Virus record (IMG/VR): IMGVR_UViG_3300007559_000007 | Coordinates: 1-46,392 of that record | Length of the DNA stretch: 46,392 nt | Source of the DNA: a virus | Direction: 5' to 3' (one strand) | Shown: positions 1-46,392 of the stretch, in pieces | Numbering within the stretch: position 1 is the first letter of the stretch | How the letters are laid out: the number at the start of each line of letters is the position of its first letter | Position numbers and translations under genes: made by a program | The notes under the pieces: generated by a model | Database searches by the model: none | What the model was told of the DNA's origin: nothing | The model's input: only the letters and a program-made list of their open reading frames with translations

Positions 1-183
<183 letters not shown>

Positions 184-208
<25 letters not shown>

Positions 209-1062
209 TCGTGTCGCTTACCGTGCGTAAGCCTCAGTTGTCGGCTAAAGACGACAAGGCCACCCAAGATGCCGAAATTGCAAACAACGCACAAGGTGCG
301 GGAAAGTACACCAAGGACTTGTACCCCAAGAGCCTGATTGCCCCCATCATTGCCGTCGAGTCGGCGGCCCGGGCGTACATCGAGCGCAACACGTACCCAT
401 GGGGGCGCAGCCGTGGTTCTGACCTCCTGCCCATGACCAAGTTCATGGACTTCACGCTGCGTGTCGGCGAGTTCGAGATTCAATTCTCGCAGGCGGTGAC
501 GGTGTTCCTGAACAACTGGGCCAACGTGATGCTGGAGGCGCAGCGCCGCCAAGGCGCTCTGTTCGACGCCAATGCGTACCCAGATGTGAGCGACCTCAAG
601 GCGCAGTTCGCCTTCGAGATCAGTTACCTGCCAGTAACGGACATGAGCGACTTCCGTGTGGCGGCCAGTGAGGCAGAGACCGACATCCTCAAGGCTGCCG
701 TCGAGCGTGATGTGCTGCGTGCCCAAGAGGCACTGGTCGAGGCGCCGCTGCAACGTCTGCGTGATGCCGTCGAGAAGCTGGCCACAGTGACTGGCGCGAG
801 CCGCACCAAGGTCAACAAGAAGACCGGCGAGACCGAGATGGTGGCCCCCATATTCCGGGACACCCTCATCGAGAACCTGCTGCACGAGGTGGCCATGATC
901 AGCGAGTTCGCTGACCTGCTGCCCGACAACGTCAAGGCTGTGGCTGCGCAGGCCAAAGACATTGCACCGCACCCTGACGCGCTGCGTGTGGACCCGGACC
1001 TTCGCACCAAGACGCACGCCGCGTCCAAGGCGCTGCTGGCCGCTATTGGGGAGATGATGTAA
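184..1062 (+). CDS. Phage protein upstream of MoxR-type ATPase (DUF3150-like?)
   Basis: A 292-residue soluble protein with no signal peptide or membrane segment. The middle (about residues 95-170) is helical, and residues 180-290 are rich in Glu, Ala and Leu and probably helical. A weak AAGAAAG precedes the ATG. The stop overlaps the next start by one base (TAATG), so the two are probably translationally coupled. In bacteria and mobile elements, proteins of this size and helical character (DUF3150-type) sit beside a MoxR ATPase and a VWA protein, as here. The DUF3150 link is a tentative recollection based on context, and the biochemical role is unknown. Confidence 0.75.
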
Positions 1063-1328
1063 TGGCTACCAAAACGCAAGACAAGCCCCTCATCGACCCG
1101 GACGACCCCATGGTTGTTGTGAGCAACAACGGGTATGCGTCCCTGATGCTGCCCATGAGCAAGGCCAAGGAATTGGTGTCGCTCATGATGTTTGCGGAGA
1201 AGGTCGAATGGGACTACACTCCAAAGGCTTGGAAGCCCTCGGGCTATGACAACAACTGCGAGATCAAGCAGGTGTCGCTGGCGCAGTACGTTGCGCTCCA
1301 GATGGCGAAGGCTGAGAGGCAAACCTAA
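1062..1328 (+). CDS. Small conserved-looking protein in the MoxR/VWA module
   Basis: An 88-residue protein with no recognisable motif. The N-terminus is acidic and Pro-rich (around residues 10-17), the middle is hydrophobic and Met-rich, and the C-terminus is basic. The start overlaps the preceding stop by one base. Its own TAA stop at 1326-1328 forms the first three bases of the perfect palindrome TAATCCCATGGGATTA. It lies between the 292-residue protein and the AAA+ ATPase, so it may be an adaptor or subunit of that module, but this is inferred from position only. Confidence 0.7.
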   Translation: MATKTQDKPLIDPDDPMVVVSNNGYASLMLPMSKAKELVSLMMFAEKVEWDYTPKAWKPSGYDNNCEIKQVSLAQYVALQMAKAERQT

Positions 1329-1341
1329 TCCCATGGGATTA
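1326..1341. repeat. Perfect 16-bp palindrome TAATCCCATGGGATTA (copy 1)
   Basis: The sequence is identical to its own reverse complement. It overlaps the stop codon of the 88-residue gene and opens a 78-base gap before the AAA+ ATPase gene. In RNA it could fold as a 6-bp stem with a CAUG loop. In DNA it has the symmetry of an operator for a dimeric protein. Further copies lie at 2418, 4543 and 8806. Confidence 0.85.
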
Positions 1342-1348
1342 ACCGGCA

Positions 1349-1365
1349 CCGCAGCGGTACTGCGG
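1349..1365 (+). promoter_or_regulatory. Hairpin in leader of AAA+ gene
   Basis: CCGCAG and CTGCGG form a 6-bp stem around a 5-base loop. A T-rich tract follows at 1374-1387, but 8 bases separate stem and tract, so it is a poor rho-independent terminator. It could act as an attenuator or an mRNA-stabilising structure before the ATPase start at 1407. Confidence 0.4.
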
Positions 1366-1406
1366 GACAGACTCTTTTTTATTTTTACTCTTTGATTGGA
1401 TTCATC

Positions 1407-2420
1407 ATGAGAATTGGACACATCACACCCCTCATCGCCAAGCGTTACACCAACGAGGCAACCCGTCGTCGCGCCATGTTCATCGTCGGCAAGTCGGGCA
1501 TCGGCAAGAGCGAGTGCGTGTATCAGGCCAGCGAGTTGCTGGGCCAGCACATCGAAGGTTGGAAGGGCGTCGTGGACCTGCGCTTGTCGCAGATGGAACC
1601 CACTGACCTCAAGGGTATCCCCGTGCCCAACATGGAGACACAACAGACTATCATGTTCCGGCCAGACACGATCCCCCAGACCGGCTCGGGCATTTTGTTC
1701 CTTGACGAGATCACGTCTGCTCCCCCCAGCATTCAGGCCGCTGCCTACGAGATGGTGCTGACACCTGACCAATACGGTATCCCAAAGGGCTGGATGGTTG
1801 TGTCCGCTGGCAATTTGCAAAGCGACCGTGGCGTCACGTTCCAGATGGCAGGCCCGCTGCTCAACAGGTTCAACAAGATCGAAGCCGTGACCACACTGGA
1901 CGACTTCATTGACCATGCGGTTACCCGCGACATTGCCCCAGAGGTGACGTCGTTCCTCAAGGCGCGCGCTGACTACCTGCACAAGTTCGAGGGCACTGGC
2001 GCAATTGACTCGTTCCCAAGCCCACGTTCGTGGTTCGCTGTGTCTGACTCACTGGCGCTGGAATTGCGCCCCGCTGACCGTGTGGAGTCATTCAAGGGCG
2101 ACGTGGGCCATGAGGCAGCCGTTGCGTTCGAGGCTCACCTACGTGTCTGGGAGTCCATGCCCAGCTTGGACGCCATCTTGGCCGGCAAGGACATCGACGT
2201 GCCCGAGAAGCTGGACGTGCGGTACTGCATCGCCATGGGCTTGGCTGCCCGTGTGAACGAGGACAACTTCGACGGTGCGTGGAATTTCATCCAGAAAATG
2301 CCCAAAGACATCCAGACCTTGACCGTCAAGCTGGCGTACCGCCGCTGCAAAGCGCTTGTGAATTCCCCATCGTTCACCCAGTGGGCGGCTAAGAACGCGG
2401 ATGCCTTCAAACGTGGCTAA
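1407..2420 (+). CDS. MoxR-type AAA+ ATPase
   Basis: A 337-residue AAA+ ATPase. Walker A is at residues 28-35 (GKSGIGKS), Walker B at 96-101 (ILFLDE), the sensor-1 Asn is at 137 in a SAGN motif, and an arginine-finger-like Arg is at 154 (LLNRF). This arrangement is typical of MoxR/RavA/CobS ATPases, which usually remodel or load a client with a VWA partner. Such a partner is encoded at 2955. I chose the ATG at 1407, preceded by GGA at 1398-1400. An in-frame TTG at 1392 would add five residues. The TAA stop is the first codon of palindrome copy 2. The target in the infected cell is unknown. Confidence 0.9.
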   Translation: MRIGHITPLIAKRYTNEATRRRAMFIVGKSGIGKSECVYQASELLGQHIEGWKGVVDLRLSQMEPTDLKGIPVPNMETQQTIMFRPDTIPQTGSGILFLDEITSAPPSIQAAAYEMVLTPDQYGIPKGWMVVSAGNLQSDRGVTFQMAGPLLNRFNKIEAVTTLDDFIDHAVTRDIAPEVTSFLKARADYLHKFEGTGAIDSFPSPRSWFAVSDSLALELRPADRVESFKGDVGHEAAVAFEAHLRVWESMPSLDAILAGKDIDVPEKLDVRYCIAMGLAARVNEDNFDGAWNFIQKMPKDIQTLTVKLAYRRCKALVNSPSFTQWAAKNADAFKRG

Positions 2421-2433
2421 TCCCATGGGATTA
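2418..2433. repeat. Perfect 16-bp palindrome (copy 2)
   Basis: This is an exact TAATCCCATGGGATTA. Its first three bases are the stop codon of the AAA+ ATPase gene, as in copy 1. It is followed directly by a hairpin at 2434-2455. Confidence 0.85.
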
Positions 2434-2455
2434 GAGTGGCATGCTACGGCCACTC
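2434..2455 (+). promoter_or_regulatory. Hairpin directly after palindrome copy 2
   Basis: GAGTGGC and GCCACTC form a perfect 7-bp stem with an 8-base loop. It lies 15 bases before the likely start of the next gene. No T-run follows, so it is not an intrinsic terminator. Together with the palindrome it repeats the layout seen after copy 1. Confidence 0.45.
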
Positions 2456-2469
2456 ACAAGGCATACGCA

Positions 2470-2706
2470 ATGTGCCGAGTGCTGCACAAAGCCGTAGCCC
2501 CGGGGTACTACAGCGCTTGGCAGAAACGGCAGCCGGAGAAGAACAACTGGGTTGTCTTCGGCCGCGTTGAGCCAGATCGCACTGGCAGACTGGTGGCCTC
2601 GGCCACCTCATTCGACCACGTCAAGTACGTGGATAGCATGAAAGAAGGACGACTACACGTGGAGGCAATATGGGCATTGGAACAATCGTCTGCGGGAGGA
2701 ACGTAA
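2470..2706 (+). CDS. Small hypothetical protein in the MoxR/VWA cluster
   Basis: If translation starts at the ATG at 2470, preceded by AAGG at 2458-2461 with 8-base spacing, the product is 78 residues. In-frame ATGs also occur at 2401 (inside the ATPase gene) and 2425 (inside the palindrome), but neither has a convincing Shine-Dalgarno. The protein has several aromatic residues in the middle and an acidic C-terminus. I do not recognise a family. It overlaps the next gene by 37 bases. Confidence 0.55.
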   Translation: MCRVLHKAVAPGYYSAWQKRQPEKNNWVVFGRVEPDRTGRLVASATSFDHVKYVDSMKEGRLHVEAIWALEQSSAGGT

Positions 2707-2933
2707 CCCTTCCTCAGGACCCCAAATCAAAGGCGGCGATAGATGGTTGGTACAAACCATTCAGGTATTCTGAGGAGTATGTATACTATGTTCGTGGCGT
2801 GCGGATGGGAGAAATTTACATCCTGCCCGACGGAATATGGCAGGCACGTATTTACCCGCACCTCGGTAAGGCGTACGATACGCAGAACGAAGCGATGCTG
2901 TTTTTGGAAGCTATCGCAGCCCTCGGGGTTTAG
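2670..2933 (+). CDS. Hypothetical protein, 87 residues
   Basis: The ATG at 2670 has a strong GGAGG five bases upstream, although it lies inside the end of the previous gene. The product is rich in Tyr (about seven) with alternating hydrophobic residues that suggest a small beta-sheet fold. There is no membrane segment or catalytic motif. It sits directly upstream of the VWA/metallopeptidase gene, so co-expression with it is likely. Function is unknown. Confidence 0.7.
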   Translation: MGIGTIVCGRNVTLPQDPKSKAAIDGWYKPFRYSEEYVYYVRGVRMGEIYILPDGIWQARIYPHLGKAYDTQNEAMLFLEAIAALGV

Positions 2934-2938
2934 CTTTT

Positions 2939-2948
2939 TTACTGGAGA
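2939..2948 (+). promoter_or_regulatory. Shared translation-initiation element TTACTGGAGA (copy 1)
   Basis: TTACTGGAGA with its GGAG core lies 6 bases before the ATG of the VWA gene. The same 10-mer precedes the genes at 5252 and 10288. The match is longer than a Shine-Dalgarno needs, so it may be an extended initiation signal or come from copied leader sequence. Confidence 0.6.
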
Positions 2949-2954
2949 TTTACT

Positions 2955-4088
2955 ATGAGTTTCGAGCAACGTATTGACCTTGCTGCAAGCAAGTTGGGTT
3001 TGCGGGAGCCGTTCATTGCGGCCGTGGTTGCGACCATGCCCCGCGTCATCGTGCGGGACAACGCAGAGTTCACTGCGGGCACCAACGGCACGTGGATTAA
3101 GTTCGGCGAGGAGTGGGGCAAGCAGTGGAACGACGAGCAACTGTTCGGGCTGTATATGCACGAGTCACTGCACGTCATCCTCATGCACATGTGGCGCCGT
3201 GGTGACCTAGACGCTGGCCTGTGGAATCAAGCGACTGACGCCGTCATCAACCGCATGATCAAGAACAAGGGCTACCAGCTACCTGCCGGCGGTGTCGAGA
3301 TTCCATGGGTCAAGGAAGACATGGACACGGATGATGTGTACAAGCGCCTCAAGGACGAAGCCGACAAGCAGCCCAAGGGCGGCGAGGGTCAGGGCCAAGG
3401 CAACGGCGGCTGGGACGACAAGGGTGATCTGGAGGATGCCCCAGACGAGGCGACCAAGGCGGACGTGGAGGCCCGCATCATTACCTCCGCGAAGATGGCC
3501 CGTGAGTGCGGCGATGGCTCTGCGCTGATCGACCGTATCATCGGCGAGGTGGGCAAGGCTTCGGTGCGCTGGCAGGACGAGATGCGCGCTGTGATGATGA
3601 TGACGGCCCGCAACGACTTCAGCTATTCGCGGTTCTCGCGCCGATACATCGGGCGTGGTATGTACTTCCCCACGCTTCGCAGCGAGGAGATGGGTGGGCT
3701 GGCCATTGGCTTCGACGTGTCGGGCTCTGTGTCGCAGCAGATGGCTGACCAACTGTGCGCAGAGATTCAGGGCATCGTGGACGATACCAACCCCGAGTGG
3801 GTCGAGGTGGTGTACTGCGCGGACAGCATCACTGGTGTGCAGCGTTTCATGCGGGGTGACCCGCTGGCGCTTAAGGTTGTGGGCACAGGCGGTACCCGGT
3901 TCAAGCCCGTGTTCGACCACTTCCAGCGTGTTGCTGAGACCGACCGTGTGGCGGCGTTTATTTACCTGACGGACATGGAGGGCAACCTCGATGAGTGCGT
4001 CGAGCCCGAGTGGCCTGTCATCTGGGGCAACGTAGGTACCCGCGACCATGCCGCGCCGTTCGGCAAAGCTGTGAAGGTGCGACTATGA
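2955..4088 (+). CDS. Metallopeptidase-like plus VWA-like protein (DUF2201 type)
   Basis: A 377-residue protein with two domains. Residues 1-135 carry a zinc-metallopeptidase-like motif, H69-E70-x-x-H73, followed by a WNxAxDxxIN-like stretch at 90-99. A Gly/Gln-rich acidic linker covers about 138-165. Residues 245-377 form a VWA-like domain with a MIDAS-type DxSxS at 254-258, a Gly-Gly-Thr at 312-314 and a conserved-type Asp at 340. This matches the pairing of a putative metallopeptidase domain with DUF2201. With the AAA+ ATPase at 1407 it forms a MoxR/VWA-type pair. In known pairs the ATPase drives metal insertion or remodelling of a client. Whether the HExxH site is proteolytic here is unknown. 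Confidence 0.88.
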   Translation: MSFEQRIDLAASKLGLREPFIAAVVATMPRVIVRDNAEFTAGTNGTWIKFGEEWGKQWNDEQLFGLYMHESLHVILMHMWRRGDLDAGLWNQATDAVINRMIKNKGYQLPAGGVEIPWVKEDMDTDDVYKRLKDEADKQPKGGEGQGQGNGGWDDKGDLEDAPDEATKADVEARIITSAKMARECGDGSALIDRIIGEVGKASVRWQDEMRAVMMMTARNDFSYSRFSRRYIGRGMYFPTLRSEEMGGLAIGFDVSGSVSQQMADQLCAEIQGIVDDTNPEWVEVVYCADSITGVQRFMRGDPLALKVVGTGGTRFKPVFDHFQRVAETDRVAAFIYLTDMEGNLDECVEPEWPVIWGNVGTRDHAAPFGKAVKVRL

Positions 4089-4294
4089 GCCTGTCCGAAT
4101 CGTTGTATATTTCATGGCAGCGATTTTGTGCCATCGAGCTTGGGCGCCCACTGGACATGAACTCCATTGAGCCCGGCTTGGTGTCGCACGTTGTGCCCGA
4201 TGGGCAGCCACCCTTCCGCTGTGCGGATGGAACCGTGCGCAAACTTTCTATGGCTTACGAACTTGAGGACTTACACAATGAATTTCCAAACTGA
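4085..4294 (+). CDS. Hypothetical protein, 69 residues
   Basis: The ATG overlaps the stop of the VWA gene in an ATGA arrangement, so it is probably translated by coupling. The product is small and soluble, with an aromatic N-terminal helix and an acidic C-terminus. I recognise no motif. It overlaps the next start by 17 bases. Confidence 0.65.
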   Translation: MSLSESLYISWQRFCAIELGRPLDMNSIEPGLVSHVVPDGQPPFRCADGTVRKLSMAYELEDLHNEFPN

Positions 4295-4541
4295 AGTATT
4301 GAACAAACTGACCCGCCTTGAGAGCAAGGTGGTGCGAGGCTTCGAGGAGCTTGGTGCCGACACCGACGTGGACCCGAACTGGTTGAGTGTCGATGAGGCA
4401 GCACGTGTCATCTACGTGTCCACACTCGGGCGCTCGTTCAAGATCATGCACAGCGTGGCAATACAAAAAGGCGCCAAGCAATTTGGCAAAGAATACGACA
4501 TCGTCCACAAAGGCGATGTCGTTGGAACCGTAACCCTGTAA
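4278..4541 (+). CDS. Hypothetical protein, 87 residues
   Basis: I chose the ATG at 4278 with GAGG at 4264-4267 upstream. An in-frame ATG at 4167 lies deep in the previous gene and looks spurious. The first 25 residues could form a short coiled coil. The C-terminal half looks like a small beta fold, and its Lys- and Gly-rich end resembles a nucleic-acid or ligand-binding surface, but no family is evident. Palindrome copy 3 begins one base after its stop. Confidence 0.7.
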   Translation: MNFQTEVLNKLTRLESKVVRGFEELGADTDVDPNWLSVDEAARVIYVSTLGRSFKIMHSVAIQKGAKQFGKEYDIVHKGDVVGTVTL

Positions 4542-4542
4542 C

Positions 4543-4558
4543 TAATCCCGTGGGATTA
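4543..4558. repeat. 16-bp palindrome variant (copy 3)
   Basis: TAATCCCGTGGGATTA differs from the perfect palindrome by one central base. It fills most of the gap between two genes, and its right end runs into the AAGGAAAA Shine-Dalgarno of the gene at 4570. The right flank (AAGGAA) is shared with the copy at 8806. Confidence 0.85.
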
Positions 4559-4569
4559 AGGAAAAACAA

Positions 4570-5079
4570 ATGAAACTCACAAACTACACCCGCGACGCAT
4601 TCATCACCTCCGTCATGGACGACGTGCCAAAGATCGACTACCACGAGGCATACCGTGCGGCGTTCTTGGAGGCGTACATTCCGACCTTGCCGAAGGTTGT
4701 GCAAGACATGTGGGCATCAAACGCAACACGCCCGTACCTAGCTCTGACTTCGGCGCGCGGATGCGGTAGCTCGTTCTCTGTACCAACGAACGACCGATAC
4801 GGTGAAATCCCCACGCCCGCTGCGGCGACTGACAAGTTAGCCGCCCTCGTTGCTGCGCACAATGCACAGAAGCAGGCGCGCGACGCGTTACGCGTCAACC
4901 TCAAAGGCGCAGCGTACGGATGCACTACGACCAAGGCGCTGCGCGAGTTGCTGCCCGAGTTCGACCGCTACCTGCCAGCGGAGATAGAGAAGACCTCACG
5001 CCAGCTGCCCGTGGTTCAGAACATCATGGCCGACTTCGTGAAAGCGGGCTGGCCTGCCAAGAAGGCGGTGAAGAAATGA
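4570..5079 (+). CDS. Nmad5-like protein (tentative)
   Basis: A 169-residue soluble protein. The N-terminus, with its MKLT start, an RDA, and VMDDVPKIDY at residues 16-25, resembles the start of Nmad5 (nucleotide-modification-associated domain 5) phage proteins. I am recalling this pattern, not reading it from an alignment. The C-terminus is rich in Lys and Ala. A good AAGGAAAA precedes the ATG. If the family is right, a link to phage DNA base modification is possible, but no thymidylate-synthase-like or glycosyltransferase partner is visible in this window. The stop overlaps the next start (ATGA). Confidence 0.7.
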   Translation: MKLTNYTRDAFITSVMDDVPKIDYHEAYRAAFLEAYIPTLPKVVQDMWASNATRPYLALTSARGCGSSFSVPTNDRYGEIPTPAAATDKLAALVAAHNAQKQARDALRVNLKGAAYGCTTTKALRELLPEFDRYLPAEIEKTSRQLPVVQNIMADFVKAGWPAKKAVKK

Positions 5080-5192
5080 AGACCACTATCATCATCGCCC
5101 TGTGCGCCCTGCTTGGGGGATGCGCCACCGCAGAAACCATTCAGGTGCTCGACAACATCATCACGTACGTCAACCATGCGCCGAGCAATTAA
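5076..5192 (+). CDS. Tiny predicted lipoprotein
   Basis: A 38-residue product with a positively charged start, a hydrophobic run, and a lipobox-like LLGGC ending at Cys16. This predicts cleavage by signal peptidase II and a mature peptide of about 23 residues. It overlaps the previous stop by four bases. Short phage lipoproteins are often outer-membrane spanins or exclusion factors, but this one is very short and sits far from the endolysin, so its role is open. Confidence 0.6.
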   Translation: MKTTIIIALCALLGGCATAETIQVLDNIITYVNHAPSN

Positions 5193-5250
5193 CTACCTAC
5201 TGCTGTTCATCAACATAGCCCTTCTGTGGCTACTTGCTTACTGGAGATAA
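5176..5250 (+). CDS. Possible 24-residue transmembrane peptide
   Basis: A short frame beginning inside the lipoprotein gene encodes two Arg and then about 18 hydrophobic residues, ending in Trp-Arg. It reads like a single membrane helix. Its stop lies within the Shine-Dalgarno region of the next gene. There is no clear ribosome binding site of its own, so expression would need coupling. It may be chance. Confidence 0.25.
   Translation: MRRAINYLLLFINIALLWLLAYWR
5238..5247 (+). promoter_or_regulatory. Shared translation-initiation element TTACTGGAGA (copy 2)
   Basis: The same 10-mer as at 2939 and 10274, here 4 bases before the ATG at 5252. Confidence 0.6.
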
Positions 5251-5251
5251 C

Positions 5252-5428
5252 ATGACACCACTACCAGAGGACGAAGACCTCGACAGCCCGTTCACGTTCG
5301 ACTACGTGATGGGCTGGGTTTTCAACTTTTTCGCGGCGCTCGGCGCTGTTGCTTTTGCTGCCCTGCTGGGGCTGTACTTCGGCGGGTTTTTTCACTGGCT
5401 TTTTGAGCGCGCAAGCGCGGGGGGATAA
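5252..5428 (+). CDS. Small membrane protein
   Basis: A 58-residue protein with an acidic N-terminus (residues 5-11) and one long hydrophobic segment, about residues 20-50, rich in Phe, Ala and Gly. The C-terminus is short and mixed in charge. The extended TTACTGGAGA element gives a strong start. The product likely sits in the inner membrane with the acidic end outside and the Arg-bearing end inside. Its neighbours are a tiny lipoprotein and a possible 24-residue membrane peptide, so this may be a small membrane-acting cluster. No family is recognised. Confidence 0.65.
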   Translation: MTPLPEDEDLDSPFTFDYVMGWVFNFFAALGAVAFAALLGLYFGGFFHWLFERASAGG

Positions 5429-5431
5429 GGG

Positions 5432-5878
5432 ATGACTACATACACAATTACGCAGACCCAGCTTGACCTGCTCCTTGGCGTACTTGACCGTGCAGGTACG
5501 ACTGACGATGGCGAATACAAATGGGACACGCTCTCAAAAGCCACCAAGATGTTGCAATCCCTCACCCCGAACGGCGGGGATGCTGAGGCCGCACCAAGCA
5601 CCAGCCCTGAAGCCATCTACCAATACCAATTGGCAAACGGGAATTGGATTGACCAGACCAAGGAGATGTACGACCATCTTATCAAGCGCGGCGGCTCTAC
5701 GGTGCGCGCCGTCTATTTGGCCGCACCAAGTACCAGCCTTGACACCTTGACGGCGGAAAATGAAAAACTGCGTGCTGCACTCGCCGAGTACGCCAGAGCG
5801 GGCGTGGGGAATAGCACTGATTGGCACATCCAGCTAGGCGCGTACCGCATGGCAACAGCAATCAAAGGAGGTGCGTGA
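5432..5878 (+). CDS. Hypothetical phage protein with coiled-coil C-terminal half
   Basis: A 148-residue protein. The pentapeptide APSTS occurs twice, at about residues 54 and 98, each flanking a segment boundary, which suggests linkers. A heptad-like stretch follows (about residues 103-122). The rest is soluble and acidic. Many phage early regions carry proteins of this modular kind with no known role. It overlaps the next ATG by one base. Confidence 0.7.
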   Translation: MTTYTITQTQLDLLLGVLDRAGTTDDGEYKWDTLSKATKMLQSLTPNGGDAEAAPSTSPEAIYQYQLANGNWIDQTKEMYDHLIKRGGSTVRAVYLAAPSTSLDTLTAENEKLRAALAEYARAGVGNSTDWHIQLGAYRMATAIKGGA

Positions 5879-6231
5879 TGTCCCGACTACTTTTTGCAGC
5901 AGCGCGTGGTGCGCGGATCGAATACCCAAAACCAGATGGGTCTGGGGGGCAAATATGCGTAATGAATGTGCCTACTGATCGCAATGATGACTGCCGCATC
6001 CACCCCGATGACGCGCACTTAGCCTACGGGCCGATCAGCACGGCGTTGCGCGAGATGGCGCTACAGAGGGCATGTGTAAATCTGCAAGAGTTCCCGAGAT
6101 TTTCGATTGAAGCTGCAATGGCTTGCAAACTAGATGGCGACTGGATATGGCGGTGGCAAAAGCAGACACCGTTTGAACGCAGCCTTGCGCTTTTAATTCT
6201 GGCCGAAGCACTGGCCGACGAAGGACTCTAA
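5878..6231 (+). CDS. Hypothetical protein, 117 residues
   Basis: The ATG at 5878 is preceded by a near-consensus AGGAGGT, the strongest Shine-Dalgarno in this stretch. The middle contains an Asp/His-rich patch (about residues 34-47), and the C-terminal half is helical with several Trp. No family is recognised. The next gene starts directly after its stop. Confidence 0.7.
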   Translation: MSRLLFAAARGARIEYPKPDGSGGQICVMNVPTDRNDDCRIHPDDAHLAYGPISTALREMALQRACVNLQEFPRFSIEAAMACKLDGDWIWRWQKQTPFERSLALLILAEALADEGL

Positions 6232-6519
6232 ATGATTGATATCGAAATAAACAAAGCCCTCGCGCTGGCTATTGGGTGGGAGCACATTGGCCTTTCCGCT
6301 CTCAAGGAAGATGCTGTGTGCGTCCGCGATGTTGACGGATGGTGGCACACCTTCGATTACCGCGACTGGAACGTCATCGGTCCGATTGCGGAGAAGTACA
6401 ACTGCTTTCCAAAGCATATCAACAGCATGTGGGAGATTGCGCACTACGGAGAAATCTACCGCGCAGACACCCCACAACGCGCCATCGCAATGGCTGTAAT
6501 TCAAGGAGTAAGGAAGTGA
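6232..6519 (+). CDS. Hypothetical protein, 95 residues
   Basis: The start codon follows the preceding stop with no gap, so translation is probably coupled. The product is rich in Trp and acidic residues and looks like a small alpha/beta protein. Proteins with a similar N-terminus, where an Ile/Ala-rich helix is followed by a Trp motif, are common hypotheticals in phage early regions. Function is unknown. Confidence 0.7.
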   Translation: MIDIEINKALALAIGWEHIGLSALKEDAVCVRDVDGWWHTFDYRDWNVIGPIAEKYNCFPKHINSMWEIAHYGEIYRADTPQRAIAMAVIQGVRK

Positions 6520-6728
6520 CCGAACCAACACCAACACCAGAGCATCTGTACCACATCAATCGCGACGAATTCGTTGGGCGGGTCTACTCAGAAGAACAAA
6601 TTCTCAACTACGGCGAAGCCGAGTACGAGCGTGCCCTGCTCGACGCAATGAACGCCACCCGTGCGTTCGGCAAGACGGGCGAAGTGATCGCTGTGATTAT
6701 TGCAGCGCTGAAGGAGAAGAAGGTATGA
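6516..6728 (+). CDS. Hypothetical protein, GTG start
   Basis: A 70-residue product begins at GTG 6516, which overlaps the previous stop by four bases and has AAGGAG upstream. The N-terminus is Thr/Pro-rich and the rest is acidic and helical, ending in a Lys-rich tail. It overlaps the next ATG by four bases. No family is recognised. Confidence 0.6.
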   Translation: MTEPTPTPEHLYHINRDEFVGRVYSEEQILNYGEAEYERALLDAMNATRAFGKTGEVIAVIIAALKEKKV

Positions 6729-6955
6729 GCCGCGGTGATGTAATAAGGATGGCGCGTGAGGCCGCAGCAATTCACGGCCACACATTCCGAGACGTACCGC
6801 AGCCTGAAACCATCGAGTTTCTTGAGGCATTTCATTCACTGGTAGCCGCCCATGAGCGCGAGGAGTGCGCGAAGGTGGCTGACCGACACAGCACATGTGA
6901 AAACGACACGCCAAATGTGCTTGCGGTAGCTATCCGTGCAAGGGGTACACAATGA
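6725..6955 (+). CDS. Hypothetical protein, 76 residues
   Basis: The product has the pattern of a widespread small phage protein: an N-terminal helix with MAREA, a central FHSLVAAHEREECAKVAD-type helix, and a short Arg-rich end. The role of such proteins is unknown. Four-base overlaps on both sides place it in a tightly coupled chain of small genes. Confidence 0.7.
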   Translation: MSRGDVIRMAREAAAIHGHTFRDVPQPETIEFLEAFHSLVAAHEREECAKVADRHSTCENDTPNVLAVAIRARGTQ

Positions 6956-7152
6956 CATCCTACCAAGCCGGGGCCGAGGGTGGCGAGTTCATCTACCCCC
7001 ACATCGACAAGCGCTGGCCCGAGCCGGGGGCCAAGGTGTCCCTACTCACCAAGGGCGGCATTCACATCACCGGGCCGTGGGACGCATCGTTTTGCGTCGC
7101 ATGGCTACCATTACCAAAACGCAACAAGGACAAAGAAGATGTCAAGCCATAA
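6952..7152 (+). CDS. Hypothetical protein, 66 residues
   Basis: A small, likely beta-rich protein with several Trp and Pro residues and a basic C-terminus. It overlaps the previous stop by four bases and the next start by 14 bases. No family is recognised. Confidence 0.6.
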   Translation: MTSYQAGAEGGEFIYPHIDKRWPEPGAKVSLLTKGGIHITGPWDASFCVAWLPLPKRNKDKEDVKP

Positions 7153-7408
7153 TGCTCGCACTTGCAAGTGCCCACCGGACTCCCCGTTCCACTGGCAAAC
7201 CGCGGTAGATTCCCGCTCGTTCACCCCAGTCGAGTTGCGTGCGAGACACAGCGCGGCAGCTAGTGTGACGGTTGATGCCAAGCGGGCCGAGGGACAGGAC
7301 TACGGCCAGATTGCCGGGCTGTCCAAAAACAGCGAAGCGTACATGGACCGGATGCAGGGAAACTTCGCACCAAAGAGGACTCGCCGTGCCAAGACCAAAG
7401 CCGCCTGA
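7139..7408 (+). CDS. Hypothetical protein, 89 residues
   Basis: I chose the ATG at 7139 with AAGGAC upstream. The N-terminus holds Cys-x-Cys and His residues and the C-terminus is strongly basic (Lys/Arg), which would suit nucleic-acid contact. The Cys and His are too few for a clear zinc finger. Function is unknown. Confidence 0.6.
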   Translation: MSSHNARTCKCPPDSPFHWQTAVDSRSFTPVELRARHSAAASVTVDAKRAEGQDYGQIAGLSKNSEAYMDRMQGNFAPKRTRRAKTKAA

Positions 7409-7646
7409 GAAATTGTTCGAGCGGTGCGTGCGCCTGACCGATGCGCAGTGGGCAGAGCTACATAGAAGGGGCGGAGTGTCGTGGTTACGTGCAGACCTTG
7501 GTGGGTCTCACAGCCTTGAGCAGTGGCGCATGGAGCGTAACCAAGGTATAAAGGATGCGCACAGCCGGGGCGACAAACCCCTTGTGTTGGCGAACCAGTA
7601 TGGTTTGCATATTTCCCACGTCCATCGAATTTTGAAAGCGCCCTGA
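7386..7646 (+). CDS. Small protein with C-terminal helix-turn-helix
   Basis: An 86-residue protein that starts at GTG 7386, with AGAGGA upstream, inside the end of the previous gene. The last 25 residues read as a helix-turn-helix: a helix ending in LANQYGL, a short turn, then SHVHRIL as the recognition helix. The central region is rich in Arg and Trp. It could be a small DNA-binding regulator, and thus a candidate reader of the palindromes in this arm, but nothing in the sequence shows that link. Confidence 0.65.
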   Translation: MPRPKPPEKLFERCVRLTDAQWAELHRRGGVSWLRADLGGSHSLEQWRMERNQGIKDAHSRGDKPLVLANQYGLHISHVHRILKAP

Positions 7647-7648
7647 CC

Positions 7649-7828
7649 ATGGCACATACTGCAGATACCCCCACCTACTCTACGTGGGAACGACAGCCAC
7701 TTGTGGACGAAACCACACGGCTATACAACTTGCTGGTAGAAAAACAGCACGAGATCGAGTGTTTGAAACTCGACATCAAAACCCGCCGCGAGGCATACCG
7801 TAAATTTATTGTGGAGACTAGCAAATGA
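7649..7828 (+). CDS. Short coiled-coil-like protein
   Basis: A 59-residue product with a Thr/Pro-rich start and then a continuous charged helix from about residue 20 to the end, with heptad-spaced Leu and Ile. It fits the gap between two genes, and its TGA overlaps the next ATG by four bases. The ribosome binding site is weak, so coupling is likely. No family is recognised. Confidence 0.6.
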   Translation: MAHTADTPTYSTWERQPLVDETTRLYNLLVEKQHEIECLKLDIKTRREAYRKFIVETSK

Positions 7829-8100
7829 CGAATATCACCGAGACTCTTACTGAGCGCGGCAAACGCTACGGCGCTTTCGTGGGGCACGCGGAAGTAACGC
7901 AGCACCTCAAGGCATACTACCGGGAACAACTTGCCCTGCGGGGCAAGGTACTGGCCGCTGACCAGTATGAGGCGATGGACATGATCATGCACAAGGTGGG
8001 CCGCATCGTGAACGGTGACCCGGACTACGACGACTCATGGGTGGACATCGCGGGATATGCGCAATTGATCTCCGACCGGCTGCGTGGGGTAGTACGATGA
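7825..8100 (+). CDS. DUF6378-like phage protein
   Basis: A 91-residue protein with the pattern of a common phage family: an N-terminal TLTERGKRYG motif (residues 7-16), a central helical region, and a C-terminal NGDPDYDDSW motif followed by DIAGYA. I recognise this from many phage early regions as DUF6378. The biochemical role is unknown. The conserved acidic cluster near the C-terminus could bind metal. Confidence 0.8.
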   Translation: MTNITETLTERGKRYGAFVGHAEVTQHLKAYYREQLALRGKVLAADQYEAMDMIMHKVGRIVNGDPDYDDSWVDIAGYAQLISDRLRGVVR

Positions 8101-8417
8101 GCGGGCTTTCGACGTACACCAAGCGCAATTGGTTGGCGGACAACACAGCAGCACGGCAAGCACTGGACCAAATGCCGACGGCTTCGGCGCCCCCGGTGGC
8201 CTTTGTTGTGCGGAATATCGAAAATGGGCATGTGGTAGTGCACAAGGGGGCGGAGTATTTTTGTGATGACTTTGTAAAAGTCGCGGCGCGTGTCGTGGCG
8301 ATACTGGCTGCCGACGCTATGGACCAAGCGAACCGCCCGGAGCACGATGAAGTTGCGGATACTCTACGGTACATGATGGCGGCGTTCCCGCCCGCAAGTA
8401 TGACGGGAGGTATTTGA
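8097..8417 (+). CDS. Hypothetical protein upstream of DNA polymerase
   Basis: A 106-residue protein. The ATG at 8097 overlaps the preceding stop by four bases, and the gene ends in GGGAGG, which serves the polymerase start. The middle has an N-E-N-G-H segment and the C-terminus is helical and acidic. No family is recognised. Confidence 0.65.
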   Translation: MSGLSTYTKRNWLADNTAARQALDQMPTASAPPVAFVVRNIENGHVVVHKGAEYFCDDFVKVAARVVAILAADAMDQANRPEHDEVADTLRYMMAAFPPASMTGGI

Positions 8418-10264
8418 TGCAGACCATATACGTGGATTTTGAGACCTTCTACTCTGCGGACTATTCGCTGTCGAAGATGCAGACCGATGCGTACATCAAG
8501 GATTCCCGGTTTGAAGTTATTGGTGTGTCGGTAGGCGTCATGGATGCGAAGCCTGTGTGGTACACGGGCTCTATGCTGGAGATAGCAGGGTGGCTGCGCG
8601 GTACCTTCGACTGGGAGAACTCGGCGGTCTGTTGCCACAACACGTTGTTCGACGGCTTCCTCATGTCACACCACTTCGGCATCAAGCCGAAACTGTGGAT
8701 GGATACGCTGGCGATGGCGCGCATGATCTGGCCATACCTCCCGTCGCACTCGTTGGCCAATATTGCCAAGCACCTCAAGCTGCAGGACAAGGGCACAGAG
8801 GTCGCTAATGCCATGGGATTAAGGAAGGCGGACATGAGCCCGCAATTTCTGGCAGCGTACGCCGCGTACTGTGTGGGGGACACAGAGATTTGCCGAGACA
8901 TTAGCCGCGTGACGCAGCCGCTGGTGCCCGCCATTGAGTTGAAGCAGATCGACATGATTGTGCGGATGTTTACCGAGCCCCAGTTCCGTGGGGACATAGG
9001 GCTACTAAAGCAGCAGTATGTGACGGAGGTGGAACGCAAGCGGGAGTTGCTGGAGAAGGCGGAGTTGCAGAAGGACATCATCATGTCCAACGACAAGTTC
9101 GCGGAGCACCTGCGCAATCTGGGTGTGGTGCCGCCGACCAAGGTGTCCACCAAGACCGGCAAAGTGGCGTTCGCGTTTGCCAAGACCGACAAAGAATTTC
9201 AGGCGCTGCTGGAGGACGAGAACGAGGAGGTAGTGGCTGCGGTGTCCGCGCGGCTTGGTGTGAAGACCACGATTGCCGAGACTCGTGTGTTGCGCATGGT
9301 GGAGATGGCCGAGCGCGGCCCCCTGCCGGTGTACCTGAATTTCTGGGGCGCGAAGACGACTGGGCGCCTGTCTGGCGGTAACCAGATGAACTGGCAGAAC
9401 ATGCCCGCGCGCGGCCCGTCGGCGGGTATTCGCAAAGGCATCATCGCAGACGAGGGATATAAAATTCTCGTGGGGGATTCGTCCAACATCGAGTTGCGTG
9501 TGGCCATGGCGGCGGCGGGACAGGACGACGTGGTGCACAAGTTGGCCAATGGTATCGACCTGTACTGTGACTTCGCATCGAAGCTGTTCGGGCGGGTGGT
9601 GACGAAGGCCGACAAGAAGGAGCGCATGTTGGGCAAGATCGCTATGCTTTCGCTGCAGTACGGTGCGGGCTGGGTGAAGTTTAAGGAGATGGTGCGCATC
9701 CAGTCGGGGGACATACTTCCAGACGACACCGCGCGGCGCATTGTGGACCTGTACCGGGCTGTGCACGGCAATGTGATGGACTTGCATCGGTACTGCAACG
9801 ATGTGATCCTGCCCGACATAGCACAGGGGTGCTCACTGCTGCCGGTGGACCGCCATGCGTGGGCCATCACGTCGAACGAGGGATATGGGACCGCGGCGCA
9901 GCCCGGAGTGAAGTACCACAACCTGCGACAAGAGTTGATGATGCGTGACGGCCGACAGGAGATGACATGGGTTTACACCATGGGCCGGGAGAAGGTGAAA
10001 ATTTATGGGGGCAAGGTCGTTGAAAATCTTTGTCAATACCTTGCAGGACGCATCGTGATGTGGCAAACTGCACGCTTCAATCAGCGGTATCCGGTAGCTC
10101 TATCGGTGCACGACGAAGTAGTGTGTGTAGTGCGAGATGATCAGTTGATGGAGGCGCAAGCCTATTTGGAGGAATGCCTTTCTTTGGCGCCTCCATGGTG
10201 TCGAGGGACTATACCCTTGGCATGCGAGACAGACTTTGGGCAGAGCTACGGCGACGCCAAGTAG
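8417..10264 (+). CDS. Family A DNA polymerase with 3'-5' exonuclease domain
   Basis: A 615-residue replicative polymerase. The N-terminal proofreading exonuclease has the Exo I motif D7-x-E9 (YVDFETFY), and the polymerase domain begins at about residue 290. Motif A is around D354 (GDSSNIELR), motif B lies in the KIAMLSLQYGAG segment, and motif C is H565-D566-E567. There is no 5'-3' exonuclease domain, as is usual for phage T7-type enzymes. I chose ATG 8417 with GGGAGG six bases upstream rather than the TTG at 8414. A near-copy of the 16-bp palindrome (8806-8821) lies in frame and encodes A-N-A-M-G-L within the exonuclease domain. Confidence 0.95.
   Translation: MQTIYVDFETFYSADYSLSKMQTDAYIKDSRFEVIGVSVGVMDAKPVWYTGSMLEIAGWLRGTFDWENSAVCCHNTLFDGFLMSHHFGIKPKLWMDTLAMARMIWPYLPSHSLANIAKHLKLQDKGTEVANAMGLRKADMSPQFLAAYAAYCVGDTEICRDISRVTQPLVPAIELKQIDMIVRMFTEPQFRGDIGLLKQQYVTEVERKRELLEKAELQKDIIMSNDKFAEHLRNLGVVPPTKVSTKTGKVAFAFAKTDKEFQALLEDENEEVVAAVSARLGVKTTIAETRVLRMVEMAERGPLPVYLNFWGAKTTGRLSGGNQMNWQNMPARGPSAGIRKGIIADEGYKILVGDSSNIELRVAMAAAGQDDVVHKLANGIDLYCDFASKLFGRVVTKADKKERMLGKIAMLSLQYGAGWVKFKEMVRIQSGDILPDDTARRIVDLYRAVHGNVMDLHRYCNDVILPDIAQGCSLLPVDRHAWAITSNEGYGTAAQPGVKYHNLRQELMMRDGRQEMTWVYTMGREKVKIYGGKVVENLCQYLAGRIVMWQTARFNQRYPVALSVHDEVVCVVRDDQLMEAQAYLEECLSLAPPWCRGTIPLACETDFGQSYGDAK
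8806..8821. repeat. 16-bp palindrome variant inside DNA polymerase gene (copy 4)
   Basis: TAATGCCATGGGATTA matches the perfect palindrome at 15 of 16 positions. It is followed by AAGGAA, the same flank as the intergenic copy at 4543. It is the only strong copy inside a well-supported gene. Confidence 0.7.
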
Positions 10265-10273
10265 TAACTTTCT

Positions 10274-10283
10274 TTACTGGAGA
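10274..10283 (+). promoter_or_regulatory. Shared translation-initiation element TTACTGGAGA (copy 3)
   Basis: The same 10-mer as at 2939 and 5238, 4 bases before the ATG at 10288. A T-rich stretch precedes it, as in copy 1. Confidence 0.6.
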
Positions 10284-10287
10284 ATTT

Positions 10288-10491
10288 ATGGGTGAATTCG
10301 TAGTATCTACGTGGGCGCAGCTTGCGGCCGCACTTCTGGCTGCGGCGTGCAGTACCTATGACGAGGCCCGACGCAATCCGTTCGTGGTCAAGTTCAGCAC
10401 CTGCACATACACGTTCAAACACGGGCTGCACGAAGCCCGTGCGAACAGCATGGCGCGTGAAATTCGGAGGACACACCGTGGCCGTGGGTGA
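10288..10491 (+). CDS. Hypothetical protein, 67 residues
   Basis: A small protein with an Ala-rich N-terminal helix and a strongly basic C-terminus (His, Arg). The start follows the TTACTGGAGA element. It could be a small DNA-binding accessory to the polymerase, inferred only from charge and position. The next gene's GGAGG lies inside its 3' end. Confidence 0.6.
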   Translation: MGEFVVSTWAQLAAALLAAACSTYDEARRNPFVVKFSTCTYTFKHGLHEARANSMAREIRRTHRGRG

Positions 10492-10765
10492 CACTGTAGC
10501 GAGTGGAAGGACAATAACTGTGTCGGAGCTAAACCGGATTGGAATACGCACGCAGGTTCGCCGCAGCAGCCTAGGAGAGGGGTTAGTCGTGAGTCTGTCT
10601 GTGCGGACAGGGCCGCAGTCACGCATTGTGCTGCACATACCGCGACCTGACCCTTCCGAATGGGGCACCCAATTTGCGTCGAAGTACATGCAGCGTGCTG
10701 TACTTGAGTCGCTGATTTCTCAGCTTACTGATCAACTAGCCGTTGAGGCTTTGGAGGGACGATGA
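10478..10765 (+). CDS. Hypothetical protein, GTG start, 95 residues
   Basis: Starts at GTG 10478 with GGAGG and seven-base spacing. The N-terminal half looks beta-rich with a Thr/Val pattern, and the C-terminal half is a helix ending in an acidic tail. It overlaps the nuclease start by four bases. No family is recognised. Confidence 0.6.
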   Translation: MAVGDTVASGRTITVSELNRIGIRTQVRRSSLGEGLVVSLSVRTGPQSRIVLHIPRPDPSEWGTQFASKYMQRAVLESLISQLTDQLAVEALEGR

Positions 10766-11469
10766 CTAATAAACTCATGGCACTATCATATAGCCGCCTG
10801 TCTACGTACGAATCTTGCCCGCGCAAGTTCGAGTATCTGTACGTGCTGAAGTCCATCAAGGACAGCGGAAGTACAGCGACAGAGTACGGGACCCGGGTAC
10901 ACGGCGCGCTGGAGAATTACGGCAAGGCTTTGGTCGAGCAGGACATCCCTGTGCTGGAAGGCATTTTGGAACTGGAGAGCGAAGCGAAGGCTTGGTTCCC
11001 CATGGTCAAGAAGATTTGTGACCGCCCGGGCGAGAAGCTGTTCGAGCACCAGATGGCCATTCGCCGGGACAAAACACCCTGCGGCTGGTTCGACTCCGAG
11101 GTGTGGCTGCGCTCCATCGCTGACGTGCTGGTCATTGACGGCAAGAAGGCGTACTGCATCGACTGGAAGACCGGCAAAAAGAAGGACAACCCCACGCAGA
11201 TGCAACTGTTTGCGGCGATGGTATTTCTGCACTACCCAGAGGTCGAGGAAGTGGCGACTAGTTTCGTGTGGCTGGTTGCAAACGACATGACCAATGTGGT
11301 GTATCAGCGCCGGTATGCAGACAGCCTGTGGGTGGCCATCGAGCCACGACTGGTGGCGGTGCAGGAAGCTGTGGACCTCGGCGTATTCACGGCCAAGCCC
11401 TCGGGCCTGTGCCCATGGTGCCCAGCACAAGACATCTGCGGTGACGCAAAGAAGGGAAAACGGAAATGA
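10762..11469 (+). CDS. Cas4/RecB-like PD-(D/E)XK nuclease with Fe-S-type cysteines
   Basis: A 235-residue nuclease. It has an N-terminal Cys19 in a SxSRLSTYESCP motif, H47 in GTRVHG, D121, and D134-W-K136 (the DxK of the PD-(D/E)XK core), with a Gln at 148 for motif IV. Three C-terminal cysteines, C217, C220 and C226, complete the one-plus-three Cys layout that binds a 4Fe-4S cluster in Cas4 and AddB-type nucleases. It is followed by VRR-NUC and SNF2-type helicase genes with minimal overlaps, so it belongs to a recombination or end-processing module. No cas1 or cas2 is nearby, so a CRISPR role is not supported. Confidence 0.9.
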   Translation: MTNKLMALSYSRLSTYESCPRKFEYLYVLKSIKDSGSTATEYGTRVHGALENYGKALVEQDIPVLEGILELESEAKAWFPMVKKICDRPGEKLFEHQMAIRRDKTPCGWFDSEVWLRSIADVLVIDGKKAYCIDWKTGKKKDNPTQMQLFAAMVFLHYPEVEEVATSFVWLVANDMTNVVYQRRYADSLWVAIEPRLVAVQEAVDLGVFTAKPSGLCPWCPAQDICGDAKKGKRK

Positions 11470-11789
11470 AAAACGAAAAAGATGTGAAGGCCGCCGTCAA
11501 GAAATCGCTGGGTAACCCGGTCAATTTTTTGTGGTACTACATGCCCGCAGCCAATGGCTTCGGCACTCCGGGTATCCCTGACTTCATGGGGACGTGCTAC
11601 GGGTTTACGTTCGCCATCGAGACCAAGTTCGGTGCCGGTAAGCGTACAGCGTGGCAGGAGAAGCAGGCCGCAGCTATTGAGGCGGCGGGCGGGAAGTATT
11701 GGCTCATCAACGAGAAGAACGTGGCGGACTTCCTGTTGGAGTTCAGCGTCTGGGCGTGTGAGTGCGCGGCTCGCAACGGGGTTATGTAA
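11466..11789 (+). CDS. VRR-NUC domain nuclease
   Basis: A 107-residue single-domain nuclease of the PD-(D/E)XK superfamily. The GIPDF motif is at residues 36-40, E52-x-K54 forms the second catalytic pair, and Q64 follows. Stand-alone VRR-NUC proteins in phages cleave branched DNA such as Holliday junctions. It overlaps the Cas4-like nuclease by four bases and the helicase by one base, which points to joint expression and a shared role in recombination or DNA end processing. Confidence 0.92.
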   Translation: MKNEKDVKAAVKKSLGNPVNFLWYYMPAANGFGTPGIPDFMGTCYGFTFAIETKFGAGKRTAWQEKQAAAIEAAGGKYWLINEKNVADFLLEFSVWACECAARNGVM

Positions 11790-13339
11790 TGCTCGTAGTT
11801 CCCTCATCCCGCAAACTTGTCATCGACTCACCTAGCTACGCACAAGTGGCGTCGGTGATTCCCCACGCGAAGGCATTTACCCATGGCGGACAGAATTTAC
11901 TTGCGCTGCATCATGGTGTCGAAGAGTCACTGGTGCTTAAAAACTTTGGCTTTAGTGTGCCTGCGCCTATCTTGTCCTACTACTCGTGGCCTGCACGCTT
12001 TGCGGCTATGGAGCATCAAAAGGACACGGCAGCGTTTTTGACAATGAACAAGCGGGCACTGGTGCTGAATGCCCCGGGCACTGGCAAGACCTTGTCGTCC
12101 ATCTGGGCGGCTGATTTCTTGCTGGACGAAGGGGTTATCAAACGCATACTGATCGTGGCGCCACTGTCTACCCTGACTGTGGTGTGGGGCCGAGAGTTGT
12201 ACCACCACTTACCCCACAGGGCTTTCAAGGTAGTCACAGGGGACCGGAAGAAGCGGGAAGAGTTGCTGGCCACACCCGGCTGCCAATACTTCATCATCAA
12301 CCACGATGGCTTCACGAACATGCAGGACGTGCTGACCAACTTCGACCTCGTAATTTACGATGAGGCCACCGCCCTCAAGTCTCCGAGTTCACAACGCTAC
12401 AAGATGTTTGCGAAGTGGATGTCGAAGTATGACCCATGGTTGTGGATGCTGACGGGCACACCCATCTCGCAGAGCCCTGCAGACGCATGGACCCTTGCGC
12501 GACTGGTGAATTCCCCCACGTGCCCGAAGAGTTACACCACGTTCAAGGACATGGTGATGCAGAAAATTACGACGTTCAAGTGGGCCGCGCGGCCGGACGC
12601 CCTGACGACATGCAAGAAGATTTTGCAGCCGTCGATTCGATTTTCGCTGGACGAGTGCAAGGACTTGCCAGACACTAATTTTGTGGGGCGCAAGACCACG
12701 CTGACGGCGCAACAGAAGCGGGCGTTCAAGGAAATGCAGGAGAAGGCGGTGACATTTTTCTCCGGCGCGGAGGTGGCGGCGCCCAACGCGGCAGTGGTGC
12801 TGGCCAAGCTATTGCAAATTTGCTGCGGTGTGGTGTACAGCGACACAGATCGAGTTGAAATAGATGCCAGTGACAGGTATAATACGTTCACCGAGTTGCT
12901 TGATGAGATAGGCGGCAAGGTAATAGTGTTTTGCCCGTTACGGGGAGTGCAGGACTGGTTGGAAGCGTCATTACGCAAAGGTGGCTACGATGTGGCATCT
13001 GTACATGGCGGGGTGGGTAAGACAGCGCGTAATCAGATATTTAATGACTTTCAGCACACGAGCGGTATTCAGGTTTTGCTGGCACACCCAAGGGTAGCGG
13101 CGCACGGACTGACGCTGACGGCCGCGAAGGACATTATCTGGTTTGCACCTATCTACTCGCTGGAGCAATATGAACAAGCCAACGCAAGAATTAGGCGTTT
13201 GTCTACCGAGGGCAAGACGACTGTGTGGCACCTATATGCCACGCCGTTCGAGGCAGAGTTGTACCGCAGATTGCGGACAAAGCAAAAAGTGTTGGGTGAA
13301 TTTCTTAACTTAGTATCTGGAGTCAACGATGAACTATAA
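11789..13339 (+). CDS. SNF2-type superfamily 2 helicase
   Basis: A 516-residue helicase. Walker A is APGTGKT at residues 95-101, motif II is DEAT at 191-194, motif III is LTGTP at 221-225, and the second RecA-like domain ends with a motif VI of the Q-A-N-A-R-I-R-R type. It is compact and lacks extra chromatin-type domains, as is usual for phage SNF2 helicases found with VRR-NUC and polymerase genes. The ATG at 11789 overlaps the previous stop (TAATG). The 3' third is less GC-rich and carries a strong promoter-like sequence at 12855-12883. Confidence 0.92.
   Translation: MLVVPSSRKLVIDSPSYAQVASVIPHAKAFTHGGQNLLALHHGVEESLVLKNFGFSVPAPILSYYSWPARFAAMEHQKDTAAFLTMNKRALVLNAPGTGKTLSSIWAADFLLDEGVIKRILIVAPLSTLTVVWGRELYHHLPHRAFKVVTGDRKKREELLATPGCQYFIINHDGFTNMQDVLTNFDLVIYDEATALKSPSSQRYKMFAKWMSKYDPWLWMLTGTPISQSPADAWTLARLVNSPTCPKSYTTFKDMVMQKITTFKWAARPDALTTCKKILQPSIRFSLDECKDLPDTNFVGRKTTLTAQQKRAFKEMQEKAVTFFSGAEVAAPNAAVVLAKLLQICCGVVYSDTDRVEIDASDRYNTFTELLDEIGGKVIVFCPLRGVQDWLEASLRKGGYDVASVHGGVGKTARNQIFNDFQHTSGIQVLLAHPRVAAHGLTLTAAKDIIWFAPIYSLEQYEQANARIRRLSTEGKTTVWHLYATPFEAELYRRLRTKQKVLGEFLNLVSGVNDEL
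12855..12883 (+). promoter_or_regulatory. Sigma-70-like promoter inside helicase gene
   Basis: TTGAAA and TATAAT are separated by exactly 17 bases (-35 at 12855-12860, -10 at 12878-12883). This is five of six plus a perfect hexamer at ideal spacing. It lies 466 bases upstream of the methyltransferase gene. It could drive the methyltransferase, ssDNA-binding protein and intervening gene separately from the rest. Confidence 0.55.
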
Positions 13340-13348
13340 GGAGCAGCA

Positions 13349-13780
13349 ATGGTAGACAAGGTTTTATTTAGTAGTGCAACGGACCTATGGGCTACGCCTC
13401 AGAAACTGTTCGATGCCTTGAACGCACAGTACGGATTCTCAGTAGATGTTTGCGCTACTGCGGACAACGCGAAGTGCCCCGTATTTTTTACCCCAGAGCA
13501 AGATAGGCTGGCGCAACATTGGTCTGGTACTTGCTGGATGAACCCTCCATATGGGCGTGACATCGGCAAGTGGATTCAAAAGGCCCACGATACTGCGCAA
13601 CAGGGGGACGCCACGGTGGTATGTCTACTCCCTTCGCGGACCGATACTGCGTGGTGGCACGAATACTGCCTGAAGGGGAAAGTTACCTTTATTCGGGGAA
13701 GATTGAAGTTTGGCACGGCGACAAATAGTGCTCCCTTCCCCAGCGTGTTGGTGGAATTTCCGAAATTTATGAACCATTAG
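13349..13780 (+). CDS. Phage DNA N-6-adenine methyltransferase (Dam-like)
   Basis: A 143-residue protein of the phage Dam family. An N-terminal D-x-W-A-T-P motif covers residues 12-17, and the catalytic NPPY is at 65-68, followed by G-R. The family transfers a methyl group from S-adenosylmethionine to adenine N6 in DNA, often to shield phage DNA from host restriction. No cognate restriction enzyme is seen beside it. GGAG precedes the ATG. Confidence 0.9.
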   Translation: MVDKVLFSSATDLWATPQKLFDALNAQYGFSVDVCATADNAKCPVFFTPEQDRLAQHWSGTCWMNPPYGRDIGKWIQKAHDTAQQGDATVVCLLPSRTDTAWWHEYCLKGKVTFIRGRLKFGTATNSAPFPSVLVEFPKFMNH

Positions 13781-13790
13781 GAGAAATCAA

Positions 13791-14183
13791 TTGAACTTTG
13801 AACAAGCAGGCGAAAAATATATCGCTCTTCGCAATGAGGTGGCCGCCATTGAAGCCGAAGCAAAAACCGCTGTGGCTGAGAAAAAGGCTACCATGCTGGA
13901 CTTGGAAAACTGGTTTACTTTACGTGCCCAAGAAGAAGGCATGGTGAAGATTCCCACATCCGTGGGGACCGCGTATTGGTCCACACACAATGCCGCAACT
14001 GTTGCCGACCGCAACGCGTTGTTCGAGTTCTGCAAAGAAAACAATACGTGGGATTTGATTGAATCCCGCGCGTCAAAAACCGCCGTGAAAAGTTATGTTG
14101 AAGGCCACGGTGTACCCCCGCCCGGAGTGAATTTCTCTTCCGTGCAAGTCTTCAACTTCCGTAAAACCACCTCAAAGGAATAA
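13791..14183 (+). CDS. Hypothetical protein upstream of ssDNA-binding protein, TTG start
   Basis: A 130-residue protein starting at TTG 13791 with AGGAG upstream and no better in-frame ATG. The first 40 residues form a charged coiled coil. A beta segment (T-S-V-G-T-A-Y-W-S-T) and a helical C-terminal domain with SKTAVKSYVEGHG follow, then a PPPGVNFSS motif. This layout recurs in phage replication blocks beside ssDNA-binding proteins, where it has no assigned function. Confidence 0.75.
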   Translation: MNFEQAGEKYIALRNEVAAIEAEAKTAVAEKKATMLDLENWFTLRAQEEGMVKIPTSVGTAYWSTHNAATVADRNALFEFCKENNTWDLIESRASKTAVKSYVEGHGVPPPGVNFSSVQVFNFRKTTSKE

Positions 14184-14188
14184 GTCAC

Positions 14189-15115
14189 ATGACTACGACC
14201 GCTCTCACACAAGTACCCGCGCACATCGCGGCCCGTATCGCCGCTCGTCAGGCCGCTGGCAACGGCAAGTCCGATGCCATGAAAGCCATCCTCGGCGATG
14301 GCGTGCAGTTCCCCAAGATCAGCATTCGTGCTGGCCGCTATCGGTTGGTGGAAGATGGTGTTGAGACCCCCGTGGGTATCACACTGGATGCCATCATCGT
14401 CGGCGTCAACCCCCGCACCAGCAAGGTGTTCTATGCGAAGGCTTATGACCAGAGCGCTGACAATGCCCGCCCCGACTGCTTCTCCAATGATGGCATCAAG
14501 GCTGACGCCTCCGTGACAGCCCCAGTCGCAAACGGCTGCGCCAACTGCCCCAACAACGTGCTGGGCTCCAAGATTCTGCCGTCCGGCGCCAAGTCCAAGA
14601 TGTGCAACGACCAGCGCCACCTCGCGGTGATCCCTGCGTCTGACCCCAGCAAGGTCTATGGCATGACTGTTCCCGTGTCCGGCATGAAAGCGCTGCGGGA
14701 ATATTTCAAGGACTTAGACAATTTCGGCATGAACCCCGAGGAAACCATAACCGAATTGGGCTTTGACGACACCGCCAGCTACCCCAAAATCACGTTTACA
14801 CGCAAGGGTTTCGTGCCTGAGAAGCACATCACCAAAATTGATAGCATCGTGGGCAGTGATGACGTGAAGGTGGCAGTACGCCTCATGGCACCCACAGGCT
14901 CAACGCAGGCCGCAATTGCGGCTCCTGCAGGGAACGCAGCACTGGCTGCACCTACCCCAGCGGCTGCGCCCAAACCAGCGGTGGACGATGCGTACGAGGA
15001 TGATGCTGCTCCGGTTGCCGCAGCCCCGGCTCCAGCGCCTTCCAAACCAGTAGCGGCTCCTGTGAAGGCGTCGTCGGAATTAGAAGCTAAACTCGACAAC
15101 TTGTTCGGCGACTAA
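14189..15115 (+). CDS. Putative ssDNA-binding protein
   Basis: A 308-residue protein. Residues 95-145 hold four cysteines (PDC, CANC and MCND motifs), which could bind zinc as in gp32-type proteins. The C-terminal third is low complexity (Ala/Pro), ending in an acidic tip of ELEAKLDNLFGD type, as seen in ssDNA-binding proteins that recruit polymerase through an acidic tail. It lies between the methyltransferase and the primase-helicase. The assignment rests on this layout and on the acidic tip, not on a full family match. GGAA precedes the ATG. Confidence 0.75.
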   Translation: MTTTALTQVPAHIAARIAARQAAGNGKSDAMKAILGDGVQFPKISIRAGRYRLVEDGVETPVGITLDAIIVGVNPRTSKVFYAKAYDQSADNARPDCFSNDGIKADASVTAPVANGCANCPNNVLGSKILPSGAKSKMCNDQRHLAVIPASDPSKVYGMTVPVSGMKALREYFKDLDNFGMNPEETITELGFDDTASYPKITFTRKGFVPEKHITKIDSIVGSDDVKVAVRLMAPTGSTQAAIAAPAGNAALAAPTPAAAPKPAVDDAYEDDAAPVAAAPAPAPSKPVAAPVKASSELEAKLDNLFGD

Positions 15116-15138
15116 TATACTGGCCTTCCGATTTCTCA

Positions 15139-15160
15139 CCCCGGCAGCGCCGGGGTTTTT
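15139..15160 (+). terminator. Rho-independent terminator
   Basis: CCCCGGC and GCCGGGG form a perfect 7-bp stem around a three-base AGC loop, followed directly by TTTTT. It lies 23 bases after the ssDNA-binding gene and just before the primase-helicase gene, so it should end or reduce read-through into the latter. Confidence 0.9.
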
Positions 15161-15177
15161 CATTCTGAGGGGTATGC

Positions 15178-18138
15178 GTGGACACAAAAACTTTCTTTAC
15201 TCGCGTGCTGTCCCCCACTGACGAAGTTGTAATCTGCACCCACAAACCGGACCCGACCGGAAGTAACCCGAAGGGGTTCTTCTGGGACAATGGCTCATTT
15301 GCAGATTTAGACGATGCGGTCGCGGCGGTGCAACGATTTGATAAACAGGCCGACATGACGGTCTACTACTCGGTGGGGAAATTTGCAAACCACCAGTACA
15401 TTAGCGAAAAGACCGGGAAGCCCCGGCACCATCGCTACAAACACTTGGCTACTTCGTTTAAGGCATTGGCGTTCGATTTGGATTGCGGGGCGGACAAACC
15501 CTATGCAACCCAAAAAGAAGGCTGGGCGGCGCTGAAGGCTGGGCTGCTGGCCATCGGGTTTCCCATGCCCATGGTGGTGTCTTCCGGCAACGGGATTCAC
15601 TGCTACTGGCCGCTCACCTCCAGCGTCAAGGCCGAGCACTGGGAGAAAGCCTCCATCGCCCTGCGCCTCGCGCTGGACGAACACAAGGTGCAGATTGATG
15701 TCTCGAAAATCCACGACACGTCCATGGTACTGCGCCCGGTGGGCTCCCATCACAAGAAGCAAACTCCGTGGAAAGAAGTGCGCTGTGTGGCCGACTGCCC
15801 GGACTACGACCCAGCCATGCTGTTCGGGTTGCTCAAGCCATGGTTCGGCAAGATAGCCGCCTCCGTAACGCGGCCGATACGCGCGGGGGGCACCAAGGGA
15901 CGTTCCTCGGTCATGTCCGCGCTGCTGGATACCGGCGACATCGTGCTGGACGCCGTGGTGCAGGGGTGTGCGCAGCTTGCTGCCATTGTTGCCTCCGGCG
16001 GAGTGAGTGATGCGGCGGGGCGCCCGGTGACGGAACCCATGTGGCGAGCCACCATCGGGTTCGCAAAGTATTGCACAGACGTGGACGGGGCAGTGGTGGC
16101 CATGGCCGGGAAGCACCCGGACTTTGACCTTGCGGACTCCAAGGCGAAGATGATCAACTGGAAGGCCACGGGGCCGACCACCTGCGTCGAGTTCGAGAAG
16201 CACTGCTCTAGTGGCTGCGCTGGTTGCCCCCGCAAGGGCACCATCACTAGCCCTGCCGGGCTGAACAAGGTCATCGACATTGTGCCCCCTCCCGGGGTGG
16301 CGGCAATTAGCCTGCCGGGCGACTACTTTATGGACGGCGGCAAGATTTGGATGGACGTGGAAAAGGAAATCAGCAGCATGGCCGCCGACGGCAAGAAGCT
16401 GAAAGCCATGGTTACAGAGAAAACGCTGGTGTGCCCACTGGAGATGTACATAACAGGCATCTTCACGGACTACTCGTACTCCAGCACTACCGCAACCCTG
16501 CATGTGAAGTACCCGCTGGGGAATTGGAAAGAGCACGAACTGCCGTTGGGCAAGTTGTCGAGCCCCAAAGACCTGAGCGACTACCTCATCAATAAGCAGA
16601 TTTTTATTACCCAACAGGCCGTGCAAGAACGGACAAGGATTTACCTCATGAACTACTTGGAAATGGTACAGAAACAGGCCCCATCCGGCGCGGACTTCGT
16701 GTCCTTCGGCTGGCAGGACGACGGCTCATTCCTATGCGGGGAAACCCTCATCAACTCACCCACGGGCAATGTGGCCCGGCGGCTCAAGGGTCCAGCATCC
16801 CGCTACGCCGACATCATCTGCCTGAAGGGCGACCGCGAAGTGTGGGCAGACGCCACAGCGATGCTGGACATTCCACAGGCCAACAATGTGGCAGCGGCCA
16901 TCCTGCTGTCTGGTGTGGGCATCCTCGGCCCGGTGGCAGGCAATGCCACTGCGGTGATTTCCTTCTTCTCCACCAAGACCACCACGGGCAAGACAACCTG
17001 CCTGTATGCGGCCAACAGCACGTTTGGGCACCCCAAGGCGCTACTCATGCGCTCGAAGGACACCAGCAACGCCACCTACAAGATGCGGGGCGTCCTCAAC
17101 AACATGCCGGGCACCGTGGACGAGTTGACCATGCTGCCACCAGAGCAGGCTACAGAGATGGCGTACAGCTTCAGCGAAGGCCGCGAGAAGATTGCCATGA
17201 CCAAGGACCGCGAACTGCGTGAGCCAGCCGTCTGGGCGGGGCCGACAATGGTGTCCTGCAACATCTCGCTGATTAGCAAGTACAGTGAAGTCATGGCCCA
17301 GAGCGACCCAGTGCGGATTCGCACGCTGGAGTTCGTGCAGGACGACAACCACTTTGCCAAGCTGGCGGTGCGCGGTGCCCACGACTTCTTCGACGCCATC
17401 GAGCACAACCATGGGTTCTTTATACCGGAAGTGGTCGAGGCAATTGTCACCATGGGCGGGGCGCGCAAGGTGTGGGAAGACGGCGCTGCAGCGTTCGACA
17501 AGAAGTTCTCGTTTGCGTTTGAGACCGAGGAACGGTTCTACAAGACCAACGTGGTGGCTGCGTGGATTGTCGGGCTCATCGGCAAGAAACTGGGCATTGT
17601 CCGGTTCGACGTGACCCGCGTTATCCAGCACATGCTGGACCGCATCGTGGCGCTCCGTGCACACGCCGTGGCCTCCGCCTCTGACGCGTTCGACACCATT
17701 GGCCAGTTCCTGCAGGAGCACGCCGACATGCTGCTGGTAGCCAGCGAGGAGTACATACAGGGCGGCAAAGGCAAAGAGGTGCCCCAGTACCCGCTGCCCA
17801 TGAAAGCGGTGGCCCGCATGACGCTGGTGTTCGACGCCCAGAACCCTGTGCTGCCCGGCAGCCGCATGGCGATTAACACCGTCATCCTCAAGCGCTGGCT
17901 GACGCGCAGCAAGGACTCGCTGGACCGTATCACAGAGGAGCTGGGCGCGGCGGGCGCGCTGGTATCAGTCAACCAGCGGGTAACTATTTACAAGGGCTGC
18001 CACGGGCAGAATCCTGCACAGGCATGGTGCTTGGTACTGAACATGAACCACCCCCGGTTCGCTCAGGCCATCACCGGCGCGAAGTCTTACCAACCCAGCC
18101 CAGTGGCCCTATCAATGGTCGCCGGGGCTACAACCTAG
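15178..18138 (+). CDS. Primase-helicase fusion (AEP-like plus DUF927-type)
   Basis: A 986-residue protein starting at GTG 15178, with GAGGGG upstream. The N-terminus has features of an archaeo-eukaryotic-type primase: D100-L-D102 in FDLDCG, an SSGNGIH motif ending at H141, and SMVLRPVGS near 182-190. A Cys-rich patch follows near residues 335-350 (several Cys, possibly zinc). The C-terminal ATPase has Walker A around G604-K605-T606 and a Walker B-like VDEL near 646, fitting DUF927-type helicases. It would synthesise primers and unwind DNA for the family A polymerase. It follows a terminator. Confidence 0.88.
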   Translation: MDTKTFFTRVLSPTDEVVICTHKPDPTGSNPKGFFWDNGSFADLDDAVAAVQRFDKQADMTVYYSVGKFANHQYISEKTGKPRHHRYKHLATSFKALAFDLDCGADKPYATQKEGWAALKAGLLAIGFPMPMVVSSGNGIHCYWPLTSSVKAEHWEKASIALRLALDEHKVQIDVSKIHDTSMVLRPVGSHHKKQTPWKEVRCVADCPDYDPAMLFGLLKPWFGKIAASVTRPIRAGGTKGRSSVMSALLDTGDIVLDAVVQGCAQLAAIVASGGVSDAAGRPVTEPMWRATIGFAKYCTDVDGAVVAMAGKHPDFDLADSKAKMINWKATGPTTCVEFEKHCSSGCAGCPRKGTITSPAGLNKVIDIVPPPGVAAISLPGDYFMDGGKIWMDVEKEISSMAADGKKLKAMVTEKTLVCPLEMYITGIFTDYSYSSTTATLHVKYPLGNWKEHELPLGKLSSPKDLSDYLINKQIFITQQAVQERTRIYLMNYLEMVQKQAPSGADFVSFGWQDDGSFLCGETLINSPTGNVARRLKGPASRYADIICLKGDREVWADATAMLDIPQANNVAAAILLSGVGILGPVAGNATAVISFFSTKTTTGKTTCLYAANSTFGHPKALLMRSKDTSNATYKMRGVLNNMPGTVDELTMLPPEQATEMAYSFSEGREKIAMTKDRELREPAVWAGPTMVSCNISLISKYSEVMAQSDPVRIRTLEFVQDDNHFAKLAVRGAHDFFDAIEHNHGFFIPEVVEAIVTMGGARKVWEDGAAAFDKKFSFAFETEERFYKTNVVAAWIVGLIGKKLGIVRFDVTRVIQHMLDRIVALRAHAVASASDAFDTIGQFLQEHADMLLVASEEYIQGGKGKEVPQYPLPMKAVARMTLVFDAQNPVLPGSRMAINTVILKRWLTRSKDSLDRITEELGAAGALVSVNQRVTIYKGCHGQNPAQAWCLVLNMNHPRFAQAITGAKSYQPSPVALSMVAGATT

Positions 18139-18147
18139 GAGAGAGCG

Positions 18148-18300
18148 ATGCCACTGAAATCAGGAACCAACCCCAAGACCATCTCGGCCAACATCAAGAC
18201 CGAGATGAAGCATGGCAAACCCCAGAAACAGGCAGTAGCCATTGCCCTGTCCGTGTCTCGCCGCGGGGCGCCACCCCCAAAGGCAAAACCCAAAAAGTAG
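18148..18300 (+). CDS. Small basic protein (DUF6496-like)
   Basis: A 50-residue, Lys-rich protein. It has a G-T-N-P-K-T start, an IKTEMKHGKPQKQAVAIAL-type helix, and a Pro/Lys tail. I recognise this as a common phage short family (DUF6496). Strong AGGAGAG precedes the ATG. It is the last plus-strand gene, and its TAG abuts the stop of the minus-strand HNH gene with no gap. Confidence 0.75.
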   Translation: MPLKSGTNPKTISANIKTEMKHGKPQKQAVAIALSVSRRGAPPPKAKPKK

Positions 18301-18552
18301 TTACTTCATCCCGCCCGACTTGGTGCGGGCAAACGAGCGGTTCTGGGAAGCTGGAACCGCTCGGAGATTGGAGGCCCCGTTGCCCCCGCCCTTGACGATG
18401 GGATGCTTGTGGTCCACATCCTTGCCGTCCCCCTTCTTCACTACCCCCTTCTTCACCATCTCCGCACGGGCGGAGTTGCGTGCCGCGCGGTTCTTGATCT
18501 GCTCGGGTTTACCCTGATACGCCTCGTACTCTTTTTTGTAGTCCCTAGCCAT
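18301..18552 (-). CDS. Small HNH-type endonuclease
   Basis: An 83-residue basic protein. The HNH motif is visible as D-V-D-H-K-H-P, then G-N-G-A-S-N, then N-R. GGAGG precedes the ATG with good spacing. Because of its minimal size it may be a packaging-associated or free-standing nuclease. It overlaps the upstream HNH gene by eight bases. Confidence 0.75.
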   Translation of the reverse strand: MARDYKKEYEAYQGKPEQIKNRAARNSARAEMVKKGVVKKGDGKDVDHKHPIVKGGGNGASNLRAVPASQNRSFARTKSGGMK

Positions 18553-19051
18553 TTTTACCTCCGTCGAATTTAGCCACAACTGCGCGGCATACCTGCACAA
18601 AATCTTCAACCGGCATTGTGCTGCGCCAGCTATTAACGTGCCTGCACACAAGCTGTATATTATCCGGGGAATACGCTCCGCCGGGGATAATCCTATCTAT
18701 AGACGCGTTAGTAAAGCACACCGCCCCTTTAACTAGCTCGCAAGTTAGCGGGGCACCAGATAGGGCACACATACCCCCTTGCCGCTCGTGCAGGGCTAGG
18801 AGTACCTGCGTGGTAAGCCCGTCCTGCTTGCGCCCACTACCTTGCAGCAGACGTAAGTAGTATCTGTGCCAATTCCCGCTGATCCGCTCGTATTGACTTT
18901 CCGTCGTCAGCACCCCGGTGATATACGGCCACTTGCCCTTGCACTGCTCGGAACAGAACTTGTGCGCCCCAGACTTCGGGGTAAACCCCGTGCCGCAGAC
19001 CGCACACTGTTTCTCAGCCCACTTTGCATTCGCGTGATTCCACCCGGCCAT
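18545..19051 (-). CDS. HNH-like endonuclease with N-terminal zinc ribbon
   Basis: A 168-residue protein when started at the ATG at 19051, which has GGAGA 7 bases upstream. An ATG at 19063 would add four residues but has no Shine-Dalgarno. The N-terminus holds a CxxC...CxxxC zinc ribbon (AVCG through CSEQC). The C-terminal part has a CALSG knuckle, a D-R-I-I-P-G-G segment and an N-x-x-L-V-C-R-H-V-N end, as in HNH nucleases where Asp replaces the first His. It is likely a homing-type endonuclease. Its ribosome binding site lies in a long inverted repeat. Confidence 0.7.
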   Translation of the reverse strand: MAGWNHANAKWAEKQCAVCGTGFTPKSGAHKFCSEQCKGKWPYITGVLTTESQYERISGNWHRYYLRLLQGSGRKQDGLTTQVLLALHERQGGMCALSGAPLTCELVKGAVCFTNASIDRIIPGGAYSPDNIQLVCRHVNSWRSTMPVEDFVQVCRAVVAKFDGGKNG

Positions 19052-19087
19052 GGTATTCTCCATACTATAAAAATACAGAGAATACCA
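19051..19087 (-). promoter_or_regulatory. 10-bp inverted repeat covering HNH ribosome binding site
   Basis: Arms at 19051-19060 and 19078-19087 (TGGTATTCTC and its exact complement) enclose a 17-base AT-rich loop. Read as minus-strand RNA, the Shine-Dalgarno (GGAGA) and first base of the start codon lie in the second arm, so read-through transcripts from the 2064-residue gene would hide the start. The loop contains a TATAG-type run that could act as a promoter -10 or late-type element. Confidence 0.7.
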
Positions 19088-19093
19088 CAGCCG

Positions 19094-22000
19094 TCATTCT
19101 CCTCGTAGTTCCTTGATCCGCTCGTCCCTGCGCTGCAGCAGTTCGTCGATGCGTTTGTTGAATGCTTCCAAATCTGGTGTTTCGTACCTGTTCGTGGCGC
19201 GCTTGATTTTAGCAATTTCCTTGTCGAACTCCGCATTGATCCCACGCACGGCCATGGCCTGCACCGCGCCAGCCTCGATGGTGTTGAACGAGTGCACCTG
19301 CAACCCAAGGAACTTCTGAGCGGCCTCCAGATTGCCAACGGGATTGCCGGTGATGCCCAGTTCGGGTTTACCCTGCCCACCCACGGCCTTGGTAGCTACG
19401 TCCGCAGCGGTGGGCGCCCAGCTTGGTGTGAAGGTTTGCGCCATGAACTTGGCCCGGTCGCCCACTTCCTCCCATGTGCTGTCCGTGGGGGCAGAGAGTG
19501 GCTTGCCGGTGTACGGGTCCACGCCGCCCATGAGGCCGATGATGGCGTTGGTAAACGGGCCGCCCGGCGTGACGGGCTGTGGCCAGTTGTTGATGCCGAG
19601 AAAACCCTGTGGCTGCTTATCAAACCAGTTGCCTGTAGGGATGTAGGCGCCCAGCTTAAAGTACACAGGGTTCTGGTCGTCGCCTAGACCGGGTATGCGG
19701 ATGTACGCGTGCGGGCCAACGCCCCATAGGCGCGATTGGAATTTCTCAGGCCCGCCCTTGCGCACCTCGTCGTCCTCGTCACCGCCCATGGCCGCATCCA
19801 GCAGCGCGTAGGCCAGCATGACGTTGACCAGCTTCCACGGCTTGTGCAGGGCGATGTGGCCCAGCACCGGCATGATGGCGTAGGACCAAGACACGAAGGG
19901 CAGCACAGACTGGCGCATAACCTTGACGGCCTTGGAGTCGATGTCGTAGTCGAGGAAGGCGAAACGGGCGTAATCCCCGGCCTTCTTGAACTCGGCAGGG
20001 GTCAGGTAGGTCTTGTTCTTGGCGGTAGCGATCTCCCCCGCTTTGGACAGGAATGCAGCGAGGCGGAACGCATTGTCCTCGGCGGCGTACATGCCTGTGA
20101 CCGCCTCATCGAACTTGGTGGTCTTGGCCCCGAACTTCTTGGCCATGGCGGCGACGTATTCGGCTTTCTGTTTTTCAATGCCCGCCCAAGCCAGAGCACG
20201 AGAGTACATACCCGTGGGCTCATTGGTAGCGGCCGACGCCTTGTACGCCTCGTACAGAGACTTCTTGACCTCGATGCTGGAAAAGTCGCCCAGCATGGCC
20301 CCGGAGTTCATGAACGCGTGCACAATCCGACGCTCTTCGGCATTCATGGCGTCGGGGTTGGATTGGTAGCGATACAGCATGGCGGTGGCTTTGCCGACCG
20401 TCACGACGGGGATGTCGTGCATCGCGGCCAGCGTCAAGTTGCTGGCGATATTGGTGATGTGCGTGCCGGGGTTGTAGACCGTCTTGGCCTTCTTAAACAG
20501 TCGCATGGTGTCGTGCAGCGCACTGATATCGTGGATGGGGCGACGGTCCGTCATGTCCTGCACAGCAGCCCAGACATCGGCGCGGACCAGTTTACCGGCC
20601 AACGCACCGTATGTCCCAACATGCACCTGCTGCCCATCTATCTCCACGGTGCCCTTGGCGGGAATCTGCACCCACTGGTATTTGTTGCGGTACACACCCT
20701 GCAGCTTGGAGGATTTAGCCTCGCGGGATGACAGTTGTAGCACAGAGTCGGGGAGCACGGTGACCCCGATTGCCTTCTCTAGTTGCCCGAGATCGTCGAA
20801 TACCACGCTGTCCGCGTCGCCCGACTTGCTGGCAATGGCATCGGTCAGGTTGTTGGACGCGTAACTGGCGGCCAGAATGGCCATGGTGTTGCGCATAGCG
20901 TTGGCCACAGAGTCGGCCTTGCCTTCATCGACAGCGGCGGCAGCGTCGCGGTATGCAGTGAAGACGTAGGTGTCTGCATCGGCAGACTTGCCCTCGAACG
21001 TCCAGACGAGGCCATCGTTGGCGAGGAACGTACCAGCCGGAAAACTCTTCCACCGGGACTCGTGGGTATACCCAGCAGGGATAGGTTTCTTGGTCGTGTC
21101 GGTGGGGTCGGTCTCCATGAGTTGCTTGTACCGTCCACCGGGGGTTGGTTTGCCCATGCTGTCCAGCGGCCCATAGATGTTGTCGCTCATGGCTTTGAGC
21201 GTTTTCTGCGCGGCCAGTTCGTTCAGCTTGCGGGCACCCAGTGCATTGCTTGATACATCTTCGGCGCTCTTAGCAAACACCATAGACTCAGAGAATTTGA
21301 GGTCTCGGAAAAATGCTTTAGCCTTGGGAGTGCGCAAAGCGTCGATGTACCGAGCCCGGTGCTCCAGCAACATGTCGGCCAGTTCCTTGGCCTCGACGGA
21401 TACCTTCTCTCCGACACGGATTTCCTTCACATCGCCATCGAGGTACTTGATGATCTCCAGCACGGTAGGCGCGTCGTAGGAACTGATTTTGTTGGCCAAG
21501 GCGTCCGTCACGATGGCACTGGTGTGCTTGTCGGTCTTGAATGTCTGGAACCACTCCCGCATGGGCACCGGAACGCCGAACGTGGGGTTGACGTAGGAGA
21601 TGTATTTGGCCAAGCTGGGGGACTTTTCCTTGATGTAGTCGGCCACTTTGCCGGCGGCTTTTTGGAAGGAACCCTCGGTGCCTTCGGCGCCCGCCAGCTT
21701 GCTCCACCCCATCGCCTTGAACAGATGCTCGGTGATGATGTTGGGAATCAGCTTCTTTGTGAACTGGGTGAGGTCGAGCGACTCGGGCTGCCCCGGCTGC
21801 GTAGCGTTGGACGCGGGAGTGGAAGACTCCACGGCGGCGTTCAGCGTTTTCGCTCCCTTCACACCTTTCTCGCCGAACGCCTTGGCGCGGTCACCCTCGG
21901 TGCTGGCTTCGAGCAATCGGGCGGTGGCGTCCATGACATCGTTGGCCACGGTGTTCGACACACCAAGGAACCGCTGAAGCAGTTTGGCGAACATGTCGTA

Positions 22001-25000
22001 CAGCTTGTTGGCCAGTGAAGCGAACTTCTGGTCCTGCGTGCTGGGTATCTGGCGCAGCGCGGCGGCGAAGTCGGGCATGGTCATACCGTAGGACACCAGT
22101 TCCAGCAGCGCGGCATTGAGGTCACCCGGCTTGTCGGACTTGGCCAGCCCGGCGATGATGTCGTAGGCGGCCTTGGCATTCGGGCTTTTCAGCTTGGTGC
22201 GGTCATAGGCCACCACGTCCTTGACGGCTTGGCGCAGGCGCGCAACGCTGGGGTTGTTGGGCTGTGTGTACACAAGCCACTGCAGGGCAGCGTGAAGCGC
22301 CTCGTGCAGCGTTACCTCGGCAGATGCGGTTTTGGACAGGTGGATGGTGTCTGTTGCAGGGGTGTAGCTGGCGTGCTCGCCCTCTGCCACGTCGAAAACG
22401 ACCTTGGGTTTCTTGGTCTGTTTGCGCATGGCCCGCGACAGCGCCGATGCCAGCATACGCTCATATGGGGTATTGCCATGCGCCCACAGGTAGTTTAGTA
22501 CGCCTTGGAATCCCTTTTCTTTAGCGCCCCCCACGTGCCCTACGTAGCCGTTCTCAGCGGCCTTCACCAACGGCTCGGCCTCGGCGCCCTTCTTCTGGAC
22601 TTCCCACGCATTGCGCTTCTCCCCAGTCGAAAGATTGATAAGGTTCTCGGTGTCTTCCAACTGCCCATCGTTGAACATTTTCCACGCACGACTAAGGTTT
22701 GTGTCCATGGAGGTCCAGTACGCGCCCTTATCGGTGTCGGTGGTTTTCTTGGCCATCTCGTTCTGTACGCGGGTTTTGAAGGCCGCCACAAGGGCGTTGG
22801 CATTGGCCGCCGAGCCGGACGCGACAATTAGTTCCTCGATGGCGTTACGCAGTTGTTGCTGGGCTCGTTGCCGGGCTTTCGTGTATTGCGCGGACTGCAG
22901 TTTCCGGGTTCCCTCAGATTTAGATATAACCCCTTCTGAGCGCAACGTATTGCTCGACAGGTTTGACAACTCGTCGTATGCCTTGGCCACCTTCAGCGCG
23001 GCGTCGCGCATGCCGGTCATTTGTGTGGCGTACTTCTTGGTCAGGTCTTTGTCAGTCTTGGCTGTGCCCTCGACATAAATTAATGGGGTAGGGGGGCTGC
23101 CGGTCTCGGGGTTGAACGGCTTGCGCAGTGCGCGCACGATGCCCGCCATGATGTTGCGGCCGATGGTGATACGCCCCTTGGGTTTGCCGCCCGGCAGGGA
23201 TTTCACCGCAGACTCCAGCGCCTTGTTGGTCATGGCCATACCGGCACCCGAGGCCATAGCGTCCTCAACCGCCTGAGCCAGTTCGGACTCGGGGGTAGAC
23301 TCGTCGAAGGGTTCGGTAACCGCTGCCGCTGCTTTGGGCGCCTTCGGCCCCTTGGTAGGAGCGGGCTTGGCAGGTGCAACCGGGGCAACAGGTTCCTTGC
23401 CAGAGATTTTGGCGTCGATCATCTCCAGAATCTGCGCCTTGGTGGGCTTGCCAGTGATCTGGATGCCCATGTCCTGTGCGGTGCGCGCAATGTCACTGCG
23501 GGTCTGGCGGGCGAGCTTCTGGCGGTCAAAAGGCTCCGCAGGAGTTTGTGGCTCCTGCGGAGTAACTGAGGGGGCGACCGCAGAAGAAACTCCCTCAGAA
23601 GGAGACACGGGTGATTCTACAGCAGGAACACCGGCTTCGCCCACGGCTGCGATGCGTTGCTCGACAAGGGATTCTTTGCGGGCTTGTTCGGCTGCGATGC
23701 GTTCTTGCTCGGCCATGGCCGCCGCGCGCTGTTCCGCCACTGACCCATATCCGCCTTCGAGCGTAGGTTGCGACTGGGGCATACCCTGCCACTCGGCACC
23801 CGCCTGCCCAGCAGACACAGGAGCCACTTCCCCTTGGGGAGCGCCTTGGAGTCCCACCATGCTCAGTGGTCCCATGTCGGACGGGGTCATGCCCTGCCAC
23901 GTCTGTCCCGCAGTAGTAATTGGGGTGTTCTCTGGGCTGTATCCCATGGGGATAGCGGTGCCTGCGAAGATGTCTTCCTGCCGCATCGTGCGCGGGTCTT
24001 CCTGCTGTGTAGAAGGCACAGGCGGGTACATCGCAAACTCTCCACGACCCCCGAACATGTCTGGTGTTGGGCCTTCCGAAACAGGGGCGTATTCCCGCAC
24101 GGGTGCCGCAGGTTCTTGCTCTGGTGCTTGAGGCAGCGCGCCCCGGGGGCGGTTCGCATACCCGGCCGCTGCGCCGAACGGTGCCATGAGGGCCGCCATA
24201 CCAAGGCCAACCTTCGCACCCTCCACGCCCGCACCGAAGGGGTCTTCCGTTGTGATACCCGCTTGGCGCTCCACGGCCGTCTGGCCGTACGCTTGCCCGA
24301 ATTCTGTGCCAGCCTGCACACCGGCGTTGGCCAGCAAGTCAACAGCTACACGTTTACCCTGCCCCATCTGCACGCCTCTGGCCATGGCAGAGAGTCCTTT
24401 GCCCGCCCCGGTGATGAGGCCGAGGCCCAGCCGGTCGCCAATAAGTTCTCCACCCGCCTCGATAGCGCCGGTCTTCAGGGCCGCAGCCTTGGCATCCTCT
24501 TGGCTCAGGCCCGCTTTCAGCCCGCGCTCATATGTGTCGGACGCTGTGGAGCCGAAAAACAAACCACCGGCTACACCCGTGCCCACGATGGGGGCTGCCA
24601 TCATTGCTGCGCCCGCAGCCACAGAAGGGACGAGGGATCGGCCACCCTTGATGAGCGCGGAGGCAATTTCGCCCCGGCCGTACACGTCGGGGTTGTACTG
24701 GGCTTGGCCCATGTCGAACTCGTCGCCCGTTTGCTTCAGAAAACTTTCTGCTGCGGACCCTGCAGGGGCAGCAAACTGCGCGGCGCGCACACCCATCTGG
24801 GGGATGTCTTTCACACCCTGCCAGATTTGGCTTCCCACCTCGGACGCGGCGGACCCGAACCCCCGCTTGGCGCCCTCGGCCTGCAGGTAGTTTTTCACCT
24901 GTGAAGCGCGCACGCGCGCCACACCGGGCGGTAGTTTGTCGGAGTTGTCGATGTCGAGGTACCCAGCCTTCATGGCCGCGTCAATCTCGCTCAGGTTGGA

Positions 25001-25288
25001 GCCGCTAAACTTCTGGCCGCCCGACAGGTACATTCCGGATGCAGTGTCGTACCCGATGATTGGGTCCGCGCTCGGCGCGCTGGGAGTAGGGGCAGGTGTG
25101 CGGGGCGTGCGCAGCGCGTTAAGTTGCTGTGCATACGCCTCTGGGTTGCCCATGGGGTCTTGGGCCGCCACGCGAGACCGGGGCATGCTGAGTCCTGCCC
25201 GGGGGACAGTGCCCATGGCAGCCTCTGCTTTTGCGCCGCCCATGAGGGCTTCGTCAGAACGCGTGTTTGAATCGAACAAATTAGCCAT
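19094..25288 (-). CDS. Giant internal/ejection virion protein with metallopeptidase-like motif
   Basis: A 2064-residue protein. The N-terminus is Pro/Ala-rich with hydrophobic helices around residues 200-260. A long Pro/Gln/Glu-rich linker covers about 390-620. A zinc-peptidase HExxH motif (H995-E996-A-L-H999) sits in a VTLHEALHAA segment. The C-terminal half contains an LPD38-type region (VLPFVSWSYAIMP, then ALHKPWKLVN), familiar from ejected large polyvalent proteins. With the next three minus-strand genes it probably forms the ejectosome that opens the envelope for DNA entry. The ATG at 25288 was chosen over a TTG at 25294. Confidence 0.85.
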   Translation of the reverse strand: MANLFDSNTRSDEALMGGAKAEAAMGTVPRAGLSMPRSRVAAQDPMGNPEAYAQQLNALRTPRTPAPTPSAPSADPIIGYDTASGMYLSGGQKFSGSNLSEIDAAMKAGYLDIDNSDKLPPGVARVRASQVKNYLQAEGAKRGFGSAASEVGSQIWQGVKDIPQMGVRAAQFAAPAGSAAESFLKQTGDEFDMGQAQYNPDVYGRGEIASALIKGGRSLVPSVAAGAAMMAAPIVGTGVAGGLFFGSTASDTYERGLKAGLSQEDAKAAALKTGAIEAGGELIGDRLGLGLITGAGKGLSAMARGVQMGQGKRVAVDLLANAGVQAGTEFGQAYGQTAVERQAGITTEDPFGAGVEGAKVGLGMAALMAPFGAAAGYANRPRGALPQAPEQEPAAPVREYAPVSEGPTPDMFGGRGEFAMYPPVPSTQQEDPRTMRQEDIFAGTAIPMGYSPENTPITTAGQTWQGMTPSDMGPLSMVGLQGAPQGEVAPVSAGQAGAEWQGMPQSQPTLEGGYGSVAEQRAAAMAEQERIAAEQARKESLVEQRIAAVGEAGVPAVESPVSPSEGVSSAVAPSVTPQEPQTPAEPFDRQKLARQTRSDIARTAQDMGIQITGKPTKAQILEMIDAKISGKEPVAPVAPAKPAPTKGPKAPKAAAAVTEPFDESTPESELAQAVEDAMASGAGMAMTNKALESAVKSLPGGKPKGRITIGRNIMAGIVRALRKPFNPETGSPPTPLIYVEGTAKTDKDLTKKYATQMTGMRDAALKVAKAYDELSNLSSNTLRSEGVISKSEGTRKLQSAQYTKARQRAQQQLRNAIEELIVASGSAANANALVAAFKTRVQNEMAKKTTDTDKGAYWTSMDTNLSRAWKMFNDGQLEDTENLINLSTGEKRNAWEVQKKGAEAEPLVKAAENGYVGHVGGAKEKGFQGVLNYLWAHGNTPYERMLASALSRAMRKQTKKPKVVFDVAEGEHASYTPATDTIHLSKTASAEVTLHEALHAALQWLVYTQPNNPSVARLRQAVKDVVAYDRTKLKSPNAKAAYDIIAGLAKSDKPGDLNAALLELVSYGMTMPDFAAALRQIPSTQDQKFASLANKLYDMFAKLLQRFLGVSNTVANDVMDATARLLEASTEGDRAKAFGEKGVKGAKTLNAAVESSTPASNATQPGQPESLDLTQFTKKLIPNIITEHLFKAMGWSKLAGAEGTEGSFQKAAGKVADYIKEKSPSLAKYISYVNPTFGVPVPMREWFQTFKTDKHTSAIVTDALANKISSYDAPTVLEIIKYLDGDVKEIRVGEKVSVEAKELADMLLEHRARYIDALRTPKAKAFFRDLKFSESMVFAKSAEDVSSNALGARKLNELAAQKTLKAMSDNIYGPLDSMGKPTPGGRYKQLMETDPTDTTKKPIPAGYTHESRWKSFPAGTFLANDGLVWTFEGKSADADTYVFTAYRDAAAAVDEGKADSVANAMRNTMAILAASYASNNLTDAIASKSGDADSVVFDDLGQLEKAIGVTVLPDSVLQLSSREAKSSKLQGVYRNKYQWVQIPAKGTVEIDGQQVHVGTYGALAGKLVRADVWAAVQDMTDRRPIHDISALHDTMRLFKKAKTVYNPGTHITNIASNLTLAAMHDIPVVTVGKATAMLYRYQSNPDAMNAEERRIVHAFMNSGAMLGDFSSIEVKKSLYEAYKASAATNEPTGMYSRALAWAGIEKQKAEYVAAMAKKFGAKTTKFDEAVTGMYAAEDNAFRLAAFLSKAGEIATAKNKTYLTPAEFKKAGDYARFAFLDYDIDSKAVKVMRQSVLPFVSWSYAIMPVLGHIALHKPWKLVNVMLAYALLDAAMGGDEDDEVRKGGPEKFQSRLWGVGPHAYIRIPGLGDDQNPVYFKLGAYIPTGNWFDKQPQGFLGINNWPQPVTPGGPFTNAIIGLMGGVDPYTGKPLSAPTDSTWEEVGDRAKFMAQTFTPSWAPTAADVATKAVGGQGKPELGITGNPVGNLEAAQKFLGLQVHSFNTIEAGAVQAMAVRGINAEFDKEIAKIKRATNRYETPDLEAFNKRIDELLQRRDERIKELRGE

Positions 25289-25334
25289 ACGCAACCCCAG
25301 AGTTAACTGAGGGTATTGTATAGCGGCAGGGGAT

Positions 25335-26975
25335 TTATGACCCCATTTTTACTGGGACCATGGAGGACTCCGACATACCCACAGGAGTCATGACCCCGGG
25401 AACGTACCGCAGCACCTGATTGCCTCGGGTTACGAAAATGGTTTTGCCATCGTCCGGGGAGACAATCTTCAGTCCCTCGGTACCCCCGAATATTTTCGCA
25501 GCCTCGTTGATTGCCTTCTGCTGCTCCAGCACCCGGGCGTTCGCGCCTCTGGCATCCTCCACAGCAATCTCACCCTCTGCCTTGAGCGCAACCTTCTGAC
25601 GTTCGGCGGCAGCGGCTTGCACCCGCGCACGTTCTTGCGCACTGACTTGGGCGTACTCCCGATCGGTGAGTTCTCCTTGGGCATACAGGTTGGCGAAGTG
25701 CGCTTCCCGACGGAACTCATCCAGTTGCGCGTACTGGTCCTGATACTGCGCAAGCTGCTTGGGATCACTGGTAACCTGCGCAAGCTGCTGGATTTGTTGC
25801 ATCTTGAACTGGGCCATGCGCCCTTGCTGCCCAGCCATGTTCGACAATTGCTCGGGAGTGAACCCGCCAGAGGCGATGGCACGAGAGATGGGGGTGGCCG
25901 GAGCCTGCATCTGCGGGGCAACAGCTTGTGGGGCGCCACCGGCTATTTTCGAGTCGTACACCTGACCCATGGCCGCACGACCCGCCTCAGAAACAGCACC
26001 TTTGTATCGCAAAACGCCTTCTCGGGCATCCCCGCCAGCTTGCTGTATGTACCCAGCCAGAAGTTTGGCCGCGAACGGGAGCGCCACAGCAGGGTTAGCC
26101 ATCTGTTCTCTGGACAGCCCGTGCACTGCCGCGATCTGGGCTATGCCGTACCCAAACGACTCTCCCCGGGGCGAGGTCGCTGTTGGGCTGAACGACGACT
26201 CTGACCCGATCAACCGCTTAAACATAACGGGGTCAATCCCCGCCTGTTGTGCCGCTTGCTGGATTATGGGGTCATAGGCTGTGGGCTTGTCGTACGGGCT
26301 TACCGTAGCTGCGGGGGCAGCAATGGGAGCACTTGGTGCAGCAGGCGTGGGGGCTGCCTCCATACCCTGCAGTTGTTTTAGCCGCGCTGCCTCGCCAGTT
26401 ATCTGGCTGGTCGTGGGCCGCACATTGGGCTGGGGCCGTGTGGGTCCAGTTGCTGTGGTTTGTGGTGGGGGGTTTAGCTGTGCCTCCATAGGCCCGGCTG
26501 CCCAAGTGGCACCCCCGGCGCGCTGCAAAGCCTGCAGGCGTTTCAAGTCTACTGGTGGCCCGCCCGACGCTACGGTTTGTGGGGGCTGCACGGGGGCGGC
26601 CGCGCTGCGACGCATTGACTGCAGCCTGCGGTTGGCCTCGGATACCATAATGGCGTTGGAACCGTCGCCCTCCGCCGGGGCGGCCGCCGAAACGTCAGTG
26701 CGGCGGGGCTTGTACGCGCCCATCGTGCCGGGGGCGGACGAAGCTAACCCTGCAGGTGCAGCCGCAGTGGGCGCAGCGCCGTACTGAATCTGCGACGTGT
26801 CGGGCAATGCTTCCTGTGTGGGCATGCGACGAAGAATCTCGGCCTGCCGCAGTTTTTCCATGCGCGCCTGCGCGTTGGCGGTGTCCGCTACCACCTGACG
26901 TTGTCGGGCCAGCGCTTGGTCGTCAAGGGTGCGCTCGGTTTCCCGGGCTGTACCGTACTCAGATAAAAATCCCAT
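25335..26975 (-). CDS. Internal virion protein with lytic transglycosylase domain
   Basis: A 546-residue protein. Residues 1-50 are a charged helix and about 60-225 are Ala/Pro-rich and low complexity. About 232-350 form a soluble lytic transglycosylase domain with the catalytic Glu at 259 (IGSESSF), then a GYGIAQI segment. The C-terminal part is a Gln/Ala-rich coiled coil. It cuts peptidoglycan, probably during DNA ejection as T7 gp16 does. AGGAG precedes the ATG. Confidence 0.9.
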   Translation of the reverse strand: MGFLSEYGTARETERTLDDQALARQRQVVADTANAQARMEKLRQAEILRRMPTQEALPDTSQIQYGAAPTAAAPAGLASSAPGTMGAYKPRRTDVSAAAPAEGDGSNAIMVSEANRRLQSMRRSAAAPVQPPQTVASGGPPVDLKRLQALQRAGGATWAAGPMEAQLNPPPQTTATGPTRPQPNVRPTTSQITGEAARLKQLQGMEAAPTPAAPSAPIAAPAATVSPYDKPTAYDPIIQQAAQQAGIDPVMFKRLIGSESSFSPTATSPRGESFGYGIAQIAAVHGLSREQMANPAVALPFAAKLLAGYIQQAGGDAREGVLRYKGAVSEAGRAAMGQVYDSKIAGGAPQAVAPQMQAPATPISRAIASGGFTPEQLSNMAGQQGRMAQFKMQQIQQLAQVTSDPKQLAQYQDQYAQLDEFRREAHFANLYAQGELTDREYAQVSAQERARVQAAAAERQKVALKAEGEIAVEDARGANARVLEQQKAINEAAKIFGGTEGLKIVSPDDGKTIFVTRGNQVLRYVPGVMTPVGMSESSMVPVKMGS

Positions 26976-26976
26976 A

Positions 26977-27993
26977 TTACGCTCCTACTTGCGTTTCGGC
27001 TTTTTTCTTGGACAGGCCCAGCACGTCCTCATACAGGGAGTATGCACCACCTGTGGTGTCCCCGGTATCGCTCGCTGTGCCCAAGCCGGAAACGTAGCCT
27101 GTATCATACGACGGGGTAGCCTGCGGCGCGTACTGGATTCCGCTGAGTCCTGCACGACGAGTTCCTTCTGCACCAGAGCGCGCGACCTCGGCGGCGGTTG
27201 TTGCCCCGGTAGTTGCGCCCACCATGCCCCGGCGCTTGTTGGCTGCCACAGTCGCTGCGCTGTAGCCCTTGCCGGTCTCGGCCTCGGCGGCCTTCTGTGC
27301 CTGCCCAGAAATACGGCTCAGGGTGCCTGCGTACGCCTGCTTGCCCGACCGCTGGGGGTCAATGGCCAAGTAGTCCGATACCTGCTGGTCCACCAATGCG
27401 TTCTTTTTGCCCACGTTCGCAGCATTCGCAGCCGTGGCCGCGTCCATCTGACCCCGGTACTGCTCGTTGTACGCTTGGACGGGGGCAGCAGCCTCACGCT
27501 TGGCTTGGCTGCCGAGGTACGCAGAAACGCCCTTGCCTGCCAAACGCAGCACATCTTCGTTCTTTCCGGCCCACTCCCGAATCTTTCCAAGTCCCGCAGT
27601 GGCCTTGTTCATCATGGTGCCGCCGGTATCCCCAGTGACACCTGTGTTTCCCGATGTGCCCGTGTAGTCGCCGTAGCCACCCACTGCAGTTTCTCCGGGC
27701 TTTCCGACATCTACTCCAGTGCCCATGGTGGCCGCAGAAGATACTGGGGCGGCTGCTGGCATACCGGCCGTGGGCGCTGCGCTGGATTGGCCGCCCCAGT
27801 CACCTGTGGAGGGCATGGACGACAGATAGCTGGCGGCGCCACCGGCCGCAGCACCAAGCCCCATGGCTTGTAGATTGCCCTCGCCTTTGCCACCAGTCAG
27901 GCGGTGGAGTACCAACCCCGTTCCCGCCCCAGCAAACTCAGGATTATCTTTTGCCCAATCCCATGCGCCGTTAACCAAGTCCATGAAATCCAT
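26977..27993 (-). CDS. Internal virion protein, Ala/Gly-rich
   Basis: A 338-residue protein. The N-terminus is followed by low-complexity Gly/Ser/Ala stretches, with a helical central region rich in Gln and Lys (about 160-260). The position between the transglycosylase gene and another internal protein matches the order of ejected core genes in podoviruses. The start at 27993 has GGAGG upstream, and a second ATG at 27984 is possible. No catalytic motif is seen. Confidence 0.7.
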   Translation of the reverse strand: MDFMDLVNGAWDWAKDNPEFAGAGTGLVLHRLTGGKGEGNLQAMGLGAAAGGAASYLSSMPSTGDWGGQSSAAPTAGMPAAAPVSSAATMGTGVDVGKPGETAVGGYGDYTGTSGNTGVTGDTGGTMMNKATAGLGKIREWAGKNEDVLRLAGKGVSAYLGSQAKREAAAPVQAYNEQYRGQMDAATAANAANVGKKNALVDQQVSDYLAIDPQRSGKQAYAGTLSRISGQAQKAAEAETGKGYSAATVAANKRRGMVGATTGATTAAEVARSGAEGTRRAGLSGIQYAPQATPSYDTGYVSGLGTASDTGDTTGGAYSLYEDVLGLSKKKAETQVGA

Positions 27994-27995
27994 GA

Positions 27996-29720
27996 TTAAG
28001 CCTCCGATTTCGGAACTTCCGAATACCGACGCAAGAGCGCGTCAAAAAAGTCACGACCCTTGGCACGCACAACGTGCTCAGGAATTACGTACTCGCCGTT
28101 GGATACCTTGACAGGCCCGCCAGTGGATAAATTTTGTGTGCCAATGGAGTCGCTGCGGCCAGTGCCCGGCCCCTGCAGCATACCGCCGTCTGGCCCGCCC
28201 GTGGGGTTGACCATCTGAGCCTGCGATGTCGGTGGGATTTGTCCGGCAGGTGTGGGTTGCCCTTGCCCCGGCTGCGCCATACCACCGCCCGACTGCTCCA
28301 GCGCCCGTGTAACGGACAGGATTTTGATGATAGTCATGGGGTCGTATGACGGAGGCAGTGGGGACATCCCCTGTGCAGCAACGAACTGGCGAAGCTGTGG
28401 GTACAGCTTGGGGTTCTGCATGCTGGCTGTGGCGATCTGGCCCATCACAGTTATTTCCTGCGGCGTCAATTCGCCAGACTGCATCAAAGGCTGCATGGTC
28501 TCCATGATCTTCTGGCGGAACTGGGGGTTGCGAGCCATCTGGTTCACGCGCATCTCGATCATCTGGGGCGACGTGTCTGGCCCCATGCCGGGACGGGACA
28601 TACCGCCGGGACCGCCCGTAGGGCCGCCGTTGGCAAAGCCCATGGCCAGAAGGGGACCACCGCCCACTTCGCCGCCGTCCGCGTAGCCGGACATGGAAAG
28701 GCCAACAGGCTGGCTGATCATGCCGCCGTCCGCGTAGCCACCACGAGCATTAGTACGACCGGCACCAGACTCACCGCCCGATACAGAACCGCCGCCGCCG
28801 CCGCCGCCCGTATCAGTACCGCCGCCTCCGGTATCCCTACCCCCCGTATCTCGGTACCCGGAATTGCTTCCGCCCGTAGCGGGGCCAAGCGAGGTAGGCG
28901 TAGGAGATGTTGGGCTGTACACGGGCGACGATACTGCGCCCGTATCTTGGTATTCCCTGCCGAAGTCCCTACCTTGGTACTCTGTGCTGCCCCCGTCCAG
29001 CGCAGGGAGGTCTGTGCCGACGACATTCCCCGGACCGGATACAGGAGAAGCAAGGGCTCCACTACGCTGGAACCCCGGCGCGTCTTCTGTTGAAGAACCC
29101 ATAAGTCCTTGGTTCGCCCAGCCTAGGGCTCGGGCTGTCATACTGCCGGGGTCTGTATTTCTTCCGATAATGCCCTCCCCCTTCATGGCGTCGTACGCTG
29201 TACGTCCAATGCCCATCGCCAAACCGACTGGGCCGCCTACAAGACTTCCAGCGCCGACCATCGCCTTGCCGTAGTTCTGGGCACCGATATCTGAGGCAAT
29301 ACCGGCCAACTTACCGGCGGTGCCTACCCCCTGCGAGACTCCATACAGCCCAGCGTCCCGCGTGCCGATAGCAACGGGGGCCAGCACCGTGGAAAGACCC
29401 GAGGCTAGTCGGGAAAAGTCCTGCAAAGTGCCGGGCGAACTAGGAGCGGTCTGGACAAACCCGGCACCGGGTGTCTGGGCATCGCTGCTGAGTGTGTCTA
29501 GCCCGGGGGTAATGTTCCTAGATGCTTCACCAGAGGAACCCCCCAACCGGCCGCCTGAGGGCACGGTTGGTTCCGAGGGTAGCATCGTAGGTGTAGGAGT
29601 AGGTGTAGTTTCCGCGGTGGGTATCGACACAGGGGGCGTGCGGGGAGTAAAAAACCCCCCAGTACGGTTGTCTGGTGCGCGTGCCCCACCCAGAGATTTA
29701 CGTGTTTTCTGTGTTGCCAT
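27996..29720 (-). CDS. Gly-rich virion protein with EYVIPEHVV-type end
   Basis: A 574-residue protein with a Pro/Thr-rich N-terminus, an Ala/Gly helical section (about 110-200), a polyglycine run and repeated G-Y-A-D-G-G units near the middle, and a C-terminal V-S-N-G-E-Y-V-I-P-E-H-V-V motif followed by an F-D-A-L-L-R-R helix. That end is familiar from phage internal or structural proteins. It begins 14 bases after the AGGCGG of the upstream sequence. The role is inferred from gene order. Confidence 0.75.
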   Translation of the reverse strand: MATQKTRKSLGGARAPDNRTGGFFTPRTPPVSIPTAETTPTPTPTMLPSEPTVPSGGRLGGSSGEASRNITPGLDTLSSDAQTPGAGFVQTAPSSPGTLQDFSRLASGLSTVLAPVAIGTRDAGLYGVSQGVGTAGKLAGIASDIGAQNYGKAMVGAGSLVGGPVGLAMGIGRTAYDAMKGEGIIGRNTDPGSMTARALGWANQGLMGSSTEDAPGFQRSGALASPVSGPGNVVGTDLPALDGGSTEYQGRDFGREYQDTGAVSSPVYSPTSPTPTSLGPATGGSNSGYRDTGGRDTGGGGTDTGGGGGGGSVSGGESGAGRTNARGGYADGGMISQPVGLSMSGYADGGEVGGGPLLAMGFANGGPTGGPGGMSRPGMGPDTSPQMIEMRVNQMARNPQFRQKIMETMQPLMQSGELTPQEITVMGQIATASMQNPKLYPQLRQFVAAQGMSPLPPSYDPMTIIKILSVTRALEQSGGGMAQPGQGQPTPAGQIPPTSQAQMVNPTGGPDGGMLQGPGTGRSDSIGTQNLSTGGPVKVSNGEYVIPEHVVRAKGRDFFDALLRRYSEVPKSEA

Positions 29721-29721
29721 A

Positions 29722-30069
29722 TTACCGCCTCATGTTTTCAAGGAGCGCATTGAACGCATTCTGTATTTTAGCCACGTCAGCGGCTAACTGCTGCACATCG
29801 TTGAGCAGTTTGTAGTAGTCCGCCAGAGTTGGAGAGCCATTCGCCGCCAACTGCGTGGTGTTGTAGTTGGCATCGCCCCGGGCAGATACCTGTGTCATCA
29901 CCTGCAGATTCTGCGGAGTCACCCCCAAAGTATCATTCGAGATGCTGCGCCCGGGGCCTCGCTGGCCCATCATGATTTCTATGTTCTCTTTGAACGCCGC
30001 CAACAGGTCATACTGCCACTGCGGAATCTTCTCATTGGGTATGGACGGTATGCCCTGAAACTTTGGCAT
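29722..30069 (-). CDS. Small virion-region protein, 115 residues
   Basis: A 115-residue protein with an N-terminal Pro/Ile section, a Gln-rich middle, and a C-terminal coiled-coil-like helix (about residues 82-113). The start codon shares bases with the stop of the tail gene (TAATG), so the two are coupled. It may be a tail or internal protein chaperone, inferred from neighbours. Confidence 0.7.
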   Translation of the reverse strand: MPKFQGIPSIPNEKIPQWQYDLLAAFKENIEIMMGQRGPGRSISNDTLGVTPQNLQVMTQVSARGDANYNTTQLAANGSPTLADYYKLLNDVQQLAADVAKIQNAFNALLENMRR

Positions 30070-32105
30070 TACACGCCCCGCAGGCCAGTAACAGTTTCGG
30101 CCAAGTGGATGGCCCGCACGCGCGCCGTGGTGGCGACGCGTACTTCAAACGTGTCGGACCTATACCCCGTGGGCAATCGGAATGGCTGGTCGTTCGTGAT
30201 GATGTTGGTGTACACCAATTGCTTGTTCACGAAAAACTGGAACGTGGCGTTGAACTCCGGCACTGCTAGTGGTGTCAGCCGTGAGCCATCCAGCATTAGC
30301 TCGCTGACGTCATCCTCACCCATGGCGCCCCCTTCGGTGGCTGCCAAAAGTATCAGGGCGTTAGCTGCCACGATGGCCGCATTCTCGGCAATAAGGGCAG
30401 CCTCCCCCTCTGGGGTGGAGTAGTCCGCAATGACGCGCGCCGCGCCAAAGTTGACAAACTGCTTGGTGGTGAATACTTTTGATTTCCAATCCAGTGTCGT
30501 TGGTCCCACGTTGGGCGAATTCCACAGATGCACTTTGCCGCTGTCCACGTAATAGAACGCGTCGGTAGCGGGCAGGTAATACGCAGCGGTGAAAATCACG
30601 TCGGAGCGAACGAGGTGGCCGCCCACTTGGTCATTGCGCTCGAACAGGAAAGTGTTGGTGCTGTCAGAGCCGAAGTACCGGCCCCGGTAGTATTTCCCAA
30701 TCACGCCAGTCGGCGTAACCGCTTGTGGCCAAGTAGTCCAGCTATGGACGTTCTTGGTAATGTAGTCGGTGCCAATAGTTGTGGAATAGACCGCCATGCC
30801 GCCCGTCGAGGACCACATGACACCAAAGCCGATGTTGACGATGGACCGCTTGGACACGCAGGGCAGCACATAGTCGGTGCGGGCCAGTGAGACAGCTTCC
30901 GGGTTGTTGCCGTCCACCTTCCACGGTGTCCGGTCTGTCAGCACAATCAGCGTGGTGCCGAACGCGCCCAGACCCACGATGGTAGAGTCAATCTGCTGGC
31001 GGTACTTGATGGGCCACGCATGGGGTTTACCCGGCTCACAGAAGCACAGGGTATTCCCGAAGAACCCCACAATCATGGAATTGTGGATGGTCAGCATCCC
31101 GGACATCGTAGTCTCGGGCTGGTCATAGTCCAGCGACTCCAGCAGGGTATCTGCGTCGAGCGTGGAAACGTCTATGTCGTCAACGAAGGAGGTAGTCCCC
31201 AACGTGACTTCCCCGACCCGGTAGTATTCCGTTCCGCTGACGCCCAGCACGGTGCGATAAATGCGCACTTTCATGTCGGTCGTCTGGTAGCCGGTACCGT
31301 GTCCCCATGCAGCGGGCAGCCCGGTGACGGTGACGGTCTGGCCTTCTTTCACGAACACTGCGGCGCTGGGCTCGGACGGAACGGATTCCTCTTCCCACGC
31401 GGTGTAGTAGGTGAACACGTAGGTGCGTGGTTCGATGGTGCCTGCGAGATTCACACGCCCGGCGGTATCCGCAGTAGCCGTTTCCGCAGCGCCAAAGGTG
31501 AAGTAGGTGAACGTGGTGGAATTGACTACAGTGACCGGGGCATTGGTCAAGTTGTATCCAGTGCCGCCGAATAGCGTTGTGGTAACGTAGTCACCCGTGG
31601 TGAGCCCGTGTGCTGCGGACGTTACGATGGTGGCCGTGCCGCCAGCATCGCGCGCGCGGGTACTGGAATTTTTTTCCGCAAACGCGGTTGCCGTCGCAAT
31701 CGGCGTAGCTGCTGGCAGGGGCAGGCCCAGTGTGTAGCTGGTCGTCGGAAACCCGGTGCCCGACGTGGCCATGGTGAAGTTCGTGACTTTCGGCACGCCG
31801 TCGCCTGTGTAGTAAATGCGCTGGGTGTTGTCACCCTCGATCTGGGCGGTGGCCACATCCACGTCGGTAATCCAGTGGAGCCACTTGAGGCTGCCGTCGC
31901 CGGGGTCCGTCATTGGGTAAATGGTCTTGACCGTGCCGACCTTGTCCAGTGTGGCCACCTCTTCATTGCGCCGGTACGGCAGCAAGTCCCCCGATGACAA
32001 GTCGAGGTTGAAGGCGTACTGCGCTACCGTTTCTGGTAACAGTTCAGGGCTGATCTTGGGAGCCTCGCCCAAGAACCGAACAATTTTTAGTGCAGTACCG
32101 GCCAT
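30069..32105 (-). CDS. Tail tubular protein B-like (nozzle)
   Basis: A 678-residue protein starting at ATG 32105 (M-A-G-T-A-L-K). It is beta-rich throughout with conserved-looking aromatic patches, and its size is near that of T7 gp12 and related nozzle proteins. Gene order, upstream of the internal proteins and downstream of the lysis group, supports this. I infer the role from size, fold character and order, not from a specific motif. A possible longer frame to 32153 starts inside the next gene. Confidence 0.75.
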   Translation of the reverse strand: MAGTALKIVRFLGEAPKISPELLPETVAQYAFNLDLSSGDLLPYRRNEEVATLDKVGTVKTIYPMTDPGDGSLKWLHWITDVDVATAQIEGDNTQRIYYTGDGVPKVTNFTMATSGTGFPTTSYTLGLPLPAATPIATATAFAEKNSSTRARDAGGTATIVTSAAHGLTTGDYVTTTLFGGTGYNLTNAPVTVVNSTTFTYFTFGAAETATADTAGRVNLAGTIEPRTYVFTYYTAWEEESVPSEPSAAVFVKEGQTVTVTGLPAAWGHGTGYQTTDMKVRIYRTVLGVSGTEYYRVGEVTLGTTSFVDDIDVSTLDADTLLESLDYDQPETTMSGMLTIHNSMIVGFFGNTLCFCEPGKPHAWPIKYRQQIDSTIVGLGAFGTTLIVLTDRTPWKVDGNNPEAVSLARTDYVLPCVSKRSIVNIGFGVMWSSTGGMAVYSTTIGTDYITKNVHSWTTWPQAVTPTGVIGKYYRGRYFGSDSTNTFLFERNDQVGGHLVRSDVIFTAAYYLPATDAFYYVDSGKVHLWNSPNVGPTTLDWKSKVFTTKQFVNFGAARVIADYSTPEGEAALIAENAAIVAANALILLAATEGGAMGEDDVSELMLDGSRLTPLAVPEFNATFQFFVNKQLVYTNIITNDQPFRLPTGYRSDTFEVRVATTARVRAIHLAETVTGLRGV

Positions 32106-32106
32106 A

Positions 32107-32343
32107 TCAGCACTTCCAAGCCTTGAGGGCCAACGCCTTGCGCGTAGGTTCACCCTTCTCGTCTGTCATCGGACCTTTGACCCCGCCCATACGTGCGCAG
32201 AACGAGGCTTTGCGTCCTGCGTCTGCCTTGGTCTTGGGGCTAGGCGCAGGGGGTTTCAGGTTGGCACCTTCGGTGCGCTTGTAGTGCGCACGTCCGGCAG
32301 CGTTGAGCCCGCCCTTCGGGTCTTGGAAAGCCTTTTTTGGCAT
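32107..32343 (-). CDS. DUF6321-like small basic protein
   Basis: A 78-residue, Lys-rich protein. It contains FQDPKGGLNAAGRAHYKRTEG-type features (a G-G-L-N-A-A-G-R motif followed by RTEGANLKP) and ends with a D-E-K-G-E-P-T-R-K segment. I recognise this as the DUF6321 phage family, which has no assigned role. It is likely abundant and basic, so it may contact DNA. Confidence 0.75.
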   Translation of the reverse strand: MPKKAFQDPKGGLNAAGRAHYKRTEGANLKPPAPSPKTKADAGRKASFCARMGGVKGPMTDEKGEPTRKALALKAWKC

Positions 32344-32345
32344 GG

Positions 32346-32561
32346 CTACTTCACCTTGCCGCCGCACATGTACGGTGTGGACTTGGGGGTCATCTTCACC
32401 ATGCCGCCGTTTTTGTACTTCAGGGAGGCGTCGTACGCTTTGGTGTTAGCCTTCTGCATCTTGATGTCGGCAGCTTCGGCGCGGGCAGCGCGTTCAGCCT
32501 TGTCCATCGGAGCGGATGCGGCTTTGCGAGGAACGGGGGGAATGAGGGGTTTCTTTTCCAC
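32346..32561 (-). CDS. Small Lys-rich protein, 71 residues
   Basis: A basic protein with a Pro-rich start (residues 5-12), a central charged helix, and a Gly/Lys end with K-N-G-G-M-V-K and C-G-G-K-V-K elements. It lies between two other tiny Lys-rich genes with very short gaps. A role in virion DNA condensation or minor structure is possible, but nothing shows it directly. Confidence 0.7.
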   Translation of the reverse strand: MEKKPLIPPVPRKAASAPMDKAERAARAEAADIKMQKANTKAYDASLKYKNGGMVKMTPKSTPYMCGGKVK

Positions 32562-32571
32562 GGGGTTCTCC

Positions 32572-32733
32572 TTACTTCTTGCCGAACTTGGGGGCCATTT
32601 TGGAGGTGGATTTGCCGCCCTCGGCCTTTTCGCCCTTGGCGTAGGCCGCCTTGCCCATTTTCTTTTCCGCGGCTTCTTCCTTCTTGGACTCTTTGCCCTT
32701 GAACAGGAACGCGGGTTTTTTCGATGTCGCCAT
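32572..32733 (-). CDS. Tiny Lys-rich protein, 53 residues
   Basis: A 53-residue protein in which about a third of residues are Lys, mixed with Glu and Ala (a KKEEAAEKK helix) and ending in FGKK. TTGGAGA precedes the ATG. It is too short and simple in composition for family assignment. It stands with two similar neighbours. Confidence 0.65.
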   Translation of the reverse strand: MATSKKPAFLFKGKESKKEEAAEKKMGKAAYAKGEKAEGGKSTSKMAPKFGKK

Positions 32734-32792
32734 GTGAATCTCCAAACAGGTTGTGGTAGCAGAGATTCTACCGGGGCTGCGCCGCCTTGTCT

Positions 32793-33152
32793 CTAAACTT
32801 TCCGCTCGAAGTGCGGCGCGTCAACAAATCGGCTTTTGCCAGAGTCCACCAGCCCACGCCAGTTGCCGCCCCAGCGATTCAGCGGGTCGCGGGCTTCCCA
32901 CCAGTCACCCAACGGCTTGATCTGCGCCCGGGTGCACACGTTGCCCCCGATAAGCAGAACCAAATCCACAGCGCACTTTTTAATGTGGGCGGAATCCATG
33001 GTCTTGCTGCGCCCAGTGCGGACGTAAATTTCTTGCATCTCCAGAGGGCGTTGCACCTCCCCGAGGCGCACGGCGTAGCCCATGGCCCATGCCTGTTGCA
33101 CTAGCGCAACCATGTCGCGCGCGAAGGCTTCTTGGTGCTCGCCGAGGGTCAT
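32793..33152 (-). CDS. M15-type peptidase endolysin (L-Ala-D-Glu endopeptidase-like)
   Basis: A 119-residue zinc peptidase. Zn ligands are H56 (S-A-H-I-K-K), D63 and H114 (PHFE), in the layout of phage T5-type and VanY-like M15 peptidases. It cleaves the peptide stem of peptidoglycan to release progeny. The ATG at 33152 overlaps the stop of the holin gene by four bases. There is no signal peptide, so export depends on the holin. Confidence 0.9.
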   Translation of the reverse strand: MTLGEHQEAFARDMVALVQQAWAMGYAVRLGEVQRPLEMQEIYVRTGRSKTMDSAHIKKCAVDLVLLIGGNVCTRAQIKPLGDWWEARDPLNRWGGNWRGLVDSGKSRFVDAPHFERKV

Positions 33153-33664
33153 TTCATACCCCCAGCCATGCGGGCCAGACTGTCCGTCTTTTCCTTGGAG
33201 CCGCTGGAACTGCCCCGGTGGTAATTCAGGATCGTGCCGCACATGGTCACCAGCGAGCCGAAGGCGGCGTAGGCCAGTTCCTTATTTTCCGCTGGGATGG
33301 CGTGGAAGAACAGCAGTGCCGCGAGCCCGACAGTGGCCGACACAATGATGCCGTCCAGCACGTAGGGGAAGTTTTTGGCCGCCCAAGAGGCTTGAGTGCT
33401 TTCTTGGATGCGTGTGTTGGAGTCCCGGGCGCCCTGTGTGTTGGCGATGTCCAGCTTGCGGGCTTCCAGCGCGTTGGTGAGCAGAAACTCCTCGTGGTCA
33501 AGTTCCATCTGCCGAAGCTGCTGAAGCCCTTCGGGGGTCTGGGTCAGCGCCTCAAGGTCCACCCCCAATTTATCCTCGATGGCCTCTTTGCCCTTGGCGA
33601 GCACTGCATTGCCCAGCAGCCCGAGACCCTGTGCCAGCAGCGTTGCTACGAATGGGGGGATCAT
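33149..33664 (-). CDS. Holin (3-TM type)
   Basis: A 171-residue protein. An N-terminal hydrophobic stretch (about 5-22) is followed by an acidic helical region and two membrane segments near residues 98-118 and 127-147, then a basic, Ser-rich C-terminus. This fits the holin family with three membrane helices found next to phage endolysins. It directly precedes the endolysin gene with a four-base overlap. Confidence 0.8.
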   Translation of the reverse strand: MIPPFVATLLAQGLGLLGNAVLAKGKEAIEDKLGVDLEALTQTPEGLQQLRQMELDHEEFLLTNALEARKLDIANTQGARDSNTRIQESTQASWAAKNFPYVLDGIIVSATVGLAALLFFHAIPAENKELAYAAFGSLVTMCGTILNYHRGSSSGSKEKTDSLARMAGGMK

Positions 33665-34059
33665 TTGTCAGCCTTTCCAGCGAGGCCGGTGTGGATGGCA
33701 TGCATTAGTTCGATATGCCGCTGCGTGCTTTGCTGGGAGTGGGTAGTGAGTGCGTCGCGGAAGGCAGCCCGGTCCTTTTCTGCGTTCTCGAACAGCTTCT
33801 CAATGTGCGTGTCTAGCCTGTCAATGCGTTTGCCGTGCTCAGTGCGGACCCCATCGACCTTCTCGTCCACATGCACCATTACTTTGTCATTCAGGGTAGA
33901 GTACCCGCTCGACTGGTTGACCCTCAAAGTTTCCTGTGTAGATCGCAGCATGTCGTGCTCCTTCTCATTGCGGTTCCATGCCCAAGCGATAAGGCCCATC
34001 ACAGGTGCCCACAGCCATTTCAGAATGAAGTCGAATATGTCGTTATCTGGTGGAGTCAC
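33661..34059 (-). CDS. Membrane-anchored coiled-coil protein in lysis group
   Basis: A 132-residue protein with one membrane segment (about residues 8-28) and a long charged coiled coil after it, with the C-terminus probably outside the cytoplasm or in it depending on topology. Inner-membrane spanins have this shape, but no lipoprotein partner is encoded nearby and the identity is uncertain. It overlaps both neighbours by four bases. Confidence 0.65.
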   Translation of the reverse strand: MTPPDNDIFDFILKWLWAPVMGLIAWAWNRNEKEHDMLRSTQETLRVNQSSGYSTLNDKVMVHVDEKVDGVRTEHGKRIDRLDTHIEKLFENAEKDRAAFRDALTTHSQQSTQRHIELMHAIHTGLAGKADK

Positions 34060-34355
34060 AGTACGGCCTTGATGTGTGGGGATTTGGTAGCCCGATTGAT
34101 TTTTAATGCAATCTGGCGCATGAGATTGTAGTCTGGATGCGCGGCATTGTCTGGGTGCGCGAGGCGCTCCAGCGTGTGGCTTATCGTAACCTCACCCGCC
34201 TTCGGCCAGCCCGCCACCAGCGCCCATGTGGTGTGGGCAATGAGGATGTCCACGAACCAAGCACCGATGGCTACAGGGGCCAAGTACCAGTATCGCTTGG
34301 GGTCGTCTGCACAGGCCACGGCAGGGCGGAGGAGCAGGATCAGCAGGTCAATCAC
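34056..34355 (-). CDS. Small membrane protein in lysis group
   Basis: A 99-residue protein with an N-terminal hydrophobic segment (residues 2-14) and a second near 24-48. The C-terminal part is soluble with His and Arg residues. Four-base overlaps on both sides couple it to the lysis chain. It may be an accessory lysis or membrane protein. No family is recognised. Confidence 0.65.
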   Translation of the reverse strand: MIDLLILLLRPAVACADDPKRYWYLAPVAIGAWFVDILIAHTTWALVAGWPKAGEVTISHTLERLAHPDNAAHPDYNLMRQIALKINRATKSPHIKAVL

Positions 34356-34690
34356 AGTTGCGCCCTCAGTGCTGCGGCCTCGGCCTCTACCGCAGCCACC
34401 TTTGCCACGCCGGGGATTTTTGTCAGGTCTACCGCTCCATCGGTAACAGCCTCAAAAGCCGCAGCCATGAGCAAAATAGTCTCACGCAGGCTGCGCTGGC
34501 TGAGTGCGTTGTCGGCATCCAGTTGGGCAAGCTGTTGCGCTATCGTGGGGGGCACGGGTGCGGGGATGGCTGCAAGGCGCAGGGCCTCGGCTTCTTCGGC
34601 TGTGATTTGGATGGAGCCAGCAGGAAGTAGGTACTCAAACTCCGCAGAGTCGAGGCTGTGGATGGAGTTGTCGGGGGCTTTGTATTGCAT
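34352..34690 (-). CDS. Hypothetical protein downstream of tail fibre, 112 residues
   Basis: A 112-residue protein with an N-terminal beta-like section (residues 1-30), an acidic helix rich in Glu/Ala, and an Ala-rich C-terminal helix. Small proteins of this pattern often follow fibre genes and may assist folding or assembly. That role is inferred from position. It starts 11 bases after the end of the fibre gene. Confidence 0.65.
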   Translation of the reverse strand: MQYKAPDNSIHSLDSAEFEYLLPAGSIQITAEEAEALRLAAIPAPVPPTIAQQLAQLDADNALSQRSLRETILLMAAAFEAVTDGAVDLTKIPGVAKVAAVEAEAAALRAQL

Positions 34691-34700
34691 GATTTTTCCT

Positions 34701-36179
34701 TTAACGAAGTTCGACCCAGGTGTTCAGCGTACTACCGCCAGTGCTTTGGTTAGCTGCATAGCTTGCCCCCGCAGGAATTAAGGCAGTTGCCATTGCCTGC
34801 CCACCAACTTGCGGCTGTACGCCCGGGACAGTGATGGCGCCGTTGATAACGATTGACGATATGTTTGCTGCGCCATTGGTGGCCGAATAACAAACCACGA
34901 TGGGCCTCCCCGTGGTGTTGTAGTAGGTTGTAGCCAGAGCACGACTTCCGACAACATTCTGCCAAGTCTGCCCGTATCCCAGCGACGACATAGCCGCCAG
35001 AGCCTGCCCGCCGTAGCCTTGCTGCTTCGCAATGGTTCCCCAGCCGACTGCCGTGGTGAACGGCACATCCACAAAACCAACCACCCGGTAAGCCACGCTT
35101 GTTCGGGCTGTGGTGGATTTGATTTGGATTGCCGTAGTCGCTGCGGTGACCGTGGTGATAATGCCCGTCTCATCCAGCGACACGCCGCCCGACAAATTGG
35201 ACGCCGCGAGCTCAATCGTTCCCACGTTGTTGATCGCCAAGATTGCAATGCGCTGAGTGCCTGCTGCCGTGACTGCGCCAAACGAATCAGTCGCTGCAAT
35301 GACCAGATTGGCCGGTGTTCCTGTAACCGTAGTGACCGTGCCACTTGTCAGCGTGGTGCTGCGGAAATCCAACGATAAGGCCGATGCGCTGATCGTGATG
35401 GCGTTGCTTGCAACCGATGCGCTGATGGGCTGAATTTGTACGCTTGCCGCAGAACCCCAAGTGGGCGGTGCATCGCCATTCGACTTCAGTACCTGCCCGG
35501 CCGTTCCGTAGTTGGCCCCGCCAATGCCCCAAGCCCCTGTAGTATTAATCCGAAACCTCTCCGAGCCGTTCGTGTAAAACGCCATGGGGAGGTAAGTGCC
35601 GGTCCCGATAATTCCCGCCTCAAGAGTCGATAGCGTTCCGTTAACGCCGACATATGTGTATGAAGCGTTTGTCGCCCCGGAGGAGTTCAGAAACATTGCC
35701 CCGGCCGTCGGGCTCGTCCCGTTTGGGATAATCCCTACTTGTGTGTATCCATTTAGGGTGCTGCTCTGAAAACTCACCCGATTGGCGATTGTCGCGTTGG
35801 TAAAGTCGCCGATGATGCGGTTGCCGACATCCGTAAAGATTAGGTCTTCCGGGTATGTTCCGGCCACTGCTGCGGCCATGACATCTGTAATCGCGGCCGC
35901 ATTAAATCGCAGTGCGAAGGTATCCCCAGCGTTCCACGCCGATGCAGTGGTACCATCTTGCGCGCGCGTAACTGTGAGGGTATCCCCTGTGCGCGCGGTA
36001 ACTTTTACAATCTCCCGTACCAGCGCAGCGTTCTCAAGCGTGGCGTAAAAATACTGCCCTGCGATGAGCGCAGGGAACAATGCCCCCGATGCGCCCGTTA
36101 TGGTGATGGTCGTAGAACCAGTGGTGATACCCACCGTCAACTTGGAACGCGCGAAGTTGGTGAATTTAATATTTGCCAT
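34701..36179 (-). CDS. Tail fibre-like protein 1
   Basis: A 492-residue protein. The N-terminus (residues 1-100) has the pattern of a phage tail-attachment domain: short Thr/Ile-rich strands, a LFPALIAGQYFYATL-like segment, REIVKVTARTGDTLTV, and RAQDGTT. Beta-rich, Thr/Ser/Ala-rich repeats follow, and the end is compatible with a receptor-binding tip. AAGGTAA precedes the ATG. Receptor type cannot be read from sequence. Confidence 0.82.
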   Translation of the reverse strand: MANIKFTNFARSKLTVGITTGSTTITITGASGALFPALIAGQYFYATLENAALVREIVKVTARTGDTLTVTRAQDGTTASAWNAGDTFALRFNAAAITDVMAAAVAGTYPEDLIFTDVGNRIIGDFTNATIANRVSFQSSTLNGYTQVGIIPNGTSPTAGAMFLNSSGATNASYTYVGVNGTLSTLEAGIIGTGTYLPMAFYTNGSERFRINTTGAWGIGGANYGTAGQVLKSNGDAPPTWGSAASVQIQPISASVASNAITISASALSLDFRSTTLTSGTVTTVTGTPANLVIAATDSFGAVTAAGTQRIAILAINNVGTIELAASNLSGGVSLDETGIITTVTAATTAIQIKSTTARTSVAYRVVGFVDVPFTTAVGWGTIAKQQGYGGQALAAMSSLGYGQTWQNVVGSRALATTYYNTTGRPIVVCYSATNGAANISSIVINGAITVPGVQPQVGGQAMATALIPAGASYAANQSTGGSTLNTWVELR

Positions 36180-36187
36180 GTGTTACC

Positions 36188-36877
36188 TTACGCGAGCGGC
36201 CGCATTTGCACGGCTTGACTATCAGTATTGTATTCTTGCCCAGCCCGGATTGTGGCTTGAGAAAGCAGGTATGTCCACTGCTTACCGTGGTAATCCGCCA
36301 GTTTGGGGTTAGACCAACTACGTTCCGGCATGGCCATCAACTCATGCAGGGTGCTGTGAAACAATTCGCGCTGGAACTCGGCATAGAGCCACGTTGGCAA
36401 TTCGGTCGCTGTAGTCGTCGGGCGCATGTACGCCTTGATGTAGACATCCCCAGCGAGGTCAGGAACCGGCACAAGCGAGGCGTAGCCAGTCATGTTGGTG
36501 GTAATGAACTGCGGCCGCCCAGCGTCGTCCTGCGGCCACGACGGATGCCCTGCGCGCACGGCCTTGTATGGCTTCCATGTGATGGGAGTCTTGTCCCCTT
36601 CGGAGTCAAGTAGGTACGCATCAAAAATGTCGATTACCTCGGCATAGCTCACGTCGGGGACAAGCGCGTACGTCGGCTCGGCGACCACCATGGCGATGGG
36701 GATTAGGTCCAGCGTCCATACCCTCCCGCGCTGGCACAGGTCGATGGCCATTTTGCGCACTGTGCGCTCGATAGCAAGGTCTGGGCAGCCGGGCAAGAAC
36801 GCAGAAATCTCCGGCACCATGGCCGAGAAGACGGTGGTGGGTACCGTCGTTACGAGGGGGGTAAGGATGATGGGCAC
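36188..36877 (-). CDS. Head-tail adaptor-like protein
   Basis: A 229-residue protein starting at GTG 36877. It has a helical N-terminal half with an E-R-T-V-R-K-M-A-I-D segment, conserved aromatic patches near 155-180, and a helical C-terminus (LHELMAMPERSW). Size and character fit phage adaptor or tail tubular A proteins. A second adaptor-like protein lies at 38702. No exact family match can be stated. Confidence 0.65.
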   Translation of the reverse strand: MPIILTPLVTTVPTTVFSAMVPEISAFLPGCPDLAIERTVRKMAIDLCQRGRVWTLDLIPIAMVVAEPTYALVPDVSYAEVIDIFDAYLLDSEGDKTPITWKPYKAVRAGHPSWPQDDAGRPQFITTNMTGYASLVPVPDLAGDVYIKAYMRPTTTATELPTWLYAEFQRELFHSTLHELMAMPERSWSNPKLADYHGKQWTYLLSQATIRAGQEYNTDSQAVQMRPLA

Positions 36878-36878
36878 G

Positions 36879-37067
36879 TTACTTCTCGCTCAGAGGTTGA
36901 GTGGTCACAATGCGCAGAACAGTGACGATAACGGAGATACCGATGCCCACATACATCTGGTGCAAAGGCGTCAGCGGGAGCAGGCCGATGTAACCCTGCG
37001 CCACAGAAAGTGCAGCCAAGATGATTGCGAACCAGACGGTTTTGGATTTGAGGATTTGCAGGTACAT
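36879..37067 (-). CDS. Small holin-like membrane protein
   Basis: A 62-residue protein with two hydrophobic helices (about residues 10-30 and 38-55) and a short Lys-rich end. This pattern with K-S-K-T-V-W-F at the start and T-T-Q-P-L-S-E-K at the end is seen in many phage structural regions, often labelled holin. A true holin role is not shown, since a 3-TM holin is encoded at 33149. Confidence 0.7.
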   Translation of the reverse strand: MYLQILKSKTVWFAIILAALSVAQGYIGLLPLTPLHQMYVGIGISVIVTVLRIVTTQPLSEK

Positions 37068-37130
37068 AATCTTCCTTGATTACAGTTGTGGTTACACATA
37101 GTGGGATACAACGATGCTCATGGTTGATCC

Positions 37131-38705
37131 TTAGACTGAGGTTACAGTTTCCCAAGCCGTTGCACCGCCAATGCGCAACTTGTTCAGCGTGGTGTCAAAG
37201 TACATAGCGCCTTTGACGTAAGCCGGGGCTGCGGCTGTAGTAGCAGAAAACAACTGCAATGAACCGCTTGCATTTATTGATAGGGTTTGCTTGAATGTGA
37301 TTGCATTTCCTGCTGTGCCACTTGGGGCCGTGTACCAATTGTGGCTTCCCGACCCCTGTAAATACAGAGTCGCAAATGTTGACGCCTTGTATAGAAAATT
37401 TGTATTGTCTGCATAGGCGTTTGAAGTGCTAAATAGCTGGTTCGAATAGGAAGCAATCCCCGAGTTGCCGCCGAAATCTATTGCTTTGTAGTTACTCCCC
37501 CAAGCACTAGGCACAGTACCAATGCCAAGATTGCCGGAGGTGTCTAGGGTTGCGGCTACCGTGCCGCCAATGTAAACATTCAGTGGAGCCGCCGCCCCGC
37601 CTGTTGTTGATGCTTGTATGTAAGGGGTTGTCCCACCAGCCACACCAGAAACAAGCTGAAAGCCTCCGGTTTGCGTTGCAATTGCGCCCGCAGAGGTGAT
37701 TGATGTGGACGCACTAAGCGCAGTAAACGCACCTGTGCTACTGTTTTTCCATAGCCCGGTAGCCGATTCGTACTGCAGATGCTGCTTATCCGCTGGCGCG
37801 GTTATCAGCACATCGTGTAGCTCGCCGATCTCGAATCCATTCTGGACGTGCACGAATATAGAGCCGTTGCTGTGGTTGCTGATCACGCACCAGCCCAGAA
37901 GCACCCCGTGGTTGGGCGCCGTAGGTCGTACGTTGGTAACCGCGCCTGCCGTCGATGCAGACAGCCACAGGGAATCACCCTCGCTAAACGCCGAGGTATT
38001 TACGTCGCGCACCAGCCCGGAGGTAGTGACGAACCCCTCCGCATTATTGGCGATAGGTTCCGTGACAATGGCGAAGGTGCGGCTCGATGTGGCATCCGTG
38101 GTAGCCAAAGCCAGCGCCGCGCTCAGGCGTTGTCCCTGCGCCCCGACGACGTAGACGGCCTGCATCTCGGTAAACGCCACTCCAGTCTTGTTTACAACTC
38201 GTGCGACGTTCTCCTGCCCCACCTGCAACGTGACATTGCCGCCCTTCAGGCGCAAATCCGCGGTACCGTCCGTGTCGTTCCATGTGAACCGCCCTACTGC
38301 GTTGGCCGCCGGGGCACCCGTGGAAAGCTGCACCCCAGTAAACCCGCCCAAGGCCGGAGTCGTGCCCCCGATGGGAGTGCTATCCAGGGTACATAGGGTA
38401 ATCCCTACCCCGGTGATGCCGTCGTCCACCAAATCCGTGGGGTCTTCAAAAAGGACATCGGAAATTACCACGGTGGTATACCCAGCCTTGGACACAGTGA
38501 TGTCGTACCGACCGTCCGCCGCGTAAAACTCAATCAGGCCAGTGGTAGTGCTCTGGAAGGGGTTTGCCTTGGCTGCGCCAGCGTTGGTGCTGTATAGCGT
38601 TGCTACCGTGGCTGTGCCAGCGAGCGTGACGGTGACGGTGGCGGTGGACAATACCTCCAGCGCACTGCCATTGGTCGTGGCTATGGAGGCAGAATATTTT
38701 TTCAT
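37131..38705 (-). CDS. Tail fibre-like protein 2
   Basis: A 524-residue protein. The N-terminus is Thr/Ala/Val-rich with an Ig-like or carboxypeptidase-regulatory-like strand pattern (D-G-R-Y-D-I-T-V-S-K-A-G-Y near residues 65-77). The middle has Gly/Asn-rich repeats, and the end has a Y-V-K-G-A-M-Y-F-D-T-T-L-N-K-L-R-I-G-G-type segment common at fibre C-termini. The ATG is preceded by AAGAGGTAATTCA, shared with the capsid gene. Confidence 0.82.
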   Translation of the reverse strand: MKKYSASIATTNGSALEVLSTATVTVTLAGTATVATLYSTNAGAAKANPFQSTTTGLIEFYAADGRYDITVSKAGYTTVVISDVLFEDPTDLVDDGITGVGITLCTLDSTPIGGTTPALGGFTGVQLSTGAPAANAVGRFTWNDTDGTADLRLKGGNVTLQVGQENVARVVNKTGVAFTEMQAVYVVGAQGQRLSAALALATTDATSSRTFAIVTEPIANNAEGFVTTSGLVRDVNTSAFSEGDSLWLSASTAGAVTNVRPTAPNHGVLLGWCVISNHSNGSIFVHVQNGFEIGELHDVLITAPADKQHLQYESATGLWKNSSTGAFTALSASTSITSAGAIATQTGGFQLVSGVAGGTTPYIQASTTGGAAAPLNVYIGGTVAATLDTSGNLGIGTVPSAWGSNYKAIDFGGNSGIASYSNQLFSTSNAYADNTNFLYKASTFATLYLQGSGSHNWYTAPSGTAGNAITFKQTLSINASGSLQLFSATTAAAPAYVKGAMYFDTTLNKLRIGGATAWETVTSV

Positions 38706-39349
38706 TGAATTACCTCTTCAGGGGGCAGCCCAGCGGTGCCCACGTCCGTAATACGGCGGGAAGTCAGGCCCGCGGACAGGCCGGACATGAACGAGTCTTG
38801 GCGCATTTTGGCGCTACCGGATTCCACGTGCTCGGCGTCGATGGACTCCATGAGCCATACCGTACCGTCTGTGATGACGGGGGAGTACACGTCCTGCAGC
38901 ACAACAGTGTCGAGGTAAGTCAGTGTGGCTGGGCAGCGCGCATATGTGATGGTAAGTGTGTCGGCCGTTGTGGCCGCTGGGTACACGTAGAAACGGTTGG
39001 GGTCGCGCGGGTAGCGCATCCAGTTGACCGCTGGCCCGGGCGCGAGGGCTTCCCACGTAGGCGCCATCATGTCCAGCACCTCTTGGGATACTTCCTTGAG
39101 TGCCCGGCCGTTCGTGTTGGACAGCGCATCCAGAACGCGAATGGAGTCCGCGGGGGCAGTCTGTAGGCTGCCCGCTACACACGTGAGGGATTCCACAACC
39201 ACAAACAAGTCGGGGCGCAGGATGGCCGCGCGGCGCATGACTTGGTTCAGCTTGCGGACAATGAATTCGTCGCTGTATCGATAGGGGACCATTGCGTCCT
39301 GTATCTCATCACGAACATCCGCGACAATCTCAGCGACGGTGAAACTCAT
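38702..39349 (-). CDS. Adaptor/tail tubular A-like protein (DUF6682-like)
   Basis: A 215-residue protein with an N-terminal helix (E-I-V-A-D-V-R-D-E-I-Q-D), an R-Y-S-D-E-F-I-V-R-K-L-N segment, and a Pro/Trp-rich middle. This matches the DUF6682-type phage proteins I recall, whose size and order resemble T7 gp11. Its 3' end encodes the initiation element of fibre 2 and overlaps that start by four bases. It overlaps the gene upstream by four bases. Confidence 0.7.
   Translation of the reverse strand: MSFTVAEIVADVRDEIQDAMVPYRYSDEFIVRKLNQVMRRAAILRPDLFVVVESLTCVAGSLQTAPADSIRVLDALSNTNGRALKEVSQEVLDMMAPTWEALAPGPAVNWMRYPRDPNRFYVYPAATTADTLTITYARCPATLTYLDTVVLQDVYSPVITDGTVWLMESIDAEHVESGSAKMRQDSFMSGLSAGLTSRRITDVGTAGLPPEEVIQ
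38706..38718 (-). promoter_or_regulatory. Initiation element AAGAGGTAATTCA (fibre 2)
   Basis: On the minus strand these 13 bases directly precede the ATG of fibre 2. The same 13-mer lies one base before the capsid ATG at 41726. The GAGG core is a good Shine-Dalgarno, and the extra matching bases suggest an extended late-gene signal. Confidence 0.6.
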
Positions 39350-39564
39350 GGCAGGCCCCGGCTCGCGTCTTCAGACAGCGCGTCAGCGTCAACAGCAACG
39401 ACTTCCGCCTTGGGCTTCGCCCGGCGAGGTGCGCGGACCTCAGAGTCAGGGATTACCCGGGCCTCCACATTGATAATTTCCTCGAAGTCCGGGCGTTGCG
39501 CAAATACGTCTTGGTAGACGTACAGGACGCCGGAGGGGATGTGTCGAAGCATTCGGTCAGCCAT
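39346..39564 (-). CDS. Small protein between terminator and adaptor
   Basis: A 72-residue protein starting at ATG 39564, with TTGGAGA upstream. It has a hydrophobic/aromatic first half and a basic, Pro/Lys-rich linker (about residues 45-55) with an acidic C-terminus. No family is recognised. It is the first gene after the terminator at 39574-39606. Confidence 0.65.
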   Translation of the reverse strand: MADRMLRHIPSGVLYVYQDVFAQRPDFEEIINVEARVIPDSEVRAPRRAKPKAEVVAVDADALSEDASRGLP

Positions 39565-39573
39565 GCGGGTCTC

Positions 39574-39606
39574 CAAAAGAAAAGGGGTGCCGTTGGGCAC
39601 CCCTTT
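39574..39606 (-). terminator. Rho-independent terminator after decoration-like gene
   Basis: AAAGGGGTGCC and GGCACCCCTTT (39581-39591 and 39596-39606) form an 11-bp stem with a four-base GTTG loop. In the minus-strand direction the stem is followed by TTTTCTTTT. It lies between the decoration-like gene and the small gene at 39346, so it would lower expression of tail genes relative to capsid. Confidence 0.88.
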
Positions 39607-39628
39607 ATTCTACGCCGGTTTTACGCGA

Positions 39629-40096
39629 TTAGGTAGCAGAGGCAGCTTCCAAGATGCGGCCGAACACGCGGACGCGATAGCGACCAACGCCAGCGCCGAC
39701 AGTGCCGAACTGTACCTTGATGAAGCCAGAGGCCGTGGTGTTGATCAGCGAGTTGGCAGCAGTGGCCAACTTCACCAACTTGGTACCAGCAGCGGCGTCG
39801 CCAGCCCATGCGGTCAGGCCAGTGACGGCCGTACCAGCAGCAGCAGCAGCGCCCAGAGTGACCGCGAGGGTCACGGTAGCTGTACCAGCCCTGACGGTGG
39901 TAACCGCAGCGCCGTCGATCACCACGCCAGCGAAGGCGGGGAACTCGAACATGTCCACGGTGTCAGTCGCCACGGTCGAACGCTTGCTGCCGTCAAACTC
40001 ATACTCGACGTAGAAAGCGCCGGGAGTGCCCTCGAAGTCGGTGCCAGCGGGGTTGATGCCCACGGTGCGCAGTTGCGCGATTGTGTAATTTGCCAT
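39629..40096 (-). CDS. Putative head decoration-like protein
   Basis: A 155-residue, Ala/Thr/Val/Gly-rich protein with few charges in the second half. It looks like a compact beta fold. The ATG at 40096 has AAGGA upstream. Its place between capsid and terminator suggests high expression with the capsid, as for decoration proteins. This is an inference from position and composition. Confidence 0.65.
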   Translation of the reverse strand: MANYTIAQLRTVGINPAGTDFEGTPGAFYVEYEFDGSKRSTVATDTVDMFEFPAFAGVVIDGAAVTTVRAGTATVTLAVTLGAAAAAGTAVTGLTAWAGDAAAGTKLVKLATAANSLINTTASGFIKVQFGTVGAGVGRYRVRVFGRILEAASAT

Positions 40097-40113
40097 GATG
40101 ATTCCTTGAAACG

Positions 40114-40812
40114 TTAAAACATATCCGGCCAAAACCGGTTGGACTTAGACATATTAGCCTTCGCCGGGATTGCACGCAAGTTTTCCTCTGTATGCAATCC
40201 GCACACCCTATTGCTCTTTAGAGGAACAACGTGGTCTATGTGAAAAACCCCTCGAACTTCGCGGCGGCTCAGGTCCGAAGTTTCCACATACAGCAACTCA
40301 ATGAACTCTAGATCGGCCCAGCTAGGCGTAGCCCGCAGCTTGTTGACCCGTCGAAGTCCCACCTTGGCGTTTACCAAGCCGGGGTTCTCCCGTTGCCAAC
40401 GGTTTGCGTTTTCCACTCGGGTCGCGCGGTGCGCGTCGTAATACTTCTTGCGCCACGCAGCAAGCCGGACTGGATCGCTTTTGTGGTTACGCGTAGTAGC
40501 CGCGCGCCGCGTTGCTCGCAAGCGTACACAAACCTCCACCATGCAAGGCTTGCAGTATGCGGCGAGCCCTCCGGGGCAGGCCGCGTTCTTGTGGAACTCG
40601 CTAGCTGGGTGACAAACCTTGCAGCCGGAGCATACCTTATGGGCCATGGGGGGCGTTGCAGCAGCTCGGCGCTTCTTGCTCGCTTTCTCCATGGCCTTAG
40701 AGCACGCTCTACATGCGGAGGACAGCCCGTCCGGGGCAGAAGTCTTTTTATAGAACTCCACCCCGGATTTAGACTCCCCGCAACGGCTGCACGGCTTGTT
40801 CATATAGGTCAT
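40114..40812 (-). CDS. HNH endonuclease with tandem zinc-finger N-terminus
   Basis: A 232-residue protein. Two similar Cys clusters occupy the N-terminus: CSRC...CRAC (about residues 8-37) and CSGC...CKPC (about 61-90), each followed by an E-F-[YH]-K-type stretch, so the domain looks duplicated. The C-terminal HNH core has H-I-D-H-V-V-P-L, then N-L-R-A-I, then N. It is a probable homing endonuclease gene inserted directly after the capsid gene, sharing four bases with it. Start at 40812 or 40803. Confidence 0.85.
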   Translation of the reverse strand: MTYMNKPCSRCGESKSGVEFYKKTSAPDGLSSACRACSKAMEKASKKRRAAATPPMAHKVCSGCKVCHPASEFHKNAACPGGLAAYCKPCMVEVCVRLRATRRAATTRNHKSDPVRLAAWRKKYYDAHRATRVENANRWQRENPGLVNAKVGLRRVNKLRATPSWADLEFIELLYVETSDLSRREVRGVFHIDHVVPLKSNRVCGLHTEENLRAIPAKANMSKSNRFWPDMF

Positions 40813-41726
40813 TGACGGATGTATAACCTTGCCAGAGCCTCACCCTTGACCACTTTGTAGCCGTACACCTGCAGGCCGCGGATGATGTTTCCGAAGGTGG
40901 ATTCAGCACGGAGGCTTTCCATCTCGGTCATCTGCGAAGCGAATGTCAGACCCATCTTGTGGCCAGCAATGACGCTGAAGCACTTGAAGGTGGAATCGGT
41001 CACGCTGTTCAGGTTGTGACTGGTGTACAGGGTGAAGCGGTCGATCATGCCCAGACGACCATTGCGCAGAACAGAAGAACTGTCGCCGGTCAGGGAAGCG
41101 TCCTTCAGGTCGGACTTCTTGATCATGCCTGCCATCCACGCAGGGATAACCATGAAGCGGCCCGACTCAGGGCAGTTGGCTTCGTCCAACACGGTACCAG
41201 CGTCCACCAACAAGTCCAACACGTTGGTCTTGGTCACTTGGATAGGGGAACCAGTGGCGCCGAGGTTGATCGACTGGCTGATACGGCCTGCGGCAGCGCC
41301 GAGGTTGGTCGCAGCGATATCGGGCAACATGCCGGTCAGGATTTTGCTGTCGATCTGAATTTTCATCTTTTCAGATGCGTCCTTCGACCAGCCATCCATC
41401 AAGGCGATGTCCGATTGCACTTTGTCCACGTCGTCTTCGACGCAAGCGAAGTATTCGCCTTGGTCGATTTCCAGCGTGATCTTTGGCTTGTCAGGGCGCT
41501 CGACGGTCAGGTTCATACCTTTTTGGTATGGGCGGATGGTGACTTCAGGGGTCAGACGAATCTGAACCTTGTCGCCGTGGGCCTTGATCTCGCCTTCGTA
41601 GTCAGTGTTCGAGATTGCTGCGAGCACAGTGGCGTCGTAGAAGTTCTCGATCAGTTTGGAAGACCAGATTTCTGGGATGAAATTACCGGCATAGTTTGCA
41701 CCGCCGGCTGCTACAGGAAATGGCAT
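40809..41726 (-). CDS. Major capsid protein
   Basis: A 305-residue protein. The N-terminus has F-I-P-E-I-W-S-S-K-L-I-E-N-F, then a central region with V-Q-I-R-L-T-P-E, an acidic E-D-D-V-D-K segment, and a long body with several conserved-type strands, ending in R-L-Y-I-R-Q. Size, order after the scaffold and the initiation element fit an HK97-fold podovirus capsid. AAGAGG lies nine bases before the ATG. Confidence 0.88.
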   Translation of the reverse strand: MPFPVAAGGANYAGNFIPEIWSSKLIENFYDATVLAAISNTDYEGEIKAHGDKVQIRLTPEVTIRPYQKGMNLTVERPDKPKITLEIDQGEYFACVEDDVDKVQSDIALMDGWSKDASEKMKIQIDSKILTGMLPDIAATNLGAAAGRISQSINLGATGSPIQVTKTNVLDLLVDAGTVLDEANCPESGRFMVIPAWMAGMIKKSDLKDASLTGDSSSVLRNGRLGMIDRFTLYTSHNLNSVTDSTFKCFSVIAGHKMGLTFASQMTEMESLRAESTFGNIIRGLQVYGYKVVKGEALARLYIRQ

Positions 41727-41727
41727 C

Positions 41728-41740
41728 TGAATTACCTCTT
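41728..41740 (-). promoter_or_regulatory. Initiation element AAGAGGTAATTCA (capsid)
   Basis: The same 13-mer as at 38706-38718, here one base from the capsid ATG. A T-rich run lies just upstream in the minus direction. Confidence 0.6.
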
Positions 41741-41746
41741 AAAAAG

Positions 41747-42781
41747 TTATGCGGCGCGTTGGACAACACGTCCTTCGCGCTGGGCCAGAAAAATGTCACG
41801 CTCGATTGCTGTCGCCTCGGCGGCACGGTCCTTGTACACGCCGCGCAGCTTGTCCCGATAGAACGCTGCGATGTCGGCTGGGGTGTACTGCTTCTCAGCT
41901 TTCTGCGAAGGGGCTGCAGTCGATGCGGATGCACGACCGGGGGCCACCTGCTTTTCGAGCTTCGAGGCATTGGACGGAACTGCCGGAGCGGCCGCTACAG
42001 GCGCGGTTTGAACTCCTGATTCACGTTTCCATGCTTGGAAAATGCTCACAACACGTTGGAGGTCTAGTGCCTGTTCAGCATCCGCGAGATAGGTCTGGCG
42101 CTGGAGTCCAGTCATATCGTCGGGGGTCAGTAGCCAATCGTGGAACCGGGGATCATCGTTGATACGAGTCCAATCCGGTACCGCACGTGTCAGCTTGTCC
42201 GCGAACGATTGCTCGGCCGTGGCTTGCTGGTTGGCTACGACACGCTGCACGGTGGGGGCCATGCCTTGCAACTGCTCTATCCGACGGTTCAAATCGTGCA
42301 GGGCCTGCACGATAGGAGCTATCTCTTCCCGCGTCACGCGCCGGGCAAAGTCCACCATCTCCGAGCCGTACTCGGTGACATCGGTGTCCGTTACCAAACG
42401 GGATTGGGTGTGCTGCGCTTGTGGCGCAACAGAAGCGTTCTGCAAAGAGGCGACCAGTTGCTCAAGGTTGGCAGTTCGTGCTTCGGATTCTTGCAACTTG
42501 CGGTTGACCGCGTTGACAATTCCTTGCTGCGAACGCCAGCGCTGGGCGTACGTGGGGCTGTTTTCGTCCTCCGCCGGGGTGGCGGTTTCTCCCTGCATGC
42601 GCGCAGGCTCTTGTTGCGTGGCAGCAACGGCTGCAAGTTCGGGATCGGCTTGCGCCGGAGCGGAACCTTCGACTTCGGTAGGGGCTACTGGGTCAGCGGT
42701 TCCGGCGTCAGGGCCGTAGTGCTGCTCAATAATCGCCTTGGCGTCGTCAACTTGCTTCTGGATTTGCGCGGGGAGTGTCAT
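41747..42781 (-). CDS. Scaffold-like protein
   Basis: A 344-residue, highly charged, Ala/Gln/Glu-rich protein. It has coiled-coil stretches around residues 85-115 and 150-180 and a basic, helical C-terminus with K-L-R-G-V-Y-K-D-R-A. This composition and its place directly upstream of the capsid gene fit a scaffolding protein, which binds capsid subunits through a basic C-terminal helix. AAGGAC precedes the ATG. Confidence 0.8.
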   Translation of the reverse strand: MTLPAQIQKQVDDAKAIIEQHYGPDAGTADPVAPTEVEGSAPAQADPELAAVAATQQEPARMQGETATPAEDENSPTYAQRWRSQQGIVNAVNRKLQESEARTANLEQLVASLQNASVAPQAQHTQSRLVTDTDVTEYGSEMVDFARRVTREEIAPIVQALHDLNRRIEQLQGMAPTVQRVVANQQATAEQSFADKLTRAVPDWTRINDDPRFHDWLLTPDDMTGLQRQTYLADAEQALDLQRVVSIFQAWKRESGVQTAPVAAAPAVPSNASKLEKQVAPGRASASTAAPSQKAEKQYTPADIAAFYRDKLRGVYKDRAAEATAIERDIFLAQREGRVVQRAA

Positions 42782-42813
42782 TTTGTGTCCTTGCTCACTT
42801 GCTAAGGGGAAAG

Positions 42814-43005
42814 TCAGGGCCTAAGCTGCTGCAGAAATTCTGTCAGCATTTGCACCCGGCCTTTAAGGGTGCAGAAATTGTCGTTGTTCGTCCGGGCCAT
42901 AGCCTCTAGTTCCGCCTGACGCAAGCGAGCCACTAACTCGACAAACTGTCGGTTGTGCTGGCCTACCTGCGCAAAAAGCGCAGCATCGTCAGGGGCGAGA
43001 AGCAT
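42814..43005 (-). CDS. Short helical protein, 63 residues
   Basis: A small helical protein with heptad-like Leu, Val and Gln from about residue 8 to 60. It lies upstream of the scaffold and may be a head-region accessory. The Shine-Dalgarno is weak. No family is recognised. Confidence 0.6.
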   Translation of the reverse strand: MLLAPDDAALFAQVGQHNRQFVELVARLRQAELEAMARTNNDNFCTLKGRVQMLTEFLQQLRP

Positions 43006-43011
43006 GGCTGG

Positions 43012-43332
43012 TTACGAACCCTTGATAACCAAGAAGGTGTACGTGCCCGCAGTGGGGGTCAGCGGACCTGCAGTGGGATTCACGAACGTCAGGCGCAGGG
43101 TGTTGGCAGCCGATACTTCGGCGCCAGTCAGCGCTGCGGCTGTGGTATTTGGGTTGGACAACGGGATCACAGAATCGCCGACGTTCAGGCCCGCGACGGT
43201 CAACGTCTGCTTGGCGGCCACAATAGTTGCGACGGCAGCAGGGGTCAACGAGAGCGATACCAGCGAACCTGCGGCAACCGAAGTCACGGTAGGCATGTTG
43301 ATCTGGGTAGCCAAAAGGTTTTCACGGGACAT
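43012..43332 (-). CDS. Beta-rich head-region protein, 106 residues
   Basis: A 106-residue protein starting at ATG 43332, with TTGGAGA upstream. It is rich in Thr, Val, Ala and Ser with an alternating pattern, and ends in T-G-T-Y-T-F-L-V-I-K. It looks like a small beta-sandwich, possibly a head decoration or structural protein. This is inferred from composition and neighbours. Confidence 0.65.
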   Translation of the reverse strand: MSRENLLATQINMPTVTSVAAGSLVSLSLTPAAVATIVAAKQTLTVAGLNVGDSVIPLSNPNTTAAALTGAEVSAANTLRLTFVNPTAGPLTPTAGTYTFLVIKGS

Positions 43333-43367
43333 AACGATCTCCAAAAATATAACGTAAATGTACTACT

Positions 43368-43886
43368 TCAACGTCGCCTGTCAATAGTAACACGAACCAC
43401 AGCAGCAACTTCGGCGTCAGATAAATTACGAATACCCCGCGCAATGGCTGGCGCGTGCGCAGAAAAGGACGTGAACGGTGCCAAAGAAACCCGCCCGGCG
43501 GCCACAGACGCGGGACGGTTCCCCGACGTACGGGCTCGGAGGTGGGCACAAGTGCCCGTGGCCCCTCCGGCGGCGGCTGGGGGCGTAGCGCGGGTGCGCG
43601 TTACACACCCCACTACTGTCATAGCTGCATAACCCTTGGCCCGGAGTGCGCGCACCTTGGTTCCCGCCCGGCCAGACCAAAGCACGGCGGCGCCCGGCGC
43701 TGCGACGACCTCTGGAATAACTGTGGCGCCCCGGCCTGTGGCAGGCCGCGCGTGCGTGAGCGCCTTGGCGGACAGGGCTGTGGCCCGCCCGTCCTTGATG
43801 CGCTGCAGTTTGAGGGTGTTGGTAGACTTGGGGCGCCGGGTGACGCCGCCTGCGGCTATGAGCAGTGATCGCAGAAGCAGAAGCAT
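43368..43886 (-). CDS. Ala/Arg-rich protein, 172 residues
   Basis: A strongly basic protein rich in Ala, Arg, Thr and Val, with an N-terminal hydrophobic start (L-L-L-L-R-S-L-L-I-A). The Shine-Dalgarno is weak (GAAG). The opposite strand also has a long open frame here (43455-43868), because GC-rich sequence opens several frames. I favour the minus frame since all neighbours are on that strand. No family is recognised. Confidence 0.5.
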   Translation of the reverse strand: MLLLLRSLLIAAGGVTRRPKSTNTLKLQRIKDGRATALSAKALTHARPATGRGATVIPEVVAAPGAAVLWSGRAGTKVRALRAKGYAAMTVVGCVTRTRATPPAAAGGATGTCAHLRARTSGNRPASVAAGRVSLAPFTSFSAHAPAIARGIRNLSDAEVAAVVRVTIDRRR

Positions 43887-43889
43887 GGT

Positions 43890-46358
43890 TTACTTCAGCG
43901 CTAGAAATTTAGAAGCCGTGAGCGCAGTGTCAAGTTTAGCGGCCCGTGCGCTGGTGTAGCCTTGTGCGGTCATGCCAGACTGCACGGCAGCAGGGATGTC
44001 TGTGATGTCTCCCGTAATCACCGGCGATGCTGTGCTAACGACGCTGGTGTAGACCTTGCCCGCAAATAGCGTAATCGACCCGCCGCCCGAGGTGCTAGAT
44101 ACCAGTGGTGTAGCGTTGTCATCACGGTAAAGCCTGTGCCCGCCCGTGAACTCGACGCCCGTTGCCGATATATTGTCGAGCTTGAGATTGAGGATGGCCG
44201 TTATCACGCGGAAGTTGGCCGCATCCTCGGCCACGATGCCTCCGAACCAGTTGCGGATGCCGCTCTCTGTCGTTGTCGTGTAGACAAACCATGAGTACAG
44301 CCGATCTGCGGAAGTCTGCCCATTGGGGTCGCTAATGTCCACCTGCACATTGGGGTAGTCAGGAACAAACTCGGTCACCGTAGAGCCGTCCACGCCGATG
44401 CCTGCGTACACCGTGTCGTCCTGCTGCGTGACCAGAGCCGACCAGCCAGTGGAACCAACGATGACCTGTGTGGAAAATGGTAGCTTTGCACTTGTGCCGC
44501 TTTGCCATGTGACGGTGATCGTCAGCGTGTTGCCTGTGGTGTAGCCAGTGCCGTCGTTGTAGGTGGCGCTGTAGCTGGTGCCAGCGACGATCTGGTTGAC
44601 CACTTCGGTAGCCGTGGTGTTGTTGTAGACCCGCAGGCGCGAGCCAGCCGTAATGCCGGTGATGCTGACGGTCTTAGGCGGGACAATCGTACCGTTAGCG
44701 TCAGTGCGCGTGCCCACGAACTGCGCGCCGTTGGCGAGCGTAATCAGCCCGGTGGTCGTCATGTCCCCGGTGTAGGTGCTGGCCTTGATGGTGACGGTGT
44801 TGCCTGCCAGCGAGAACACGCTTGCAGCCGTAGCGTCGATGGTGATGTTGTAGCTGCCAGCGTTTATCAGGGTGCCGGCGCGGGTGAGCGAATTGTCGGT
44901 TTTGATGTTCGCTGCTAGGCTCAGGAAATACTGATAGTAATCGTACAACTTCGCGCTGGTTTCGAGCGTGGTGTATCCGGAAACCGTTGCGGCGTTTGTT
45001 TGCGTAATGGCGGTGTCCGCCAGCATGAACATCGTCTCGGTTGAGTTGTTCGTGTAGTTGCGCGCGCCGCCAGCCTCCATAAACCCATAAAGCCGCGCAC
45101 GAACTGTCCATGGTCCGTATTGCGTGGCTCCTGCTTGCTTGACCCTCTCCGCGACCACTAGGCCGGACTGCCCTGCAACCGCAGGGTGCGGGTTCACGTA
45201 GTTGCCACTCGCGTTTGTTGTGACCGTGAGACTATTTGTGGGCGTGCCGTCTGTTGCACTGACTCCTACAAACCACGCAGCGTTGCCTGCGGCGTTCCAT
45301 AAGCCAACCACCGTCGATGCTGCTGCGCTGTTATCTGCGCGGCGAGTCTGCACATTAACAGTGCGCCCAGTGTAAAAGCCTGCTCCGGCTGGCGTTCCGG
45401 GATACCAATACGACGCTGCATATGTCGATGCAAATGCCGGTGCAGCGGTATTCCAAAAATACGCCCCCTCTTTTGTGGTGGAGGTCCAGACCCAGTAGGG
45501 TCGGCTAAATGTAGCGTCTTGCGGAATACCCTGAAATTCCAGCCCGAAATAATGCGAGTCGGCACCAGCCCCGTTGTCGCCAGAGATAATGAAAGAGTTT
45601 TCAATAAATGACAGGTTTGCAAGCGTGGGCGAGGCGGCGCTCTTTACCCAAAACGGTTTCGTGTTGAACGCGCAACGCTCAATTCGATCAGCCCCTCGTG
45701 CCACAACATAGACGTTGTTAAAGTAGCTGTCTCGTAAATCGAGCCCTTCAGATGTCACCAAGTCGTTGAAGCGGTAGTTACCATTGCCCGGAAGTGCCGC
45801 AACGTTAACGCGATACCATCGAACACGGCCAGCCAACCCCATGTCGTTGAATGTTCCGCTGGATAGTGCATAGGCAATTTCCACCGAACCACCCTGCGCC
45901 CCAATACCACTGGCAAACAGGCGGCCCTGCTGCCACAATGAACCAGCAGCAGTGGTCAGAATAAATAAGCTGACAGTGAATCGAACGTGTTCGTTTATAG
46001 ACCCTATAAATCCTGCCGCAGATAGTGTTAGGTTGTATGGCACTAAATAAAAATTCGCGCTTGAAACTGTGACTCCGGCCAGAGCTGCATCCACATCGGC
46101 CCATGTGTACCCAATCGAAAACACGCTAGTGGCGTTTGGGGTGATGTCCCAGTTTGGTTCGACGGTCAGTGTCGTAGACGTAGCGGTACGAATGAAGCGC
46201 GACTGCCCTGCCCCGGTGCCGCCGGTAATCCAGACGATGCGGCCAGCCCACGCGCCAAAACCAGAACCAGTCAGCGTGTTCGCAGAACCGCCTGTGGCCG
46301 TGCCAGAGGCAACGCCGCTGTCAATAGTGATGGTTGAGCCGCTTAGAGTGATTGCCAT
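43890..46358 (-). CDS. Large fibre-like structural protein 3
   Basis: An 822-residue protein. The N-terminus (residues 1-85) is a Thr/Ser/Gly-rich attachment-like domain (I-T-I-D-S-G-V-A-S-G-T-A, then a V-E-P-N-W-D segment). The middle (about 140-300) has aromatic and Asn-rich repeats that could form a beta-helix, and the C-terminal part has Gly/Thr-rich strands, ending in a helical K-L-D-T-A-L-T-A-S-K-F-L segment. It lies upstream of the head genes rather than with the tail genes, so it may be a head fibre. GGGGGG precedes the ATG. Confidence 0.75.
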   Translation of the reverse strand: MAITLSGSTITIDSGVASGTATGGSANTLTGSGFGAWAGRIVWITGGTGAGQSRFIRTATSTTLTVEPNWDITPNATSVFSIGYTWADVDAALAGVTVSSANFYLVPYNLTLSAAGFIGSINEHVRFTVSLFILTTAAGSLWQQGRLFASGIGAQGGSVEIAYALSSGTFNDMGLAGRVRWYRVNVAALPGNGNYRFNDLVTSEGLDLRDSYFNNVYVVARGADRIERCAFNTKPFWVKSAASPTLANLSFIENSFIISGDNGAGADSHYFGLEFQGIPQDATFSRPYWVWTSTTKEGAYFWNTAAPAFASTYAASYWYPGTPAGAGFYTGRTVNVQTRRADNSAAASTVVGLWNAAGNAAWFVGVSATDGTPTNSLTVTTNASGNYVNPHPAVAGQSGLVVAERVKQAGATQYGPWTVRARLYGFMEAGGARNYTNNSTETMFMLADTAITQTNAATVSGYTTLETSAKLYDYYQYFLSLAANIKTDNSLTRAGTLINAGSYNITIDATAASVFSLAGNTVTIKASTYTGDMTTTGLITLANGAQFVGTRTDANGTIVPPKTVSITGITAGSRLRVYNNTTATEVVNQIVAGTSYSATYNDGTGYTTGNTLTITVTWQSGTSAKLPFSTQVIVGSTGWSALVTQQDDTVYAGIGVDGSTVTEFVPDYPNVQVDISDPNGQTSADRLYSWFVYTTTTESGIRNWFGGIVAEDAANFRVITAILNLKLDNISATGVEFTGGHRLYRDDNATPLVSSTSGGGSITLFAGKVYTSVVSTASPVITGDITDIPAAVQSGMTAQGYTSARAAKLDTALTASKFLALK

Positions 46359-46392
46359 ATCACACCCCCCTTTCTGCGGTCAGTGCGAGTGC

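Follow-up and report, generated by a model that had tools for sequence, protein, structure and literature searches.

A start-codon hairpin at the front of an inserted HNH endonuclease gene in a phage genome, and its possible control by a short local transcript

The DNA analysed here, referred to as the window, is the whole 46,392-nucleotide stretch of the viral record IMGVR_UViG_3300007559_000007. The name podovirus, given to it by the first-pass annotation, is based solely on the genes present, namely those for internal virion proteins, one of which carries an SLT domain; the nearest matches of the capsid protein are in Rhizobium phages. Two proteins of the structural block, of 822 aa (43890-46358) and 524 aa (37131-38705), had no Pfam or PHROG match. 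On the minus strand, a gene for a predicted HNH endonuclease lies between a very large gene and a small HNH-like gene, with a long hairpin over its start. The features of the locus are as follows:

19094-25294, minus strand: upstream gene, 2066 aa, the last of the minus-strand structural block; stop codon TGA at 19096-19094
18553-19093, minus strand: inserted cassette of ~541 bp, comprising the hairpin, the HNH gene and the Shine-Dalgarno (SD) sequence of the next gene; absent from four relatives
19072-19093, minus strand: 5' arm of the hairpin, 22 nt, CGGCTGTGGTATTCTCTGTATT; first base immediately 3' of the upstream stop codon
19070-19090, minus strand: promoter-like block CTGTGGTATTCTCTGTATTTT, with homology to the sequence that precedes the HNH genes in loci L133 and L126; sigma70 score not significant
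19067-19071, minus strand: hairpin loop TTTAT, 5 nt
19045-19066, minus strand: 3' arm of the hairpin, AGTATGGAGAATACCATGGCCG, holding the SD and the start codon
19061-19063, minus strand: alternative in-frame ATG (MENTMAGW...), aligning with the ATG of L133 and L126; no SD of its own
19058-19061, minus strand: SD sequence GGAG, 6 nt from ATG 19051 (start codon 19051-19049)
19051-19060, minus strand: 3' half of a perfect 10-bp inverted repeat, GAGAATACCA; partner TGGTATTCTC at 19078-19087
18545-19051, minus strand: HNH endonuclease gene, 168 aa, starting at ATG 19051; assigned from PHROG HNH / endonuclease VII matches, family alignment and predicted fold
18301-18552, minus strand: small HNH-like gene, 83 aa, phrog_4590; in most loci, members of the HNH family are followed by a relative of this gene

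ATG 19051 appears to be a better start for the HNH gene than ATG 19063, which was chosen by the ORF caller, because it has an SD and the family homology (MAGW.H..A.W) begins there; the SD is of consensus type and normally spaced. The protein matched the PHROG families of HNH endonuclease and endonuclease VII (E ~1e-13), and the family alignment revealed invariant cysteines of the type found in zinc-binding sites. The best PDB matches of its structure model (pLDDT 84.9) were the Gme HNH nicking endonuclease and PacI, with Foldseek probabilities of 0.99 and 0.96 and a weak E value of 0.03. When the protein was compared with Pfam, no family passed its own cut-off. By profile and predicted fold, the 168-aa protein is an HNH (beta-beta-alpha-metal) nuclease. 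In the 2066-aa protein encoded upstream, residues 513-628 gave a weak match to an endonuclease VII-like PHROG (E 4e-4).

A perfect 10-bp inverted repeat with 17 nt between its arms had been noticed at this start, and we found it exactly as claimed at 19087-19078 and 19060-19051 of the minus strand. The repeat is the core of a stem of 22 contiguous pairs (17 Watson-Crick and 5 G-U) with a loop of 5 nt. It had been described as covering the SD and the first base of the start codon; the SD is indeed covered, but in the extended stem the entire start codon is paired. We thus confirm the observation as real and stronger than it was stated. The 81-nt hairpin stretch has a minimum free energy of -36.0 kcal/mol, as compared with a shuffle mean of -17.4 kcal/mol (z -7.45; 0 of 200 shuffles as good), and none of 1000 shuffles equalled the length of the stem over the HNH start codon, with or without G-U pairs. 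In a scan of all 60-nt segments the hairpin ranked third on its own strand, and further strong hairpins lie elsewhere in the window. When 31 start sites of the window were compared, the HNH start proved the least accessible, at 20.3 kcal/mol as against a typical value of ~5.5. Opening of the SD and AUG was computed to cost ~21.7-21.8 kcal/mol with both arms present and 2.6-3.9 kcal/mol with the 5' arm missing, so that a large gap in accessibility is predicted between long and short transcripts. The claim that transcripts from upstream would fold and block the HNH start is therefore upheld in silico, at an opening cost of 21.7 kcal/mol. Rfam gave no match in the window. An intrinsic terminator was considered and rejected, since a U-tract is absent 3' of the stem and the hairpin is not in the list produced by the terminator scan.

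Four relatives (L010, L011, L197 and L198) carry an empty site, in which the end of the large gene and the start of the small gene lie within a few bases of each other; in the compared part of the large protein, L010 is 85% and L011 71% identical. Since these four relatives join the flanking genes directly, we count the ~541-bp unit as an insert, and its first base is the first base of the hairpin. Relatives of the HNH family were found in ~100 loci, and neighbours were counted over 95 of them. The pairing of a large HNH gene with a phrog_4590 relative directly downstream was noticed across a set comprising the window, L002, L004, L016, L104-L183 and L188-L194. The next gene was such a small HNH-like relative in 80 of the 95 loci, in phages that otherwise differ, and the upstream neighbours vary (a DNA polymerase-like gene plus one more in L106 and L107, another gene set in L104). 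The pattern of presence and absence is that of a free-standing homing endonuclease gene, with cutting of the empty site being putative. The small HNH-like gene is a possible homing target of the family; one nuclease gene may thus parasitise another. Over its first ~48 nt the small gene shares only 48-60% identity with L010, as against 80-100% in the remainder, which would fit co-conversion of a tract beside the cut together with the insertion, but a similar dip upstream, at 19199-19177, makes this suggestive only.

At the junctions of L105, L106, L107, L188-L191 and L194, the conserved first codons of the small gene (R-D-Y-K) are kept, but a TAG and one extra base come next, so that they are no longer in frame with the remainder. 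This out-of-frame remnant looks like a trace of insertion near the first codons of the small gene. In L106, the small gene is listed from a GTG that overlaps the stop codon of the large HNH gene (GTGA). Inside the small HNH gene of the window, 18334-18363 form another perfect 10-bp inverted repeat (CGAGCGGTTC / GAACCGCTCG, 10-nt spacer), the counterpart of which in L010 is CGAGCGGTCCCGGCATCCCAGAACCGCTCG.

To assess how often such hairpins recur, we took 1747 distinct contexts (candidate ATGs of ORFs of 110 aa or more, from the window and all fetched loci) and determined for each the longest perfect inverted repeat overlapping the ATG by one base or more, with a loop of up to ~27 nt. Only three contexts had at least 9 perfect pairs, namely the window (10), L104 (9) and L188 (9), each of them the start of a gene of this HNH family; the loci had been fetched for these genes or their neighbours and are a non-random sample, the comparison genes coming from the same genomes. 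With a stricter gene caller that requires an SD, 2 of 398 starts reached 9 pairs, both again in this family. The arms of the window, L104 and L188 are unrelated in sequence (TGGTATTCTC, ATAACTAGT and ATAGCTATC), and the 3' arm ends at position 0, +1 and +1 relative to the ATG in the three lineages. L107 also carries a hairpin, in which three paired positions are changed in comparison with L188 and all three are still paired through G-U; the stems of L104, L188 and L107 have 9-11 pairs. A start-codon hairpin was absent in five of nine close relatives (L105, L106, L126, L133 and L194), and the more distant homologs L004-L009 and L108-L122 were mostly without one. On the family tree, most forks of which are unresolved, the hairpin label requires three changes (bootstrap range 2-4). 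These data suggest independent origins of the family hairpins, a common origin being neither shown nor excluded by so poorly resolved a tree.

Clear promoters were found at the hairpins of some of these relatives. L104 has a sigma70-type promoter, TTGACA-17-TATAAC (5 of 1000 shuffles as good), with a -10 box that overlaps the 5' arm and an expected start point in the loop. Its -10 box being within the 5' arm, the L104 transcript would lack that arm, as does that of T4 I-TevI. The extended -10 element of L107, TGATATACT (6 of 1000), predicts a start near the end of the arm, and L188 shares the TATACT box of L107 with a poor -35 (601 of 1000). L194, without a start-codon hairpin, also has a good promoter (2 of 1000). 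For RNA starting in or after the 5' arm, the computed cost of opening the SD and AUG falls from 12.4 to 5-6 kcal/mol in L104, from 8.7 to 1.0 kcal/mol in L188 and from 11.0 to 2.3 kcal/mol in L107.

The best sigma70-like score in the window is unremarkable, 551 of 1000 shuffles being as good. The 45 nt preceding ATG 19063 can, however, be aligned with the leaders of the HNH genes of L133 and L126, an alignment equalled by 0 of 2000 shuffles for L133 and 24 of 2000 for L126; these leaders contain TTGACC/TTGACA-17-TACTTT, ending 6 nt before the ATG. The TATTTT at 19075-19070 aligns with this TACTTT box, and the TGA of the upstream gene forms part of a -35-like hexamer in the window, as do the upstream TGAs in L133 and L126. 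The first-pass annotation had pointed instead to a TATAG-type run in the loop. A TATAGT does occur at 19069-19064, but it has no -35 partner and is less likely to be a promoter because RNA starting 7 nt on would begin within the SD; by alignment, TATTTT is the better -10 candidate of a promoter that is itself putative. A T4 late promoter, as found in the hairpins of the T4 genes cited as precedent, is not present here, TATAAATA being absent from 19045-19110. The proposal of a short transcript that lacks the first arm gains from the clear promoter so placed in the relative L104, but the window promoter scores no better than shuffles. Taking homology with L133 and L126 together with analogy to L104 and L107, we infer that a local promoter may work in this phage. 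A repeated promoter motif was considered and rejected, CTGTGGTANNNNNNGTAYTTT occurring only at this site of the genome, and a longer pattern, itself written from the window, L126 and L133, matched only L126 and L133 in IMG/VR. No match to a T7-like RNA polymerase was found in the window or eight relatives by a search whose positive control also gave none, nor was one found among the ORFs scanned with Pfam and PHROGs. In L126 and L133, no SD follows the promoter-like element, which suggests that their HNH mRNAs may be leaderless.

Comparison with the same two relatives offers a possible origin of the hairpin. In L133 and L126, ATGG is directly followed by the conserved codons, whereas the window carries 12 more nucleotides, AGAATACCATGG. 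Part of this segment, AGAATACCA, is identical to TGGTATTCT of the 5' arm when the latter is read as its reverse complement. A template switch that copied the promoter region would at once create the perfect repeat and supply a new SD, and the three sequences compared make it conceivable that the hairpin arose in this way. RNA hairpins have been proposed to originate by template switching, which can create and maintain them (PMC8794818).

The hairpin, its position, the insertion and the family recurrence of start-codon hairpins can be read directly from the DNA, and they lead us to the following proposal. A free-standing, homing-type HNH gene would have invaded the junction of the 2066-aa gene with the small HNH gene, bringing the hairpin at its front end. 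On long read-through RNA the 22-bp stem would form, the SD and AUG would be hidden and the nuclease would not be made. RNA from a local start, in the 5' arm or shortly past it, could form no such stem, and the nuclease would be translated from it. We consider it somewhat better than an even bet (roughly 55%) that the hairpin silences read-through mRNA and that the HNH protein is translated only from a short local transcript. The purpose may be to keep nuclease output low and independent of the neighbouring operons. As the upstream gene closes a structural (late-type) block, the timing logic may be the reverse of that in T4: if host RNA polymerase reads the local promoter, late read-through RNA would be silenced and the local transcript would be active. 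The interpretation of the first-pass annotation is in this sense plausible, being strengthened for the family, and partly supported though unproven for this phage.

The main rival, a serious one in the window, is translational coupling, in which the hairpin would prevent independent initiation, a ribosome terminating at the abutting TGA (19096-19094) would open the stem, and nuclease synthesis would scale with that of the 2066-aa protein. A hairpin following the upstream stop codon is a feature of termination-coupled start sites, and the stem in the window does start at the base directly 3' of that codon. A ribosome covering 12 nt past the TGA would cut the cost of opening the SD and AUG from 21.7 to 8.2 kcal/mol, and one covering 15 nt to 4.6 kcal/mol; the terminating ribosome would leave the AUG almost fully free, but with 12 nt covered the SD would still be paired in the inner stem (6.6 kcal/mol). 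The relatives L104, L107 and L188 lack the abutment. Because their stems lie 25-35 nt past the putative upstream stop, a distance too great for a terminating ribosome to open them, coupling fails to explain the shared feature, and it leaves the promoters of L104, L107 and L194 unexplained. We regard it as rather unlikely. It seems to us improbable that the hairpin represses and is relieved either through cleavage of the long RNA, for example by RNase III or RNase E in or near the stem, or through some factor of the phage or host. A 22-bp duplex is of sufficient length for RNase III and the stem in the window would suit this enzyme, but the stems of 9-11 pairs in L104, L188 and L107 are short for it, and a cut on the 3' side would damage the start as well. 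RNase E processing has been described for the segB, segG and mobE transcripts (PMC2988022).

Slightly less probable again is a palindrome that acts at the DNA level, either as an operator for autorepression of the nuclease or as a scar of recombination or insertion, with no translational role. T4 I-TevI does repress its own late promoter through an operator upstream of the gene (PMC2988022), the hairpin lies at the 5' edge of the inserted cassette, and the 12-nt segment with its inverted copy of the 5' arm resembles a template-switch product (mechanism in PMC8794818). Against this, the 3' arm stops at the ATG in all three lineages, as one would expect if the hairpin serves translation and not protein binding to DNA, and the arm sequences differ between members, unlike the operator of one protein family. 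The least probable explanation, to which we give very little weight, is chance or a neutral by-product of template-switch mutation. Template switching can create and maintain RNA hairpins (PMC8794818), but this would have to account for a hairpin that recurs with three unrelated sequences among the 1747 contexts, each time over a start codon of the same gene family.

The preferred reading, that of a hairpin-gated start served by a short transcript, follows a principle already known from T4-like phages. On RNA that arrives from upstream, the ribosome binding sites (RBSs) of I-TevI, I-TevII, I-TevIII, segB and Aeh1 mobE are hidden in a stem, whereas a promoter inside this stem or next to it gives transcripts on which they are free (PMC2988022, PMC3014915); the first-pass annotation was correct on the T4 precedent (PMC2988022). 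As in these genes, a consensus SD lies in a stable stem on read-through RNA within a co-directional operon, a promoter beside or inside the stem would give RNA without the 5' arm (putative in the window), and mobE is likewise a free-standing HNH gene. The window differs in phage group and HNH family, in the absence of a T4 late promoter, in promoter elements that, where recognisable in the family, are of sigma70 type, and in an upstream gene of late structural type. On paper the locus resembles the T4-type hairpin-gated genes; it is not a strict member, because it has no T4 late promoter, the family and the phage group differ and the short transcript is putative.

Other comparisons are more distant. 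T4 genes e, soc and 49 have RBS hairpins, that of gene e with late promoters inside (PMC3014915). Gene e is alike in that the long transcript is blocked and the short one translated; all three, unlike the HNH gene, are resident phage genes rather than mobile endonucleases and use T4 late promoters. In seg43(25) of Aeromonas phage 25, a stable hairpin also lies just upstream of a homing endonuclease gene, but there the RBS is outside the stem (PMC2988022), whereas here both SD and AUG are inside. The hairpin-gated cases that we found in the open-access literature were of T4 type only, an RBS-hiding hairpin with an internal promoter having so far been the signature control of T4-like homing endonucleases. 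We tentatively suggest, as somewhat less likely than the reading for this locus, that in a widespread HNH homing family outside the T4-like phages, start-codon hairpins with a host-type promoter beside or in the stem have arisen independently several times, forming a self-insulating cassette that is indifferent to the operon into which it is inserted, with a polarity here opposite to that of T4. If this is true, such control would be widespread among mobile nuclease genes, which would have invented it more than once, rather than a peculiarity of T4, and one could ask why they are silenced on read-through mRNA (toxicity, or protection of neighbouring gene expression). It would also provide a simple sequence rule with which to find more cases.

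Elsewhere in the window, at 15093-15156, a sigma70-like promoter (TCGACA-17-TATACT) is followed by a strong terminator-like hairpin, and the two lie just before a gene for a 986-aa primase/helicase-like protein.
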